NCBI RefSeq assembly: GCF_018860245.1
Contig: NZ_JAHKPD010000007.1
Coordinates: 141,892-205,891 of the forward strand
Source of the DNA: Pseudotamlana agarivorans
GTDB taxonomy: Bacteria; Bacteroidota; Bacteroidia; Flavobacteriales; Flavobacteriaceae
Direction: 5' to 3'
DNA: 64,000 bases
A model generated the notes under the pieces. That model was not told where the DNA came from, did no database searches, and saw nothing but the letters and a program-made list of their open reading frames with translations. Below are positions 1 to 64,000 of the stretch, one piece after another. The position numbers were made by a program, and so were the translations under genes. Position 1 is the first letter of the stretch. Every line of letters begins with the position of its first letter.

Positions 1-182
1 TCTCTTTTCATGTAACGTGTAGCGGCAATACGTGCTGCTTCAATTTGACGTGACGTTATAAAAGTTGCGTCTATTGCTTTTATTCCAAAAGTACCATTTG
101 AAAGTTGGTGTCCTCTACCAGAGAGACCTTTCATACGTCCTTTTTGTTGTTTACGAAATTTTGTTCTTTTAGGCTGTAACAT
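1..182 (-). CDS. rplP: 50S ribosomal protein L16, N-terminal part (cut by window edge)
   Basis: The reverse strand reads [19 protein letters not shown] and continues open to base 1. This is the characteristic N-terminus of L16, the 50S protein near the A-site tRNA and the peptidyl transferase centre. About 60 residues are visible, and the rest lies outside the window. It follows rpsC by a 21-bp gap in the canonical S10-operon order (rpsC then rplP), so it is the last visible gene of the unit starting at rplC. Nothing looks damaged; the truncation is only the window boundary. Confidence 0.95.
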
Positions 183-203
183 TTTTCTTTACTTTATAAA
201 AAA

Positions 204-929
204 TTACTTTCTACGACGAGGGTTAGATTTGTTTCCACCACGTCCTCCGGCTCCACCTTTTCCTTGCTTCTTAGATAAACCAACAAGCGGAGAAAGTTCT
301 CTTTTACCATATACTTCACCTTTCATGATCCATACTTTAACACCCAATCTACCATAAGTAGTGTGTGCCTCAACTAAAGCATAATCAATATCGGCTCTGA
401 AGGTTGATAAAGGAATACGTCCTTCTTTGTAGTGCTCAGAACGTGCCATTTCAGCACCATTTAAACGCCCACTAATTTGGATTTTAATTCCTTCAGCATT
501 CATACGCATTGTAGCAGCAATAGCCATCTTGATTGCACGTCTGTATGAAATTCTATTTTCAATTTGACGAGCGATGCTTGATCCTACTAAAAATGCATCA
601 AGTTCAGGTCTTTTGATTTCAAAAATATTAATCTGAACTTCTTTTCCAGTAATTTTCTTAAGTTCTTCTTTTAACTTGTCTACCTCTTGACCACCTTTCC
701 CGATAATAATACCAGGTCTTGCAGTTGTGATAGTAACGGTTACAAGTTTTAAAGTTCTTTCGATAATTACTCTACTAACACTAGCTTTAGATAAACGCGC
801 GTGAACGTATTTTCTAATTTTATCGTCTTCGGCAAGCTTATCTCCATAATCATTACCTCCGTACCAGTTAGATTCCCATCCTCTGATAATACCTAAGCGA
901 TTTCCGATTGGATTTGTTTTTTGTCCCAT
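204..929 (-). CDS. rpsC: 30S ribosomal protein S3
   Basis: A 241-residue protein starting [13 protein letters not shown], the standard S3 N-terminus. The KH domain is in the first half, with the GxxG-type loop [13 protein letters not shown] near residues 75-87. The S3 C-terminal domain contains [13 protein letters not shown]3 sits at the mRNA entry tunnel of the small subunit. The C-terminal tail is Gly/Lys/Arg rich ([12 protein letters not shown]), as in other Bacteroidota. It lies 9 bp downstream of rplV and is part of the rplC-led transcript. Confidence 0.97.
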
Positions 930-938
930 ACTTCTATC

Positions 939-1346
939 TTAGCTTTGTGTGTTATTTTTAGCTCCAACAACGATTGTTACGTGGTTTGAACGTTTTCTAA
1001 TTCTGTGTGCACGACCTTGAGGTGCTGGACGTAATCTCTTTAACATTGATCCGCCATCAACTCTAATCTCTTTTACTATTAATCCAGCCTCTTCGATGTT
1101 TCCTTCTTCGTTTTTAGCTTGCCAGTTTGCAATTGCAGACAATAACAATTTCTCTAAACGCCCAGAAGCTTCCTTTTGGTTGAATTTTAAGATATTTAGT
1201 GCATGTTCAACTTTTTCACCTCTTACTAAATCGGCTACTAAACGCATTTTTCTCGGTGATGTAGGACAATTATTAAGTTTAGCGAAAGCTACTTGCTTTT
1301 TACCTTCCTTAATAGCGTCTGCCATTTGTTTTTTACGACTTCCCAT
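939..1346 (-). CDS. rplV: 50S ribosomal protein L22
   Basis: A 135-residue protein containing the L22 core, with [17 protein letters not shown] near residues 27-43 and the C-terminal beta-hairpin segment [19 protein letters not shown] that lines the exit tunnel. The roughly 20-residue basic N-terminal extension ([17 protein letters not shown]) is typical of flavobacterial L22. It lies between rpsS (6 bp upstream) and rpsC, the normal order. No mutation is obvious in the tunnel hairpin region. Confidence 0.96.
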
Positions 1347-1352
1347 AGCTTA

Positions 1353-1631
1353 CTACTTTTTACCTTTATTTTTAGCACCTGCATGTCCACGGAATGAACG
1401 TGTTGGTGAAAATTCTCCTAATTTATGACCTACCATGTTCTCAGTAACATATACTGGAACAAATTGACGGCCATTGTGTACTGCAATTGTTTGTCCAACA
1501 AAATCTGGAGTAATCATACTTGCTCTTGACCAAGTCTTGATTACTGTTTTTTTGTTTCCTTCAACATTAACAGCAACTTTTCTTTCTAATTTATAATGAA
1601 CGTAAGGTCCTTTTTTTAATGATCTTGCCAT
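1353..1631 (-). CDS. rpsS: 30S ribosomal protein S19
   Basis: A 92-residue protein beginning [18 protein letters not shown], with the conserved [19 protein letters not shown] and [16 protein letters not shown] segments of S19. S19 binds the 3' head domain of 16S rRNA with S13. Length and sequence are typical. It sits 3 bp downstream of rplB and 6 bp upstream of rplV, so it is translated as part of the S10-type cluster. Confidence 0.97.
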
Positions 1632-1634
1632 GTC

Positions 1635-2462
1635 TTATTTCTTTCTACGTTCTACAATATATTTATTACTTGCTTTAGTCTTAGAACGGGTTCTGTAACC
1701 TTTAGCTGGAATACCGTTTCTAGAACGAGGATGTCCACCTGAAGATTTACCTTCACCACCACCCATTGGGTGATCAACTGGATTCATTACAACTGGTCTA
1801 GTTCTTGGTCTTCTACCTAACCATCTTGTTCTACCTGCTTTACCTCCAACTAATAATTGGTGGTCTGAGTTAGAAACAACACCTATAGTAGCCATACAGT
1901 TAGCAAGAATTAATCTTGTTTCACCTGATGGTAACTTTACTGTTGCAAACTTACCATCTCTTGCCATTAACTGAGCAAAAGCACCAGCACTACGAGCCAT
2001 AACAGCTCCTTGTCCTGGACGTAACTCTACACAAGAAATAATAGTTCCTAATGGAATTTCACTTAACGGCATTGCATTTCCAATTTCTGGAGCAATTCCT
2101 TCTTGACCAGATACTACATTTTGTCCAACTTGTAAACCATTTTGAGCAATAATGTATCTTTTCTCGCCATCTTGATAATTCAATAATGCAATAAAAGCTG
2201 TTCTGTTTGGATCGTATTGGATTGAAGCTACTTCAGCAGGGATTCCCCCTTTGTCTCTTTTAAAATCGATAATACGATACTTTCTTTTATGACCACCACC
2301 AATGTAGCGCATAGTCATTTTTCCTTCACTGTTTCTACCACCAGATCTTTTGTTCGGAACGAGTAAACTCTTTTCCGGCTTATCAGTAGTAATGGCATCG
2401 TATCCATTTACTACTCTAAAACGCTGTCCTGGGGTGATTGGTTTTAATTTTCTTACTGACAT
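1635..2462 (-). CDS. rplB: 50S ribosomal protein L2
   Basis: A 275-residue L2, the large-subunit protein needed for subunit association and the peptidyl transferase centre. It shows the [24 protein letters not shown] segment near residues 40-63 (quoted in part: GGGHKRKYR). The C-terminal part has the [19 protein letters not shown] motif with the functionally important His. Length matches the family. It lies 10 bp downstream of rplW in canonical order. Confidence 0.97.
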
Positions 2463-2472
2463 TTGTCTTTAA

Positions 2473-2763
2473 TTACATGTTACTGTATAAATCAATCATT
2501 TCACCTTCCGCCAGTTGTACAATTGCTTTTTTAACGGCATTTGTTTTACCATGTTGAATACCAGTTTTAGTAAACTTGGTACTACGATCTGGACGGACAT
2601 TTATAGTACGAACTTTTTCAACAGAAACACCATAAGCAGCTTCCACCGCTTTTTTGATTTCTACCTTGTTCGCCTTAGTGTTCACTGCGAAAGTATAGCA
2701 ATTTCTTAACTCGCTATTTGCAGTCGCTTTTTCTGTGATTATAGGTTTAATTAAGATACTCAT
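2473..2763 (-). CDS. rplW: 50S ribosomal protein L23
   Basis: A 96-residue protein beginning MSILIKPIITEKATANSE, the L23 signature N-terminus, with the KVEIKKAVEAAYGVSVEKV segment. L23 lies at the exit of the peptide tunnel and docks trigger factor and SRP. Its C-terminus (AEGEMIDLYSNM) is the form usual in flavobacteria. It is 7 bp downstream of rplD and 10 bp upstream of rplB. Confidence 0.96.
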   Translation of the reverse strand: MSILIKPIITEKATANSELRNCYTFAVNTKANKVEIKKAVEAAYGVSVEKVRTINVRPDRSTKFTKTGIQHGKTNAVKKAIVQLAEGEMIDLYSNM

Positions 2764-2770
2764 CTGTTTC

Positions 2771-3400
2771 TTATTTACTTAAGTTTGTTTCAATTCCTGC
2801 TAATGCTCCTTCTAATAAAACAACTTGTCCTGCATTTAGGATTTTGTAAGTGCTCAATTCTGAAGCAGTAATAACCTCTGTACGTTGTACATTACGAGAC
2901 GCTAAATAAACATTGTTATTTGCAGCACCTAATACGAACAAAGTTTTTTTGTTTTCAAGCTCTAAAGCTTTTAAAACAGCTGTAAAGTTTTTTGTTTTTA
3001 CAGAATCAAAATTAAAGTCTTCTAAAACTGTAATTGATTTTTCTCCTGCTTTGATACTTAAGGCAGACTTACGCGCTAAACGCTTTAAGTTTTTATTAAG
3101 TTTGAAGCTGTAGTTTCTTGGTCTTGGACCAAACATACGCCCACCACCTTTAAATACACCTGACTTAATACTACCTGCTCTTGCTGTACCAGTTCCTTTT
3201 TGCTTTTTAATCTTACGTGTAGATCCAGAAATCTCAGCTCTCTCTTTCGATTTGTGAGTTCCTTGTCTTTGGTTTGCTAAATATTGTTTAACATCCAAAT
3301 ATACAGCGTGATTATTAGGCTCAATAGCAAACACATCTTTAGAAAGGTCTGCCTTTCTACCTGTGTCTTTTCCGTTTATATCTAAAACTGCTACTTTCAT
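2771..3400 (-). CDS. rplD: 50S ribosomal protein L4
   Basis: A 209-residue L4. The tunnel-loop region includes KKQKGTGTARAGSIKSG and GGGRMFGPRPRNY near residues 66-98. The ATG overlaps the last base of the rplC stop codon (TAATG arrangement), which implies translational coupling to L3. In several bacteria L4 represses its own operon through the leader; here the candidate leader lies upstream of rplC. Size and sequence are ordinary. Confidence 0.97.
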   Translation of the reverse strand: MKVAVLDINGKDTGRKADLSKDVFAIEPNNHAVYLDVKQYLANQRQGTHKSKERAEISGSTRKIKKQKGTGTARAGSIKSGVFKGGGRMFGPRPRNYSFKLNKNLKRLARKSALSIKAGEKSITVLEDFNFDSVKTKNFTAVLKALELENKKTLFVLGAANNNVYLASRNVQRTEVITASELSTYKILNAGQVVLLEGALAGIETNLSK

Positions 3401-4017
3401 TACTTTCTAATAATTACATAAGCGTTTTTGTGTCCAGGTACACACCCTTTAACAACAAGTAAGTTCTTTTCAGTAACTACTTTTAAAACTCTTAAATTTT
3501 GAACTTTAACTGTGTCTCCACCCATTCTTCCTGCCATTTTCATTCCTTTGAAAACTCTTGCAGGGTAAGACGCAGCACCAATAGATCCTGGCGCTCTTAA
3601 ACGGTTATGTTGACCGTGAGTAGCTTGACCTACACCACCGAAACCATGACGTTTTACAACACCTTGAAATCCTTTACCTTTAGATGTTCCAGCTACGTCA
3701 ACAAATTCACCTTCAGCGAAATGTTCAACAGTAATGGCATCTCCTAATTTGTACTCCGCATCAAAACCTTTGAATTCAACGATTTTACGCTTAACAGAAG
3801 TACCCGCTTTTTTAGCATGACCTAAGTCAGCTTTAGTAGCGCTTTTTTCTGTCGCGTCATCGAAACCAAGTTGTACAGCACTATAACCGTCAACTTCCTC
3901 AGTTCTGACTTGGGTAACGATACATGGTCCAGCTTCGATTACTGTACAAGGAATGTTCTTCCCGTTTTCATCGAAGATGCTGGTCATACCGATTTTCTTT
4001 CCAATTAACCCAGACAT
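3400..4017 (-). CDS. rplC: 50S ribosomal protein L3
   Basis: A 205-residue L3 starting [19 protein letters not shown]. It has the conserved [19 protein letters not shown] segment near residues 109-127 and a later [12 protein letters not shown]-terminus. L3 is an early-assembly protein of the 50S subunit close to the peptidyl transferase centre. It is the first gene of its own transcript here: a 417-bp gap with a terminator and a promoter separates it from rpsJ, whereas in many bacteria the two genes are almost contiguous. Confidence 0.97.
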
Positions 4018-4162
4018 ATTTAATTATTTATTAATGATTTACTATTTATTAAAAACATTCAAGGCTGAAAAATACGTTTCAGCCTTGAAGTGTATTTTTT
4101 GCCGTTTTTCCCGCAACCGCATTGGTGGGACATGTAAATATGAGCTTAAACCCCATATTTTA
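4018..4162 (-). promoter_or_regulatory. rplC 5' leader with an attenuator-like hairpin
   Basis: Between the predicted start of transcription (about 4163) and the rplC ATG lies a leader of about 145 nt. It contains a perfect 13-bp stem (TTCAAGGCTGAAA, loop AATACG, TTTCAGCCTTGAA; 4058-4089). In the minus-strand RNA the stem is followed at once by UGUUUUUAAU, so it looks like an intrinsic terminator 40 nt before the start codon. A GC-rich stretch upstream (about 4100-4135) could form an alternative structure. Inference: attenuation or ribosomal-protein autoregulation of the rplC operon. I do not match it to a named leader family. Confidence 0.5.
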
Positions 4163-4168
4163 GGAGTG

Positions 4169-4176
4169 CAAATGTA
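4169..4176 (-). promoter_or_regulatory. Predicted promoter -7 box of the rplC operon
   Basis: On the minus strand these bases read TACATTTG, an exact match to the Bacteroidota housekeeping -7 consensus TAnnTTTG. The -33 position (about 4196-4199) reads TTTT, a 3-of-4 match to TTTG at 19 bp spacing. This promoter gives the L3-L16 genes their own transcript. The rest of the gene-free stretch 4018-4434 holds the leader, this promoter and the rpsJ terminator; I see no coding sequence in it. Confidence 0.6.
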
Positions 4177-4354
4177 GCCTTTTATTTTGGTTTAAAAAAA
4201 TGATTATCAAATAATTCGGCATAAATTCTTTATAGCCACACATTTAGTGTCTTTTGTCTTGTTTTTTTAATCGGTATTTATTGAATTACAAACCTAAAAA
4301 TTTGATTGAATTTATGGCAAAACACCAATAAACACGGGACAAAACCTCCTAACA

Positions 4355-4392
4355 TGAAAAAAGCATCAAGATAATTGCTTATCCTGATGCTT
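4355..4392 (-). terminator. Intrinsic terminator after rpsJ
   Basis: On the minus strand AAGCATCAGGATAA, loop GCAA, TTATCTTGATGCTT forms a 14-bp stem with one G-U pair, followed directly by a run of six U. It lies about 43 bp past the rpsJ stop codon. It would end the rpsL-rpsG-fusA-rpsJ transcript and separate it from rplC. Confidence 0.85.
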
Positions 4393-4434
4393 AATTTATT
4401 AAGTACTCATAAAAGTTTACACTTTCGAGTATAC

Positions 4435-4740
4435 TTATACTTTAATTTCTACTTCTACACCACTTGGTAACTCTAATTTCATTAGAGCATCAATCGTTTT
4501 TGAAGATGAAGAGTAAATATCAAGTAAACGCTTGTAAGAGCTTAATTGAAATTGTTCTCTAGATTTCTTGTTTACGTGTGGAGAACGTAATACAGTGAAA
4601 ATTTTCTTGTGAGTTGGTAATGGAATTGGTCCCGTTACAACAGCTCCAGTACTTTTTACTGTTTTTACAATCTTATCAGCAGACTTATCTACTAAGTTAT
4701 GATCGTAAGACTTTAATTTTATTCTGATTTTTTGACTCAT
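4435..4740 (-). CDS. rpsJ: 30S ribosomal protein S10
   Basis: A 101-residue S10: [20 protein letters not shown] at the N-terminus, the loop [20 protein letters not shown] near residues 38-57 (quoted in part: [17 protein letters not shown]), and the ending [11 protein letters not shown]. In other bacteria S10 also acts with NusB in antitermination. It is the last gene of the str-type unit here, 18 bp downstream of fusA and followed by an intrinsic terminator. In many bacteria it instead leads the S10 operon. Confidence 0.97.
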
Positions 4741-4758
4741 TTTCTTAACTTTTTAAGA

Positions 4759-6879
4759 TTATTCTCCTTTTGCTGCTTTGATAACCTCTTCAGATATGTT
4801 AGAAGGTGTTTCAGCGTAGTGTGAAAATTCCATTGTTGATGTTGCACGACCTGAAGATAATGTTCTTAATGTAGTTACATATCCAAACATCTCAGATAAT
4901 GGCACAGTAGCTTTTACAGTTTTTGCACCTGCTCTATCTCCCATGTCACTAACTTGTCCACGTCTTCTGTTTAAATCTCCAACAATGTCACCCATGTTTT
5001 CTTCAGGAGTAATTACCTCAAGTTTCATGATTGGCTCCATGATTACAGCTTTTGCAGCTTTAGCACAAGCTTTAAATCCTAATTTAGCAGCTAATTCGAA
5101 AGAAAGTTGATCCGAATCCACATCGTGGTAAGACCCATCTTTCAATGTTACTTTCATAGCATCAATTTCGTATCCTGCTAAAGGACCATTAACCATCGCT
5201 AATTTAAATCCTTTTTCAATTGAAGGGATAAATTCTTTAGGAACGTTACCACCTTTAATAATAGATTCAAACTGTAAACCTACAGCACCTTCTTCAGCTG
5301 GCTCTACCGTAAATACGATATCGGCAAACTTACCACGACCACCAGATTGTTTCTTATAAACCTCTCTATGATCTGCAGATTGTGTGATAGCTTCTTTATA
5401 CTCAACTTGTGGTTGACCTTGGTTAACTTCTACTTTGAATTCACGTTTTAAACGATCAACAATTACATCTAAGTGAAGCTCACCCATTCCAGAGATAATA
5501 GTCTGTCCTGAAGCCTCATCTGAACGCACAGTAAATGTAGGATCTTCTTCAGCTAACTTAGCTAATCCCATACCTAATTTATCTACATCTGCCTTAGTTT
5601 TAGGCTCAACCGCGATACCAATTACTGGATCTGGGAAGTCCATAGATTCTAAAACAATAGGATGCTCTTGAGAAGAAAGGGTATCTCCTGTTTTGATAGA
5701 TTTAAATCCAACAGCAGCTCCAATATCTCCAGCTTCTATAAAGTCAATTGCATTTTGCTTGTTAGCATGCATTTGATAGATACGAGAAATACGCTCTTTT
5801 TTACCTGAACGGTTATTTAAAACGTAAGAACCTGCATCTAAACGACCAGAATATGCTCTAAAGAAAGCTAAACGTCCTACGAAAGGATCGGTAGCAATTT
5901 TAAATGCTAAAGCAGCAAATGGCTCCTTTACATCTGGTTTACGTAAAATAGAATCTCCTGAATCAGGATCTGTTCCTACGATTCCTTCTTTATCCACTGG
6001 AGAAGGTAAATAACGACAAACAGCATCTAATAAGAACTGTACCCCTTTATTCTTAAAAGCAGAACCACAAATCATTGGAATGATAGCCATATCCATTACA
6101 GCAGCTCTAAGTGCAGCGTGCACTTCATCTTCTGTAATAGAATCTTCATCTTCCATGAATTTTTCAAGTAAGTTCTCGTCGTAACCTGCTACTTCTTCAA
6201 TTAATAAAGCTCTATATTTTTTAGCTTCAGCTTTAAGCTCTTCTGGAATTTCAATAACATCAAAAGTTGCCCCTTGTGTATCATCATGCCAGATAATTGC
6301 TCTATTCTTAACTAAATCGATAATACCTTTAAAGTCATCTTCGTCACCAATGTTTAAAACGATTGGCACCGCATTAGACTTTAACATATCTTTTACTTGT
6401 TGACAAACATTTAAAAAGTCTGATCCTTGACGGTCCATTTTGTTAACGAAACCAATTCTAGGCACTTTATAGTTATCAGCTAGTCTCCAGTTAGTTTCAG
6501 ATTGAGGCTCAACACCATCAACTGCACTAAATAAGAATACTAATCCATCAAGTACACGTAATGAACGGTTTACTTCAACCGTAAAATCAACGTGGCCCGG
6601 AGTATCAATAATATTAAAGTGATAATCTTTTGTATCTGGTAATGGCTGTGCATTCTCTAAAGGGAATTTCCACTCACAAGTTGTTGCAGCAGAAGTAATT
6701 GTAATACCTCTTTCTTGCTCTTGCTCCATCCAGTCCATTGTTGCAGCACCATCATGTACTTCACCAATTTTATGAGACACACCCGTATAATAAAGAATAC
6801 GTTCTGTAGTAGTGGTTTTACCTGCATCAATATGTGCAGCAATACCAATATTTCTAGTTAATCTTAAATCTCTTGCCAT
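4759..6879 (-). CDS. fusA: Translation elongation factor G
   Basis: A 706-residue EF-G, the GTPase that drives ribosomal translocation. G1 is [16 protein letters not shown] (residues 14-29), the switch II region is [12 protein letters not shown], and G4 is NKMD. Domain IV has the conserved segments [16 protein letters not shown] and [16 protein letters not shown], and the C-terminus is domain V. Length is typical for the canonical EF-G. It sits 5 bp downstream of rpsG. A tuf gene is not adjacent, as is common in Bacteroidota. Confidence 0.97.
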
Positions 6880-6884
6880 TTCTA

Positions 6885-7361
6885 TTAAAATCTAAAGTGA
6901 GAGAATGCTTTGTTTGCTTCTGCCATTTTGTGAGTATCAACTCTTTTCTTAACGGCTGCTCCTTCTTCTTTAGCTGCTGCTAAAATCTCAGTAGCTAAAC
7001 GTAACGCCATAGACTTTTCATTTCTTTTACGAGAATAGCTAATAAGCCATTTCATCGCTGTAGAAACCTTACGGTCTGGACGGATTTGCATTGGAATTTG
7101 GAATGTTGCACCTCCAACACGACGACTACGTACTTCTACGTGAGGCATCACATTAGATAAAGCATCTTTCCAGATCTCTAAAGCTGTTTTCTCTTCGTCA
7201 GTTTTTTTCGAATCTACAATATCAATTGCATCGTAGAATACTTTAAAAGCTACCGATTTCTTACCATCCCACATCATCATGTTAACGAAACGAGTTACTA
7301 ACTGGTCGTTAAAACGCGGATCCGGTAAAAGCGGTCTCTTTTTTGCTGCTCTTTTTCTCAT
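6885..7361 (-). CDS. rpsG: 30S ribosomal protein S7
   Basis: A 158-residue S7, the primary 16S rRNA 3'-domain binder. It has [24 protein letters not shown] at the start (residues 13-36, quoted in part: [14 protein letters not shown]), [17 protein letters not shown] near 86-102, and the C-terminal [20 protein letters not shown]. It follows rpsL by 21 bp. Nothing is unusual. Confidence 0.97.
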
Positions 7362-7382
7362 GTCTTCTTCTTAAAGTTTTAA

Positions 7383-7757
7383 TTACTTCTTAGGGCGTTT
7401 TGCACCATACTTAGATCTACGTTGCGTTCTACCTGAAACACCTGCTGTGTCTAAAGCACCACGTACAATGTGATATCTAACTCCTGGTAAATCTTTTACC
7501 CTTCCACCTCTAACCAATACTATCGAGTGCTCTTGTAGGTTATGTCCTTCACCACCGATGTATGCGTTAACCTCGTTACCGTTCGTTAAACGAACCCTTG
7601 CTACCTTACGCATTGCTGAGTTAGGTTTTTTAGGAGTCGTTGTGTAAACACGAGTACACACACCACGTCTTTGCGGACAAGAATCTAAAGCAGCCGATTT
7701 ACTCTTCTTGGTTATTTTGGCTCTTCCTTTTCTTACTAATTGCGAAATTGTTGGCAT
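7383..7757 (-). CDS. rpsL: 30S ribosomal protein S12
   Basis: A 124-residue S12 of the decoding centre. The loop [13 protein letters not shown] (around residues 39-51) and the segment [13 protein letters not shown] keep the lysines that mutate in streptomycin-resistant strains, so the sequence looks like the sensitive wild type. First gene of the rpsL-rpsG-fusA-rpsJ unit, with a strong promoter 44 bp upstream and a short hairpin in its leader. Confidence 0.97.
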
Positions 7758-7782
7758 ATATATTATATATAAATTTTATTAT

Positions 7783-7831
7783 CCTCTTCTAAGAGGGCTG
7801 CAAAGGTAGAAATTAAAAATTAGATTTCAAA
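7783..7831 (-). promoter_or_regulatory. rpsL promoter (near-perfect Bacteroidota consensus) and leader hairpin
   Basis: On the minus strand TTTG (7828-7831) is followed after exactly 19 bp by TACCTTTG (7801-7808), which matches the Bacteroidota consensus TTTG-N19-TAnnTTTG at every defined base. The short leader then has a small hairpin CCTCTT-AG-AAGAGG (7783-7796) just before the start codon region. It is the clearest promoter in the window and anchors the organism assignment. Confidence 0.85.
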
Positions 7832-7935
7832 TCCTAATTCATTAATTTTCAACAGAAAGTAAAAATAATTTGCGCTATTATATTATTAGCCTTTATTTTC
7901 CGTTAGATTTACACATTAAATTAGCCGTTATAAAA

Positions 7936-9630
7936 GTGCATAAACCAACCTATCTCTTTATCCTTATATATATACTTTTTTCTTCGGAAGGGTTTTGCCA
8001 AAACTTACACCTTATCATTTATGGTGGCTCAAAAACTGAAACAGCCACAATAGATTCATTAAATTATTCTAAAACCCACATTGACTACCAATCCATATCG
8101 TCAGAAATTGAAAACTTTCAGAACACCTTATTAAAACAAGGTTATATTGAAAATCAATTGATGGGTATTGAAAAAATTAATGACTCTACGTTTCGTTCTG
8201 AAATTCATCTAAAAAAGAAATTCAACACCATATATATATACTACAATAATCTAGAGGTAGAAAAATCAACTTTAAAACGCATTTCAAAAGAAATAACAGA
8301 TGATTATTTCACACTACATATTACAGAAATAGAAAGTGGTTTAAACTTTATTAATTCAGAGTTTTCAAAAAATGGCTTTCCATTCTCAAAACTAAACCTT
8401 ACTAATATTCGAAAACAATCAAAAAACAGGCTAGAAGCCGATTTAACCTTAAACCGTTCTTCTTCAAAAAGAACCATCAATGAAATTATAATAAAAGGCT
8501 ACGAAAAGTTTCCAAGATCCTACGTAAAACACTACTTAAAAATTAAACCTAACCAAATTTTCGATCTGCAAACCATTCAAAACAAAACAACACAACTCAA
8601 CAACCTAGCTTTTGCACGAGAAACAAAAACTCCGGAAGTATTATTTTCTCAAGATTCAACTAACCTATACCTCTATTTAGAAAAAACAAAAAGCAATACT
8701 TTTGATGGGTTTTTAGGTTTTGGAACAAACGAAAACACCAACAAATTGGAATTTGATGGCTACCTGAATTTAAGCCTTATTAATAATTTAAACTATGGAG
8801 AAGCATTTAGGGTGCTATATAAAAGCGATGAAAATGATCAAAAAACATTCGAGGCCGATTTATCAATACCCTATTTATTTAAGTCACCTATAGGTGTCGA
8901 TTTCATGCTACGCATATTTAAAAAGGATTCCTCCTTCACAACCGCGAATCAATCAGTAAAGATTCATTATCAAATTAACGCAAAGCATAAAACTTTTGCT
9001 GGTATAACAGCGACAGAATCAAACAACTTACTTTCTTCTAATCCTACAGGACTATTATCGGACTTCGAAACATTTAATTACAATATAGCTTATCAATTTT
9101 TAAATGCGCAAGTATTAAACCGCCTTTTTCCATTAAACTCAAAACTATATGCCGAAGCTGGATATGGAAATCGCAAAACGACAGACACTAAAGAAAAGCA
9201 ATCAAATTTTACTCTAGATGCTTTTAAAATATTTAATCTCAATCCAAAGAATAGTCTTTATTTAAGAGTTAATGGCGCTACTTTAATTTCCGACACCTAT
9301 TTTGAAAATGAGTTACTACGCTTTGGAGGTATTAATTCTGTTAGAGGTTTTGAAGAAAATAGTATTTACGCCACACTTTATGGTGTAATTAACACAGAAT
9401 ATCGCTACCAAATTAACAATAGCATCTACATACACTCCATAATAGATGCATCCTATTTTGAAAACCAAATAGCCAATGCAGACCAAAAACTTTTTGGTTA
9501 TGGTTTTGGTTTCGGACTATTAACTAAGGCTGGATTGTTTAAATTAAACTACGCAAACGGCAAAAATGAAGGCTCGAATTTCAAATTCTCAAATTCAAAG
9601 CTACATTTAAGTTTATTAGCTAATTTTTGA
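7936..9630 (+). CDS. Omp85-family outer membrane protein (BamA/TamA-like, one or few POTRA domains)
   Basis: About 564 residues from a GTG at 7936, which gives a good signal peptide (MHKPTYLFILIYILFSSEGFCQ); an upstream TTG at 7870 would put 22 extra residues before it. A POTRA-like unit is visible around IIIKGYEKFPRSYVKHYLKI (about residues 184-203). The remaining half reads as alternating beta strands of a barrel and carries the Omp85 hallmark GGINSVRGFEENS, with the VRGF motif that inserts into the barrel. Known family roles are insertion or export of outer membrane proteins. At 564 residues it is shorter than BamA and is not next to bam genes, so it is probably an accessory paralogue. It precedes susC by 117 bp. 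Confidence 0.7.
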   Translation: MHKPTYLFILIYILFSSEGFCQNLHLIIYGGSKTETATIDSLNYSKTHIDYQSISSEIENFQNTLLKQGYIENQLMGIEKINDSTFRSEIHLKKKFNTIYIYYNNLEVEKSTLKRISKEITDDYFTLHITEIESGLNFINSEFSKNGFPFSKLNLTNIRKQSKNRLEADLTLNRSSSKRTINEIIIKGYEKFPRSYVKHYLKIKPNQIFDLQTIQNKTTQLNNLAFARETKTPEVLFSQDSTNLYLYLEKTKSNTFDGFLGFGTNENTNKLEFDGYLNLSLINNLNYGEAFRVLYKSDENDQKTFEADLSIPYLFKSPIGVDFMLRIFKKDSSFTTANQSVKIHYQINAKHKTFAGITATESNNLLSSNPTGLLSDFETFNYNIAYQFLNAQVLNRLFPLNSKLYAEAGYGNRKTTDTKEKQSNFTLDAFKIFNLNPKNSLYLRVNGATLISDTYFENELLRFGGINSVRGFEENSIYATLYGVINTEYRYQINNSIYIHSIIDASYFENQIANADQKLFGYGFGFGLLTKAGLFKLNYANGKNEGSNFKFSNSKLHLSLLANF

Positions 9631-9690
9631 TATTCGATTACAATTTTATTACATTTTTTAACCTAATTGGTAAATTTTAACCATAATTTG

Positions 9691-9721
9691 TTGTTTTATT
9701 AACTTATTATTATGACTTTTG
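9691..9721 (+). promoter_or_regulatory. Predicted susC promoter
   Basis: TTG at 9691-9693, 20 bp, then GACTTTTG at 9714-9721 (7 of 8 positions of TAnnTTTG). The -7 box overlaps the upstream in-frame ATG at 9712, which argues that translation really starts at the ATG at 9748. Confidence 0.5.
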
Positions 9722-9747
9722 GCGTGACTAATTCAAATAATTATAAA

Positions 9748-12700
9748 ATGAAAACAAAGTTTAGTGGAATTCTAACGCTATTACTAGTGTTAGTTGTGCA
9801 ACTTACGTTTGCACAAGAAAAGACAATTTCAGGTACGGTTACAGATGATACTGGCCTACCGCTTCCTGGAACGACAGTCTTAGTAAAAGGTACAGCAAAT
9901 GGTACCTCAACAGATTTCGATGGTAATTATTCGATTCTTGCAGAAACAGGAGATGTTCTTGTTTTTAGTTTTGTTGGTTACACGACAAAAGACGTTACAG
10001 TTTCTAAAGAAACCATTAACGTGGTATTAAAAGAAGATGCTGAATCATTAGACGAAGTAGTTGTGACTGCAATGGGGATTTCAAAAGAAAGAAAAGCCGT
10101 TGGTTCTTCTGTTCAATCTTTTGACAACACAGAATTAACTAGTGCTAAAGTAGTAAATACTATGGATGCATTACAAGGTAAAACTTCTGGTGTTGACATT
10201 ACTGCAGCGCCTTCACCTGGTTCTACTCAGAACGTAATCATTCGTGGAGCATCTTCTTTCGGGAACAATCAACCATTATATATTGTAGATGGTGTTCCAT
10301 TAACAAATGATCAGAATAGATCTGGAGATAACTTAAACTCACAAGTTGATTTTGGTTCTGGTATTAACGCCATTAACCCGAATGACATTGAAACACTTAC
10401 TGTACTTAAAGGAGCATCTGCAACGGCCATTTATGGTTCGCGTGCTGCTAACGGTGTTATCATGATTACAACTAAAAGTGGTAAAGAAGGCGTGCTACAA
10501 GTAAACTTCAATAACTCTCTCTCTCTTTCAAGAGTTGGAGTATTACCTGAAAGACAAACTCAATTCGGACAAGGATGGAGTGGAGATAGAGCGCTAGATG
10601 AAAATGGAAACTGGGGATCTGCATATGATGGTAAGGACCGTGTATGGGGTAACGTTGTTGATAACAGTCAACAAATAAAACCTTACGTTTATTTAGAAGA
10701 TAACGTAAGAGATTTTTATGACTACGGAAAAAACATTGCGAATTCATTATCATTATCTGGTGGTTCTGATATCACAAAATATTACTTCTCTGTGTCTCAA
10801 AACTCAGTTGATGGTGTTGTACCAGAAGACAAGGATACTTATGAGAGATTAACATTATCTACTAGAGGATCTCACAAATATAAAAACTTACTTATTAGTT
10901 CATCTATTAACTACAGTAACGAGATCACTCATGCTGTACCTACTGGACAAGGAACTTCTTTATTAAGATCTTTATACGAAATTCCTAACGATGTTTCAAT
11001 TGTAGATCATAAAGATTACAATAACAAATTCAATAACTTAGACAACTACTTTACACCTTACGGTGTTAACCCATACTTTATTTTAGATAATGATGGAGCA
11101 GAACAAGTTAAAAATAAGTTTTTCGGTAAATTTCAATTGGATTATGATCTTTTAGATAACCTTAAATTAACTTACCGTTTTGGTGGTGATATTGAAAACA
11201 CAATCGAACAAACACATACTGGAATTATTAGTTTCAGCGAGGGGGCTATTAACGCAGGATCTAGTACAGCTAATCCAGGTTCATATAGAGAAGAGCGTAT
11301 TCAAAGAGTTCAAATGAATCACGACTTTACTGCTAGTTATAATACAACAATTGGAGAAGACACTTCAATTCATGGTTTGGCTGGTTTTAATGCCAACGAA
11401 AGAAAATGGTCTTCATTATACGGAGAAATTTCTTCTATTGATGTGCCAGGTTTTTACAACCTTTCAAACAGTTTAACACCAGCCACTTCTGGTCAAGATC
11501 ATTCTCAAAGAAGACTGTTAGGTGCTTATATTAGTGCAGATGTTAGTTATAAAGATTATTTCTTCTTAAACATGACAGCAAGAAATGACTGGTCTTCTAC
11601 ACTACCTCTTGAGAATAACTCATTCATGTATGGAGGTGTGAACGCCAGTTTTATTATTACTGATTTCTTAAAATCACACGATGTTAACACAGGTGTTTTT
11701 GATTTTACAAAATTAAGAGTTGCCTACGGTAGTACTGGTAATGATGCCGGAGTATACCAAGTGTATAACAGATTTGTACCAGGATATTCAACTAACCCAG
11801 GATTTCCAAACGTAGACGATTTAACATTCCCATTAGGTGGTGTAAATTCATACAGTAACTCTAATGTATTAGGGAATTCAGATCTTAAGCCTGAATTAAC
11901 AGGAGAGTTTGAGGTTGGTATTGAGAATAGAATGTTTAATAATCGTTTTGGTTTTGAAGTTTCTTATTACAACAGGTTAACAAAAGGTTTAATTGCAACA
12001 TTACCTATTGATCCATCAAGTGGATACACACAAATAGCTTCTAACTTAGGTGATGTTAGAAATGCAGGTGTAGAGATTAGTGTTAATGTGAAACCTATTA
12101 GAACTGATGATTTCCAATGGGACATCAACTGGAACTACACTCAAAACAAAAATACCGTTGAAAGTTTAGACGTAGGAGAAGTATTTATCTCAGGATTTGG
12201 TACTGGTGGTGTATATGCTATTGAAGGTATGCCATTAGGACAGTTCAAGTTTGCTACTGCTAAAAAAGTGATGCACAATGGTGTTGAATCTACAGTAGTA
12301 GATGGTAGTGGTAACCCTCAACAAACAACAGATCAAGAGTTATTAGGAAAAGACATCAACGAAAAGTATAGAATGGGTTTAACAAATACCTTGAGATATA
12401 AAAACCTTTCGTTAGCTGCAACTTTTGATTTTAGATATGGCGGTTATATGTACTCTGGTACTAAAGATTACATGCACTGGACAGGAAGTTCTCCAGAAAG
12501 TGTTATAAATGATAGAAACGCTTTTATCATACCAAATTCGGTAGTAGAAAATAGTGATGGATCATTTTCAGAAAACTCAACTCCGGTTGATCCAACAGCT
12601 TTACATACCTTCTATAGTAATGGAGGATTTGAAGGCGATGGATACGCTGTTATTGACAAGTCTTTCTTAAAACTAAGAAATGTTACTTTGGCCTATGAGA

Positions 12701-12909
12701 TGCCACAAACGCTTTGTAGCAAATTAAAATTAAAAAGCATCGTAATTTCGGCAGTAGCAAGTAACTTCCTTTTATGGACTCCAGCTGAGAACCCTTATAT
12801 CGATCCTGAAAACACTACTTTCGGAACTGATATTAGTGCTAAGTTCGGTGAATTCATGGGTAACCCAAGTCAAGAAACATTTGCTTTAGGTCTAAATATT
12901 AACTTATAA
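9748..12909 (+). CDS. SusC/RagA-family TonB-linked outer membrane transporter
   Basis: About 1053 residues from the ATG at 9748, which gives a clean signal peptide ending LTFAQ. Next comes a carboxypeptidase-regulatory-like domain (SGTVTDDTGLPLPGTTVLVKG), the SusC linker (LDEVVVTAMGISKE), then the TonB plug with YIVDGVPLT, ATAIYGSRAANG and VIMITTKSG, and a C-terminal beta barrel of about 800 residues. SusC proteins import oligomeric nutrients across the outer membrane with a SusD lid. The next gene, 10 bp away, is the SusD partner. No glycoside hydrolase is nearby, so the substrate cannot be read from context; peptides are as likely as glycans. Confidence 0.93.
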   Translation: MKTKFSGILTLLLVLVVQLTFAQEKTISGTVTDDTGLPLPGTTVLVKGTANGTSTDFDGNYSILAETGDVLVFSFVGYTTKDVTVSKETINVVLKEDAESLDEVVVTAMGISKERKAVGSSVQSFDNTELTSAKVVNTMDALQGKTSGVDITAAPSPGSTQNVIIRGASSFGNNQPLYIVDGVPLTNDQNRSGDNLNSQVDFGSGINAINPNDIETLTVLKGASATAIYGSRAANGVIMITTKSGKEGVLQVNFNNSLSLSRVGVLPERQTQFGQGWSGDRALDENGNWGSAYDGKDRVWGNVVDNSQQIKPYVYLEDNVRDFYDYGKNIANSLSLSGGSDITKYYFSVSQNSVDGVVPEDKDTYERLTLSTRGSHKYKNLLISSSINYSNEITHAVPTGQGTSLLRSLYEIPNDVSIVDHKDYNNKFNNLDNYFTPYGVNPYFILDNDGAEQVKNKFFGKFQLDYDLLDNLKLTYRFGGDIENTIEQTHTGIISFSEGAINAGSSTANPGSYREERIQRVQMNHDFTASYNTTIGEDTSIHGLAGFNANERKWSSLYGEISSIDVPGFYNLSNSLTPATSGQDHSQRRLLGAYISADVSYKDYFFLNMTARNDWSSTLPLENNSFMYGGVNASFIITDFLKSHDVNTGVFDFTKLRVAYGSTGNDAGVYQVYNRFVPGYSTNPGFPNVDDLTFPLGGVNSYSNSNVLGNSDLKPELTGEFEVGIENRMFNNRFGFEVSYYNRLTKGLIATLPIDPSSGYTQIASNLGDVRNAGVEISVNVKPIRTDDFQWDINWNYTQNKNTVESLDVGEVFISGFGTGGVYAIEGMPLGQFKFATAKKVMHNGVESTVVDGSGNPQQTTDQELLGKDINEKYRMGLTNTLRYKNLSLAATFDFRYGGYMYSGTKDYMHWTGSSPESVINDRNAFIIPNSVVENSDGSFSENSTPVDPTALHTFYSNGGFEGDGYAVIDKSFLKLRNVTLAYEMPQTLCSKLKLKSIVISAVASNFLLWTPAENPYIDPENTTFGTDISAKFGEFMGNPSQETFALGLNINL

Positions 12910-12919
12910 AAAAGTAATA

Positions 12920-14437
12920 ATGAAAAAATATATATATAAAATAGCATTATTTGCATTAGTAACTACAGCTTGGAATTGCGATAGTTATCTAGATGTAAAC
13001 CATGATCCAGATGTATTGGAAGAAACCGATTCACCTGAAATCATCCTACCTTCTGCACAAGCCAGTTTAGGTAACAATTTAATGGGTTGGGACTTTGGTT
13101 TTGCTGGAGGATTCTGGAACGAATACTGGACTCAAACTTATACGGCTTCTCAGTTCAAAACATTATGTGAATATGAAGAAACAGGTTTTAGCAACCAATA
13201 CACTGGTTTAACAGCAGGAACTTTAAGTGATTTAGATATGATTAAAAAATTATCTGGATCGGCCGATAACCAAGGGTACTATTATATTGCCGAAGCACTT
13301 TCAATTTATACTTGGCAAGTGATGACCGATATTTGGGGAGATATTCCTTATTCGGAAGCATTACAAGGTAACACTATTAAATCTCCAGTATTTGATCCAG
13401 CAGAAAGTATTTATGCCGATTTGATAAATAGAGTTGATGATTTATTAGCAATTGATAACTCAACATTTTCTATTAGAAGTCAATATGATTTTATCTATGA
13501 GGGAGATATGGATGCTTGGAAGAAATTTGTAGCATCTTTAAAGTTAAAATTAATGTTACGTCAATCTGAAACAACAGGTTACAACAACGGTCAAGTACTT
13601 GCTTTTGTTAACAGTAACAGTTTTTTAACAAGCTCAGCTAAAATTGCTGGTAGCTACTGGGATGACAGTGCTGAAGGGAAAAGACACCCAATGAGAGAGT
13701 ACGAAGCAGGCGGTGCAAGTTACTTATCTACAAATGTTATCGGTTGTAAAACGTTTGTTGATTATTTAAATGTAAATTCTGACCCTAGACTTGATGCGTT
13801 ATTTACCGCTCCAAGCTCAGGACATCAAGGTGCTTTCTTTGGTGATTTTGATTCTAAAGCAGATTCTAATTCTAATGGAACCACTGATGACCAAGAAGAC
13901 TATAGCGAACCTATTTTCAAGGGTGATATGGACTTAATGATTATGAGTGACTGGGAAGTATACTTCTATTTAGCTGAAGTGTACACAAGAGCTTCAGACA
14001 TGACAAACGCCAAAGCATATTATGATATGGCTGTTGAAGCTTCTTTAGCTCAAAACGATATCACAGATAATTCAATTTTAACTTCTGGTTATGCTACATG
14101 GACAAATGGTTCTATTGAAGATGGTATCAAAATGATTGCTATGCAGAAATGGGTAGCCAATGCGAACTACCAACACATTGAGTCATTCTTAGAGCGCAAC
14201 AGAACTAAATACCCTTCTGTAAGCGAAATGGATATTAAAGCAGATAGACAAAATGCCTTTTTAAATTTCCCTGTTGGACAGTTAACCATATCAGTTAACG
14301 GAAGAGATAAAACTAATGGTTTCTTACCTGCAGCTCCTGTATACCCAAGTAACGTATTAAATAGTAACGTTAATTCTCCAGGTCAAAAAGTAAATCTATT
14401 AGAGAAAATTTGGTGGAATAAAAAAGCTGGTAAATAA
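12920..14437 (+). CDS. SusD/RagB-family nutrient-binding lipoprotein
   Basis: A 505-residue surface lipoprotein. The hydrophobic leader ends in TTAWNC, with the acceptor Cys at residue 20; the -1 residue Asn is unusual for a lipobox, although Cys-Asp follows. The sequence resembles the SusD-like_2 branch (DYLDVN-type start SYLDVNHDPD, TYTASQFK, WQVMTDIWGDIPYSEAL, VYFYLAEVYTRA), helical with TPR-like repeats. SusD caps the SusC barrel and binds the substrate. It is co-directional with susC (10-bp gap) and followed 17 bp later by a lipoprotein gene, so these form one operon. Confidence 0.88.
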   Translation: MKKYIYKIALFALVTTAWNCDSYLDVNHDPDVLEETDSPEIILPSAQASLGNNLMGWDFGFAGGFWNEYWTQTYTASQFKTLCEYEETGFSNQYTGLTAGTLSDLDMIKKLSGSADNQGYYYIAEALSIYTWQVMTDIWGDIPYSEALQGNTIKSPVFDPAESIYADLINRVDDLLAIDNSTFSIRSQYDFIYEGDMDAWKKFVASLKLKLMLRQSETTGYNNGQVLAFVNSNSFLTSSAKIAGSYWDDSAEGKRHPMREYEAGGASYLSTNVIGCKTFVDYLNVNSDPRLDALFTAPSSGHQGAFFGDFDSKADSNSNGTTDDQEDYSEPIFKGDMDLMIMSDWEVYFYLAEVYTRASDMTNAKAYYDMAVEASLAQNDITDNSILTSGYATWTNGSIEDGIKMIAMQKWVANANYQHIESFLERNRTKYPSVSEMDIKADRQNAFLNFPVGQLTISVNGRDKTNGFLPAAPVYPSNVLNSNVNSPGQKVNLLEKIWWNKKAGK

Positions 14438-14454
14438 TTTTAAATAAAAAAAAG

Positions 14455-15123
14455 ATGAAAAATATACTTATAAAAATTTTACCACTATTTCTTATCGCAT
14501 TCATGTCTTGCGAGCAAGATGATAGTACAGCGGATATATCGCGTATCACATACTACAATGATATCGAATTTGTAGGAGATGAAACCATGTATGTTGAATT
14601 AGGAGGAACCTTTAATGACCCAGGCGTAACAGCTTTTGAAGGTGACGAAGATGTTACTGAAGACGTTACAGCTACTGGAAATGTAGATACTGCTACAATT
14701 GGAATCAATTATGTAACATATTCAATTACAAATTCAGATGGTTTTTCAAAAGAAATCACAAGAACTGTAATTGTATACCCTGGATATACATCACCAATAG
14801 ACCTTAGCGGAAGTTATACCGGTAATGCAAGAGGTGAAACTATGCCTGGAGGTTGTGTAATAACAAATGTAGCACCGAATACTTATTTAGCTTCAGATTT
14901 CTTTGGAGGTGTTTACTGTTGTGGTATCCGTAACTACGGTTTAGCTTACAGACTTAAAACATACTTCTACGTAAGCCAAGATGGAACAACGTATACAGCA
15001 ATGTCTACTGATTCTCCTTGGGGACCATGGAACATCCTGAACGCTACACTTACCGGAACAACTTTTTCACATGCAGTTGAACAAGGTGGATTTAGCTTTG
15101 CAGTTGAATTGATTAAAGAATAA
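14455..15123 (+). CDS. Small lipoprotein with a DUF5011-type immunoglobulin-like domain
   Basis: A 222-residue lipoprotein (lipobox FMSC, Cys19). Residues about 40-103 have the DUF5011 pattern of a single Ig-like repeat (YVELGGTFNDPGVTA, then VTYSITNSDGFSKEITRTV). The remainder, about 110-222, is a Gly- and Cys-containing domain (LSGSYTGNA, GGCVITNV, GVYCCGIRNYG) that resembles the C-terminal part of lipoproteins encoded beside many SusCD pairs. Such proteins are thought to sit on the cell surface and help bind substrate; that role is inference here. It is third in the susCD operon, 17 bp after susD. Confidence 0.65.
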   Translation: MKNILIKILPLFLIAFMSCEQDDSTADISRITYYNDIEFVGDETMYVELGGTFNDPGVTAFEGDEDVTEDVTATGNVDTATIGINYVTYSITNSDGFSKEITRTVIVYPGYTSPIDLSGSYTGNARGETMPGGCVITNVAPNTYLASDFFGGVYCCGIRNYGLAYRLKTYFYVSQDGTTYTAMSTDSPWGPWNILNATLTGTTFSHAVEQGGFSFAVELIKE

Positions 15124-15137
15124 AAAAAACAAAGAAG

Positions 15138-15809
15138 ATGAAAAAAAATATAATATACATGTTGCTTGTATTAGTCTCAGTTAGCTTTACGTCTTGCGAT
15201 GAAGAGTTAGAAATTTGGGATAGTAATACTTTAGATTACTCAGGAACTTATTTTTATGAGTTATATAACGAAGATATGACTGCTAAATATATAGAATACA
15301 GTCATAGTAACCAGATCTTAATTTACAATACAGCAAACAATAACTCTAATGAGTTTTGGCTAGAAGATCACGGTACTGTGTTTCCAATAAAAAGCAAATT
15401 TTTCGTAGATGGAAGTACTCAAGACTTTAATTCTGCATCATTTGATTTTACTGATTTAACAAACAACATTAGTACAGTTATATCTGGTTCTGCAAAACCA
15501 ACTGGTTTAAACCAAGAGGTTATAGAACCTACAGGTTATATTAGATCTGCAATATTAGAAGGTAAAATACTAAAAAATGAAGGAACTACAGTTAGTGGCA
15601 ACCCTGTTGATAGTATTTATGTTAAGATAGCCCTTTACAGTGGACAGGTTAAATACACTAGTTATGAAGTTGCTGTAGCAGATCGTGTTGACCCTGAAGT
15701 AGAAGAATTTGCTTGGGAATACGATAGTGCTATTTACGATAGCAGCCTTGATGAAACTTATGTTATTTCTGGTCACAGAAAAACAGGTTTTGCTGAAGAC
15801 GACCATTAA
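15138..15809 (+). CDS. Lipoprotein of SusCD operon, function unknown
   Basis: A 223-residue lipoprotein (lipobox FTSC, Cys20). After the leader it reads as a beta-rich domain beginning DYSGTYFYELYNEDM. It resembles a group of SusCD-associated lipoproteins annotated as putative lipid-binding hydrolases, but I see no catalytic motif and treat that label as a weak guess. It is the fourth and last gene of the operon, 14 bp after the preceding gene, and an intrinsic terminator follows 21 bp after its stop codon. Confidence 0.6.
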   Translation: MKKNIIYMLLVLVSVSFTSCDEELEIWDSNTLDYSGTYFYELYNEDMTAKYIEYSHSNQILIYNTANNNSNEFWLEDHGTVFPIKSKFFVDGSTQDFNSASFDFTDLTNNISTVISGSAKPTGLNQEVIEPTGYIRSAILEGKILKNEGTTVSGNPVDSIYVKIALYSGQVKYTSYEVAVADRVDPEVEEFAWEYDSAIYDSSLDETYVISGHRKTGFAEDDH

Positions 15810-15830
15810 AATTTACCCTTAAATATTCTA

Positions 15831-15857
15831 AACCACCTCAAACGAGGTGGTTTTTTT
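15831..15857 (+). terminator. Intrinsic terminator of the susCD operon
   Basis: A perfect 9-bp stem AACCACCTC, loop AAAC, GAGGTGGTT, running into a T stretch (15851-15857). It lies between the last lipoprotein gene and rlmB and closes the susCD transcript. Confidence 0.9.
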
Positions 15858-15871
15858 ATACCTTTACCCCA

Positions 15872-16606
15872 ATGGAAGATCAAACACAAATATTCGGCAT
15901 AAGAGCAATAATTGAAGCAATTAACGCTAACAAAACAATAGATAAAGTATTCCTTCAAAAAGGTTTAAGCGGTGATTTATTTTCCGAGCTAGAATCTTTA
16001 GTGAACAAGAAATCGATTAACAAATCTTATGTTCCAGTTGAAAAACTAAATAGACTTTCTAAAGGAAATCACCAAGGTGCTGTGGCTCAAATCTCCCCAA
16101 TTGCCTTTTATGATATGGAAACGTTAGTTACCAACGTCTTGGAGTCTGGAAAAACACCATTATTTCTACTTTTAGATCAACTGAGTGATGTTAGAAATTT
16201 TGGAGCCATCATAAGAACTGCAGAATGTACTGGTGTTGATGGTATTATCGTTCAGAAAAAAGGTGGTGCGCCCGTAAACGGCGATACCATTAAAACAAGT
16301 GCTGGCGCCGTTTTTAAAGTACCTATTTGTAAGGTGGATCACATTAAAGATGCTGTGTTTTTCATGCAAGCTTCTGGTATAAAAGTTATTTCAGCAACCG
16401 AAAAAACAAACGACACCCTTTATGATGTTTCTTTTACCGAACCCTGCGCAATCGTAATGGGCTCTGAAGGTCGCGGTATTAATCCTTCCATTATAAAAGT
16501 ATCTGATGCTAAAGCAAAACTTCCTTTACTTGGTGAAATTGAATCCTTAAACGTATCCGTTGCTTGTGGGGCTTTCTTATATGAAGCTTTAAGACAACGT
16601 CGTTAA
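15872..16606 (+). CDS. rlmB: 23S rRNA (guanosine-2'-O-)-methyltransferase RlmB-type (TrmH family)
   Basis: A 244-residue SpoU/TrmH-family methyltransferase. The N-terminal 70 residues are the SpoU substrate-binding domain (IFGIRAIIEAI). The SPOUT catalytic domain shows motif 1 DVRNFGAIIRTAECTG (near 104-119), motif 2 IVMGSEGRG and motif 3 LGEIESLNVSVACGAFLYEALRQR (quoted in part: ESLNVSVACGAFLYEA), where the knotted SAM site lies. RlmB methylates a guanosine of 23S rRNA; the exact target cannot be proved from sequence. Its stop codon shares the palindrome TTAA with the stop of the converging rhomboid gene. Confidence 0.88.
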   Translation: MEDQTQIFGIRAIIEAINANKTIDKVFLQKGLSGDLFSELESLVNKKSINKSYVPVEKLNRLSKGNHQGAVAQISPIAFYDMETLVTNVLESGKTPLFLLLDQLSDVRNFGAIIRTAECTGVDGIIVQKKGGAPVNGDTIKTSAGAVFKVPICKVDHIKDAVFFMQASGIKVISATEKTNDTLYDVSFTEPCAIVMGSEGRGINPSIIKVSDAKAKLPLLGEIESLNVSVACGAFLYEALRQRR

Positions 16607-17334
16607 TCCGTGTCTTTTTCCTCTTTATAGATATAGTTATAGCTTATTGGCTTGTGCTCCTCCTCTAGTTCTAGATTTTCTATGAAGTTCCCGTCTTGAT
16701 CAAAGTGTTTTAAAAAAGGGTCGTCCTCTTCATTGAAATCATCTTGCTCCCAAACATACTTTTTGGGTTTAGCGATACGTTTTCTAAAAATGAAAGCAAA
16801 AAGCAAACCCGTTATTAACCCTGCTGAATGGCCTTCCCAAGAAATCCCTTCTTCAATGGGTAGGGTATGCCAAATCATACTTCCGTACAGAAAAACAACA
16901 ACGAGCGATAAAGCTATTAATCTGTAATGTTTAGCAAAAACCCCTTTAAAAAATGTAAAACTTACTAAAACATAAATAAGTCCACTCGCCCCAATATGAT
17001 AGGATGGTCGTCCAATGCACCAGGTTAATAACCCTGAAAGCAAAATACCATAGCCTAAAACCTTCCAAGCTATGGGCCTATAGAAATAAAACAAGGCTGT
17101 TGTAAGTACAAATAACGGAATCGTATTATGGTATATATGTTTAATATCTCCATGTATAAATGGACTTAACACAATACCTCTTAACCCTTTAATGGTTTTT
17201 GGATACACACCATATTTATTAAAATGATAACCAAAACGTACCTCAAACCAGAATACTAACCATATAAATAGCACTAAAAACAGCGGGTATGCGATAACAC
17301 CTGTTGAAAATTTAAATTGGTTATTGGTATTCAT
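16603..17334 (-). CDS. Rhomboid-family intramembrane serine protease
   Basis: A 243-residue membrane protein with about six hydrophobic segments between residues 12 and 190. The catalytic serine lies in HIGASGL (Ser117) and the catalytic histidine in WEGHSAGL (His169). HIYHNTIPL near residues 66-74 matches the conserved His/Asn region of the oxyanion site. The last 50 residues are a charged cytoplasmic tail. Rhomboids cleave transmembrane substrates; the target here is unknown. It converges on rlmB with a 4-bp overlap. Confidence 0.9.
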   Translation of the reverse strand: MNTNNQFKFSTGVIAYPLFLVLFIWLVFWFEVRFGYHFNKYGVYPKTIKGLRGIVLSPFIHGDIKHIYHNTIPLFVLTTALFYFYRPIAWKVLGYGILLSGLLTWCIGRPSYHIGASGLIYVLVSFTFFKGVFAKHYRLIALSLVVVFLYGSMIWHTLPIEEGISWEGHSAGLITGLLFAFIFRKRIAKPKKYVWEQDDFNEEDDPFLKHFDQDGNFIENLELEEEHKPISYNYIYKEEKDTD

Positions 17335-17471
17335 AAACTAAATATAACAAATAACTATCCAAAAAGGATCATGTGCTAAATTGACAGTTTTACAGTTATT
17401 AGCGTAAACTATATTCAAATTCTTTGGTTAAATTCGGCCTCAAGCCTAATAAATATTTTAATTTTACAATT

Positions 17472-18755
17472 ATGAATGTGAATGAACCATTAGCCGAAAG
17501 ACTCCGACCAAAAACCTTAACAGACTATGTGAGTCAAACACATTTGGTAGGAAAAAATGGCGCGTTAACACAGCACATTAAACAAGGCTTAATTCCTTCA
17601 ATGATTTTTTGGGGCCCTCCTGGAACAGGAAAAACAACCTTAGCGAATATAATTGCATCAGAGTCTGGAAGGCCTTTTTATACCTTAAGTGCCATTAATT
17701 CTGGCGTGAAAGATATTCGCGATGTTATTGACAAAGCCAAACAAAGTGGTGGTTTATTTACGACTAAAAATCCGATTTTATTTATTGATGAAATCCATAG
17801 ATTTAGCAAATCACAACAAGATTCGCTCTTACAAGCCGTTGAAAAAGGTTGGATTACCCTAATTGGTGCGACCACCGAAAACCCCAGTTTTGAAGTCATT
17901 TCAGCACTTTTATCACGTTGTCAAGTTTATATTCTTAATGCTTTTGATAAAAACGATTTAGAAACCCTTTTGAATCGTGCTATTGAAACTGACGAGTTTC
18001 TATCAAAGAAAAGTATTCGACTGAAAGAAACCACCGCCTTATTAAAGCTGTCTGGTGGTGATGGCAGGAAATTGCTTAATATATTTGAGCTTATTGTAAA
18101 CTCTTATAATTCTGAAACGGTTAACATCACAGACGAAGCTGTTTTACAACGTATTCAAAACAATACAATTCGATATGACAAAACTGGTGAGCAGCATTAC
18201 GATATTATTTCGGCATTTATAAAAGCCATTCGTGGTAGCGACCCTAATGCTGCTGTATATTGGTTAGCCCGTATGATAGAAGGCGGCGAAGATGTTAAGT
18301 TTATTGCGAGACGCTTACTAATAGCAGCCAGCGAAGATATTGGAAATGCCAACCCTACAGCTTTAGTTATTGCGAACAATACATTCCAAGCGGTTTCTAC
18401 AATAGGCCATCCGGAATCTAGAATAATTTTAAGTCAATGTGCCACCTACCTTGCCTGTTCTCCAAAAAGTAATGCGGCCTATGCAGCCATAGGAAAAGCA
18501 CAGCAATTGGTAAAACAAACAGGAGATTTGAGCGTACCCTTAGAAATTAGAAATGCACCTACAAAACTAATGAAAGAATTAGGTTATGGCAGTGATTACA
18601 AATATGCCCATAATTATGAGAACAATTTTGCACCCCAAGAATTTCTGCCGAACGAGATAAAAAACACCAAATTGTATGACCCAGGGAATAATGCCAGAGA
18701 ACATGCACATCGTGAGTTTTTAAAAACTCGCTGGAAAGATAAATATGGTTATTAG
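17472..18755 (+). CDS. rarA: Replication-associated recombination protein A (AAA+ ATPase, MgsA/RarA)
   Basis: About 427 residues from the ATG at 17472 ([16 protein letters not shown]); the longer in-frame reading from 17424 adds residues that do not belong to the family. Walker A is [12 protein letters not shown] (near 43-54), Walker B is LFIDEIHRF, and sensor 1 is [11 protein letters not shown]. The C-terminal half is the MgsA tetramerisation region ([26 protein letters not shown]). RarA acts at stalled replication forks. It converges with the next gene 8 bp away. Confidence 0.94.
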
Positions 18756-18763
18756 CAAAAAAT

Positions 18764-19540
18764 CTAAAACTTAATATTAAGCACTTCTTGCTTTAAAACA
18801 TCATTTTCATAATATTCAAGTACCCACTCGTCCCCTTTTTTATAAACAGTAGCACTTTTCCCTCGCACTAAAAACATATCCTTAGCATTAGTTTTTTGTA
18901 ATTTATAAACCACTTTAGGAGTGCTGTCTACGAGTTGATAACCATTTTCAATCTTTTGAGCATATAAAATATTATTTGCATTTTCAGGAACTTCCACTTT
19001 TGGTGACGCGGATACCAAAGGCGCTACGGCAACAGTTTTAGCTTGAGCTTGTGGTGCCAATTTAACTGGTGGCACAGTAGGCACAGGTACCTCCACGCTT
19101 TCACTGTCATATTTGTAGTGCACTGTATTTAAAGAAGTAAACGCCTCTCTTAATGCTAATTGATAAGCTGTTTTAAATTCCTTTTCTCTACTGGAACCTT
19201 CTTTAGATGTAAAAACAACTTGACCAGAGCAATTTTCAAGAACAACAGTCAGTTTCGTATTAAACATACTAGAGTTTTTATGCAATTTAGTTTTTAAACC
19301 TAAGCATCCATTATCAATCAAATCTTGTGGATAATCGCCATCACCTTCCTTAACTGGTGTAAAACCATATTTCTCAAACAAAAACGCTGTTAATGAATTT
19401 AATTGATATTGATCTGCCTCCCTTAAAAACTCATATTTACTAGGAACGATTACATATTTATAAGCGTTAATACTTTTTTGAGCAAAGGCTACACACGTCG
19501 TAAAAAGTGCTAAACCTATCGATAAAAATTTCAATTTCAT
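18764..19540 (-). CDS. Secreted protein of unknown function
   Basis: A 258-residue protein with a Sec signal peptide (cleavage near CVAFAQ). Residues about 25-135 form one unit (YKYVIVPSKYEFLREADQYQLN, then FTTAYQLALREAF-like helix). A Pro/Val/Ala-rich linker follows at about 150-185, then a small C-terminal beta region (KVVYKLQKTNAKDMFLVRG). Similar proteins are widespread in flavobacteria, but I know of no assigned function. It is a single gene, convergent with rarA, separated from the downstream unit by 111 bp. Confidence 0.75.
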   Translation of the reverse strand: MKLKFLSIGLALFTTCVAFAQKSINAYKYVIVPSKYEFLREADQYQLNSLTAFLFEKYGFTPVKEGDGDYPQDLIDNGCLGLKTKLHKNSSMFNTKLTVVLENCSGQVVFTSKEGSSREKEFKTAYQLALREAFTSLNTVHYKYDSESVEVPVPTVPPVKLAPQAQAKTVAVAPLVSASPKVEVPENANNILYAQKIENGYQLVDSTPKVVYKLQKTNAKDMFLVRGKSATVYKKGDEWVLEYYENDVLKQEVLNIKF

Positions 19541-19651
19541 TTTTTGTTTTTTTTATTAAATACCAAATGCAAGGTAAAGATACGTATTTTCAATATTCCA
19601 ATTCTCATTGAAAAAGTTACAAAAGTCTTAAATAATAAGCGTATTAATTCT

Positions 19652-20953
19652 TTAGTCTGCTTCTACCGAATCTAAAATCAAATTAAACAACTCCTTAAAC
19701 CCTTCCCATTTTTTATCTTCTGAAAAGGTATAATTATGAAAAACTGGAACAAACTCACCATTTACAGCCTTTATAGTATTGATAAGCTCATTTAACACCT
19801 TCTTTTTATCCAATAACGACCATTGTTTTAAAAGCGCAACATCCATAAGTTGATACGGTATGATTTTTAGCGGGGTCTGCACTTCATAATCCAAATCATA
19901 AAATAAAAAAGGCGTGCATGAACCTGCCCTAAACCCCAAATGATTAAAATACCCCATAGTATAATCCTCCTTAACTTCTAAAGCAATAAGGTTTCTATAG
20001 GTTTCAGGTAAATTAAGCTTAGAGTGAGATTGCCTAGATGCTTCCAAATTGGTATTCAGAATATCTTCCATTTTTTCTTTTTCTCGTTTTAAACGATTAG
20101 CATCATCTAAAGCAAAATATGACACTTTTAATCCCACCTTACAGTAGTCTGCTACATGTTTAATTAAGGAAACAAAATCTTTTTTATTTGGACTAACCCC
20201 TTTATCGTATGTTGACAATTGCCCAATTAGGAAAAAGAAAACAAAATTAGATTTGACATTCTTTTGTCTATTTAACAGGTACTTAAAAGTATCATGAGGA
20301 TCGTGTTTAAATCGCAGTAAAACACCAAATCGCTCATAAAGACTAACAAGTTTAAATTTTGATAAGTCTGAAAGCGCCCCTCCAAAAGTTCTCAATAAGC
20401 CTTTGAGTTTATAATTATAAGGACAAGGCACATCAATAACTGGATTTACAGTATAACTTTTATTAGGAAATTTAAATTTTGGAAATTGCGCTTGTAAAGC
20501 GGCTTTAAATTTATAGGCCCAAATATCCACAACTGGTTGATGTAGAAAACCCTCTTTATAAGCTAAACTTTCTTCGGCAGTAAAACGACCGAATTCATCC
20601 TTAACATGAGGTAAATACTCTTCATAACGCGATAGCATGTAAAAGGAAGCCGCAAAAATATCAAAAGGCATGGCACTTTTATCTCCATTAGGAAAAAAGC
20701 ATTTCGTATTACCCCACTTTTGAATATTAATATCAACATCACTCAACCCTTGTTCAAACAAAATGTCGTGACTTTTAACAAAGAACTCCTTTCCAAGGGC
20801 CTGCTTAGTGTAGGACATTTTTAAACTATCATGAGCAATAAACGCCTCGATTTTTGTGGTAAACTTAACCTCGAAGCCTAAAACCCTGGCACATATATGC
20901 TTAAAAATATAATTTAAACGGGGGGAAATATTATGAGTGTATACTAAAAGCAT
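19652..20953 (-). CDS. Polysaccharide deacetylase-like protein (probably catalytically degenerate)
   Basis: A 433-residue protein with the flavobacterial two-part layout: an N-terminal region (DUF7033-like, with FDIFAASFYMLSRYEEYLP near 97-115) and a NodB-like domain. From memory, the family has a TIDVDNAY-type segment and a GIHPSY-type segment carrying metal ligands. Here they read VIDVPCPYNY (Asp174 kept, second Asp replaced by Pro) and GLKVSYF (His lost, residues 274-280). GFRAGSCTPFLFYDL is intact. So it may bind but not hydrolyse a glycan. It overlaps the radC stop codon by 1 bp, so the two are probably co-transcribed. Confidence 0.7.
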   Translation of the reverse strand: MLLVYTHNISPRLNYIFKHICARVLGFEVKFTTKIEAFIAHDSLKMSYTKQALGKEFFVKSHDILFEQGLSDVDINIQKWGNTKCFFPNGDKSAMPFDIFAASFYMLSRYEEYLPHVKDEFGRFTAEESLAYKEGFLHQPVVDIWAYKFKAALQAQFPKFKFPNKSYTVNPVIDVPCPYNYKLKGLLRTFGGALSDLSKFKLVSLYERFGVLLRFKHDPHDTFKYLLNRQKNVKSNFVFFFLIGQLSTYDKGVSPNKKDFVSLIKHVADYCKVGLKVSYFALDDANRLKREKEKMEDILNTNLEASRQSHSKLNLPETYRNLIALEVKEDYTMGYFNHLGFRAGSCTPFLFYDLDYEVQTPLKIIPYQLMDVALLKQWSLLDKKKVLNELINTIKAVNGEFVPVFHNYTFSEDKKWEGFKELFNLILDSVEAD

Positions 20954-21651
20954 TATAGGAAGGTTTCATCAGCAAAACTAAAATATGCCTTTTCTGTTAT
21001 TATTAAATGGTCTAAGACTTTAATATCTAAACTCTGAGCCGCAACTTTTAATTTTTGAGTAATTTGTTTATCGGCTTCACTAGGGATTAATGTTCCTGAA
21101 GGATGGTTATGTGCTAAAATTAAGCCCGTAGCACCAACTTCTAATGCCGTTTTTAATACCAAACGTACATCTACTAAAGTTCCCGTAATGCCCCCTTTAC
21201 TTAATTGATTTTGTTGTATAACCTTATTCGAATTATTCAAATAAATAATCCAAAATTCTTCATGCTCCAACTCCCCTATTATAGGTTGCATCAACTCGAA
21301 AACAGACTTACTTGATGTTATTTTTTTTCGGTCAAGAGCCTCTTCTCCTCGGCGTCTTCTCCCTAACTCTAGTGCTGCTAAGATCGTAATGGCTTTTGCT
21401 TCACCAATGCCTTTAAAAGCCATAAGTTGCTTTATAGACAACTTACCTAAGGCACTTAAGTTATTGTTTGTACTCGCTAAAATGCGCTTACATAAAGCCA
21501 CCGCACTTTCATCTCGATTACCCGAACCTATTAAAATAGCCACCAGCTCGGCATCGCTTAAAGCCATTTTACCCTTAATCAATAATTTTTCTCGAGGTTG
21601 GTCGTCTTGGCTCCAATGTTTAATGGAAAAGGAGGCGGCTTTTTCTTGCAT
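20953..21651 (-). CDS. radC: RadC-family JAB-domain protein
   Basis: A 232-residue RadC. An N-terminal helix-hairpin-helix region (LSIKQLMAFKGIGEAKAITILAA, about 71-93; quoted in part: FKGIGEAKA) is followed by a JAMM/MPN-like domain with the metal motif ILAHNHPSGTLIPSEAD. Despite its name, a role in DNA repair is doubtful; the JAMM domain suggests a metal-dependent hydrolase. First gene of a two-gene unit with the deacetylase-like gene. A promoter with TTG, 20 bp and TATATTTA lies just upstream. Confidence 0.92.
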   Translation of the reverse strand: MQEKAASFSIKHWSQDDQPREKLLIKGKMALSDAELVAILIGSGNRDESAVALCKRILASTNNNLSALGKLSIKQLMAFKGIGEAKAITILAALELGRRRRGEEALDRKKITSSKSVFELMQPIIGELEHEEFWIIYLNNSNKVIQQNQLSKGGITGTLVDVRLVLKTALEVGATGLILAHNHPSGTLIPSEADKQITQKLKVAAQSLDIKVLDHLIITEKAYFSFADETFL

Positions 21652-21655
21652 CTGA

Positions 21656-21686
21656 TAAATATAAATATTGTAAATTTATAAATCAA
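21656..21686 (-). promoter_or_regulatory. Predicted radC promoter
   Basis: On the minus strand TTG (21684-21686), 20 bp, then TATATTTA (21656-21663), a 7-of-8 match to TAnnTTTG. It is placed a few bases before the radC ATG, which would leave almost no 5' leader. Confidence 0.4.
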
Positions 21687-21759
21687 CAAACGTGAATTTT
21701 AAATCACGATTAAGTTGAATCCTTTTAAAATTTGCATTAGAAACTAAAACCGATTTCCT

Positions 21760-22647
21760 ATGAAACCACTAAAAAAAGAAGATTTAAATCAAGATGTTTA
21801 CGATTTATACGATGACTACGCACACAATAAAATAAACCGTCGTCAATTTGTAGAAAAATTGTCCTTGTTTGCCATTGGTGGTTTAACGGTTTCATCGCTT
21901 CTAAGTTTTGTTTCTCCAAATTATAAAGACAACCTACTAATTGCCCCCAACGACCCTAAGTTAGACTCTGATTACATCCATTACAATTCACCAAAAGGAG
22001 GTGGTAGTATTAAGGGATTGCTTTCTACACCTAAAGGCACTAAGAAAAAATTACCAGGAGTTATCGTAGTTCATGAAAATCGTGGCCTGAACCCTTACAT
22101 TGAAGATGTTGGAAGACGCACTGCTATTGAAGGTTTTATTTCGTTGGCTCCAGACGCGCTAACACCACTAGGAGGATACCCTGGAAATGACGATGACGGT
22201 AGAGCCATGCAAAAAAAACGGGGCAAAAAAGAAATGCTTGAGGACTTTATTGCTGCTTACAACTATTTAAAGGAGCATGAATATTGCGATGGTAATATTG
22301 GCGTTGTTGGCTTTTGCTTTGGTGGCTGGATATCTAATATGATGGCTGTAGAAGTACCAACGTTAAAAGCAGCAGTTCCCTTTTATGGTGGGCAACCTTC
22401 CGACGCGCAAACTGCCAAAATTAAGTCGCCGCTCCTTTTACAATTTGGTGAACTAGACACCCGAGTAAATGCGGGCTGGCCAGATTACGAGGCTTCTTTA
22501 AAGAAATATAACAAAAACTACCAAGCCTATATTTACCCCGGAGCCAATCATGGGTTTCATAATAATACCACTCCAAGATACGATGAAGCCGCTGCAACTT
22601 TAGCATGGGATAGAACCATTTCATTTTTCAAAAAACACCTAGTTTAA
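21760..22647 (+). CDS. Dienelactone hydrolase-family protein with Tat-type signal
   Basis: A 295-residue alpha/beta hydrolase. A twin-arginine motif NRRQFVEKLSLFAIGG (Arg27-Arg28) precedes a hydrophobic stretch, so folded export by Tat is likely. The catalytic triad fits dienelactone hydrolases: nucleophile Cys186 in GFCFGG, Asp233 in GELDTRV and His264 in GANHGFHN. The family hydrolyses enol-lactones, but many homologues have unknown ester substrates. It is a single gene, 99 bp upstream of the MscS gene. Confidence 0.87.
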   Translation: MKPLKKEDLNQDVYDLYDDYAHNKINRRQFVEKLSLFAIGGLTVSSLLSFVSPNYKDNLLIAPNDPKLDSDYIHYNSPKGGGSIKGLLSTPKGTKKKLPGVIVVHENRGLNPYIEDVGRRTAIEGFISLAPDALTPLGGYPGNDDDGRAMQKKRGKKEMLEDFIAAYNYLKEHEYCDGNIGVVGFCFGGWISNMMAVEVPTLKAAVPFYGGQPSDAQTAKIKSPLLLQFGELDTRVNAGWPDYEASLKKYNKNYQAYIYPGANHGFHNNTTPRYDEAAATLAWDRTISFFKKHLV

Positions 22648-22715
22648 CCTTATCAAAACCTTATTTTATAAGCATTTTTAATTAACTATAATATCCCAGA
22701 CATGGCACAAAATAC

Positions 22716-22723
22716 TATCTTTG
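22716..22723 (+). promoter_or_regulatory. Predicted -7 box of the mscS-like gene
   Basis: TATCTTTG matches TAnnTTTG exactly. It lies inside a possible N-terminal extension that begins at the ATG at 22702, so it supports the downstream start at 22747. Confidence 0.5.
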
Positions 22724-22746
22724 TGCCACTAATTTTAGCCAAAAAA

Positions 22747-25371
22747 ATGAATCTTAAGCATTTTATATCATTATTCTTTATTTGCATTATCTGCCTGTTT
22801 AATTCTTATAAAACAAACGCTCAAGACCTAATACCTCAAGCAGAAAGCGTAGAAGAAAAGGAGGTAGACTCCACGCAAGTTCAGCCAGAAGCAATTCCTC
22901 TTATCAATATAGTACGCCAAATTAAGGAAACCAATAAGAACATTAAGACGATCCAAAGGAAAATTAAAATTCCTGCGGACATTAGGAAAATCGATTCACT
23001 TCTCCATACTTACTCCGAATTTCTAAAAATAGAAGGTAAGCGTACAGAGCACTTTATGAAGGCCAACCCTAATGGTCAAAAAGTGGACAATACTATGGTA
23101 ACATGGACCGGATATTCATCTTATTTATCGGGGTGGATGGCCAAAGTTAATGATCAAGAAGAGCGAAACTCTATCCTTATCGAGGATATTCTTTTAAAAG
23201 ACAAAATATGGAAATTAAGCTATCAAAACGCCATTAAAAGGCAAGTGCCTATAGAAGTTCTAGAAGGTATAAAAAACACTTTAAATGAAGTTGAAATCAC
23301 TAAAAACACCATTTTAGAAAACAACAATTATTATTTAAAACTTGAAAATAAACTTAGTGAGCAAACCAATTATATTGAAGATATAACAAGTGAATTATTA
23401 GCATTAAAAAATTCTGATGTCTATCAGCTTTTACACAAACGTCATCCTTCCATTTGGAAAACATCCTTTACAAAGTCTGAAACAGATATTGCAGAAAAGG
23501 AAGAAATTGACTCTTTAAATACTCAATCTGATAAAATCCCTAATCTAGGAACCAACTACATAAGTAGCGTGATACCATTTTTAATTTTCATAGCTATTTT
23601 TGCTTTCACCCTTAGATATTTTAAACGAGGATTTTTAAAATACCCATATGAAGATAAGGATGAAACCATAATTGTTGCTAAGAATATCATTCTCAACCAA
23701 ACCTATTTATGTGTACTCTTTCTATCTTTTTTGTTTGCTGAAATATTCTTGTCAAATCTCCCTAGATTATTTAAAGACAGCTTAACACTTTTAACACTTC
23801 TAACGGCTATTCCTTTGCTTACACCAATAATGTCTGAGAAGTTTAAAAAGATCTTATATTTTGTCACCCTATTTTACATCTTAGACACCGCAAAAACTTA
23901 TTTCTGGTATTCTTCTTTAGGTTATAGGTTATACATTTTAACAGAATCTATAATCGTTATTGCCATTTTATACCACTTTACCTCGCCTTATATAAAAACG
24001 TTAAAATCGCTTGAAAAAGGCTTTGGTAAATTACTATTCCGCTTAGTTCCTGCGGTTTACATTTTAACCATTATTTCTATAATTTCAAACATATTTGGCT
24101 ATACAAACTTAACGGATATCACCTTAAAAATAAGCACTCAAGGCTCTCTAATCACCATGCTATTTTATACAATAGCGTTAATAATAAATGGTATTGCAAT
24201 TAGTATTATCCACCGCCATTTTACTGTAAAACACACCTATAATGCCGTTGAACGCAAAAGCATAGAAATTAAAGTACTAAAACGGATTCGTATTATGATG
24301 TATATCCTTTGGGGTATATTCTTTTTAGGAATGATAGAGCTATTAAGACCTACTTTAACTTTCCTAGGTGATATTTTATCGGAGCCCTATAAAATGGGCA
24401 GTCTCACCTTTACGCTAGGCGCCATTGTAAGTTTTAGTTTTACTTTGTTTGTTGCGTTTTCTTTAACCAAACTTGTTTCCTTTTTAATAAATGATGGCGA
24501 TGGGATATTAAGATTTTTAAAATTACCCAAAGGCATCCCAGCCGCTATATCATTAGTAATTCGTTATTTTATTATAGGGTTTGGTACAATATTAGCACTT
24601 TCTGCATTAGGCATAGATTTAAGTAAATTTAACCTAATGGCTGGTGCTTTAGGTGTTGGTATTGGTTTTGGTTTACAAAATATTGTTTCCAACTTTATTT
24701 CAGGATTAATTCTGGTTTTCGAACGCCCCATATTACCTGGGGATACCGTTGAAGTGAATAATCTGTTGGGTACCGTTTCCCGTATTGGGATTAGAGCATC
24801 AAACATTAGTACCTTTGATGGTTCTGAAGTTGTGGTCCCTAACAACAACCTTATTTCTAACGACCTAATTAACTGGACACTATCAAATAACACCAAGCGA
24901 ATTGAAATTTTAATTGGCACCACTTATGACTCAGACCCAAATCAAATTTTAAAAATCCTTACTGAAGTGGCTTTAGAATGTGATTTTCTTTTAAAAGACC
25001 CAGCACCACGCGCGCTTTTTAATGATTTTGGAGATAGTTCTTTAAACTTCAGATTGCTTTTTTGGGTGCATTATGAGTTAGGCCTGCAAGCAAAAAGCGA
25101 CATCTCAATTGGCATTTACAACCGTTTTAAAGAAGAAGGCATTGAAATCCCGTTCCCACAACGCGATCTTAATCTCAGAAATGTTCCTGAATCTTTTAAC
25201 CTTATTCCACCACAAAACACAACGGAAACACCCGTTGACCTAGCAAAAACAGACAACGAAAAGGAAGACGTTGAAGCCTTAGACAAAAACTTAAAACGCC
25301 CCATTATAGAACCTATAAAAACAGATATTGATTCTGATGGATCAGACAGTGATGGCGATGGTGCGAAATAA
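22747..25371 (+). CDS. Large mechanosensitive ion channel of the MscS family
   Basis: About 874 residues from the ATG at 22747, which gives a signal peptide (MNLKHFISLFFICIICLF...ACQ-less, ending near TNAQ). A periplasmic helical region (about 30-250) is followed by roughly ten or eleven membrane segments. The MscS pore and beta domain is last: MAGALGVGIGFGLQNIVSNFISG, then ERPILPGDTVEVNNLLGTVSRIGIR and VVVPNNNLISNDLINWTLS (each quoted in part of a continuous conserved block). The channel opens on membrane tension during osmotic downshock. The tail ends in an acidic run DSDGSDSDGDGAK. A bidirectional terminator follows. Confidence 0.9.
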   Translation: MNLKHFISLFFICIICLFNSYKTNAQDLIPQAESVEEKEVDSTQVQPEAIPLINIVRQIKETNKNIKTIQRKIKIPADIRKIDSLLHTYSEFLKIEGKRTEHFMKANPNGQKVDNTMVTWTGYSSYLSGWMAKVNDQEERNSILIEDILLKDKIWKLSYQNAIKRQVPIEVLEGIKNTLNEVEITKNTILENNNYYLKLENKLSEQTNYIEDITSELLALKNSDVYQLLHKRHPSIWKTSFTKSETDIAEKEEIDSLNTQSDKIPNLGTNYISSVIPFLIFIAIFAFTLRYFKRGFLKYPYEDKDETIIVAKNIILNQTYLCVLFLSFLFAEIFLSNLPRLFKDSLTLLTLLTAIPLLTPIMSEKFKKILYFVTLFYILDTAKTYFWYSSLGYRLYILTESIIVIAILYHFTSPYIKTLKSLEKGFGKLLFRLVPAVYILTIISIISNIFGYTNLTDITLKISTQGSLITMLFYTIALIINGIAISIIHRHFTVKHTYNAVERKSIEIKVLKRIRIMMYILWGIFFLGMIELLRPTLTFLGDILSEPYKMGSLTFTLGAIVSFSFTLFVAFSLTKLVSFLINDGDGILRFLKLPKGIPAAISLVIRYFIIGFGTILALSALGIDLSKFNLMAGALGVGIGFGLQNIVSNFISGLILVFERPILPGDTVEVNNLLGTVSRIGIRASNISTFDGSEVVVPNNNLISNDLINWTLSNNTKRIEILIGTTYDSDPNQILKILTEVALECDFLLKDPAPRALFNDFGDSSLNFRLLFWVHYELGLQAKSDISIGIYNRFKEEGIEIPFPQRDLNLRNVPESFNLIPPQNTTETPVDLAKTDNEKEDVEALDKNLKRPIIEPIKTDIDSDGSDSDGDGAK

Positions 25372-25395
25372 ACCAGTGTCTAGAATAAAAATATA

Positions 25396-25427
25396 AAAGC
25401 GTTAAGATTTAAAACTTAACGCTTTTT
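25396..25427. terminator. Bidirectional intrinsic terminator between mscS-like gene and cupin gene
   Basis: An 11-bp perfect stem AAAGCGTTAAG, loop ATTTAAAA, CTTAACGCTTT, with T runs on both outer sides. It can serve the plus-strand channel gene and the minus-strand mpl/cupin unit, which converge here. Confidence 0.85.
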
Positions 25428-25461
25428 TATTTTAGATTATTTTGAATTTGGATCAATCAAT

Positions 25462-25818
25462 CTAAAAAGATTTTAATTCCATATCATCAAATCGATCTCC
25501 ACGAGTTGTTGGCTCTGAAATTACAATAAACTCTAAAATTACCGATTGATCATTTCGAATGCAATGCTTAGTTTTGGGTGGAATATGAATACCTTCTCCT
25601 TAGCCTATCTCAAAGATTTTACCATCGATTTCAAAAGTTGCTTTTCCTCTTAATATCCTAAAAAATTGTTGCGACAAGTTGTGGTAGTGTCTTTTTTCTT
25701 GAGTTTTGGGAGGCATCAGCTCCTCTATCACACTTAAAGTTTGAGATGTCACCAAATGCCATCCGCTACAACCATCTCCCCATGAATAATGCGGGCTATT
25801 TTCTTTTGATTTTTTCAC
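25462..25818 (-). pseudogene. Cupin-domain gene interrupted by an in-frame stop codon
   Basis: The minus strand from 25818 codes for a cupin: metal-binding HYHNLSQQFFRILRG and then FEIDGKIFEIG. At that point a TAA stop (25600-25602) falls in frame. Past it the same frame continues with GEGIHIPPKTKHCIRND and ends naturally at a TAG at 25462-25464, giving 119 codons in all. The second cupin motif (IHIPPKTKH) is therefore intact but separated from the first by a single stop codon. This is best read as a recent nonsense mutation, or a sequencing error. Translation would stop after 72 residues. It lies 15 bp downstream of mpl. Confidence 0.85.
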
Positions 25819-25833
25819 TTTTACCTCAACAAC

Positions 25834-27189
25834 TTATTTCATCAAAGGCTTCACTTCATTAAAATCTAAACCACCGTAATTCCCAGAACTCATTAATAGC
25901 AATGCCTTGTTCTCAAATTCTTGAGCGAACAAGAAGTTCTTGAAATCTTCTGGGTTCGTATAAATAATTAAGCCATCTCGTTTAAACGCTTCGGCAATTT
26001 GATCGTGAGTAATATTTTCTAATTTTTTTATTTCAACAGCATTGGGAGAATAGAAAACCACCGCCACATCTGCAGCATCCAGAGCGCCTTTGTATTCTTT
26101 TAAAAACTCAGCATTTAGACTACTATAAGTATGTAACTCCAAACACGCTACTAATGTTTTGTTTTTATATTGTTCTTTTACTGCTTGCGTTGTCGCCTCC
26201 ACTTTACTTGGTGAATGCGCAAAATCTTTATAAGCCACACTGGTTTTCCCTTCAGCTATTTTTTCTAAACGCTTACTAGCACCCTTAAATGTAGCAATGG
26301 CCTCATAGAAATCATCTTCATCAATTCCCATATGCTGGCAAATCCATTTGGCACCCGCCAGGTTATTCAAATTATGTTTTCCAAAAACCTCGATTGGTAA
26401 ATCACCTTCGGAAGTTTCTAAAATAGTTTCACCATCTTGAACGGTATATTCTGGCGTTTGATAGGCGATTTTCCGAATAGGATTTGTACTTTCTTCAACC
26501 ACACGCTTTACTTCTGGATCTTCTTCGTTGTAATTAATGTTACCACCACTTACAATAGAATCTACAAAAATGCGAAACTGCTCGACGTAATTATCATAAG
26601 TAGGGAACACATTAATATGATCCCATGCGATACCACTCAATAACGCAATATTTGGTTTGTACAGATGAAATTTAGGACGCCTATCTATGGGCGAACTCAA
26701 ATACTCATCACCCTCTAAAACTATAAAATCATTTTCTTCTGTAAGTTTAACCATGACATCAAAACCTTCCAACTGCGCACCAACCATATAATCGACATCG
26801 CGATCGTGATAATGCATTACGTGTAATATCATAGAGGTTATGGTTGTTTTTCCGTGACTTCCACCAATAACCACTCTGGTTTTATGTTTAGATTGCTCGT
26901 ACAGAAATTCAGGATAGCTATATATTTTAAGCCCCAATTCTTGTGCTTTTAACAACTCAGGATTATCGGCTTGCGCATGCATACCCAAAACGATAGCATC
27001 TAAATTATTGGTTATTTTTTCTGGAAACCAACCAATACCTTCAGGCAACAAACCTTTGGCTTCTAATCGCGATTTTGATGGCTCAAATAATGAGTCATCA
27101 CTTCCTGTAACTTGATATCCTTTATTATGTAATGCAATGGCCAAATTGTGCATAGCTGCACCGCCAATGGCTATAAAATGTACGTTCAT
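25834..27189 (-). CDS. mpl: UDP-N-acetylmuramate:L-Ala-gamma-D-Glu-meso-DAP ligase (Mpl-type)
   Basis: A 451-residue Mur ligase. It has the N-terminal Rossmann region VHFIAIGGAAMHNLAIAL, the ATP-binding P-loop VIGGSHGKTTITSM (about 107-120), the central LEGDEYLSSP, the segment LSGIAWDHINVFP, and a C-terminal Mur domain with ACLELHTYSSLN. In Mpl enzymes the murein tripeptide is recycled by direct ligation to UDP-MurNAc. MurC is about the same size, so the name rests on overall resemblance (SGDDS-type TGSDDSLFEPSK start). It is led by its own promoter and probably reads into the broken cupin gene. Confidence 0.9.
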   Translation of the reverse strand: MNVHFIAIGGAAMHNLAIALHNKGYQVTGSDDSLFEPSKSRLEAKGLLPEGIGWFPEKITNNLDAIVLGMHAQADNPELLKAQELGLKIYSYPEFLYEQSKHKTRVVIGGSHGKTTITSMILHVMHYHDRDVDYMVGAQLEGFDVMVKLTEENDFIVLEGDEYLSSPIDRRPKFHLYKPNIALLSGIAWDHINVFPTYDNYVEQFRIFVDSIVSGGNINYNEEDPEVKRVVEESTNPIRKIAYQTPEYTVQDGETILETSEGDLPIEVFGKHNLNNLAGAKWICQHMGIDEDDFYEAIATFKGASKRLEKIAEGKTSVAYKDFAHSPSKVEATTQAVKEQYKNKTLVACLELHTYSSLNAEFLKEYKGALDAADVAVVFYSPNAVEIKKLENITHDQIAEAFKRDGLIIYTNPEDFKNFLFAQEFENKALLLMSSGNYGGLDFNEVKPLMK

Positions 27190-27208
27190 GTTGAAATTTT
27201 GAATGTAT

Positions 27209-27240
27209 CAAATATAGTTTTTTCGTTACGAATTCTCGAA
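27209..27240 (-). promoter_or_regulatory. Predicted mpl promoter
   Basis: On the minus strand TTCG (27237-27240), 20 bp, then TATATTTG (27209-27216), an exact -7 match. The box ends about 20 bp before the mpl ATG. The 230-bp stretch between the TPR gene and mpl otherwise shows no convincing gene. Confidence 0.5.
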
Positions 27241-27419
27241 GGAATTATACTGAAATTACTATTAAAACCTGTTAATTTATAATGCCAAAATTGATAAAAT
27301 TTAGGTTTAAAAGCACCTAACAAGGCAGTAAAATCTATTCTACCTCTACTAATTTCATAAAGAATGCCCGCGCTAGTGATTGCAGTGGATAGCTTTTTGC
27401 CAGCGGATGCTCCCAAAAT

Positions 27420-28370
27420 TCATAGGTCTAAAATCTCAGCTTTTTCAGCTTGAAATTTTTCTTCCTTCGGAAACTCCTTTAATGCCAAATTTATGTGCTT
27501 TAAGGCCTGGTTTTTATCGTTCTGGTAACTATAAATTTGAGATAAACGATAATGTGCCCAGGCTTTTGGAACTTGATCTTTTTCAGTAAAATATTTAAGA
27601 TACAGATTTAAATTAATTTTACCATTTTCCAACTGAATTCTATATTTTGCACTCAAACGCCCTATTTGATAACGCACGCTATTCTCCTGAAGATTTTGCT
27701 GCGCCTCTTGTAGTGTTTCTATCGCTTTCTTTGGCAGATCTACCTGCTCATAAAGCGTCATAAGTTTCATGTAACAGGTTAATGACCCTCCCTCTTTTAT
27801 AGCTTTGATATAATAGGCTTCAGCCTCCTCAAAATCGTCATCATACGCATAAATAAACCCCTTGGCTAAGTAGCCATCAACTTTAGAAAGTGTTTCGAGT
27901 TCTTGAGCGTATCGCAATGCCTCTAACTTACTTCCTCCAAGGATACCAGGCAAATTCATATATAAATGAACCAAAGCCCAACGCGCATCGATATGTTTGC
28001 TATCCAAAGCGACAGCCTTAAGAAATGCCGACTCAATATCGTTAACTAAAGTCATGCCTTTAAGCCTATTCTCTAAAGCCTTCATACTTAAAAAGGCGCC
28101 GTAATTATAATAATAATCGGCATTGAACTTTTCTTTATCAACAACTATTTCGTAAATATTTATAGCCTCATCCCACCTTTTTTGATACCCATAGGTATCG
28201 CCTAAAAGCGCTTTTGCCTTTACATTATTTGGATTATTTTTCAAATAATTTGATAGAAAAAGTTCGGCCTGTCGGTACTGTTTTTTTTGAATTAAGGTAT
28301 CAATATTAGAAAAATTGCCTTGAGAAAAACTAAAGAGTGGTAAAAGAGTAAAAAGCCAAATTTTAATCAT
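27420..28370 (-). CDS. Secreted TPR-repeat protein
   Basis: A 316-residue protein with a short Sec signal (MIKIWLFTLLPLFSFSQ). The rest is helical and shows tetratricopeptide repeats, for example about residues 28-60 (QYRQAELFLSNYLKNNPNN) and 60-92 (KALLGDTYGYQKRWDEAI), with further units to about 300. Such proteins act as protein-interaction scaffolds. It lies upstream of mpl in the same direction but is separated by 230 bp, so coupling is uncertain. A -7 box TACATTTG is found 20 bp upstream of its ATG. Confidence 0.75.
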   Translation of the reverse strand: MIKIWLFTLLPLFSFSQGNFSNIDTLIQKKQYRQAELFLSNYLKNNPNNVKAKALLGDTYGYQKRWDEAINIYEIVVDKEKFNADYYYNYGAFLSMKALENRLKGMTLVNDIESAFLKAVALDSKHIDARWALVHLYMNLPGILGGSKLEALRYAQELETLSKVDGYLAKGFIYAYDDDFEEAEAYYIKAIKEGGSLTCYMKLMTLYEQVDLPKKAIETLQEAQQNLQENSVRYQIGRLSAKYRIQLENGKINLNLYLKYFTEKDQVPKAWAHYRLSQIYSYQNDKNQALKHINLALKEFPKEEKFQAEKAEILDL

Positions 28371-28389
28371 TTAAAAAAACTATTTATAA

Positions 28390-28397
28390 CAAATGTA
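28390..28397 (-). promoter_or_regulatory. Predicted -7 box of the TPR gene
   Basis: The minus strand reads TACATTTG, an exact TAnnTTTG match 20 bp upstream of the ATG. No good -33 element is visible. The 219-bp divergent space up to 28589 holds nothing else I can identify. Confidence 0.45.
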
Positions 28398-28589
28398 AAC
28401 TTAATTTACGAAGTATGAATTTATTGGATTGAGCTTAGTAAATTAGCACCTTCATGCCTGTTTTTTATTTACAAAATGATTAACTTACCTGATTAAACAT
28501 GAGGACTCTCAAATGATTGTTTTTTTGGAACAGATTTTGAGACCAACTAAACCACAAATAAAATAGACCCCGACACAAACTCAGTATAT

Positions 28590-31500
28590 ATGAGGCCTAC
28601 GCTATTATTAATATGTATTCTTTTTTTCTCAAATCTTACCAATGCACAGAATCCTTACTCCGATTTATGGGAGAAAGTAGAAACTTTTGAAGTTCAAGGC
28701 TTACCAAAATCGGCATTAAAAACCTTGAAATCAATTGAAAAAAAAGCTAAACGTGCCGAAAACCATGAACAAATCATAAAAGTCATGCTTTTTAAGAGTA
28801 AGTTCAATCTTATCTTAGAAGAAGATGCCATACTGAATATTATCAATGATTTTAAGTCTGAAATTGATAAAAATGAGCGTCCTACTAAAAATGTTCTAGA
28901 AAATATTTTAGCTCATTTATACTGGCAATATTTTAACAAAAACAAAGATCAATTTTACAGTAGAACAAAAACTTCAGAAAAAGTAAACCTGGAAGATTTT
29001 AGAACTTGGGACCTCCAAACCCTTTTCAATGAAATTCATTTGCTTTACCAAAAATCTCTAAAAAATGACGATTTACTAAAGCAAGAACAGCTAGAAAATT
29101 ATAGCGCACTAATAAAAAAACAAGGTAACTCTAGTAAATTACGACCAACATTATTCGATTTTTTAAGTCATAATGCCTTAGAGTTTTACGAAACCAACGA
29201 GACACATATTACCCAACCCGCTTATAAATTTGTGTTGGACGCCCCAGAATATCTAGCCAATGCCGAACAGTTTTCTACCTTACAAATAGCATCAAAAGAC
29301 AGTACTTCCCTGCAATTAAACGCACTTAAAATATACAAAGCGCTTATAAGATTCCATTTAAAAAATAAAAATTATGACGCGCTTACCAATGTTGACATCG
29401 CCCGTATTAAGTTTGTTTACAACCATGCTACTTTTAATGATAAAGAAAAATTAAAGATAGAAGCTCTAAAAAAAGCAAGTAAAAACATTGAAAACCACGA
29501 AAGTTCTGGTTTATATGATTTTGAAATCGCTTCCACTTATTATGAGCAGAGCAAAACTTACAGTCCGAAAACCAATAAAGACAACCGCTGGAAAGCCAAG
29601 GAAGCCGTAACACTTTGCGATCAAGTTATTAAAACACACCCAAAAAGCAGTGCCGCCGAAAAGTGTGAAATTTTAAAAGCGCAGATTGAAGATTTAAGCC
29701 TTCAAATTACTACCGAAAAGTATCTCCCCATTGCTAAGGCATCTCGATTACTGATCACTTATAAAAACCTAGATTCTTTACAGTTTTATATTTACAAACT
29801 TACCGAAGAACAGGTTGAAACCTACGATGATCTATATAGAAAAGACCAAAAGCTATCTTTTTTAGAAGCATTAATACCAACCGAATCCTGGGTAAGCAAA
29901 CTAAGGAATGAGCATGATTATCAAACCCACACTACAGAAGTTGTGCTTCCTAAATTAAACAACGGAAAGTATTTAGTACTTGCTAAGGTTAAAAAAGACG
30001 AAGATACATTCGCTTTTGCACACATTCAAGTGACCGATTTTGCCTTGATTGAAACTCAAACGACCGCGTTTAAACTATTCCAAATTATAAATAGAAATAA
30101 CGGTAACCCTATTAGAAACGCACAGGCTGAATTATCATACTTTCCACAAAACTCCAGAACCCGAGAAACCAAAACATTTGAGACCAATAATTTAGGTCAG
30201 TTTAAAATGGAAAAAGGTGAAGACTGGTACAGAAACATTAAATTAAAAGTAACAAAAGGCAAAGAAATCGCCTATTTTGGAGACTACTACCTCAACAAAA
30301 GCTATAAACAACAAAACAATAACCCAACAAAATACAAGTCTTTTATATTCACAGACCGCAGTATTTATAGGCCAGGACAAACGGTTTACTTTAAGGCTAT
30401 TGCGATGCAAGTTACAGCAGGTAAATCACAAGTTTTAGCAAGTAGACCTATACTAGCTACGTTGCACAATGTGAATAATGAAAAAGTAACGCAATTGGAG
30501 CTTAAAACCAATGATTTCGGATCTGTTTCTGGGGAATTCATTCTGCCTAACAACGGCCTTACTGGGCGTTTTAGCATATCGATTAACGACAACGATGGAC
30601 ATATAAATTTATTTGCATCACAAAATTTTTCAGTTGAAGAATACAAGCGTCCGAAATTTGAAACGCAATTTGAAACCATTACCGAAACCTTTCGTGTTAA
30701 TGATTCTATAACCGTAAAAGGAAAAGCGCAATCTTTTTCAGGCAGTAACATTACAGATGCTAAAGTCGTTTACCGCGTAAAACGTAAAGTGGAATACCCA
30801 CATTGGTCTTTTGGTTATCGCCCTTTTGCTTACAACTCCGGACAGGAAATTACCCATGGTAAAACAAAAACTGATGCTTCTGGGAATTTTGAAATTATCT
30901 TTAAAGCGATTCCAGATGAAAGTATCGACAAAACCACTCGCCCTATTTTTAAGTACGAAGTTATTGCCGATGTTACCGATATAAACGGCGAAACTCATAG
31001 TGAAACTACGACGATTAATGTAGGCTACCATGCTTTAACTGCCAATATAAATATTGAAAACGCTATTGATAAATCGGCCAAGAATCAGATATTAACCATC
31101 GAGACAAAAAACTTAAATGGTGCTTTTGTCCCTACAAAAGGCCATATTAAAATTTATAAACTTAAAGCACCCAATTCCGTTTTAAGAGTACGCCCTTGGA
31201 GTGCTCCAGATTATCAAGAATTAACAAAGCATGACTTTAAAGCCTTGTTTCCGTATGAAGCCTTTAAGGATGAAAACAACCCAGATTCTTGGGAGAACGG
31301 TAACTTGGTTTTAGAGAAGCATTTTAATACGGAAGACTCCAAAACATTAGACTTAGGGCAATTAAGCCACTGGCAATCTGGACAGTATACCATCACCTTA
31401 GAATCCAAAGACAAATTTGGTCAATTGGTGAAGGATGAAGTTAAAACGACGCTCTACAGTGATTCAGACAAAACATTAGCCGACAATGAACTTTTCAGTA

Positions 31501-34500
31501 TAACCACTAACAAAACAGATTATAACATCAACGAATCTGCTTATATCACTTTAGGGACTTCAGCAGAAAATGTTTCGGTAACAGTAACTATTGAGAAGAA
31601 TAGAAAATTCGTAAAAACGGAAATTATAAAACTAAGTAACAATAAAAAGACCATCGCAATTCCTATCACCAAAAACGATGTTGGTGGTTTTGCAGTACAC
31701 TATAGTTTTGCCGCATATAATAGTTACCAATCTGGCACAAAATTAATTGCTGTGCCACACCCAAGCACAAATTTAGAAATTGAAACCTCCACTTTTAGAG
31801 ATAAAATTCAACCCGGTAGCGAAGAAACATGGCAGTTTAAAATTAAAGGGCCAAATGGAGAAAAAGTAAGCACTGAATTACTGGCTAGCATGTACGATGC
31901 TTCATTAGATCTTTTCAAATCACATACCTGGAAATTCAACCCTATAAATAAACCCACTTATTATACTAGAAGTTACAGCAACGCGTATAATAACTTTAGA
32001 ACTCAAGATTTTACCGCTTATAACCCAAATCATCAATTCAATTATCCTGAGCAAGAATACGACCAATTTAACTGGTATGGTTTTGATATGAATAACGACA
32101 ACATCCATAAACGTTATTTAAATCAATTACGCTCTAAACAAGAATCAAAATATAGCAACTCTGTAAAAAAAGGCTTCGTTTCGGGTACTGTTTACGACGA
32201 AACTGGAGCACCTATCCCTGCCGTAACCATTATTATAAAAGGCACTACTGAAGGTACAATGACTAATTTTGACGGTAATTTTTCCATTGAAGCAGAACAA
32301 GGAGACATACTAGAAATAAGTTACATCGGTTTTGATTCGCAAGACATTCTGATAGGAAACAAAAACTTTTTTCACGCGTATTTAACGGCAAACAACAGCC
32401 ATCTTAACGAGGTAACGGTTATTGGTCTAGCAGCTGCTCCCAGCGCAGTAACCAACCTTGCTAGCGCCACGCAGAAAATAGAAGTGGAAGATACCGAATC
32501 GGATGACACTGCTACAGGTTCAGTAACTATACGAGGAAATTCTAGTATTCTAGGAAATAACAAAGCATTATATATTGTTGATGGTAAAATTACTGAAGAC
32601 ATTTCAGATATAAGCCCAGACGACATTTTGTCTATGAATGTTTTAAAAGATTCTGCCGCTACCGCCATTTATGGTAGTAAAGCAAAAAATGGCGTTGTAA
32701 TCATCACTACTAAAAACGCATTGAATGCCATTTCTCTAGTTGAAGTTAGAAAAAACTTAAAGGAAACGGCTTTTTTCTTTCCGCAGTTAAAAACCGATGA
32801 AAATGGCAACATTAGTTTCAGTTTTAATACACCAGAAGCTTTAACGCAATGGAAATTGCAATTATTAGCACATACCAAATCACTAGAAAGCGCTACTAAA
32901 ACCTTAACAACGGTCACTCAAAAAGAGTTGATGGTGACTCCAAATGCGCCTCGTTTTTTACGTGAGGGCGATCGTATTAACATCAGTTCTAAAATTGCTA
33001 ACCTCACGAAAAAAACAATTTCGGGTGATGCGATGTTACTACTAACCGATGCCATTTCTGGGAAAGACATAAACATTAGCCTTGGTAATGCTGTAAACAA
33101 CAAACCATTTTCGGTTAATGCACATGGCAACACAGAGGTTTCATGGCAATTAAATATCCCTGAGAATATACAAGCTGTACAATATAAAGTACTTGCTAAA
33201 TCGGAAACTTTTAGTGATGGCGAACAAAACACCTTACCAGTTTTATCGAATCGCATGTTGGTTACAGAAAGCTTACCGATGTGGATTAAAAGTAACGAAA
33301 CAAAAACCTTCACCTTAGACAAACTCAAGAACAACGCTTCAACAAGCCTTACAAACCATAAGTTAACTTTAGAAGTAACTTCCACCCCTGCTTGGTATGC
33401 GGTTCAAGCTTTACCTTATTTAATGGAATACCCTTATGAGTGTAATGAGCAAACGTTCAGTAAATATTACGCAAATGCTTTAGCGCAGCATATTGTACAG
33501 TCGAATCCGAAAATTGAAGCCGTTTTTAATCAGTGGAAATCACAAGATGTTTTAATTTCTAACCTAGAAAATAACGATGAATTAAAGTCAATCTTAATTC
33601 AAGAAACCCCTTGGTTACGTGATGCACAAAGTGAAACAGAACAGAAAAAACGCATCGCCTTACTATTCGATTTAAATAAAATGGATAGCGAATTACAAAC
33701 CGCTATTAATAAAATAAAATCGAACCAACTCCATTCTGGTGCCTGGCCTTGGTTTAATGGGGGAAGAGCAAACCGCTATATCACGCAGCATATTATTTCA
33801 GGTTTTGGGCGTTTAAAAAAGCTTCAAATTAATTCTGAAAGCACTTCTCAAATGGTTAAAAATGCCATTAAATATCTCGATGAGCAATTTATTGAGGAAT
33901 ATGAAACATTAAAAAAACACAATGAAAAAATAGATTTAAGCAACGATCATTTAAGCGCGACACAACTGCATTATCTATACATGCGAAGCTTCTTCCCTGA
34001 AATTGAAAAATCTAATGACGTTGAAAATACCAGCAAATATTACCAAATACAAATTGAAAACTACTGGCTAAAACGACCTTTATATTCTAAAGGCTTAATG
34101 GCTTTAATTTCTTTTAGAAATAACGATTTAAAAACAGCCAATGCGATATTAGAATCACTAAAGGAAACCAGCATCACTTCAGAAGCATTGGGCATGTATT
34201 GGAAAGAAAACACAAATTCATGGTTTTGGTACCAAGCCCCTATTGAAACCCAAGCGCTTTTAATTGAAGCTTTTTCAGAAATTAAAAAAGACATCCAAAC
34301 CATTGATAACTTAAAAATCTGGCTTATTAAAAACAAGCAAACAAATCACTGGAAAACAACGAAAGCAACAACTAATGCGGTTTATGCTTTATTACTTGAA
34401 GGTAGCGATTGGTTAAGCGTTACTGATAGGGTTGATGTAACAGTAGGAAATAAAACTATTGAACCTGCTAAATTAGATAATGTAAAAACGGAAGCTGGAA

Positions 34501-35069
34501 CAGGTTATTATAAAACCTCTTGGACTGCCACTGAAATCAACCCTGCAATGAGCGAAGTAACCCTTACTAAAAAAGGAGACGGCATCGCTTGGGGGAGCTT
34601 GTATTGGCAATATTTTGAGGATTTAGATAAAATTACAACTGCAGAAACACCGCTGAGTATTAAGAAAAAATTATTCGTTAAACATGATACAGATTTGGGT
34701 GAAGAAATTACCGAAATAACACCTAACACCACCCTTAAAGTTGGTGATCTTGTTCGCGTACGCATCGAATTACAAAGTGATCGCGACATGGAATTCCTTC
34801 ATATGAAAGATATGCGTGCTGCTGGTTTAGAACCTATAAACGTTATTTCAACTTATAAATGGCAAGATGGTTTAGGCTATTATGAAAGTACCAAAGACGC
34901 CAGCACCAATTTCTTTATTGACCGCTTACCAAAAGGTATTTATGTTTTTGAATACGATTTAAGAGTTAATAATGCTGGCGACATGAGTAATGGTATTACA
35001 ACCCTACAAAGTATGTATGCTCCTGAATTTAGTAGCCATAGTGAAGGCATTCGAATTAAAACGGAATAA
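28590..35069 (+). CDS. Giant alpha-2-macroglobulin-family protein with an inserted SusC-like regulatory and plug module
   Basis: A 2159-residue exported protein (signal MRPTLLLICILFFSNLTNAQ). The N-terminal helical region runs to about 370. Macroglobulin domains follow, with an MG2-type stretch FTDRSIYRPGQTVYFKA (about 588-604) and VEEYKRPKFE. A bait-region-type domain comes next (ELLASMYDASLDLFKS, about 1095-1110). Residues about 1193-1377 are foreign to the family: a carboxypeptidase-regulatory-like domain (SGTVYDETGAPIPAV) and a TonB plug (YIVDGKI from 1328, ATAIYGSKAKNG from 1357, VVIITTK), with no barrel. The A2M domain then resumes (VRKNLKETAFFFPQLKTD). The thioester motif CNEQ is at 1618-1621. 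The known role of the family is covalent trapping of attacking proteases. First gene of a three-gene unit. Confidence 0.88.
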   Translation: MRPTLLLICILFFSNLTNAQNPYSDLWEKVETFEVQGLPKSALKTLKSIEKKAKRAENHEQIIKVMLFKSKFNLILEEDAILNIINDFKSEIDKNERPTKNVLENILAHLYWQYFNKNKDQFYSRTKTSEKVNLEDFRTWDLQTLFNEIHLLYQKSLKNDDLLKQEQLENYSALIKKQGNSSKLRPTLFDFLSHNALEFYETNETHITQPAYKFVLDAPEYLANAEQFSTLQIASKDSTSLQLNALKIYKALIRFHLKNKNYDALTNVDIARIKFVYNHATFNDKEKLKIEALKKASKNIENHESSGLYDFEIASTYYEQSKTYSPKTNKDNRWKAKEAVTLCDQVIKTHPKSSAAEKCEILKAQIEDLSLQITTEKYLPIAKASRLLITYKNLDSLQFYIYKLTEEQVETYDDLYRKDQKLSFLEALIPTESWVSKLRNEHDYQTHTTEVVLPKLNNGKYLVLAKVKKDEDTFAFAHIQVTDFALIETQTTAFKLFQIINRNNGNPIRNAQAELSYFPQNSRTRETKTFETNNLGQFKMEKGEDWYRNIKLKVTKGKEIAYFGDYYLNKSYKQQNNNPTKYKSFIFTDRSIYRPGQTVYFKAIAMQVTAGKSQVLASRPILATLHNVNNEKVTQLELKTNDFGSVSGEFILPNNGLTGRFSISINDNDGHINLFASQNFSVEEYKRPKFETQFETITETFRVNDSITVKGKAQSFSGSNITDAKVVYRVKRKVEYPHWSFGYRPFAYNSGQEITHGKTKTDASGNFEIIFKAIPDESIDKTTRPIFKYEVIADVTDINGETHSETTTINVGYHALTANINIENAIDKSAKNQILTIETKNLNGAFVPTKGHIKIYKLKAPNSVLRVRPWSAPDYQELTKHDFKALFPYEAFKDENNPDSWENGNLVLEKHFNTEDSKTLDLGQLSHWQSGQYTITLESKDKFGQLVKDEVKTTLYSDSDKTLADNELFSITTNKTDYNINESAYITLGTSAENVSVTVTIEKNRKFVKTEIIKLSNNKKTIAIPITKNDVGGFAVHYSFAAYNSYQSGTKLIAVPHPSTNLEIETSTFRDKIQPGSEETWQFKIKGPNGEKVSTELLASMYDASLDLFKSHTWKFNPINKPTYYTRSYSNAYNNFRTQDFTAYNPNHQFNYPEQEYDQFNWYGFDMNNDNIHKRYLNQLRSKQESKYSNSVKKGFVSGTVYDETGAPIPAVTIIIKGTTEGTMTNFDGNFSIEAEQGDILEISYIGFDSQDILIGNKNFFHAYLTANNSHLNEVTVIGLAAAPSAVTNLASATQKIEVEDTESDDTATGSVTIRGNSSILGNNKALYIVDGKITEDISDISPDDILSMNVLKDSAATAIYGSKAKNGVVIITTKNALNAISLVEVRKNLKETAFFFPQLKTDENGNISFSFNTPEALTQWKLQLLAHTKSLESATKTLTTVTQKELMVTPNAPRFLREGDRINISSKIANLTKKTISGDAMLLLTDAISGKDINISLGNAVNNKPFSVNAHGNTEVSWQLNIPENIQAVQYKVLAKSETFSDGEQNTLPVLSNRMLVTESLPMWIKSNETKTFTLDKLKNNASTSLTNHKLTLEVTSTPAWYAVQALPYLMEYPYECNEQTFSKYYANALAQHIVQSNPKIEAVFNQWKSQDVLISNLENNDELKSILIQETPWLRDAQSETEQKKRIALLFDLNKMDSELQTAINKIKSNQLHSGAWPWFNGGRANRYITQHIISGFGRLKKLQINSESTSQMVKNAIKYLDEQFIEEYETLKKHNEKIDLSNDHLSATQLHYLYMRSFFPEIEKSNDVENTSKYYQIQIENYWLKRPLYSKGLMALISFRNNDLKTANAILESLKETSITSEALGMYWKENTNSWFWYQAPIETQALLIEAFSEIKKDIQTIDNLKIWLIKNKQTNHWKTTKATTNAVYALLLEGSDWLSVTDRVDVTVGNKTIEPAKLDNVKTEAGTGYYKTSWTATEINPAMSEVTLTKKGDGIAWGSLYWQYFEDLDKITTAETPLSIKKKLFVKHDTDLGEEITEITPNTTLKVGDLVRVRIELQSDRDMEFLHMKDMRAAGLEPINVISTYKWQDGLGYYESTKDASTNFFIDRLPKGIYVFEYDLRVNNAGDMSNGITTLQSMYAPEFSSHSEGIRIKTE

Positions 35070-35077
35070 ACCATTTT

Positions 35078-35581
35078 ATGAAACTAACAAAATCTATAAA
35101 GTTTAAGATTATTGCTATACTTCTTGTAGCTTTAGGTTTTGTACAAGCATGTAAACCTGCAAAAACTGAAATTCCGATAGAAACTACTATTGCGGAAAAC
35201 CCTAAAATTATATTTTTAACTTATAGCATAAGTGAAACAGCTTCAGGAAAAAGAAGCATGCAACTTGTTAGTCAGAAAATAGTTGATGGCTACTTAAAAC
35301 CGAATAACGATCGCTCAGCACAAAACGCTGTAGACGGCGATTTAATTTGTTTACAATTTGATGGGCAATCAAATATTATAAGCCGGAGTTTAATTAAGAA
35401 TCCGCTAAAAAAATCGGTAGAATCCTTAAATGAGTCAAAAAGTTTCGAAACACAATCTATTAATTTAAATAAAACCAAATTTTCAACAAGAATAGCTTTA
35501 AGAAGTCATACTAAGCACCTTACAATTAGTAACTTTGTAAACTCAGAAAACCTGATTAGCACCAAGATAAATCAAGAATGA
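35078..35581 (+). CDS. Small lipoprotein of unknown function (A2M operon)
   Basis: A 167-residue protein with a lipoprotein leader (lipobox FVQAC, Cys25). The mature part is predicted mixed alpha/beta with no motif I recognise (IIFLTYSISETASGKRS near residues 43-59). The gene starts 8 bp after the alpha-2-macroglobulin stop codon and its TGA overlaps the ATG of the M64 peptidase gene (ATGA), so translation is likely coupled to both. By analogy with other such triplets it may help anchor or pair with the macroglobulin, which is inference only. Confidence 0.65.
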   Translation: MKLTKSIKFKIIAILLVALGFVQACKPAKTEIPIETTIAENPKIIFLTYSISETASGKRSMQLVSQKIVDGYLKPNNDRSAQNAVDGDLICLQFDGQSNIISRSLIKNPLKKSVESLNESKSFETQSINLNKTKFSTRIALRSHTKHLTISNFVNSENLISTKINQE

Positions 35582-36999
35582 AAATACACTGCTTTCTTAT
35601 TATTTCCATTTTAATGTCTACACTTGTCCTGCACGGGCAAAACTTTCCTTTGGAAGCCATTAAAATTTCTGGAAATGATGACAAAAAAATAAATATTGTT
35701 TTTTTAAGTGAAGGGTATCAGGCTAGCGAAATGGACAAATTTATCACCAATGCCACCAGTTTCACCAATACCTTTTTTAATACTAGTCCGTTTAGAGAAT
35801 ATGCCGACTACTTTAATGTGTATGCTTTAAAAATACCTTCTAATGAAAGCGGTGCCGATCATCCTGGTACCGCAACAGATTTAACCGAACCGGCACATCC
35901 AATTACCAATGTAGACACCTATTTTAACGCCACTTATGATGCTTATAACAGACACCGTTTACTGTATTATGAAATTGACGGTAATGCTGCGAATGATACA
36001 CATACCAAGATTTTCAATGTGCTTGCAGATAACTTCCCCATGTATGATCAAGGCTTTATCATTGTAAACTCATCACATTACGGCGGTAGTGGTGGTGATT
36101 TCCCTGTTACATATAATGGATATTGGGGACCTCATGTTGCCATGCATGAAATGGGACATTCCTTGTTTAACCTCATAGACGAATACTATCCAGGAGATGC
36201 TCTAGCCCGTGAAGGCATTAATATGACTCAAGAAACTGATCCAACACAGGTTCGTTGGAAAAATTGGTACCATACTAATCAAGCGGGTATTTATCAACAT
36301 TATTCGGGAGCAGTGCCCAAAGACTGGTACAAACCAAATAGTGGAACGTGCATCATGGAATCTGTCGACAAGCCGTTTTGCTCGGTATGCAAAGAAGGCA
36401 TTATAGAAAAAATTCATGAGTTAACCAATCCAATAGATAGCTACTCACCGAATAATACAACGGTTGATGCTGAAAATTTTCCAATTGAATTTGAATTGCA
36501 ACTCACAACACCAAATCCAAATACTCTAAAAAATAGATGGAATTTAAATGTCTTTGAATTTGCTACCGATATGGAAAGCGTTTTTATAACGGAAGCCGAT
36601 TTACTTAAAGGTACAAATGCCTTAACCGTGGTTGTAACAGATGACTCCAATTTATTGATGATAGATAATCACGAAAGAGTTCACGCCTATATCGTAAATT
36701 GGACGATTAACTATTCTACTTTAGGCATTACAGACATAGAAAGTGTCGTTAATAAGCTTCATATTTCTATGTTTCCTAACCCAGCAAACACGATTATTAA
36801 TTTCGAGTTTGAAGGCAACCATAACACACCGTTAACAGTAGACATTATCAGCATGGACGGCAAACGTGTAAAGTCATTCACATTATCTCACTTGAGACCT
36901 CAGCAAATAGATATCAGCCATTTAAATTCCGGAATTTATTTAACGAATTTTTACACAGGAAACACCTTAATTTCTAGCAAACGCTTAGTTAAAAATTAG
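35578..36999 (+). CDS. T9SS-secreted M64-family (IgA-type) metallopeptidase
   Basis: A 473-residue exported protein (signal ending VLHGQ). The peptidase M64 zinc motif is HEMGHSLFNLIDEYY, giving His190, Glu191, His194 and a downstream Glu202. It is preceded by the family segment KINIVFLSEGYQASEMDKF (about 37-55) and followed by SGTCIMES and a Cys pair FCSVC. The last about 80 residues form a type IX secretion sorting domain (MFPNPANTIINFEF, GIYLTNFY, KRLVKN). The founding M64 enzyme cleaves IgA, but environmental homologues have unknown targets. Third gene of the A2M operon; converges on the next gene by 8 bp. Confidence 0.88.
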   Translation: MKIHCFLIISILMSTLVLHGQNFPLEAIKISGNDDKKINIVFLSEGYQASEMDKFITNATSFTNTFFNTSPFREYADYFNVYALKIPSNESGADHPGTATDLTEPAHPITNVDTYFNATYDAYNRHRLLYYEIDGNAANDTHTKIFNVLADNFPMYDQGFIIVNSSHYGGSGGDFPVTYNGYWGPHVAMHEMGHSLFNLIDEYYPGDALAREGINMTQETDPTQVRWKNWYHTNQAGIYQHYSGAVPKDWYKPNSGTCIMESVDKPFCSVCKEGIIEKIHELTNPIDSYSPNNTTVDAENFPIEFELQLTTPNPNTLKNRWNLNVFEFATDMESVFITEADLLKGTNALTVVVTDDSNLLMIDNHERVHAYIVNWTINYSTLGITDIESVVNKLHISMFPNPANTIINFEFEGNHNTPLTVDIISMDGKRVKSFTLSHLRPQQIDISHLNSGIYLTNFYTGNTLISSKRLVKN

Positions 37000-37007
37000 A
37001 TTAATCC

Positions 37008-37733
37008 CTAACCCTTAGTTGGTGGCATAGTAGGACGCACCTCAATTTTACTAGGTAACGTTCTTGGGTTCATTTTTAGTAAATCAACAACCATCTCACC
37101 CAAGTCTTCCTTTTGAATTTTCCAATCGTCTTTAGCATCGGGTTCGTTACCATTAAAATGTGTAGAAACAGATCCAGGCATAATTGTACTCACTTTAACG
37201 CCGTGTTGTCTTAAATCTAACATCACAGCTTGTGTAAACCCCGTTAAGCCAAACTTACTCGCATTATAAGCAGAACCTTTCGCAAAAAAGTTTGCCCCTG
37301 CTAAACTTGAAATGGTAATAAAATACCCTTTAGATTTTTTAAGCGCCTCAACACTAGCTTTTATTGTATAAAACGCACCTGTTAAATTCGTATCAATCGT
37401 GTCTTGCCACTGTTCTATAGATAACTCTTCGATGCTCCCAAAATGCCCCAACCCCGCATTAGCAATGACAAAATCTAATTGATTAAACTGACTCAGAACT
37501 TTTCTAACAGCGTTTTGCTGACTTCCAAAATCACGTACATCAGCTTTTACTCCAATAGCAAGAGCACTATATGAGCTCGAGTTTAACAATTTGGCAGTTT
37601 CATTGGCCGCTTCGGCGCTTCTACTTGTTACTGCAACATTAACGCCTTGAGCTAATAAGGCTTCCGCGATGCCGTAACCTATACCTTTCGTACCGCCAGT
37701 AATTAGCGCTACTTTATTTTTTATTGTATTCAT
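37008..37733 (-). CDS. Short-chain dehydrogenase/reductase
   Basis: A 241-residue SDR. The nucleotide-binding motif is TGGTKGIGYGIAEAL (residues 14-28), the NAG motif is VIANAGLGHFG, and the catalytic Ser/Tyr/Lys lie in ISSLAG and YNASKFG. The pattern is that of classical SDRs of the 3-ketoacyl-reductase type; the substrate is unknown. The sequence ends PRTLPSKIEVRPTMPPTKG. It is monocistronic, with about 250 AT-rich bases upstream that contain no gene I would support. Confidence 0.9.
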   Translation of the reverse strand: MNTIKNKVALITGGTKGIGYGIAEALLAQGVNVAVTSRSAEAANETAKLLNSSSYSALAIGVKADVRDFGSQQNAVRKVLSQFNQLDFVIANAGLGHFGSIEELSIEQWQDTIDTNLTGAFYTIKASVEALKKSKGYFITISSLAGANFFAKGSAYNASKFGLTGFTQAVMLDLRQHGVKVSTIMPGSVSTHFNGNEPDAKDDWKIQKEDLGEMVVDLLKMNPRTLPSKIEVRPTMPPTKG

Positions 37734-37983
37734 TATTGCAGTGTTTTCGTATTATAAGTTTATTAATAAACTGAAAAATAATTTATTAAAATTAAAACTA
37801 TTCTTGTATAACCAATTAAATTATGTCGGATTCCAATTTGGATTATATTTTGTTCAAATAAAACAGAAAATTCAAGCACGGCATGAGCTATGGTTTTATT
37901 TCATATGGAAATATAGCCAAAAAAGAAACAAATTTTATGTGATATAATTTGGCTAAAAAAGTGTAGAATTTCACACATGTAGT

Positions 37984-38532
37984 TTACTCTTCTACGTAGC
38001 CCCAATTTTCACCTGTTTGAATTCTGTAAAGTTGCATCGTGGAAATCCCAAATTGTTTGGCTATCATTTTTAACCGTGTTTTTCTGTTTGGGTCGTTTAA
38101 TTTTCGTTTAATATATTTAACTCTAGTTTCAGTTAATTTTGCAGTTGAAGGTATGGTTCGTGCTCGATTTTTAAATTCAGGCCCCGTGAATTGGTGCGTT
38201 TCCTTTTCTTTCTTTGTAGCCCATTTTAAATTTTCAAGCTTGTTGTTTGTTTTATCATAATCTAAATGTATCACACAAACACCATCTTTCTGTTCAAGAA
38301 AATGTTCGGCGACAAGTTTGTGTACATAACGGCTTGTTAATTTCCCATTCCTTTTTTGTCTAAGAGGTAAATTTTGATAACCATTTATATAAGAAACTTT
38401 TACAAGATATTCTTCGTCCGTTTTACAATTTATAATTCTTCCGTAATTTGATATTTTAAATTTTTCCTTGTCAGAAATTTTATCATCAAACTTTATTTCT
38501 TTCCATTTTTCATTCCAATAATTTCGAATCAT
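37984..38532 (-). CDS. Orphan NUMOD4/HNH endonuclease with C-terminal helix-turn-helix
   Basis: A 182-residue protein of free-standing homing-endonuclease type. The NUMOD4 region is EKWKEIKFDDKISDKEKFKISNYGR (residues 8-32; quoted in part: KFKISNYGRI). The HNH core is VHKLVAEHFLEQ followed by VCVIHLDYDKTNNKLENLKW (about 67-105), keeping the His and the Asn-rich helix. A C-terminal DNA-binding HTH is KMIAKQFGISTMQLYRIQTGENW (about 153-175). Similar genes are frequent in phages and some Bacteroidota chromosomes. There is no adjacent intron, phage or restriction gene. The flanking 250 and 180 bases are gene-free and AT-rich, which hints at insertion. Confidence 0.8.
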   Translation of the reverse strand: MIRNYWNEKWKEIKFDDKISDKEKFKISNYGRIINCKTDEEYLVKVSYINGYQNLPLRQKRNGKLTSRYVHKLVAEHFLEQKDGVCVIHLDYDKTNNKLENLKWATKKEKETHQFTGPEFKNRARTIPSTAKLTETRVKYIKRKLNDPNRKTRLKMIAKQFGISTMQLYRIQTGENWGYVEE

Positions 38533-38714
38533 TTTTTGCTATTTTTAATTTGAGAGTTTATTTTTTATCACATAAATAAAACAATTAAATACGATAAACC
38601 ACTATAGTTATCAATTTGATTAATTTCACCATGTACAGCGTATTCTAAATCGTAATCATACAAAACCATAAAGTAAACTTATAACATCAGTTGTTATGAT
38701 AATTAAAATACTTT

Positions 38715-39233
38715 CTACTTAGGAGGATATTGAGAAAGAACGTCCTCTATCACTATTTTAAACTTTTTTTCCTTTTGATCTGGTGTTTGATTGGAGTTAA
38801 ATTTAAAGTCACTAATAGCTTGCCAAAAGAGTTGGTTTTTCCCTTGGTCTACAAAATCGATAGTTAGCATGCAATTAACTTCGCTTTCACCAATTGGGAT
38901 ACCAACAGAAACACCACCACCAACATTTCTACCTCCGCCACCTAAACCAACACCAATACTACTTTGTCGAGGATTTTGATAGGCCTTACTTTTTATATCT
39001 ATATAAAAATCTGGAGATTCTGTAACCCTATAGCCTAAAGTTTTCATTTTTAAATCTATCGCATTTAAAAGCCTATTGGTATCAAATTCACTTAATCCGG
39101 TTTGCATATCGGCGAAATATTGATAAGTTTTATAATTTGAAAATTTAGTGGTTTTATCATAATCATAGCGTACCTTAACGGGGGCACAAGCCACAAAAAG
39201 AAATGCGAATAAAATGATTATAGAAAACTTCAT
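38715..39233 (-). CDS. DUF4136-family lipoprotein
   Basis: A 172-residue lipoprotein (lipobox FVAC, Cys16). The mature part has the DUF4136 pattern: VRYDYDKTTKFSNYKTYQY at the start, NRLLNAIDLKMKTLGYRV in the middle, and a Gly-rich VGLGGGGRNVGGGVSVGIP loop, followed by FWQAISDFKF. The family is common in Gram-negative bacteria and lacks a known function. A near-consensus -7 box sits just before the ATG. Monocistronic by position. Confidence 0.82.
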   Translation of the reverse strand: MKFSIIILFAFLFVACAPVKVRYDYDKTTKFSNYKTYQYFADMQTGLSEFDTNRLLNAIDLKMKTLGYRVTESPDFYIDIKSKAYQNPRQSSIGVGLGGGGRNVGGGVSVGIPIGESEVNCMLTIDFVDQGKNQLFWQAISDFKFNSNQTPDQKEKKFKIVIEDVLSQYPPK

Positions 39234-39385
39234 AACTGCTTATTTCTCTTCTAAAGTTACTTAATTTTCCTGAATGTTCCTATTTGTGCTGTTTTTCCGT
39301 TCGGGATTGCAAAGGAAATTCAGACCATTTACTTAAGCACAGACGGAGGAAATAGTCATGTCCATAAAAGTATGATGTTCACCAA

Positions 39386-39419
39386 CAAAAACCCCTTCAG
39401 GTTTTGATTCATGAAGGGG
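39386..39419 (-). terminator. Intrinsic terminator of the hpt-adk/obg transcript
   Basis: On the minus strand CCCCTTCA, a 12-nt loop, TGAAGGGG is followed directly by TTTTTG. The stem has 8 bp, six of them in a GC-rich arrangement. It lies about 87 bp past the obg stop codon. Confidence 0.75.
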
Positions 39420-39480
39420 CAACAATCGTAATGCTGTTATCGCTCATTAAATAAGCAATATTATGCTATTAAAATACTTT

Positions 39481-39493
39481 CGCTTTCGCGGAA
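39481..39493. repeat. GC-rich 13-mer repeat, copy 1
   Basis: CGCTTTCGCGGAA, a near-palindrome, lying 12 bp past the obg stop codon. The same 13 bases occur at 52268-52280 and, on the minus strand, at 63502-63514. A one-base variant is at 61044-61056. Confidence 0.75.
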
Positions 39494-39505
39494 GATTTAA
39501 CGGGT

Positions 39506-40501
39506 TTAATTCAACATTTTCCACAGTACATCTTTAAGCTCAGTAATGCCTTTTTGGGCTACTGAAGAGATGAACATATACGGAATTGGCAATTCGTTAT
39601 CAAGTTCGATTTTCATTTCAGCTTTAAGCTCATCATCAAGCATATCACTTTTAGAAATGGCGATAATACGGTCTTTATCCAACATTTCTGGATTGTAACG
39701 ACGTAACTCATCTAAGAGAATATCATATTGTTTTTTAATATCTTCAGCATCGGCTGGAATTAAAAACAGTAAAATGGAGTTACGTTCGATATGACGTAAA
39801 AAGTAATGTCCTAAACCCCTTCCTTCGGCGGCACCCTCGATAATTCCAGGAATATCGGCCATAACAAAGGTTTGGAAATCACGATATTGTACAATTCCTA
39901 AATTAGGTTTTAGCGTGGTAAACTCGTAATCGGCAATTTTTGGTTTTGCAGAAGTGACTACAGAGAGTAATGTTGATTTCCCTGCGTTTGGAAATCCTAC
40001 TAAACCAACATCTGCAAGCACTTTAAGTTCCATGGTTACATAAAACTCTTCCATAGGCATACCTGGCTGTGCGTAACGTGGCGTTTGATTTGTAGAGGTT
40101 TTAAAATGCCAGTTTCCTAAGCCACCTTTCCCTCCTTGGGCTAAGATGCGCTCCTCGCCTTCTTCGGTGATTTCAAAAAGGACACTATTGGTTTCGGTAT
40201 CGCGAACTACAGTTCCTAATGGCACATCGATGTAAACATCTTCACCATCGCTACCAAAACTTCTACCACTACTACCGTGCCCACCATGTCCAGCACGAAT
40301 GTGTTTTTTAAACTTTAAGTGAAGTAGGGTCCATAAATTAGATTGCCCTCGAATAATAACATGACCTCCACGACCACCATCACCACCGTCTGGGCCACCT
40401 TTGGCTATGTACTTTTCGCGATGTAAATGCGAAGAACCTTTTCCTCCGTTTCCAGAAGATACATACATTTTTACGTAGTCTACAAAATTCCCTTCAGTCA
40501 T
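39506..40501 (-). CDS. obgE: Obg-family GTPase
   Basis: About 331 residues from the ATG at 40501 ([17 protein letters not shown]); a 21-bp longer reading starts inside a repeat and is unlikely. The N-terminal Obg fold is glycine-rich ([22 protein letters not shown] quoted in part: [12 protein letters not shown]). The G domain has P-loop [10 protein letters not shown]3 DIPGIIEGA and G4-type ISKSD. Obg binds the 50S subunit and links ribosome assembly to growth and stress. It follows the hpt-adk gene in the same direction, with 137 bp and a REP-like inverted repeat between them. Confidence 0.93.
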
Positions 40502-40518
40502 TCTTTTGCTTGTATTTA

Positions 40519-40637
40519 TCATGCCCGCGAAGGCGCGAATCTTTTTAATGAAGTTATATTAAACCAAAAATGGCCTAAACGAACTACAATTAAAACGTAT
40601 AGTTCTTTAATGAGATTCCCACCTTCGTGGGAATTCC
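40519..40637. repeat. Pair of inverted REP-like palindromic repeats
   Basis: Copy 1 (about 40520-40541) reads CATGCCCGCGAAGGCGCGA on the plus strand, and copy 2 (about 40613-40636) contains ATTCCCACCTTCGTGGGAAT. On opposite strands they share the frame ATTC-CC-CCTTCG-GGG-AT, and both have flanking TTTAATGA/TTCATTAAA. Each is a small hairpin and the two face each other across about 70 bases. The layout matches a bi-REP of the kind mobilised by RAYT transposases. No transposase is in the window. Confidence 0.6.
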
Positions 40638-40638
40638 A

Positions 40639-41748
40639 CTATAATTTATCTATCACAGCACTTAAACGCTCTGTAATGTCTTCGATGCTACCTACACCAT
40701 CAACACCAAAATATTTATCTTGAGCCGAATAGTATTCTTTTAAAATAGCTGTTTTGTTGTAATATTCTGTAATTCTATTTCTAATAATAGATTCGTTAGC
40801 ATCGTCTGCGCGCCCGCTAGTTTTACCTCGACCAAGAAGACGTTCTACAAGAATTTCATCATCAACTTCCAAGGCTATCATGGCATTAATTTGAGAATCT
40901 TTTGAAGTCATGAGCTTGTCTAAAGATTCTGCTTGCGCGTTGGTACGTGGGAAACCATCAAAAATAAATCCGTTAGCATCGGCGTTTTTTTCAACTTCTG
41001 CGTTAAGCATGTCGATAGTCACTTGATCTGGAACCAATTCACCTTTATCAATAAACGATTTTGCTAACATCCCTAATGCTGTTTCGTTTTTGATATTAAA
41101 TCTAAAAACATCACCTGTAGAGATATGTACTAAATTATACTTTTCCTTTAAAAATTCTGCTTGAGTTCCTTTACCGGCACCTGGAGGGCCAAATAACACT
41201 AGGTTTGTCATATGTTGAGTTTGTTTTATTTGATATACTTCTGGCAAATTTCGCCCTAAACCATCATAATCTAAGCCGTAACCTACTATGAATTTGTTTG
41301 GAATTTCGATGCCAACGTAATGCAATTTAAAATCCTTCTTATAAGCTTCAGGCTTGTAGAAAAGCGTGGCTATTTTTAAAGATTTTACATTTTCATTTTT
41401 AAAAATGCGATGAACTTCCGCTAAAGTATTTCCTGTGTCAATAATATCTTCCAGAATAATTACGGTACGCCCGGTTAAGTCTTGTGTTAATCCTATTAAC
41501 CGCTGTATATCTTCGGTAGATTTTACGCCTTCGTAAGATGCTAACTTTATAAAAGTGACCTCACAAGGTTTAGGATATTTTTTTACAAAATCGCTAACCA
41601 CCATAAATGAGCCATTCAAAATACCAATAAAAATAGGGATTTCGTCGCCTACATCGTTAGCAATTTCGGTTGCTAGACGTTGCATCACTTCATCTATTTG
41701 TTTCGCAGGTATAAAGGGCTTAAAAAATTTATCGTGTAGCTTTATCAA
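40639..41748 (-). CDS. adk: Bifunctional hypoxanthine phosphoribosyltransferase / adenylate kinase fusion
   Basis: A 369-residue protein made of two enzymes. Residues 1 to about 175 are a purine phosphoribosyltransferase with the PRPP motif VIILEDIIDTGNTLAE (about 96-111) and the YGLDYDGLGRNLPEVY tail, normally the C-terminus of Hpt. From Met180 it is a complete adenylate kinase: P-loop LFGPPGAGKGTQ (184-195), STGDVFR, DGFPRTNAQA and the short LID GRGKTSGRADD. The join VYQIKQTQHMTN has no linker and an internal ATG remains at 41211-41209. It salvages purines to IMP/GMP and interconverts AMP, ADP and ATP. Transcribed with obg and divergent from purK. Confidence 0.9.
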   Translation of the reverse strand: MIKLHDKFFKPFIPAKQIDEVMQRLATEIANDVGDEIPIFIGILNGSFMVVSDFVKKYPKPCEVTFIKLASYEGVKSTEDIQRLIGLTQDLTGRTVIILEDIIDTGNTLAEVHRIFKNENVKSLKIATLFYKPEAYKKDFKLHYVGIEIPNKFIVGYGLDYDGLGRNLPEVYQIKQTQHMTNLVLFGPPGAGKGTQAEFLKEKYNLVHISTGDVFRFNIKNETALGMLAKSFIDKGELVPDQVTIDMLNAEVEKNADANGFIFDGFPRTNAQAESLDKLMTSKDSQINAMIALEVDDEILVERLLGRGKTSGRADDANESIIRNRITEYYNKTAILKEYYSAQDKYFGVDGVGSIEDITERLSAVIDKL

Positions 41749-41771
41749 AACTTAAATATTTTTTAAAGAGG

Positions 41772-41779
41772 CAAAGATA
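41772..41779 (-). promoter_or_regulatory. Predicted -7 box of hpt-adk
   Basis: The minus strand reads TATCTTTG, exact for TAnnTTTG, about 23 bp before the hpt-adk ATG. No clear -33 element is at the right distance. It forms a divergent pair with the purK promoter. Confidence 0.45.
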
Positions 41780-41845
41780 ATCAATAGATTGAGCAATAAC
41801 CATTTTTTGATTTATGATTTTAGGAACTAATTTAAGATTTAACCG

Positions 41846-41853
41846 TATTTTTG
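41846..41853 (+). promoter_or_regulatory. Predicted -7 box of purK
   Basis: TATTTTTG matches TAnnTTTG and lies 37 bp before the purK ATG. The -33 region is not recognisable. No purine operator or riboswitch is visible in the 141-bp divergent space. Confidence 0.45.
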
Positions 41854-41889
41854 CCTATCCTAATTTCGATTTAGTAAAAAACACATTTA

Positions 41890-43044
41890 ATGAATTATTT
41901 TTCATCAAACTTTAAACTTGGTATTTTAGGTGGCGGCCAACTTGGTAAAATGCTACTGTACAACACACGGAAATTCGATATTTACACAGCTGTTCTTGAG
42001 TCTAGCGATGAAGCGCCTTGCAAAATTGCTTGCGACCATTTTCAGCTGGGTGATTTAATGGATTATGATGCGGTTTATAATTTTGGAAAACAAGTAGATG
42101 TTTTAACTTTTGAAATTGAAAACGTAAATGTTGATGCGCTCGAAGCTTTAGAAAAAGAAGGAGTGAAAGTATATCCGTCTTCTAAAACGCTAAGAACCAT
42201 CCAGAATAAAGCCACTCAAAAATTATTTTACGTAGATAACAACTTACCTACCGCTCCATTTTCACGTTTTGCATATACTTCTGAAATTGAAGAAGCCATA
42301 AACCACGGTGGTTTAAGCCTACCCTTTGTTTGGAAATGTGCACAATTTGGTTACGACGGTACAGGCGTAAAAATTGTAAAATCTGTTGATGATTTAAAAG
42401 ATTTACCAAACGTAGAATGTATTGCTGAAACCTTAGTGCCTTTTAAAAATGAATTGGCTGTTATTGTTTCTAGAAGTGCATCTGGCGAAATTAAAACCTA
42501 TCCGGTTGTTGAAATGGAATTTCACCCAGAAGCCAATCAAGTGGAATATGTGATATGCCCTGCAAGAATTCCTGAAGCCATTGCTGAAAAAGCGGAAGAT
42601 GTAGCGCTACGTGCTTCAAAAGCATTTAATCATGTTGGTTTATTGGCTGTTGAAATGTTTCAAACCCAAGACGATGACATTCTTATTAACGAGGTCGCAC
42701 CAAGACCTCACAATTCTGGTCACCAAACAATTGAAGCGAGTTATACCTCGCAATTCGAACAGCACATTAGAGCCATATTAAATTTACCTTTAGGACGTAC
42801 CGATAATAAAGTTGGTGGTGTTATGGTTAACTTAGTGGGCGCTGAAGGCTATTCTGGAAATGTCGTTTACGAAAACATAGAAAACATCATGAAAATGGAT
42901 GGTGTTACACCACACATTTACGGTAAAAAACAAACCAGACCATTTAGAAAGATGGGGCATGTCACGATTGTGAATGAAGATTTGAATGAAGCGCGACGCG
43001 TAGCAGAACAAGTTAAAAACAGTATTAAAGTAATAAGCGAATAG
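41890..43044 (+). CDS. purK: N5-carboxyaminoimidazole ribonucleotide synthase
   Basis: A 384-residue ATP-grasp enzyme: N-terminal LGILGGGQLGKMLLYNTRK (residues 11-29) and, in the ATP-grasp core, FVWKCAQFGYDGTGV and LINEVAPRPHNSGHQTIEAS (quoted in part: APRPHNSGH). PurK converts AIR, ATP and bicarbonate to N5-CAIR in de novo purine synthesis. It is followed after 2 bp by purE, which uses its product. The arrangement is the classic purK-purE pair. Confidence 0.95.
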   Translation: MNYFSSNFKLGILGGGQLGKMLLYNTRKFDIYTAVLESSDEAPCKIACDHFQLGDLMDYDAVYNFGKQVDVLTFEIENVNVDALEALEKEGVKVYPSSKTLRTIQNKATQKLFYVDNNLPTAPFSRFAYTSEIEEAINHGGLSLPFVWKCAQFGYDGTGVKIVKSVDDLKDLPNVECIAETLVPFKNELAVIVSRSASGEIKTYPVVEMEFHPEANQVEYVICPARIPEAIAEKAEDVALRASKAFNHVGLLAVEMFQTQDDDILINEVAPRPHNSGHQTIEASYTSQFEQHIRAILNLPLGRTDNKVGGVMVNLVGAEGYSGNVVYENIENIMKMDGVTPHIYGKKQTRPFRKMGHVTIVNEDLNEARRVAEQVKNSIKVISE

Positions 43045-43046
43045 AT

Positions 43047-43526
43047 ATGAGTAAAGTAGGCGTAATCATGGGAAGCAAAAGCGACCTTCCTGTAATGCAA
43101 GATGCGATTGACATCTTAAAAGGTTTTGATATTGAAGTTGAAGTTGATATTGTTTCGGCGCACCGTACACCAGAAAAATTATTTGATTATGGTAAAAATG
43201 CCCATACCAGAGGTTTTTCGGTCGTTGTTGCTGGTGCTGGAGGTGCTGCGCATTTACCAGGTATGATCGCTTCTTTATCGCCACTTCCTGTAATTGGAGT
43301 GCCTGTAAAAAGCAGTAACTCTATAGATGGTTGGGATTCTGTCCTATCCATTTTACAAATGCCAGGTGGTGTTCCTGTAGCTACAGTGGCCTTAAACGGT
43401 GCCAAAAACGCAGGTATTCTCGCTGCTCAAATTATTGGCGCCAGCGATAAATGCGTGCTTGATAAGATTATTATGTACAAAGAAGGGTTGAAAGTTAAAG
43501 TTAACGAATCTGCCAAAGACCTATAG
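43047..43526 (+). CDS. purE: N5-carboxyaminoimidazole ribonucleotide mutase
   Basis: A 159-residue PurE: KVGVIMGSKSDLPVMQDA at the start, then VSAHRTPEKLFDYG (residues 38-51) and the GAGGAAHLPGMIAS motif, all around the active site. It moves the carboxyl group of N5-CAIR to make CAIR. This is the bacterial class I type that pairs with PurK. Its start codon is 2 bp past the purK stop codon and a strong terminator follows. Confidence 0.96.
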   Translation: MSKVGVIMGSKSDLPVMQDAIDILKGFDIEVEVDIVSAHRTPEKLFDYGKNAHTRGFSVVVAGAGGAAHLPGMIASLSPLPVIGVPVKSSNSIDGWDSVLSILQMPGGVPVATVALNGAKNAGILAAQIIGASDKCVLDKIIMYKEGLKVKVNESAKDL

Positions 43527-43532
43527 CATGAA

Positions 43533-43561
43533 AAAAGCCTCGAAACAATTTCGAGGCTTTT
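43533..43561 (+). terminator. Intrinsic terminator after purE
   Basis: A perfect 13-bp stem AAAAGCCTCGAAA, loop CAA, TTTCGAGGCTTTT, starting 7 bp past the purE stop codon. It closes the purKE transcript. Confidence 0.9.
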
Positions 43562-43678
43562 CAGCTATTAACAAATAATTCTATTGAGTTAGTCACTCTG
43601 CAATTATTACTTCAAAAATACATATTTTTTTATTATGCGCACATAGTAAAATAAATATTTAACACTTAAATTAAAGAA

Positions 43679-45718
43679 ATGATAAACAAATCATTAATTA
43701 CACCATATAATACGCAATACAACACCCCTCCATTCTCAAAAATTAAAAACGAAGACTTCCTACCGGCATTTAAAAAGTCTATTGAAAACGCTAAAAAAGA
43801 GATAGATAGCATCGCGAACAGCCAAGAAAAGCCTTCATTCGAAAACACGATCGTAGCTTTAGATTTCTCGGGGGAACAGTTGGATCGTTTGGGTAGTATT
43901 TTCTTTAATTTAAACTCAGCAGAAACTAATGAAACCATTCAAAAAATAGCACAAGAAGTTTCGCCTTTACTTTCTGAATTTAGTAATGATATTACTTTAA
44001 ATGAGAATTTATTTAAGCGTGTTAAAGCGGTTTACGAATTTAAAGCTGATTTGGACCTTACCACAGAACAACAAACACTGCTTGATAAAAAATATAAAGG
44101 TTTCTCTAGAAATGGTGCGAACCTAGCGGAAGAAAAAAAGCAAAAACTAAGAGATATCGACAAGCAATTGAGTCAGTTAACGCTTAAATTTGGCGAGAAT
44201 GTTTTAGCCGAAACCAATAAGTTTGAAATGCTAATTACCAATGAAGCCGATTTATCTGGTCTTCCAGAAGGTACTATTGAAGCTGCGAAGCAATTGGCAG
44301 AATCTAAAGAAAAAATCGGTTGGATGTTCACCTTAGATTATCCAAGCTACATTCCGTTTCTTACCTATGCCGATAACCGTGAACTTAGAAAAAAATTAGC
44401 TCTAGAAGCGGGTGCTAAAGCTTTTAAAGGTGATGCTTTAGACAACCAGGAAAACGTGCTAAAAATAGTAAAACTACGTTATGAGCGTGCCAACTTATTA
44501 GGGTACAAAACCCACGCTCATTTTGTTTTAGAAGAACGTATGGCGCAAACTCCAGAAACCGTTACAAACTTTTTAAACGAACTTTTAGAAAAAGCCAAGC
44601 CTGCGGCTGAAAAAGAATTCGAAAAGCTAGAAACCTTTGCTAAAGAACTTGATGGCATCGATCATTTAGAAAAATGGGATGGGGCTTATTATTCTGAAAA
44701 ACTCAAGCAAAAATTATTCAGTTTAGATGATGAGTTATTAAAACCATACTTCAAACTAGAAAATGTAATAAATGGCGCGTTTACCATTGCTAATAAATTA
44801 TTCGATTTAAACTTTGAAGAAATTAACAATATCGATAAATATCATGAAGATGTTCTAACTTATAAAGTAACCAACAGCAACGGAGACTTGGTTTCTATTT
44901 TCTACGCCGATTTTTTTCCAAGAGCAGGAAAACGTAACGGCGCATGGATGACCTCCTACAAGCCTCAATACATAAAAGATGGCGAAAACAGCAGACCACA
45001 TATTTCTATCGTTTGTAATTTCACGAAACCAACAAAAAGCAAACCATCACTTTTAACCTTTAACGAAGTCACCACTTTATTTCATGAATTTGGTCATGCC
45101 TTACACGGTATGTTAGCTAATACCACCTACCCTAGTATATCCGGAACAAGCGTGTATTGGGATTTTGTAGAATTACCAAGTCAGGTTTTAGAAAACTGGT
45201 GCTACGAAAAAGAAGCCTTAGAATTATTCGCTACCCACTATGAAACTGGAGAAGTGATTCCTATGGATTTAGTTGAAAAAATTAAAGAATCGGCTGCTTT
45301 TCACGAAGGCATGCAGACCTTACGTCAGTTAAGCTTTGGTCTTTTAGACATGAGCTGGCATGGTGAAGATCCTAGCCCAATAAAAAATGTGAAAGCGCAC
45401 GAAAAAGAAGCTTTTAAAGGCACAACTCTTTATCCTGAAGTTGAAGAAAACTGTATGAGCACCGCCTTTTCACATATTTTTCAAGGCGGGTACTCCTCTG
45501 GGTATTACAGCTACAAATGGGCCGAAGTTCTAGATGCCGATGCTTTTGAATATTTCAAAGAAACGGGAATTTTTAATAAAACTGTAGCTAAGAAATTTCA
45601 GGACAACGTCCTGTCTCAAGGTGGTACTGAAAATCCAATGACACTTTATAAGCGATTTAGAGGTCAAGAACCTCAACCAGAAGCTTTATTGAGACGTGCG
45701 GGATTAATCTCTAAATAA
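43679..45718 (+). CDS. M3-family peptidyl-dipeptidase (Dcp/oligopeptidase A type)
   Basis: A 679-residue zinc peptidase. The zinc motif is FHEFGHALHGML with HEFGH at residues 469-473. A further conserved block is SGTSVYWDFVELPSQVLENW (quoted in part: WDFVELPSQVLEN), and the C-terminal segment is FSHIFQGGYSSGYYSYKWAEVLDADAF (quoted in part: GGYSSGYYSYKWAEV). It has no signal peptide, so it is cytoplasmic. The family trims short peptides. The C-terminus GLISK is usual for Dcp. Confidence 0.93.
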   Translation: MINKSLITPYNTQYNTPPFSKIKNEDFLPAFKKSIENAKKEIDSIANSQEKPSFENTIVALDFSGEQLDRLGSIFFNLNSAETNETIQKIAQEVSPLLSEFSNDITLNENLFKRVKAVYEFKADLDLTTEQQTLLDKKYKGFSRNGANLAEEKKQKLRDIDKQLSQLTLKFGENVLAETNKFEMLITNEADLSGLPEGTIEAAKQLAESKEKIGWMFTLDYPSYIPFLTYADNRELRKKLALEAGAKAFKGDALDNQENVLKIVKLRYERANLLGYKTHAHFVLEERMAQTPETVTNFLNELLEKAKPAAEKEFEKLETFAKELDGIDHLEKWDGAYYSEKLKQKLFSLDDELLKPYFKLENVINGAFTIANKLFDLNFEEINNIDKYHEDVLTYKVTNSNGDLVSIFYADFFPRAGKRNGAWMTSYKPQYIKDGENSRPHISIVCNFTKPTKSKPSLLTFNEVTTLFHEFGHALHGMLANTTYPSISGTSVYWDFVELPSQVLENWCYEKEALELFATHYETGEVIPMDLVEKIKESAAFHEGMQTLRQLSFGLLDMSWHGEDPSPIKNVKAHEKEAFKGTTLYPEVEENCMSTAFSHIFQGGYSSGYYSYKWAEVLDADAFEYFKETGIFNKTVAKKFQDNVLSQGGTENPMTLYKRFRGQEPQPEALLRRAGLISK

Positions 45719-45735
45719 AATTCATTTTTTTCAAC

Positions 45736-45743
45736 TACTTTTG
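45736..45743 (+). promoter_or_regulatory. Predicted -7 box of the ECF sigma gene
   Basis: TACTTTTG matches TAnnTTTG, about 23 bp before the start codon of the sigma factor gene. It points to control by the housekeeping sigma factor. Confidence 0.45.
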
Positions 45744-45765
45744 AAACACTAAAACTTGTTCCTCA

Positions 45766-46317
45766 ATGCCAAATCATCAAATTAACCCTAATAAGTGGAT
45801 CGATTCGTATTCAGATTACTTATTCAATTACACCATTTCTCGTGTAAGTGACAGGGAGATTGCCCAAGATTTGGTACAAGACACCTTTTTGGCTGCTTTA
45901 AAATCGATGAAAAACTTTAAGGGAGAAGCCAGTGAACGCACCTGGCTAATCTCCATTTTAAAGCGAAAAATTATTGACCACTACCGTAAAATTAATTCAA
46001 ATAAAGGCAAAGCCGAAGTTAGAATTAACTATAGAGATTCTGAAAGTGAAGGCGATTGGTTGGAAGAACGCGTTGCCGATCCCTTTGATAAAACCGCTGA
46101 AGACGCTTTAGAGAATTCGGAACTTGGTGATGCCATACACAATTGTTTAAGTAAGCTTCCAAAGAAACAAGCTGAAGTTTTTAAAATGAAAACCATTCTT
46201 AATTACGAAACAGAAACAATCTGTAATGAACTGAATATTACAGCGTCTAACCTTTGGGTAATCATTCATAGAGCACGAACGGCCATGGCAGATTGTTTAA
46301 AAGAAAATTGGTTATAA
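45766..46317 (+). CDS. ECF-type RNA polymerase sigma factor
   Basis: A 183-residue sigma-70 family member with only regions 2 and 4. Region 2 contains ISRVSDREIAQDLVQDTFLAALKS (about 25-48; quoted in part: DLVQDTFLAALKSMKNF) and ERTWLISILKRKIIDHYRK, with the -10 recognition helix. Region 4 contains LPKKQAEVFKMKTILNYETETICNELNITASNLWVIIHRAR (quoted in part: ITASNLWVIIHRARTAM). The stress or signal it answers is unknown. The next gene starts 2 bp after its stop codon and is probably its regulator. Confidence 0.9.
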   Translation: MPNHQINPNKWIDSYSDYLFNYTISRVSDREIAQDLVQDTFLAALKSMKNFKGEASERTWLISILKRKIIDHYRKINSNKGKAEVRINYRDSESEGDWLEERVADPFDKTAEDALENSELGDAIHNCLSKLPKKQAEVFKMKTILNYETETICNELNITASNLWVIIHRARTAMADCLKENWL

Positions 46318-46319
46318 TT

Positions 46320-46586
46320 ATGAGTAAGATAAAGGTTTTCATGCCGTGCGAAGAAGCGAGTCATATTTGTGACAAGGTGCAATATAAGGAAGCGTCTCTA
46401 TGGGATAAAGTCAAGCTGAATTTACATATCATTTATTGTAAAACTTGCAGAAAGCATACAAAAATTAATACTAAACTCTCTAAATGCATAAAAAAATCGC
46501 GGGTTGACTGCCTGGATCCCGAATGCAAGGAAGCCATGCGAAAAACTGTTGATAAAGCACTAGCCGACAATCAACATCAAAATTAA
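46320..46586 (+). CDS. Small Cys/His-rich anti-sigma-like protein
   Basis: About 88 residues from the ATG at 46320 (MSKIKVFMPCEEASHICDK); a 27-bp longer reading overlaps the sigma gene and is unlikely. The pattern C-E-E-A-S-H-I-C, then LHIIYCKTCRKHTK, resembles the zinc-binding anti-sigma domain found next to ECF genes. It has no membrane segment, so it would bind the sigma factor in the cytoplasm. The position 2 bp after the sigma gene supports this role, which is inference. Its 3' end overlaps the converging UbiA-like gene by 27 bp. Confidence 0.7.
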   Translation: MSKIKVFMPCEEASHICDKVQYKEASLWDKVKLNLHIIYCKTCRKHTKINTKLSKCIKKSRVDCLDPECKEAMRKTVDKALADNQHQN

Positions 46587-47378
46587 CCAAACTACAGGAA
46601 GTGCTTCCACCCAAAAAGCACAGTAATATTTCGCTTGTTCCTGTTTAGATCTCCATACAAATACACCCGTTACAAAGAGAACAATACCTAAAGCAATTCC
46701 ACTAGAAGCAGACGCCTCAGCTTTAAAGTACTCTAAAACAAGCATAAACACTAAAAGTACAACACCCAAAAGCTTCGTTTTTTTTACCCCTATTTTCTGC
46801 GGAATGGTTTTCAAGTTTAAAGGATCATATTTTAAATCACGAATTTCAAAAGGCAACATCAATACCAAAACATAAGCAAAACGCTGAAGCCCCATTAAAA
46901 GCACCTCTTTTGTGATGTCATGGCCAGATTCAATAACCGGAAGAAAAACACTAACCCCCATCCATACGAAAGCAATAATGTAAACCTTTAGTCCTTCAAC
47001 ATGGCGTAAATTTTGTGTTTTGTTCCGTAAAAACGGAATGGAATACAACACCGTTAATACAGCAAATCCACTTACGATAAAAACGGTTTTCGTTTGTAAT
47101 TGAATCATGTAAAACCCTGTCATTAAAACTGAAAAAAGGGTTAAAACAGGAATGGCTTTTACACGATTTGCCAACCTAGGATAATAAAACTTAAGATCGC
47201 TAAAAAATTTAACAAAATTATAACCCGAAATAGCAGCAAAAAAGATGAAGCAAAGGACTACTTTACTAGGTTTCAACCCAAGCTCTAACAGGGTTACACA
47301 AGCTAATGCACACACGGCTAAAGCCACGTGAATACTACTATTGATATAAAATGCAAAACCCTTTTTTAAAAAATTCAT
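46560..47378 (-). CDS. UbiA-like integral membrane protein (prenyltransferase fold)
   Basis: A 272-residue protein with about eight or nine hydrophobic segments. The second Asp motif of UbiA is present as RDLKYDPLNLKTIPQKIG (Asp181 and Asp185). The first motif is weak: at residues 52-62 it reads GYNFVKFFSDL where the family usually has NDxxD, so two of the expected Asp are missing. The fold fits a prenyltransferase, but activity and substrate are uncertain. It converges on the sigma/anti-sigma pair. The reverse direction upstream (to gcvP) has 120 bp. Confidence 0.65.
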   Translation of the reverse strand: MNFLKKGFAFYINSSIHVALAVCALACVTLLELGLKPSKVVLCFIFFAAISGYNFVKFFSDLKFYYPRLANRVKAIPVLTLFSVLMTGFYMIQLQTKTVFIVSGFAVLTVLYSIPFLRNKTQNLRHVEGLKVYIIAFVWMGVSVFLPVIESGHDITKEVLLMGLQRFAYVLVLMLPFEIRDLKYDPLNLKTIPQKIGVKKTKLLGVVLLVFMLVLEYFKAEASASSGIALGIVLFVTGVFVWRSKQEQAKYYCAFWVEALPVVWLILMLIVG

Positions 47379-47464
47379 TAAACAAATGTAACTAAAGTGC
47401 CGCTAGGGAATTCAACTGGTTAAAAACTTTCTATTTTTCGCAATAAATCACGATAAATATTCAT

Positions 47465-47472
47465 TATTTTTG
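47465..47472 (+). promoter_or_regulatory. Predicted -7 box of gcvP
   Basis: TATTTTTG matches TAnnTTTG, 26 bp before the gcvP ATG. I found no glycine riboswitch in the 120-bp upstream space. Confidence 0.45.
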
Positions 47473-47498
47473 CGAATTATTTATACAAATACACTTTT

Positions 47499-50348
47499 AT
47501 GAATACAAACGCGTTTGCTTTGCGTCATATTGGCCCTAGAGAAGAGGACCAAAACCTAATGTTAGAAACTCTTGGTTTAGACTCATTAGATCAGTTAATT
47601 TACGAAACCATTCCAGATGATATTCGTTTAAAAAAACCTCTTAATTTAGACGAGCCTATGACAGAATATGAATATTTATTACATATTCATGCGTTGTCTC
47701 AAAAAAATAAAGTTTACAAAACTTATATCGGTTTAGGGTATCATCCAACAGTCTTACCGGCGGTGATTCAACGTAACGTTTTAGAAAACCCAGGTTGGTA
47801 CACAGCATATACGCCTTATCAAGCTGAGATTGCTCAAGGACGTCTTGAAGCTTTATTGAATTTCCAAACCATGATTATTGACTTAACCGGTATGGAAATT
47901 GCCAATGCATCACTTTTAGATGAAAGTACTGCTGCTGCAGAAGCTATGAGTTTGTTATTCGCCGTTCGCGAACGCGATCAGAAAAAAGCGGGTATTAATA
48001 AGTTTTTCGTTTCAGAAAATATATTACCTCAAACTTTATCAGTGCTGCAAACTAGAGCCACACCTATTGGCATTGAATTAGTGATTGGTAATGAGGAATC
48101 CTTCGATTTTTCTTCTGAATTTTTCGGAGCTATTCTACAATACCCAGGAAAAGAAGGACAAATTACCGATATAGAATCCTTTATAACACAAGCAAACGAC
48201 GCCAGAATTAAAGTAGCCGTTGCTGCCGATATTTTAAGTTTAATAAAATTAGAAGCTCCAGGAAAATTTGGTGCCGATGTTGTTGTTGGAACAACGCAAC
48301 GCTTTGGAATCCCTATGGGTTATGGTGGCCCACACGCGGCTTATTTCGCAACAAAACAAGCTTACAAACGTGATTTACCAGGTCGTATTATTGGAGTTAC
48401 CAAAGATACCAACGGAAACCGTGCACTGCGAATGGCGCTACAAACGAGAGAGCAACACATAAAACGTGACAAAGCAACATCTAACATTTGTACGGCTCAA
48501 GTGCTATTAGCTGTGATGGCTAGTATGTATGCCGTATATCATGGTCCGAAAGGCCTAAAATTTATTGCAAACAAAATTCATAACAAAGCAGCAACTTTAG
48601 CTCATGCCTTAGAGCAATTAGGATACGAACAAACGAACACTTCGTATTTTGATACGCTTCAAATAAAAACCAAAGCAAAGAAAATAGAAAAAATTGCTAC
48701 CGCTAAAAAGGTAAATTTCTTCTACCCTGATAAGCATACCGTTACCATTTCTATAAACGAAACGACTTCGGTTAGCGACATCAACGATTTAATTTCAGTT
48801 TTTGCTAAAGCAGCGAAGAAAAAAACGATTGTAATTTCTGAAGTTGAACAATTCAATAACATATCAGAAAACATTCAAAGAACCACAGATTTCTTAACAG
48901 AACCGGTATTTAACAGTCACCATTCTGAAACGGAATTAATGCGTTACATCAAAATGCTTGAGCGCAAAGATTTATCGTTAAATCATTCTATGATTTCTTT
49001 AGGATCTTGTACGATGAAATTAAACGCAGCTTCAGAAATGCTACCGCTTAGTTCGGTTAACTGGGGGACTATTCACCCTTTTGCACCACTAAAACAAGCT
49101 AAAGGTTATTTAACGATTCTTAAAGCTTTAGAAGATCAACTCACAGAAATCACAGGTTTTGCTGCTACTTCTTTACAACCAAATTCTGGTGCTCAAGGTG
49201 AGTTCGCTGGACTTATGGTTATAAAGGCTTACCACGAATCACGTAATGATCATCATAGAAACATCTGCTTAATTCCTTCTTCCGCACACGGAACAAATCC
49301 TGCAAGTGCTGTTATGGCAGGTATGAAAGTAGTGGTTACAAAATCTACAGCTGAAGGTAATATTGATGTAGACGATTTACGTGAAAAAGCCCAATTACAC
49401 GCCGATAATTTATCATGTTTAATGGTAACATACCCTTCTACGCACGGGGTTTACGAATCTGCGATTAAAGAAATCACCAAAATTATTCATGATAATGGCG
49501 GACAAGTATACATGGACGGTGCCAACATGAATGCCCAAGTAGGATTAACAAATCCTGGAAACATTGGTGCAGACGTTTGTCACTTAAACCTTCATAAAAC
49601 ATTTGCCATTCCTCATGGTGGTGGTGGCCCAGGTGTTGGCCCTATTTGTGTTGCTGAACAACTTGTACCTTTCTTACCTGGAAACCCAATTATAAAAACT
49701 GGTGGTAAAGAAGCGATTACAGGAATTTCTGCAGCGCCATTTGGTTCTGCTTTAGTTTGTTTGATTTCTTACGGATACATTAAAATGTTAGGCGCTGAAG
49801 GATTAACCGAATCTACTAAAATAGCCATATTAAACGCCAATTATATCAAGCACCGTTTACAAGGAAGTTTTGATACTTTATATTCAGGTGAACGTGGTAG
49901 AGCGGCACATGAAATGATTGTAGATTGTCGTGCTTTTAAAACTAATGGTATTGAAGTTACCGATATCGCAAAACGATTAATAGACTACGGTTTTCACTCG
50001 CCTACCCTATCATTCCCTGTTGCAGGAACTTTAATGATCGAGCCTACGGAAAGCGAAAGCAAAGCTGAAATCGATAGATTCTGTGATGCTTTAATTGCCA
50101 TTAAGAATGAGATAGATAACGCTTCAAAAGACGATAATAATAACGTTTTAAAGAATGCACCACATACTTTAGCGATGGTAACTAACGATACTTGGGACTT
50201 CCCATACACGCGTGAACAAGCTGCTTTTCCATTGGATTATGTAAAAGATAATAAGTTTTGGCCAAGCGTAAGACGTGTGGATGATGCCTATGGTGATAGA
50301 AATTTAATATGTTCTTGCGCTCCTATTGAAGACTATATTGAGGCTTAA
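47499..50348 (+). CDS. gcvP: Glycine dehydrogenase (decarboxylating), P-protein of the glycine cleavage system
   Basis: A 949-residue homodimeric-type P-protein with both halves in one chain. The N-terminus has [17 protein letters not shown] and the segment [16 protein letters not shown]. The PLP lysine is Lys700 in [19 protein letters not shown]. The enzyme decarboxylates glycine and loads the aminomethyl group on the H-protein (GcvH). gcvT and gcvH are not adjacent, which is common in Bacteroidota. Length and motifs are normal. Confidence 0.96.
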
Positions 50349-50452
50349 AATAAGGGTTGAACATCGTAAATTATTTACAAATTAAAACCATCATTATTTA
50401 AAACTATTTATATTGCTAGATAGTAAACCTAATCAAGGCAATTTCCTATTTT

Positions 50453-51514
50453 ATGAATATAAAAATAACAGGAACTGGAAGTTACATTCCTTCTAACATA
50501 GAGCGTAACGAAGACTTTCATAATCATGAATTTTTAAATAGTGATGGTTCAACAATAAATGCACCAAGTGAAGTTATTGTCAAAAAATTTAAAGCCATTA
50601 CTGGCATTAAAGAAAGGCGTTATGCTAAACCGCATTTAACCACTTCAGATATCGCTTCTTTTGCGGCTAAAAAAGCCATCGAAAACGCGAATATTTCAAA
50701 AGAAGACCTTGATTATATCATTGTTGCCCACAATTACGGTGACGTAAAAAGCGACAGCATACAAAGTGATACCGTTCCTAGTATTGCCTCTCGAGTAAAA
50801 CACCTTTTACGTATTGAAAACCCTAAATGTGTGGGTTACGATTTACTCTTTGGTTGCCCAGGATGGATTCAAGGGGTTATTCAAGCGGAAGCCTTTATTA
50901 AATCTGGCATCGCTAAAAAATGCTTAGTGATTGGTGCTGAAACATTATCTAGAGTTATCGATCCTTTCGATAGAGATTCCATGATTTATAGCGATGGTGC
51001 TGGTGCGGTTATTGTAGAAGCGACGACAGAGCAACAAGGTGGTATTTTAGCCCATGAAGCTGCAACTTTTGCCTTAGATGAGGCACATTTTATTTACTTC
51101 GGAGAAACCTACAACCAAGACATTAGCGACAACAGACGTTACATAAAAATGCACGGACGTAAAATTTACGAATTTGCATTAACGAACGTCCCTATGGCCA
51201 TGAAATCTTGCTTAGATAAAAGTGGTATTGACATTTCTAAAATCAAAAAAATCCTAATTCATCAAGCTAACGAGAAAATGGACGAAGCCATCGTTAAGCG
51301 TTTCTACGAGCTTTACGACATGGAAATGCCTGATGGTATTATGCCTATGAGTATTGGAAAACTTGGGAATTCTAGCGTGGCTACCGTGCCAACTTTATAC
51401 GATTTGATTTTAAATGGTGAGATGGACGGACAAGAAATCAACAAAGGTGACCACATTATGTTTGCTAGCGTTGGTGCTGGCATGAACATTAACGCCATTG
51501 TTTACGAGGTATAA
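50453..51514 (+). CDS. Beta-ketoacyl-ACP synthase III family enzyme
   Basis: A 353-residue thiolase-fold protein. The active-site Cys135 is in LLFGCPGWIQG, the His270 in LIHQANEKM and the Asn306 in GKLGNSSVATVPT, so the KAS III triad is complete. It is longer than ordinary FabH and has an insert around residues 25-60. The usual FabH role is to start fatty acid synthesis; this form, found beside a methyltransferase and a glycosyltransferase, could instead belong to a specialised lipid. Its own 104-bp upstream region has no clear operator. Confidence 0.85.
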   Translation: MNIKITGTGSYIPSNIERNEDFHNHEFLNSDGSTINAPSEVIVKKFKAITGIKERRYAKPHLTTSDIASFAAKKAIENANISKEDLDYIIVAHNYGDVKSDSIQSDTVPSIASRVKHLLRIENPKCVGYDLLFGCPGWIQGVIQAEAFIKSGIAKKCLVIGAETLSRVIDPFDRDSMIYSDGAGAVIVEATTEQQGGILAHEAATFALDEAHFIYFGETYNQDISDNRRYIKMHGRKIYEFALTNVPMAMKSCLDKSGIDISKIKKILIHQANEKMDEAIVKRFYELYDMEMPDGIMPMSIGKLGNSSVATVPTLYDLILNGEMDGQEINKGDHIMFASVGAGMNINAIVYEV

Positions 51515-51574
51515 ACTATTGAGTCTTTATTTAAATTTTCCGTTTTCACGGAAATGATATAGTAAAACAAATTC

Positions 51575-52096
51575 ATGTACGAAAAAACATTCCCTAATAA
51601 ACGTTTTAAACATACGATTGAATTTTTAGAAAAACACATTGCAACTTCTGAATCTATTTTAGATTTAGGCGTTGTGAATCCGTTTTCTAAAATCATGAAA
51701 GATCATGGCTTTCAAGTAGAAAACACAAAAGGAGAAGACTTAGACCTCGACACCACAAATATTGTAAATTCTGAAGCCAGAGTCGTTACAGCCTTTGAGA
51801 TTTTTGAACACCTGCTCTCCCCTTTTACCGTTCTTAAAGCCATTAAATCAGATAAATTGGTGGCGAGTATCCCCTTGAAACTTTGGTTTTCTTCTGCTTA
51901 TAGAAGTAAAACTGATATGTTAGACAGACATTATCATGAGTTTGAAGATTGGCAATTCGACTGGTTACTAGAAAAAGCGGGGTGGAAAATTATAGACCGT
52001 CAAAAATGGACAAACCCGACTAAAAAACTTGGAATTCGCCCTATTTTACGTTGGTTCACCCCAAGATATTATATTGTTTATGCAGAGCGCATTTAA
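51575..52096 (+). CDS. SAM-dependent methyltransferase (class I, short)
   Basis: A 173-residue protein. The SAM-binding motif is SILDLGVVNPFS (near residues 28-39), followed by the acidic GEDLDLD and the AFEIFEHLLSP segment typical of methyltransferase type 11/23. The C-terminal half has WQFDWLLEKAGWKIIDR. The acceptor is unknown. It sits 60 bp after the KAS III gene and 25 bp before the glycosyltransferase gene in the same direction, so the three are probably one unit. A short hairpin without a T run lies in the first gap (51537-51554). Confidence 0.75.
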   Translation: MYEKTFPNKRFKHTIEFLEKHIATSESILDLGVVNPFSKIMKDHGFQVENTKGEDLDLDTTNIVNSEARVVTAFEIFEHLLSPFTVLKAIKSDKLVASIPLKLWFSSAYRSKTDMLDRHYHEFEDWQFDWLLEKAGWKIIDRQKWTNPTKKLGIRPILRWFTPRYYIVYAERI

Positions 52097-52121
52097 CGTC
52101 ACGCTATAAAAAAATTCTACT

Positions 52122-52970
52122 TTGAATTTCTACATTATCATTCCAGCGCATAACGAAGAAACCTCGATTGGGCTTACTTTAGAGTCTCTGGTCAATCAAA
52201 CCTTGTTGCCAAAACGTGTAGTTGTGGTGAATGATAATTCAACAGACAAAACGCAATCTATTGTAAACGCTTTCGCGGAAAAGCATCCGTTTATTTCATT
52301 GGTAAATTCAAAATCATCAAACAAGCATTTACCGGGTTCAAAAATCATCAATGCTTTTTATAAAGGGTTTGAAACTTTAGATGAAAGTTACGATGTGATT
52401 TGTAAGTTTGATGCCGATCTTATTTTTCCGAAGCAGTATTTAGAACAATTAGCCTCCCATTTTAAAGCCAACCCGAAACTAGGTATGGCTGCTGGATTCT
52501 GCTATATTGAAAAAAACAAGGATTGGGTTTTAGAAAACCTCACCAATAAAGATCATATCCGAGGTGCTTTAAAAGCCTATAAAAAGGCTTGTTTTGAGGA
52601 AATCGGACAACTTAAACCTTCCATGGGTTGGGACACCGTTGATGAATTACTTGCTAAATATTACGGCTGGGATATTCTAACCGATGAATCTTTACATGTA
52701 AAGCACTTAAAGCCCACTGGAATAAGTTACAATAACTCTTCAAAATATTTACAAGGTGAAGCCATGTACAAAATGCGTTATGGTTTTTTGATCACACTAA
52801 TTTCAGCTGGAAAACTAGCTTTTAAAAAGAAAAGCTTGACCTTGTTTAAAGATTATTTAGCTGGTTATTTTAAAGCCAAAAAACACCAAATCGGTTTTTT
52901 AGTTTCCGAAGAAGAAGGTCAATTTATAAGAAACCTACGTTGGAAAGGCATGCGCTCTAAGCTTAGTTAA
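52122..52970 (+). CDS. Family 2 glycosyltransferase
   Basis: A 282-residue GT-A enzyme. The N-terminus is FYIIIPAHNEETSIGLTLESL (residues 3-23; quoted in part: IIPAHNEETSIG) and VVVNDNSTDKT follows. The metal-binding acidic motif is CKFDADLIFP (near 90-99), and GWDTVDELLAKYYGW is further on. The start codon is TTG: an in-frame TAA lies 15 bp upstream and no ATG is available there. The donor and acceptor are unknown. It converges on the endonuclease gene with an 8-bp overlap. Confidence 0.85.
   Translation: MNFYIIIPAHNEETSIGLTLESLVNQTLLPKRVVVVNDNSTDKTQSIVNAFAEKHPFISLVNSKSSNKHLPGSKIINAFYKGFETLDESYDVICKFDADLIFPKQYLEQLASHFKANPKLGMAAGFCYIEKNKDWVLENLTNKDHIRGALKAYKKACFEEIGQLKPSMGWDTVDELLAKYYGWDILTDESLHVKHLKPTGISYNNSSKYLQGEAMYKMRYGFLITLISAGKLAFKKKSLTLFKDYLAGYFKAKKHQIGFLVSEEEGQFIRNLRWKGMRSKLS
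52268..52280. repeat. GC-rich 13-mer repeat, copy 2 (inside glycosyltransferase gene)
   Basis: CGCTTTCGCGGAA, identical to the copy at 39481. Here it lies in coding sequence and encodes part of AFAEK. Confidence 0.7.
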
Positions 52971-53772
52971 ACACCCAATCTTTGTAACTGGTTGAGGCTT
53001 CTAATTTATCTTCTTTAGCATCATCCAATTGCGGAAAAAAATCAATTCCTGTAAGTTTTTCAAGATCATCTACAGAAACCACGAATTCATACAAAGGTTT
53101 ATTAGAATTTTCATGAGGCATTAAAAACCCAATCATTTTTGGGTCTCCAGAATTATAATCAATCAACACTTTATAAAAGGCATTAGGAACGGCAACGGCT
53201 TCATCACCAATAGCTTGCATATCTCCTCTTAAAACACCCCCTGTTACCACAAAAATACCGTCATATTTTACTGCCCAATAGCGTACTTTTTGTTCTAAAG
53301 TATTCCAAATACCGGCGTTAAAATTATGTTCTTGCGGACTAATATTACTGGTCAGAAACGTTTCATCATAGGCTGCCTTACTTGAGCGTCTGTCACCTGC
53401 TGGGCATAGATGTCCGCGATCATATCCTGAATTCTTATAATTACGCCAATGGGCTGCACCTGTTTTTACGGCCGAATCTATTTCAAAATAAGGCCGTTTG
53501 AAATTATGATTTGATAAATCAGATTTTTTCAATTCATAAGCTACCCATTCAGGTTGTTCATGAGCTTCACTATACGACAACGAATAGCCTTCATGATGAA
53601 CAACCTGCCCTGTCGTGCTCGTAGGTAGGAAAAAAGTATTTGTTTGCGTTTTAGGCTGGCTTCCGTCAGCAATAATAACTTGCTGTTCTTCTTCCTTTAA
53701 AAAATGCTCATAACTATAAACACCTAATAAAATAAGTGCGGCTACTATAGAATACAAACTGCGTTTACTCAT
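52963..53772 (-). CDS. Secreted/membrane-anchored DNA/RNA non-specific endonuclease
   Basis: A 269-residue protein of the NUC1 type. One N-terminal hydrophobic segment (about 7-20) anchors or exports it. The catalytic motif is GYDRGHLCPAGDRRSS with the general-base His121. The metal-site region ISPQEHNFNAGIWNTLE follows. The family hydrolyses DNA and RNA of any sequence and in flavobacteria probably serves nutrient scavenging. It starts 1 base after the pafA-like stop codon, so it is the second gene of that unit. Confidence 0.9.
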   Translation of the reverse strand: MSKRSLYSIVAALILLGVYSYEHFLKEEEQQVIIADGSQPKTQTNTFFLPTSTTGQVVHHEGYSLSYSEAHEQPEWVAYELKKSDLSNHNFKRPYFEIDSAVKTGAAHWRNYKNSGYDRGHLCPAGDRRSSKAAYDETFLTSNISPQEHNFNAGIWNTLEQKVRYWAVKYDGIFVVTGGVLRGDMQAIGDEAVAVPNAFYKVLIDYNSGDPKMIGFLMPHENSNKPLYEFVVSVDDLEKLTGIDFFPQLDDAKEDKLEASTSYKDWVFN

Positions 53773-55416
53773 TTATTTTAACACGTAACCTAAAGGTTTT
53801 CCCGTAGAAGCATTTGGAAAACTAATACCTAATAAAGTTGAAATAGTCGGTGCAATATCGGTAATATTTGTACGCTCTGAGGTTTCACCATGCGCAACAC
53901 CTTTACCAAAAAACAATAATGGCACATGCGTATCATAATTTAAACCACTACCGTGTGTTGAACCCGTTTTTCCGTATGAAATATAAGCAGGATCATTCAC
54001 CAAAACAACATCACCAGAACGCTTTTGATTGAAACCTCTTTTAATCATGCCTTCAATACCTTCTGTAAATTCCGTTGATACAATAGCATCTCTAGTATAT
54101 GCTTTTGAAATATGCTTATAAGTCATTTGCTCGGCAACGATGGCATTTTGCACATCAACGGAGTTTAAACCTAATTCTTTTAATTTGGCAGCATTCAAAA
54201 AAACTTGATTATTACTAATGTTTTCAACAACATCTTTTGTTCCATAAGTTGCAACTAAAAAGTCATTAAACACCTTTTTACGCTCTTTATTATCCAAATA
54301 TCCAGAAGGGATATTATGTGAATGCAAATACGCAGGCACATCAATAGCACCATGGTCTGCTGTTAAGAAAACCACATACTCACCTTTACCAACTTCTTTA
54401 TCTAAAACTTTAAAAAAACGTTCTAAATCTTTATCTAAACGGATATAAGTATCTTCTACTTCTTTGGAGTTTACTCCAAAATTATGTCCTACATAATCGG
54501 TACATGAAAAACTTAGCGTAAGCACATCGGTAATGTTATCTTTCCCTAAATCTTCACCTTCAATAGCAGCAATAGCAAAATCGGCAGTTAAACTATTCCC
54601 ATAAGGTGTCGCTTTTAAAATACTAAAGTTTCCATTTTCGCTTTTTAGTTTTTTTAAATCATAAGGAAATGTAGCCGTCTCTTTGCCTTTAAACCCCCCT
54701 TCATAATCATTTAAATCAGCGCCACTAGCAGTATAAGTGTCCATATCATAAAAGGTATCCCACTTTTTCAAGTACGATGCTGCTTGTTTGCTTGAATTGA
54801 ATTTATTTACCCATTTAGGTAGCGCCTCCATATAGAAAGAACTTGAAATAAAAACACCTTCATCGTCTCCATGAAACCAATAGGCGGCATCAGCTGTGTG
54901 ACCCGCTGGTAAAATAGCCCCACGATCTTTCACCGAAACACCAATGGTTTTACCTTTCATTTGGGTAAATAATTTATTTTCATCTGTAAATGTAGTTGTT
55001 AACATGCGGTTTGGCGACATTTTACCAGCCTTATCTTTTGTTCCAATAGACTGCACACTGGCGTCCTCCGCACAGTACACACTTTTCTTATCTACCTTAT
55101 CATACCAATTGTTACTTATTATACCATGATATTTTGGTGTTGTTCCGGTAAAAACAGAAGCATGTCCTGGCGCGGTATAGGTAGGCACATAATTAAAATG
55201 ATTGTTTTTACAGTTGTAACCTTCAGCCATCATACGTTTAAAACCACCTTCACCGTATCTTGAATAAAACCGTGTTAGATAATCGTAACGCATTTGATCA
55301 ACCACAATACCAACCACTAACTTAGGTCTCGAAGAATCATTTGAAAAAGATTGACTTAGCGCTTTATTAGAAAAGCAAAATGCAATGGAAAAAAGGACGT
55401 AATATATATATTTCAT
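53773..55416 (-). CDS. PafA-like alkaline phosphatase / phosphodiesterase
   Basis: A 547-residue exported protein (signal ending NKALSQ). It starts with the metal-site segment VVGIVVDQMRYDYL (Asp40). The nucleophile motif is YVPTYTAPGHAS with the catalytic threonine, and later metal ligands are in FLTADHGAIDVPAY and GSTHGSGLNYDTHVP. This is the Type I phosphodiesterase/nucleotide pyrophosphatase fold. PafA enzymes of flavobacteria cleave phosphomonoesters from many compounds in the periplasm. With the endonuclease downstream, it could make phosphate available from nucleic acids, which is inference. Confidence 0.85.
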   Translation of the reverse strand: MKYIYYVLFSIAFCFSNKALSQSFSNDSSRPKLVVGIVVDQMRYDYLTRFYSRYGEGGFKRMMAEGYNCKNNHFNYVPTYTAPGHASVFTGTTPKYHGIISNNWYDKVDKKSVYCAEDASVQSIGTKDKAGKMSPNRMLTTTFTDENKLFTQMKGKTIGVSVKDRGAILPAGHTADAAYWFHGDDEGVFISSSFYMEALPKWVNKFNSSKQAASYLKKWDTFYDMDTYTASGADLNDYEGGFKGKETATFPYDLKKLKSENGNFSILKATPYGNSLTADFAIAAIEGEDLGKDNITDVLTLSFSCTDYVGHNFGVNSKEVEDTYIRLDKDLERFFKVLDKEVGKGEYVVFLTADHGAIDVPAYLHSHNIPSGYLDNKERKKVFNDFLVATYGTKDVVENISNNQVFLNAAKLKELGLNSVDVQNAIVAEQMTYKHISKAYTRDAIVSTEFTEGIEGMIKRGFNQKRSGDVVLVNDPAYISYGKTGSTHGSGLNYDTHVPLLFFGKGVAHGETSERTNITDIAPTISTLLGISFPNASTGKPLGYVLK

Positions 55417-55436
55417 TAGTAATTAAATTTGAATGC

Positions 55437-55444
55437 CAAATATA
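55437..55444 (-). promoter_or_regulatory. Predicted -7 box of the pafA-like gene
   Basis: The minus strand reads TATATTTG, an exact match, about 20 bp before the ATG. No -33 box or Pho-type repeat was recognised. Confidence 0.45.
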
Positions 55445-55524
55445 CATATTTAATACTGCCTTAATTTAAAATTAAGGTTAAATACCCCTAAGTTTTTTTT
55501 ACTTTAGCAGCTACAAAACTGCAT

Positions 55525-56262
55525 ATGAAATACCTGCATAATATAGGAACCTATTTTTTAATGATCGGTGAAATGTTTCACAAACCCACAAAGTGGAGCG
55601 TCTTAAAAAAACTTATTTTAAAAGATATCGATGATTTAATCATCAACTCTTTAGGCATTGTTGCTTTTATTTCTTTCTTCGTTGGTGGTGTAGTTACCAT
55701 TCAAACGGCATTGAATATAGACAATCCCTTAATCCCCCAATCTCTTATTGGATTCGCTACTAGACAGTCCATTTTATTAGAGTTTGCCCCTACATTTGTC
55801 TCCATTGTTATGGCTGGTAAAGTGGGTTCATTTATAACATCTAGTATAGGTACCATGCGTGTTACCGAACAAATAGATGCCCTTGAAGTAATGGGTATTA
55901 ACGCGGTAAACTATTTGGTTTTCCCTAAATTCATCGCTTTACTGCTTTACCCTTTTCTTATATGTATTGGTATGTTTTTAGGTATTCTTGGCGGATTAGT
56001 AGCTTGTATGTATGGCGGTTTTAGTTCTCCTGAAGCTTATATTACTGGTGTACAAATGGATTTTGATCCTTTTCATATCACCTACGCTTTTATAAAAACA
56101 TGTGTTTTTGGTTTTTTATTAGCAACCATTCCTTCTTATCATGGCTTTTACATGAAAGGTGGTGCACTTGAAGTTGGAAAAGCAAGTACGACTTCTTTCG
56201 TTTGGACCAGTGTTTTTATCATTCTTTTAAACTATTTATTAACCCAAATGTTATTAAGCTAA
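55525..56262 (+). CDS. mlaE: MlaE-type ABC transporter permease
   Basis: A 245-residue permease with about six membrane segments. The MlaE signature is RVTEQIDALEVMGINAVNYLV (near 111-131; quoted in part: TEQIDALEVMGINAV). Mla-type systems move phospholipids between the outer and inner membranes. The stop codon shares one base with the ATG of the ATPase gene (TAATG), so translation is coupled. The periplasmic substrate-binding MlaD gene (MCE domain) is not next to it. Confidence 0.88.
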   Translation: MKYLHNIGTYFLMIGEMFHKPTKWSVLKKLILKDIDDLIINSLGIVAFISFFVGGVVTIQTALNIDNPLIPQSLIGFATRQSILLEFAPTFVSIVMAGKVGSFITSSIGTMRVTEQIDALEVMGINAVNYLVFPKFIALLLYPFLICIGMFLGILGGLVACMYGGFSSPEAYITGVQMDFDPFHITYAFIKTCVFGFLLATIPSYHGFYMKGGALEVGKASTTSFVWTSVFIILLNYLLTQMLLS

Positions 56263-57029
56263 TGATTGAAGTTAAAGATTTACGTAAATCGTTTGGCGAT
56301 TCTGAAATATTAAAAGGAATAACTACAACTTTTGAAAAAGGTAAAACCAGTTTAATTATTGGGCAAAGTGGGGCAGGAAAAACGGTATTCTTAAAATGTT
56401 TATTGGGTATTTTTGATTATGAAGGTGGCTCGATTGCCTATGATGGGAATGTATTGTCGAATTTAGATGAAGACGAGAAAAGGAATATCCGCGCACAAAT
56501 TGGCATGGTTTTTCAAGGCAGTGCTTTATTCGATTCTATGACCATTGCTGAAAACGTAATGTTTCCTTTACGTATGTTTACCAAACAGAGCAAAAGTGAA
56601 ATGCAAGACCGTGTTGACTTCGTATTGAACAGAGTGAACTTAGAAAATGCACATAACAAAATGCCAAGTGAAGCTTCTGGTGGTATGCAAAAACGTGTGG
56701 CTATTGCCCGTGCTATTGTAAATAAACCAAAGTATCTCTTTTGTGATGAACCCAATTCTGGATTAGATCCAAAAACGGCTATTGTTATTGATAACTTGAT
56801 TCAAGAGATTACGGACGAATACCAAATCACAACCGTTATTAACTCGCATGATATGAATTCGGTGATGGAAATTGGCGAGAAAATCGTGTTTTTAAAAGAC
56901 GGATTAAAAGCTTGGGAAGGCTCTCATGAAAATATTTTTAGAACAGACAACGAAGTGGTTACCGACTTTGTTTATTCCTCAAACTTATTTAAAAAAGTAC
57001 GTAGAATGTACTTGGAGGAAAACAGTTAA
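56262..57029 (+). CDS. mlaF: MlaF-type ABC transporter ATP-binding protein
   Basis: About 255 residues from the ATG at 56262 (MIEVKDLRKSFGDSE); a 60-bp longer reading lies inside the permease gene. Walker A is GQSGAGKTVF (residues 35-44), the ABC signature is ASGGMQKRVAIARA, and Walker B is YLFCDEPNSGLDP. It powers the permease encoded just before. The gap to the sulfatase gene is 104 bp, so that gene is probably separate. Confidence 0.9.
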   Translation: MIEVKDLRKSFGDSEILKGITTTFEKGKTSLIIGQSGAGKTVFLKCLLGIFDYEGGSIAYDGNVLSNLDEDEKRNIRAQIGMVFQGSALFDSMTIAENVMFPLRMFTKQSKSEMQDRVDFVLNRVNLENAHNKMPSEASGGMQKRVAIARAIVNKPKYLFCDEPNSGLDPKTAIVIDNLIQEITDEYQITTVINSHDMNSVMEIGEKIVFLKDGLKAWEGSHENIFRTDNEVVTDFVYSSNLFKKVRRMYLEENS

Positions 57030-57107
57030 CAACCTTCAAACGAGATAATTTCGAGTATATTTAGGATAAATACAGGTAAACATAGCTAGGGCGATCAATA
57101 TACCTTT

Positions 57108-57129
57108 CAGGATTTTTAATTAAAACCTG
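57108..57129 (+). promoter_or_regulatory. AT-rich imperfect palindrome before the sulfatase start codon
   Basis: CAGG-A-TTTTTAATTAAAA-CCTG, an inverted repeat with GC-containing ends, placed 4 bp before the sulfatase ATG. It could be an operator or a weak hairpin over the ribosome-binding area. No function can be proved from the sequence. Confidence 0.35.
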
Positions 57130-57133
57130 AATC

Positions 57134-58882
57134 ATGTTATCCAAAAAATTACTTTTAAGCTTATGTTTTATAAGCTTCTCCTTTTTAACCGGGCTTAGTC
57201 AAGCACCTAATATCATTTTTATCCTTACTGATGATTTGGGGTATGCTGATGTAGGCTTTAATAACGGTGCTCCAGACATCGCAACACCCAACCTTGACAA
57301 CCTTGCAAACAACGGAACTATTTTCTCTTCAGCCTATGCTGTACATCCTTTCTGTGGTCCAAGTCGAGCAGGACTATTAACAGGGCGTTATCCGCATGAA
57401 ATTGGTGCACAATTTAATTTAAATGATAATGAATATAACTTAGGGGTAGATGCTAATGAAACCTTTTTCAGCACCGTACTCAAAAATGCTAATTATAACA
57501 CAGCCTTAATAGGAAAGTGGCATTTAGGCCAATCCTCAACACATAGTCCCAACGCTCGTGGTTTTGACTATTTCTACGGGATGCTAACTGGTGGCCATAA
57601 CTATTGGACGAACTCTACTGCTGATGGAGGCTTTGGTGGGGCATATAACAGACCATTACGTAAAAACACAGGACTGGCTAACGAACCAAGTAACGTTTAT
57701 TTAACAGACTTGTTCACCGACGAAGGCGTTGCTTTCATCCAGAATGCCGAAACTAACGACAGTGATCCCTTTTTCCTTTTCATGTCTTACAATGCTCCAC
57801 ACACACCACTAACAGCTTTAGACTCCGACAAGAACGCTTTAACCAATGCACCTTACAACTTTACTTATACGGATAATAACCGTCATACTTATGCGGCAAT
57901 GGTATATTCGGTAGATCGAGGTATTAAAAAAATTGTAGATGCATTAACGGCTAATGGAGAATTAAACAATACTCTCATCGTTTTTATGAGCGACAATGGC
58001 GGTCGTATAGATCGAGGTGCAGACAATACACCGCTTCGAGGTGTTAAAGGAGATACCTACGAAGGCGGTTTCCGCGTTCCTATGTTTATGTACTGGCCAG
58101 GACAAGTTCCTGCTGGCGCTACCTTCGACTATCCTGTTTCAGCCTTAGATTTATATCCAACTTTGGTTAATCTTTCAGGTGCTTCTTTGCCTAATGGAAA
58201 ACAAGTAGACGGTAAAAATATTATGCCAAATGTTATTACTGGAACCAACCCTCGTGCTGGCGAATCTATATATTCTATAAGACATAGAGCCATTAATAAT
58301 GTTGGTATTAGACGTGACAATTTAAAGGCCTTTACTCAAGGAAATGGAAGGTGGTACTTATTTGATCTAACTACAAATATTTCAGAAAATAACGCACAAG
58401 ATTTAAGCAACGATCCAGCTTACCAAGATATTTTAGAAGAAATGATTAACGATGCTTACCAATGGTCGTTAACACATATTGAACCTGAATTCTTTGATAG
58501 CACAGGAGCCGAAAGTACATGGTATAATAATCACAGTAGTAACAACCCAGTTAACACGACACCTTGGCAAGATATTACTTTTGATGGCTATACTACCTTA
58601 TCCATTGAAAACATAAGTATGCACACCAATAGCGGTTATATCTACCCTAATCCTGTTACAAACGCAGCACTCACCGTTCAATTTAGTGCGCCAATATCTG
58701 GCAACATCTCCTTGGTAATTTATGATGCGCATGGGCGACCAGTTCAAATAGAGTCTAATGTATCAAACACATCTAGTACTAAAATAGAATTAAATATAAA
58801 CCCAAATATAGCCCAAGGACAGTATTTCTTACGAGTAAAATCTGCAGAAGGCATGTTTAGCAAGGCTTTTATTGTGAAGTAA
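57134..58882 (+). CDS. T9SS-secreted S1-family sulfatase
   Basis: A 582-residue exported protein (signal ending TGLSQA). The metal-site Asp pair is in FILTDDLGYADVG (residues 29-41). The formylglycine precursor motif is FCGPSRAGLLTGR with Cys74, so it needs the anaerobic or copper-type formylglycine-generating enzyme encoded elsewhere. GKWHLG and MSDNGGR are further active-site segments. The C-terminal about 80 residues form a T9SS sorting domain (YIYPNPVTNAALTV, GQYFLRVKSAEG). The likely substrate is a sulfated marine polysaccharide, but no carbohydrate-active neighbour narrows it. Confidence 0.92.
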   Translation: MLSKKLLLSLCFISFSFLTGLSQAPNIIFILTDDLGYADVGFNNGAPDIATPNLDNLANNGTIFSSAYAVHPFCGPSRAGLLTGRYPHEIGAQFNLNDNEYNLGVDANETFFSTVLKNANYNTALIGKWHLGQSSTHSPNARGFDYFYGMLTGGHNYWTNSTADGGFGGAYNRPLRKNTGLANEPSNVYLTDLFTDEGVAFIQNAETNDSDPFFLFMSYNAPHTPLTALDSDKNALTNAPYNFTYTDNNRHTYAAMVYSVDRGIKKIVDALTANGELNNTLIVFMSDNGGRIDRGADNTPLRGVKGDTYEGGFRVPMFMYWPGQVPAGATFDYPVSALDLYPTLVNLSGASLPNGKQVDGKNIMPNVITGTNPRAGESIYSIRHRAINNVGIRRDNLKAFTQGNGRWYLFDLTTNISENNAQDLSNDPAYQDILEEMINDAYQWSLTHIEPEFFDSTGAESTWYNNHSSNNPVNTTPWQDITFDGYTTLSIENISMHTNSGYIYPNPVTNAALTVQFSAPISGNISLVIYDAHGRPVQIESNVSNTSSTKIELNINPNIAQGQYFLRVKSAEGMFSKAFIVK

Positions 58883-58907
58883 TAAAACTTTTCAAAATTA
58901 ACATAAA

Positions 58908-58944
58908 AAAACCCAAGATTTGAAACAATCAAATCTTGGGTTTT
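58908..58944. terminator. Bidirectional intrinsic terminator after the sulfatase gene
   Basis: A perfect 16-bp stem AAAACCCAAGATTTGA, loop AACAA, TCAAATCTTGGGTTTT, with T runs on both outer sides. It serves the sulfatase gene (plus) and the converging DUF389 gene (minus). Confidence 0.9.
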
Positions 58945-58988
58945 ACTTTTAAAATAGTTTTAGTATACTAGTGGTATGTTAGAAAATT

Positions 58989-60461
58989 TTAATTCAAGCG
59001 TTTAACCACCAAAGTGTCCAAATTAAGCTTTAGCTTCAGCCACTTTTCTAATTTCGTTTTCTCTTTCGCACGTTGTGCCTCTTCATAATCTTCTTCCCAC
59101 TTCACCGAAAAAACTGAAATTGTATCTTTCTTTTTAAAATCTGTATTAATCACATTAGAATATGAAAACCGATCGATGTTTTCATAATTAATTTTAAGCT
59201 CTTCTGTTAACCCATCAAAAGCCAAGTAAGTACTTTCAAGCTTCGAAAAGCGCCTTAAACGATTTTCTAAATATCTAATTTTATCCGATTGAGATAGAAT
59301 ATCTAAAGAATCACGGGTACGTAACTCTTCCATATACTTAAAGTTATCTAAGTTTTTAGAACGGTTCTGATTCACAACCAATTTCGTATTCTTCAAAGCA
59401 CTATAATCTTCCAGACGGCTACTTAATAAGGCAATTGTAGTTTCAGGAATCTCTTCTAAACCAAAAGTATTTATCTCAATCATAGTGTTTTCATCATCTA
59501 CGAAAGTGTACGATGCATTGCTTTTTAGATAGTCACTATGAGGTAAAACACTTAATTCCTCTCTAATAAAATTCCCAGCATCACGCTTAAAATTACTTTC
59601 TTTTAAAACATTTAAAAAGGTCCATACTGCTGGAACCATGACAACTATAGCCAATAACATGGCCGCCCTAGATATAAATTGACGGCGTTTAGAATTTGCA
59701 TATTTCAGCATTGGAAACCTTAAAAGTTTCAATACTAAAAAGGTTGCTAAGGCTATGAAAATAGTATTAATTGTAAACAAATACATGGCGCCTCCAAAGT
59801 AAACCCAATTCCCTTTAGCTAAGCCATAACCTGCCGTACACAGCGGAGGCATTAAAGCTGTAGCAATAGCAACTCCAAAAATTACAGATGCTATGGTGCC
59901 TTTTTTAGTTCGTGCGATAATCAGGGCTAAACCACCAAAGAAAGCGATTAACACATCTCGAATATCAGGTCTCACACGCCCTAAAAGTTCCGATGTATCT
60001 TCACTTAATGGGAATAGCCAGAAGAAAAGAAAAGCCGTCAATAAACTTAAAACAATCATCGTTGCTAAATTTATCAGAGACTTTTTAAGCGTATCGATAT
60101 CATTAATGGCTATAGATAAACCAATACCTAAAATAGGCCCCATTAAAGGAGAAATTAACATGGCTCCAATTACCACTGCCGTAGAGTTAGCATTTAACCC
60201 AATTGATGCCACAAAAATAGAACAAACCAGAATCCAAGCAGTAGCTCCCTTAAAAGGAATATCGGCTACAATGGCCTTAGTCGTGGCTTCCCTATCCGTT
60301 TCCTCCCTAAAGTCTAGGAGTTCTCTTAAAAAAACCTTGATACTATCAAAAAGACCTTGGGCGTCTTTTTTCACGGCGTCCTTGGACTCTTCTACACTTT
60401 TTTCTTTCTCGGCTTCTTTAGCTTCTTCCTCCGAAAAATTAAATTTATTTTCTTCGCTCAT
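58989..60461 (-). CDS. DUF389-family membrane protein
   Basis: A 490-residue protein. The N-terminal about 45 residues are charged and cytoplasmic. The membrane part (about 70-290) has the DUF389 pattern with ANSTAVVIGAMLISPLMGPI (near 92-111) and about six or seven hydrophobic segments. The C-terminal 200 residues are soluble and coiled-coil-like. The function of the family is unknown, and its members often carry N- or C-terminal soluble domains. The 5' end is 6 bp past the manC stop codon, so the two form one unit. Confidence 0.85.
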   Translation of the reverse strand: MSEENKFNFSEEEAKEAEKEKSVEESKDAVKKDAQGLFDSIKVFLRELLDFREETDREATTKAIVADIPFKGATAWILVCSIFVASIGLNANSTAVVIGAMLISPLMGPILGIGLSIAINDIDTLKKSLINLATMIVLSLLTAFLFFWLFPLSEDTSELLGRVRPDIRDVLIAFFGGLALIIARTKKGTIASVIFGVAIATALMPPLCTAGYGLAKGNWVYFGGAMYLFTINTIFIALATFLVLKLLRFPMLKYANSKRRQFISRAAMLLAIVVMVPAVWTFLNVLKESNFKRDAGNFIREELSVLPHSDYLKSNASYTFVDDENTMIEINTFGLEEIPETTIALLSSRLEDYSALKNTKLVVNQNRSKNLDNFKYMEELRTRDSLDILSQSDKIRYLENRLRRFSKLESTYLAFDGLTEELKINYENIDRFSYSNVINTDFKKKDTISVFSVKWEEDYEEAQRAKEKTKLEKWLKLKLNLDTLVVKRLN

Positions 60462-60467
60462 TTGTGA

Positions 60468-61547
60468 TTATCCGTATTGCTCTCCAAATGTGTTTTTCAC
60501 ATTTTGAAGCACTTTTTTAATATCCTGTTCTTTAGACTTAGGAAAGATAAGTAAAACTTCCTCTTTATCAACAATAATATAGTCGTTGAGACCGTCTACA
60601 ACCACGATTTTATCCTTTTTAGTACGAATCATATTTCCTGAAGCATCTTCAGGCAAAACTCTAGCATTCACTACGGCATTACCATTGTCAGTTTTATCCA
60701 GCTTATCGTATAAACTTCCCCAGGTTCCTAAATCGTTCCAATCGAACTCTGCGGCGATCACATAAACATTTTTAGACTTCTCCATGATGGCATAATCGAC
60801 AGAAATATTTTCTGCTTTAGGATAGTTCTCTTTAATAAAATCTGCTTCACTTTCGGTATTATACACACTTATTCCAGATTCAAACAACTCATATAAACCA
60901 GGTTGATTTTTCTTAAATGTATCAATAACCGTTTTTACGCTCCACATAAAAATTCCAGCGTTCCAAAGAAAGTTTCCTTGAGCGATAAATTCTTTAGCGG
61001 TTTCATAATCTGGTTTTTCACGAAATTGACTCACCGATTTTATCGCTTCCGCGGAAGACTTATCGTATTCAATATAACCATAACCTGTATTCGGGAAGGT
61101 TGGCTGAATACCTAAAGTCATAAGCGCATCATTTTCTGAACAAAATTCGAAAGCCTGCTCCACATTTTTTGAAAAGGTATTTTCATCTTCAATCCAATGA
61201 TCACTAGGAGCCACAATCATAACTGCATCCGGGTTTTCTTTTTGAATTTTTAATGAAGCATACAAAATACAAGGTGCCGTATTACGCATCGCTGGTTCTA
61301 ATACCACTTGACGCTGAGTAACATCTGGTAATTGTTCCAATACCAAATCATTATAACGCTCATTGGTTAAAATAAAAATATTTTCTTTCGGGATAAGTTT
61401 TGCTAAACGGTGAAAAGTTTTTTGAATAAGCGTATCCCCCGTTCCTAACATGTCGTGAAATTGTTTGGGAAATTCTTCGGTACTTACTGGCCAAAATCGA
61501 GATCCAACCCCGCCAGCCATTAATATGGCATAATAATTCTTGTTCAT
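60468..61547 (-). CDS. manC: Mannose-1-phosphate guanylyltransferase
   Basis: A 359-residue nucleotidyltransferase. The signature is MAGGVGSRFWPVSTEEFPKQF (residues 10-30; quoted in part: GGVGSRFWPVS), and the sugar-binding segments are EPAMRNTAPCI and VAPSDHWI. It lacks the C-terminal isomerase domain of bifunctional ManC, so it only makes GDP-mannose. GDP-mannose feeds surface polysaccharide and glycoprotein synthesis. It sits between the sprT-like and DUF389 genes, all in the same direction, with very short gaps. Confidence 0.92.
   Translation of the reverse strand: MNKNYYAILMAGGVGSRFWPVSTEEFPKQFHDMLGTGDTLIQKTFHRLAKLIPKENIFILTNERYNDLVLEQLPDVTQRQVVLEPAMRNTAPCILYASLKIQKENPDAVMIVAPSDHWIEDENTFSKNVEQAFEFCSENDALMTLGIQPTFPNTGYGYIEYDKSSAEAIKSVSQFREKPDYETAKEFIAQGNFLWNAGIFMWSVKTVIDTFKKNQPGLYELFESGISVYNTESEADFIKENYPKAENISVDYAIMEKSKNVYVIAAEFDWNDLGTWGSLYDKLDKTDNGNAVVNARVLPEDASGNMIRTKKDKIVVVDGLNDYIIVDKEEVLLIFPKSKEQDIKKVLQNVKNTFGEQYG
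61044..61056. repeat. GC-rich 13-mer repeat, variant copy (inside manC)
   Basis: CGCTTCCGCGGAA differs by one base from the exact 13-mer at 39481, 52268 and 63502. It contains a perfect palindrome TTCCGCGGAA. Confidence 0.55.
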
Positions 61548-61552
61548 TGTTT

Positions 61553-62149
61553 TTATTTTATAAGTTCTACTTCAGCATTCGGATTAAACAAATATATTCT
61601 ACCTGTTTTAACCTCAATACATTCAAACCGTTTTACACGTTTATTTCCCATTTGAAAGATTTTACCATTATAAGTTTTAAAAACACTTCCAACGGGTACT
61701 TCAAAAATATAGGTTTTATCGTTAGGTTCATCAAATTGTTTTAAGGCCAACGATAAATTGGCATCCGTATCACTACTCGCCTTGGGGTTTTTAAAATGTC
61801 TTGCCAATAAAGGCAACAACTCAACAGGGAATATTTCAGGATTTAAAAATGGTAACATTAAATGCTGAAAGGTGTGTTTCCACTCTTTCCCATGTGGTTT
61901 TATAGCTCTCCCATAGGTTTTGAAGGCTTCTAAATGCGCCACTTCATGAATCAAAGTTATTAAAAAACGATACGAATTTAAATTGGAATTGATTGTGATT
62001 TCATGCTTTCCGTTAGGCAGACGCCTATAATCACCATGACGCGTTTTCCGCTCTTGCTTGATTTTAACAACTAAATTCTCGTGTTGTAAGAGCTCTGAAA
62101 TTTGAGATAAAGCCTTTGGCGGAATGTATTTTTGAAGTTGCTCCTGCAT
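61553..62149 (-). CDS. SprT-like zinc metallopeptidase-domain protein
   Basis: A 198-residue protein. The zinc motif is LIHEVAHLEAF with His68, Glu69 and His72, and a third candidate ligand His86 lies in KPHGKEWKHTF. The C-terminal part (about 130-198) is a small beta domain (VGSVFKTYNGKIFQMGNKRVKRFEC; quoted in part: VFKTYNGKIFQMG). SprT-type proteins resemble the DNA-protein crosslink protease SPRTN, but the bacterial role is unproven. It is 5 bp upstream of manC. A TATTTTTG box immediately upstream would leave almost no leader. Confidence 0.85.
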   Translation of the reverse strand: MQEQLQKYIPPKALSQISELLQHENLVVKIKQERKTRHGDYRRLPNGKHEITINSNLNSYRFLITLIHEVAHLEAFKTYGRAIKPHGKEWKHTFQHLMLPFLNPEIFPVELLPLLARHFKNPKASSDTDANLSLALKQFDEPNDKTYIFEVPVGSVFKTYNGKIFQMGNKRVKRFECIEVKTGRIYLFNPNAEVELIK

Positions 62150-62213
62150 TATAACAAAAATAGAAGAATTCTTTTGAAGTCCTTTTTAATTTGTGAAGAG
62201 AAATTGATAAAAC

Positions 62214-62864
62214 TTAAGCCCTTTCATTATTAATGAGGGCTAATAAGTCATCCATTTTAGAAAAAGTTTTAGTGGCAAGCGTTTGCAATTCGTTTTCTGG
62301 ATCATGTGCGGTATAGCCAAAAACGTCGAACCCACCTGCTTTGGCTGCTCGAACTCCAGAGAGACTATCTTCAATTACCAAACATTCTTCCGGCTTGAAC
62401 CCCATAGTCTTTGATGCCCATAAAAAAACTGCTGGGTCTGGCTTCCACTTTTCAAGGGCATAGCAGCTAAATATTTTACCTTCAAAGAAAGGTAACAGCC
62501 CTGCCAGACCAAGATTTAATCTTATTTTCGATTCAGGGCCACTAGAGGCCACACAAAATGGCCGGTTTAGATTTTCAATAACATCTCTAACGCCATCAAC
62601 AGCCTCCATCTTTTTCTCGAAAGCCTCAAAACTACGAACACGATAAATATCCTCCAGATCATCAGGAAGCTTCCGTTGGGTTAAATCGGCAATCATTTGT
62701 TTACAGGCCACGAAAAAGCTGCCTTTAAAGTGTTTCATACCGTATTCTAAGTCAATGTTTGCACCGTATTCATTAGCAATGTCAACCAAAACTTGAATAC
62801 TCGTGGGTTCGCTATCTACAAGAACACCATCGCAATCGAAAATGACACATTTGTATTTGCTCAT
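62214..62864 (-). CDS. HAD-superfamily phosphatase (beta-phosphoglucomutase-like subgroup)
   Basis: A 216-residue HAD hydrolase. Motif I is IFDCDGVLVDSEP with the nucleophile Asp near residue 9 and the general acid Asp two positions on. Motif II is CVASSGPESK. The motif III lysine is in EKWKPDPAVFLWA, and motif IV is CLVIEDSLSGVRAAKAGG. The cap is helical as in subfamily IA. It is probably a sugar-phosphate phosphatase, substrate unknown. It follows the SDR gene by 57 bp in the same direction. Confidence 0.88.
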   Translation of the reverse strand: MSKYKCVIFDCDGVLVDSEPTSIQVLVDIANEYGANIDLEYGMKHFKGSFFVACKQMIADLTQRKLPDDLEDIYRVRSFEAFEKKMEAVDGVRDVIENLNRPFCVASSGPESKIRLNLGLAGLLPFFEGKIFSCYALEKWKPDPAVFLWASKTMGFKPEECLVIEDSLSGVRAAKAGGFDVFGYTAHDPENELQTLATKTFSKMDDLLALINNERA

Positions 62865-62921
62865 AAAACAGTTTTAATTAGCTTATTAAGAAAATGAGTT
62901 AATAGTTCTATATCCGTTTAT

Positions 62922-63605
62922 TTAAGGCGTAGAGCTAGAAACCTGTAGCATTTTTCCGTTATAATATTTGTTCCCATTTAAAGAAAAATCTAAAATATAT
63001 TCAGCCATTTCTAGGGCTGTTGTTGGGGCTTGATAACCCGGAAAAGCTTCTTCTAGCATTTCGGTTTGTACGGCTCCTAAAGCCAAAACATTAAATGAAA
63101 TACCAGATTCTTTATACTCTTCCGCTAATAATTCTGTTAAGGTAATTACTGCCGCTTTACTTGAACTGTAGGCTGCGAGCCCAGGAAATTTCATTGAGCC
63201 TTGCACGCCTCCCATGGAGCTAATAGTGACCACATGACTTTTAGCCTTCATAAAAGGCAATACCACCCGAGTTAATTCGGCAACACCATAAACATTCGTT
63301 TTATACACGCTTTCAAAATCAGCCATTGATAATTCTGAAAAAGGCTTGTTAACTAAAGCACCTGCGTTATTAATTAACACATCAACCTGTTTCCAGTTTT
63401 CATTAATGAAGTCTTCAACTTTCTTATAAGCATTACTATCGGCTAAATCAAATGAAAAGGCCAATACATTTTTTAAGTTTAAATCGGCAATCGGTTTTTC
63501 ATTCCGCGAAAGCGCTAACACATGATGCCCTTGTTTAGCAAATAGTTGAACCAATTCGAAACCAATGCCTCGACTTGTTCCAGTAATTATAATATTTTTA
63601 CTCAT
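62922..63605 (-). CDS. Short-chain dehydrogenase/reductase
   Basis: A 227-residue SDR. The nucleotide-binding site is IITGTSRGIGFELVQLF (residues 6-22), the NAG motif is LINNAGALVN, and the catalytic Ser, Tyr and Lys lie in TISSMGGVQ and AAYSSSKAAV. The substrate is unknown. Its ATG overlaps the end of the M28 peptidase gene by 8 bp, so both are in one transcript. A copy of the GC-rich 13-mer lies inside the gene. Confidence 0.9.
   Translation of the reverse strand: MSKNIIITGTSRGIGFELVQLFAKQGHHVLALSRNEKPIADLNLKNVLAFSFDLADSNAYKKVEDFINENWKQVDVLINNAGALVNKPFSELSMADFESVYKTNVYGVAELTRVVLPFMKAKSHVVTISSMGGVQGSMKFPGLAAYSSSKAAVITLTELLAEEYKESGISFNVLALGAVQTEMLEEAFPGYQAPTTALEMAEYILDFSLNGNKYYNGKMLQVSSSTP
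63502..63514. repeat. GC-rich 13-mer repeat, copy 3 (minus orientation, inside SDR gene)
   Basis: TTCCGCGAAAGCG, the reverse complement of CGCTTTCGCGGAA. Read on the coding strand it encodes ALSRNE, a different frame from the copy at 52268. Confidence 0.7.
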
Positions 63606-64000
63606 GTAATTTAATTTCTTTTGCTTCTGAATTAATCATCCCTTCAAGAGAAGGAAGCATTTTTTGAATGAATGTTGTCATATGCTCAAAATCTAAAGCT
63701 TCCACTTCGTCATCTACATGGTGGTAATAGTCAAAATTGGTAAAATCGAAGGTAGAAATAGCCTGTGCAGGCACCTTAAAAGCTTTATAAAACGGATAAT
63801 TATCAGAACGCTTAAATAAATTATAAGCTTTGGCTTGGGGTAAAAAACCAATTAATTCTTCTTTAGCATAACTGTTTAGTTTATCAGCCATATTAGATTC
63901 TTTATACCCCGTAACATAGGCCATGATTTCACCTTCAGCTCTGGGCACCCCAATCATCTCAAAGTTAATCATGGTGTATAGATTAATTTTCATTTCTTTT
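63598..64000 (-). CDS. M28-family zinc peptidase, C-terminal part (cut by window edge)
   Basis: The reading frame is open to the end of the window, so the gene starts beyond base 64000; the ATG at 63993 is internal. The visible 134 residues are the C-terminal part of an M28 aminopeptidase domain: MINFEMIGVP, then SDNYPFYKAFKVPA (about 63-76) and the final metal-site region DYYHHVDDEVE. The signal peptide and first metal ligands lie outside. Its stop overlaps the SDR gene by 8 bp. Confidence 0.85.
   Translation of the reverse strand, partial: KEMKINLYTMINFEMIGVPRAEGEIMAYVTGYKESNMADKLNSYAKEELIGFLPQAKAYNLFKRSDNYPFYKAFKVPAQAISTFDFTNFDYYHHVDDEVEALDFEHMTTFIQKMLPSLEGMINSEAKEIKLHE

What the first reader, a model, noticed from the sequence alone, without database searches (positions are those of the whole stretch)
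32166..32720. SusC-type regulatory and plug module inserted into an alpha-2-macroglobulin
Residues about 1193-1377 of the 2159-residue macroglobulin look like the N-terminus of a SusC transporter: a carboxypeptidase-regulatory-like domain followed by a TonB plug with YIVDG, ATAIYGS and a VVIITTK ending. The SusC gene of this same window has closely parallel motifs (YIVDG, ATAIYGS, VIMITTK). No beta barrel follows; instead the A2M domain resumes (VRKNLKETAFFFPQ). The insertion sits between the bait-type domain and the A2M domain, the segment whose cleavage triggers trapping. Seen: the motifs and their order. Known: both families. Inference: the module could replace or modify the bait, let the protein dock on TonB or SusD partners, or mark a distinct subfamily. 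I recall plug-containing macroglobulin entries in flavobacteria but cannot verify how common they are.
Basis: partly seen in the sequence, partly recalled or inferred. Interest (0 to 1): 0.75.

Follow-up and report, generated by a model that had tools for sequence, protein, structure and literature searches.

The report
Protease trap baited with transporter N-terminus
A bacterial protease-trapping protein (alpha-2-macroglobulin) carries, where its protease-sensing "bait" should be, the front end of a TonB-dependent nutrient transporter; relatives carry whole, trimmed or, in at least one genus, apparently locally copied versions, which suggests a decoy or docking device.

Summary
Residues 1197-1375 of the 2159-aa macroglobulin are a SusC N-terminus: CarboxypepD_reg (NTE) domain, TonB box (LNEVTVIGL, 1272-1280) and a shortened plug, with no barrel. 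They occupy the bait site, between MYDASLD and the A2M domain. It is not an assembly error: 5 of 5 sampled same-genus genomes and a paralogue in the same genome share it.
Among 179 relatives' bait segments, SusC pieces recur at this site: full module 27, TonB box 92, nothing recognisable 59; 58 of 58 segments over 190 aa hold NTE and/or plug. A more distant A2M type carries SusC-type or differently worded plug pieces; in one genome the insert is 75% identical to that genome's own transporter-like NTE-plug protein and 47% to its A2M orthologue. One origin for all tested inserts is rejected.
Best reading: a transporter-mimic bait, cut by proteases that attack transporter N-termini, so springing the trap; it may also dock on TonB. 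Anatomy shown, function inferred. New variant of a known kind.

The parts
28590..35069 (+). alpha-2-macroglobulin, 2159 aa, with transporter-derived bait cassette
28590..28649 (+). likely cleavable signal peptide (MRPTLLLICILFFSNLTNAQ); its one cysteine lies in the hydrophobic core, not in a lipobox
   Evidence: sequence; by eye, no predictor run
30339..30602 (+). MG2 domain (584-671)
   Evidence: Pfam PF01835
31497..31841 (+). A2M_BRD domain (970-1084)
   Evidence: Pfam PF07703
31890..31910 (+). MYDASLD, last conserved MG element before the bait site
32178..32420 (+). SusC-type NTE (CarbopepD_reg_2, 1197-1277); block pLDDT 89-95 over 1186-1265
32403..32429 (+). TonB box LNEVTVIGL (1272-1280), inside a stretch predicted disordered
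   Evidence: box of a SusC in PMC7782687 (passages)
32400..32516 (+). low-confidence, probably disordered linker 1271-1309; overlaps the fast-evolving stretch 1281-1318; likely cleavage zone (inferred)
   Evidence: pLDDT under 50 throughout, 24-26 over 1276-1305; dN
32448..32696 (+). shortened TonB plug (Pfam 1287-1369; SusC signature 1345-1375); block pLDDT 75-82 over 1326-1375
32766..33023 (+). A2M domain (1393-1478), resumes after the cassette
   Evidence: Pfam PF00207
33441..33452 (+). thioester motif CNEQ (1618-1621; CxEQ)
   Evidence: sequence; CXEQ definition in PMC4498604 (passages)
34653..35027 (+). bMG10 domain (2022-2146)
   Evidence: Pfam PF17973
35078..35581 (+). small protein, no Pfam family; 8 bases after the A2M; overlaps the next gene by 4 bases
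   Evidence: matched in 12 of 81 loci
35578..36999 (+). M64 metallopeptidase with T9SS sorting tail, likely same operon
   Evidence: matched in 14 of 81 loci

Best explanation
The protein is a periplasmic thioester alpha-2-macroglobulin whose bait has been replaced by the periplasmic N-terminus of a TonB-dependent transporter (NTE, TonB box, plug). It works as a transporter-mimic bait: a protease that attacks transporter N-termini (or the loose plug of an unassembled one) meets the same sequence in the macroglobulin and cuts the disordered TonB-box-to-plug linker, and this springs the usual trap (bait retraction, thioester exposure, capture). NTE and plug are kept as compact modules so that a long insert does not slacken the bait. 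Shown: anatomy, position, recurrence across the phylum, more than one origin, and in one genus a copy closer to the genome's own NTE-plug protein than to its A2M orthologue. Inferred: periplasmic location, that proteolysis in this stretch triggers the trap, that the target is a transporter-attacking protease, and that sequence matching to the transporter is what is selected.
For: Position at the bait. Of 179 bait segments 58 exceed 190 aa, and 58 of 58 have NTE and/or plug. TonB box 92, GRVAGV 53, IRGSS 49, VVDG 34, AIYG 38 of 179, about 0.9 expected each from shuffles. One origin for SusC-type plus other-type inserts is rejected (p-AU 8e-83, 18 A2M inserts against 22 transporter or transporter-like rows). 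In G478 the insert is 75.0% identical to an NTE-plug protein of the same genome; that protein is 67.9% identical to its sister-species counterpart, and the two A2M inserts are 46.8% identical. The match covers residues 24-218 of that 1298-aa protein, from about the end of a likely signal peptide (by eye) to the end of the Plug model at 220. In G558 the insert is 40% identical to an NTE-plug protein of that genome and 26% to those of G478 and G513. Within the genus NTE and plug have dN well below dS; stretch 1281-1318 has the highest dN in 5 of 5 comparisons with the window. Model: folded NTE, low-confidence linker, part-folded plug. In human A2M, bait content sets which protease is caught and over-long baits favour the collapsed form (PMC8267569 abstract; PMC9352918 abstract and passages).
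Against: No protease is known here and nothing was assayed. Of 179 baits 59 have no recognisable transporter motif, so the trap can do without it. Five of the 179 segments have an NTE-type domain without box or plug; that domain could have another source. Own-genome matching is clear for one genome; in four genomes with SusC-type inserts (G000 for P0002, G313, G223, G007) the best-scoring own SusC-sized frame was 47-52% identical. The G513 pairing is weak (51.7% against 49.4%), and the G558 A2M is 89% identical to that of G610 over the part compared, so that capture is not recent. The G478, G513 and G558 partner proteins have NTE and Plug but no barrel model was called even at E up to 10, so 'transporter' is inferred from domains and size. 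In the pair L009/L010 the linker is not faster than the stretch before the NTE (dN 0.098 against 0.101). The element kept most when domains are lost is the TonB box, which fits docking at least as well. For SusC-type inserts alone one old capture is not rejected (p-AU 0.636, 38 against 39).
Confidence: 0.4

Rival explanations
1. TonB-docking bait. The TonB box in the bait binds the C-terminal domain of TonB, tethering this non-lipidated macroglobulin to the energised inner-membrane complex, near the transporters through which foreign proteins enter; NTE may choose the TonB paralogue. Cleavage would release it and spring the trap.
For: Among 117 baits without NTE and plug the TonB box is the element found most (44; GRVAGV 20, IRGSS 13, VVDG and AIYG 0). 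In these 44 the commonest letters stand at L 80, E 95, V 80, V 86, V 70% (SusC 97, 88, 91, 100, 88) and G 73, Y 57, G 64% (SusC 78, 75, 94): the core loses about 11 points on average, GYG about 18. The core corresponds to 81-VDEVVV-86, whose deletion or alanine replacement gave a SusC strain growth defects like loss of SusD (PMC7782687, passages). NTE occurs without a called box in 5 of 48.
Against: The box was found with a profile, so its conservation is partly selection bias, and the contrast with GYG is modest. 87 of 179 baits lack a called box. The plug is not needed for docking, yet 41 of 179 have one. Docking does not by itself explain a copy close to one particular local protein.
Confidence: 0.28
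2. Evolutionary flotsam. The bait tolerates any sequence; one old insertion of a SusC N-terminus, plus later chance recombination with abundant transporter genes, left eroding pieces without a role.
For: Human A2M works with an all Gly-Ser bait (PMC8267569 abstract; PMC9352918 passages). Presence changes at least 21-43 times on the A2M tree. SusC-type inserts are compatible with one capture. A plug motif stands before the TonB box in 17 of 91 baits.
Against: No other long insert in this set: 58 of 58 long baits are NTE and/or plug. NTE and plug look constrained within the genus (dN/dS 0.07-0.25 where dS could be computed, though most dS values are above 1 and so rough). Different transporter-like classes at the same site in distant A2Ms.
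Confidence: 0.2
3. Guard of the cell's own protease traffic: the neighbouring, T9SS-tailed M64 peptidase is the protease caught, and the cassette is merely its substrate.
For: The small gene starts 8 bases after the A2M and overlaps the M64 gene by 4; M64 matched in 14 of 81 loci and the small protein in 12 of 81.
Against: 67 of 81 loci show no M64 match (14 of the 81 loci are 14 kb or shorter, so some could be cut). Nothing ties M64 specificity to transporters.
Confidence: 0.06

Closest known systems
Bacterial type I alpha-2-macroglobulins (ECAM/YfhM of E. coli, SaA2M of Salmonella)
   Same: MG2/BRD/A2M/bMG10 architecture, CxEQ thioester motif, bait between corresponding MG elements (PMC4498604 passages).
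   Different: The ECAM bait is a largely disordered short stretch; here it is a 180-residue transporter module. ECAM is a lipoprotein; this one shows no lipobox by eye. The genome has a separate ECAM-type A2M without insert (L005:6089-11584, next to PBP1C).
SusC/RagA TonB-dependent transporters (TIGR04056, e.g. Bt1763)
   Same: NTE, TonB box, plug, SusC signature in the same order.
   Different: No beta barrel; plug shortened; about 46% identical to the window's own SusC; below the TIGR04056 cut-off.
Complement C3/C4/C5 (anaphylatoxin domain near the cleavage site)
   Same: A folded domain near the activating cleavage site of an A2M-family protein (recalled; fold hits to C3-C5).
   Different: The inserted fold is unrelated, and no release as a signal is known.
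Integrated-decoy immune receptors of plants (NLR-ID)
   Same: A receptor carrying a copy of the target it guards (recalled analogy, not tested).
   Different: Protease inhibitor, not a nucleotide-binding receptor; no attacker known.
Engineered 'tabula rasa' A2M baits (Harwood et al.)
   Same: Bait content decides which protease is trapped (PMC8267569 abstract).
   Different: Engineered in human A2M; here natural.

Membership tests
Alpha-2-macroglobulin (bacterial) | MG2, BRD, A2M and bMG10 domains in order | tested here: met
   Pfam above cut-off
Alpha-2-macroglobulin (bacterial) | CxEQ thioester motif | tested here: met
   CNEQ 1618-1621; the TED_complement model was not called in this protein but was in paralogue P0002 and in L005
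Alpha-2-macroglobulin (bacterial) | protease-cleavable disordered bait that triggers trapping | not testable with these tools
   low confidence, probably disorder, at 1271-1309; cleavage untested
ECAM-type (YfhM) A2M | lipoprotein signal | tested here: not met
   the only cysteine of MRPTLLLICILFFSNLTNAQ is in the hydrophobic core (LLIC), not a lipobox; by eye, no predictor
SusC/RagA transporter | NTE, plug and SusC signature | tested here: met
SusC/RagA transporter | beta barrel and TIGR04056 cut-off | tested here: not met
   no barrel model; 169.9 of 368.25 bits
SusC/RagA transporter | TonB box binds TonB | not testable with these tools
   sequence LNEVTVIGL resembles the box; binding untested
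Integrated decoy | domain copied from the guarded target | tested here: inconclusive
   75% to an own-genome NTE-plug protein in G478, but 46% to the window's own SusC

The most novel reading that the evidence does not exclude
Bacteroidota macroglobulins form a natural decoy-trap system: their bait site captures, and sometimes refreshes, the exact periplasmic N-terminus (mature N-terminus to plug end) of resident TonB-dependent transporters of at least two classes, presenting it, docked on TonB, as a lure for proteases that attack or enter through those transporters.
Probability: 0.27. Interest if true: 0.88.

Novelty: new variant of a known kind. Interest (0 to 1): 0.72.

Why it matters
What bacterial macroglobulins trap is poorly known (general knowledge). 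If the bait copies a transporter, the bait sequence itself names the protected target and predicts the class of protease caught, which can be tested with purified protein. It would be a bacterial case of an integrated decoy and would link the TonB system, dominant in Bacteroidota biology, to protease defence. The function of the NTE in SusC is unknown (PMC7782687, passages), so a second context for the same module is informative in itself.

Tried and rejected
Chimera or mis-assembly: rejected. Chance motif matches: rejected. Distinct subfamily marker: fits badly. One origin for all inserts: rejected for the union of SusC-type and other-type inserts, not rejected for the 38 SusC-type inserts alone (in the freer tree, 33 of the 38 grouped together with weak support). 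Recent copying from an own SusC in the window's genus: not found (insert 46% to the window's SusC, 85% to the nearest same-genus genome). For P0002, SusC-sized frames in the six genomes reach 51% over most of the module (49% for the best-scoring), A2M-sized frames 40-47%. PADLOC: no match. ECAM/SaA2M chains were not hit by sequence from the window protein or from A2, so the bait position was argued through the ECAM-type A2M of the same genome and Pfam order. Foldseek gave A2M/complement chains, with TM scores of at most 0.25 among the 50 rows listed, because the domain arrangement of the model is not fixed (pTM 0.38); used only as a fold check.

Limits. The 179 baits are not a random sample: 80 named loci are the best 80 of at least 576 confirmed, the rest come from 60 relatives and 395 phylum genomes. 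From 186 distinct frames 7 were dropped before counting (L197, L198, L200, L201, L202, L204, L205: MG7 score under 100); L083 (pattern failed) and L203 (score under 100, pattern failed) were kept. The seed profile wrongly included L202; it was used only to find SusC N-termini. Motif thresholds are the 99.5th percentile of shuffles. Of the 17 type-C loci L256-L272 (L256 is L203's place), the local profiles call NTE in 11 and plug in 3; 9 of the 17 were put to Pfam and NCBIfam, with Plug called in 4 of 9. In one search transporters of few genomes were sampled, so the G558 pairing may reflect class rather than copying. Most dS values are saturated.

Odds were changed for this: best explanation 0.42 to 0.40, docking 0.30 to 0.28, novel case 0.30 to 0.27; flotsam raised 0.18 to 0.20.

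Full report
What is there. The window holds one uninterrupted gene, 28590-35069 (+), for a 2159-residue alpha-2-macroglobulin. Pfam finds MG2, A2M_BRD, CarbopepD_reg_2, Plug, A2M and bMG10, in that order, above cut-off; NCBIfam adds the SusC/RagA family (9.3e-50, under its full-length cut-off) and the SusC signature (8.9e-14) within residues 1197-1375. A phmmer search of PDB sequences hits SusC and RagA best with this stretch. The TonB box LNEVTVIGL lies at 1272-1280, the thioester motif CNEQ at 1618-1621. The Plug model starts at position 22 of 107; compared with the window's own SusC, the first part of the plug (around ALQGKTSGV) is missing.

Where it sits. In E. coli A2M the bait is a largely disordered stretch whose cleavage untethers it and leads to thioester exposure (PMC4498604, passages). 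The insert-free ECAM-type A2M of the same genome aligns to SaA2M through this zone, and its BRD and A2M models end at 1111 and begin at 1182; in the window protein they end at 1084 and begin at 1393. So the cassette occupies the bait position rather than lying beside it.

Structure. AlphaFold2 on residues 946-1520 with 55 rows gave mean pLDDT 74, pTM 0.38. By blocks of ten, 1186-1265 (NTE) is 89-95; 1271-1309 (TonB box and linker) is under 50, 24-26 over 1276-1305; the half-plug 1326-1375 is 75-82; 1132-1165 and 1380-1393 are also under 50. The arrangement of domains is not fixed. Foldseek against PDB put A2M and complement chains on top, with low TM scores.

Not an artefact, and not alone. 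The five other genomes of the genus in the sample carry the same architecture (65-85% identity over cassette plus following MG). The same genome has a second A2M, P0002 (2185 aa), with NTE, TonB box and a fuller plug at the same site. A third A2M is of ECAM type, without insert, next to a penicillin-binding protein 1C.

Survey. I collected bait segments from 60 relatives, 80 named contigs and 395 phylum genomes, 109 of which matched the model, fetching 60 further regions. Of 186 distinct frames 7 were dropped, leaving 179. Profiles made from 39 SusC N-termini call NTE in 48, TonB box in 92 and plug in 41 of 179: all three in 27, NTE and box 16, box only 44, plug without NTE 14, NTE alone 5, none of the three 73; 59 lack every motif. 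Shuffles predict about 0.9 hits per motif, and random same-length stretches upstream gave 0 of 167 for four motifs and 1 of 167 for the fifth. Every bait segment longer than 190 residues (58 of 58) holds NTE and/or plug: no other long insert was seen in this set.

Dynamics. On a tree of the A2M part outside the cassette (178 rows) plug changes state at least 21 times, NTE 23, TonB box 43, although the locus is often the same: the window's upstream Mur-ligase and TPR genes match in 54 and 44 of 81 loci (the ligase hits murC and mpl models below both cut-offs). In 17 of 91 baits with a TonB box a plug motif lies before the box, the reverse of SusC. Within the genus, NTE and plug have dN well below dS (many dS values saturated), while 1281-1318 has the highest dN in 5 of 5 comparisons with the window (29-61% identity); in the pair L009/L010 it does not stand out. 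When both domains are gone, the TonB box is the most frequent remnant (44 of 117); its LxEVVV core is kept somewhat better than the following GYG. That core corresponds to the segment deleted or changed to alanine in a SusC, with growth defects like loss of SusD (81-VDEVVV-86; PMC7782687, passages).

A second macroglobulin type and other donors. A weak hit, L203, led to a distant A2M type (L257-L272, 29-39% identity to L203 over the searched part). Of 17 loci, 11 have an NTE-type domain and 3 (L256 = L203, L257, L258) a SusC-type plug by my profiles; others show neither. Some (L259, L261, L267, L272) have a differently worded plug start such as SIRGARPNATVYYIDG. Pfam calls Plug in L257, L258, L261 (at the cut-off) and L267, and CarboxypepD_reg-type domains in 9 of 9 tested. 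In genome G478 the L261 insert is 75.0% identical in protein and 70.0% in DNA over 188 residues to the start of a 1298-residue protein of the same genome with NTE and Plug; no barrel model or transporter structure matched the rest (weak below-cut-off hits to two receptor families), so it is transporter-like by domains and size. It is 67.9% identical to its counterpart in the sister species G513, while the two A2M inserts are 46.8% identical. The match covers residues 24-218 of the partner. In G558 the insert is 40% identical to a local NTE-plug protein and 26% to the G478 and G513 ones, but the A2M is 89% identical to that of G610 over the part compared, which matches the same local protein at 45%. 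A tree holding all 18 tested inserts as one clade is rejected (p-AU 8e-83); the G513 and G558 inserts pair with a protein of their own genome with starred support. By contrast, 38 SusC-type inserts may be one clade (p-AU 0.636), and in own-genome searches of four their best-scoring SusC-sized matches were 47-52% identical. A fragment in L144 (SLDEVIVVSERPLIEKSSTNTTRIVSSDEI) resembles stretches of roughly 800-1000-residue frames in four related genomes (best 54%), perhaps a third class.

How it most likely works. Established: bait cleavage springs A2M, bait sequence is otherwise free, bait content sets the protease caught, and longer baits favour the collapsed state (PMC8267569 abstract; PMC9352918 abstract and passages). 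Shown here: the bait is a transporter N-terminus, by more than one origin, and no other long filling was found. Inferred: the N-terminus is displayed because a protease (or another partner) recognises it; folded NTE and plug keep the effective length short and leave the linker as the cutting zone. The main rival is docking on TonB through the box; both can be true. Chance filling is less likely because nothing else long fills the site and because the modules look constrained in the window's genus.

Novelty. Searches for a prior description found none: searches returned no paper; one search returned one, on the zinc transporter ZnuD, seen in the listing only; the listings (9, 20 of 4,367 and 8 of 2,402 papers shown) showed nothing on this. 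The library is open-access only, so absence there is weak evidence.

Noticed in passing
window 35078-36999: Small protein (no Pfam family) and an M64 metallopeptidase with a T9SS sorting tail follow the A2M, overlapping each other by 4 bases; M64 matched in 14 of 81 loci and the small protein in 12 of 81.
   Followed up: partly
L004:6846-13403: Second cassette-bearing A2M (P0002) in the same genome, with a more complete plug than the window's; in five same-genus genomes the listed hits show one A2M-sized frame each, the places of the window's orthologues (lists capped).
   Followed up: partly
L038, L040, L041, L043, L045, L048, L053 and others (17 of 91 baits with a TonB box): SusC motifs in the bait stand in an order reversed relative to SusC (IRG or GRVAGV before the TonB box), 13 changes on the tree; cause unknown.
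   Followed up: partly
L326:8387-12568; L327:6464-9481; L328:8350-12183: Each NTE-plug protein that resembles a local A2M bait is followed by another very large frame; no Pfam match in the two tested (L326, L328), a weak PorZ-like C-terminus in L326's.
   Followed up: no
L005:6089-13961: ECAM-type A2M with a lipobox-like start (LSGC, by eye) followed by penicillin-binding protein 1C (TIGR02073), the E. coli yfhM-pbpC arrangement (recalled).
   Followed up: partly
L144:1234-1467, L198:2075-2425: Baits of A2Ms in a distant family of the phylum (f49) contain VIVVSERPLIEKSSTNTTRI-like or EVMVSDERPMIQRSTTNAMRI pieces that look like N-termini of another transporter class (for L144; L198 by eye).
   Followed up: partly
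window 9712-14437: SusC/SusD pair (Pfam NTE, Plug, barrel; SusD-like_2) in the same window, not a close relative of the A2M cassette (46% identity).
   Followed up: yes
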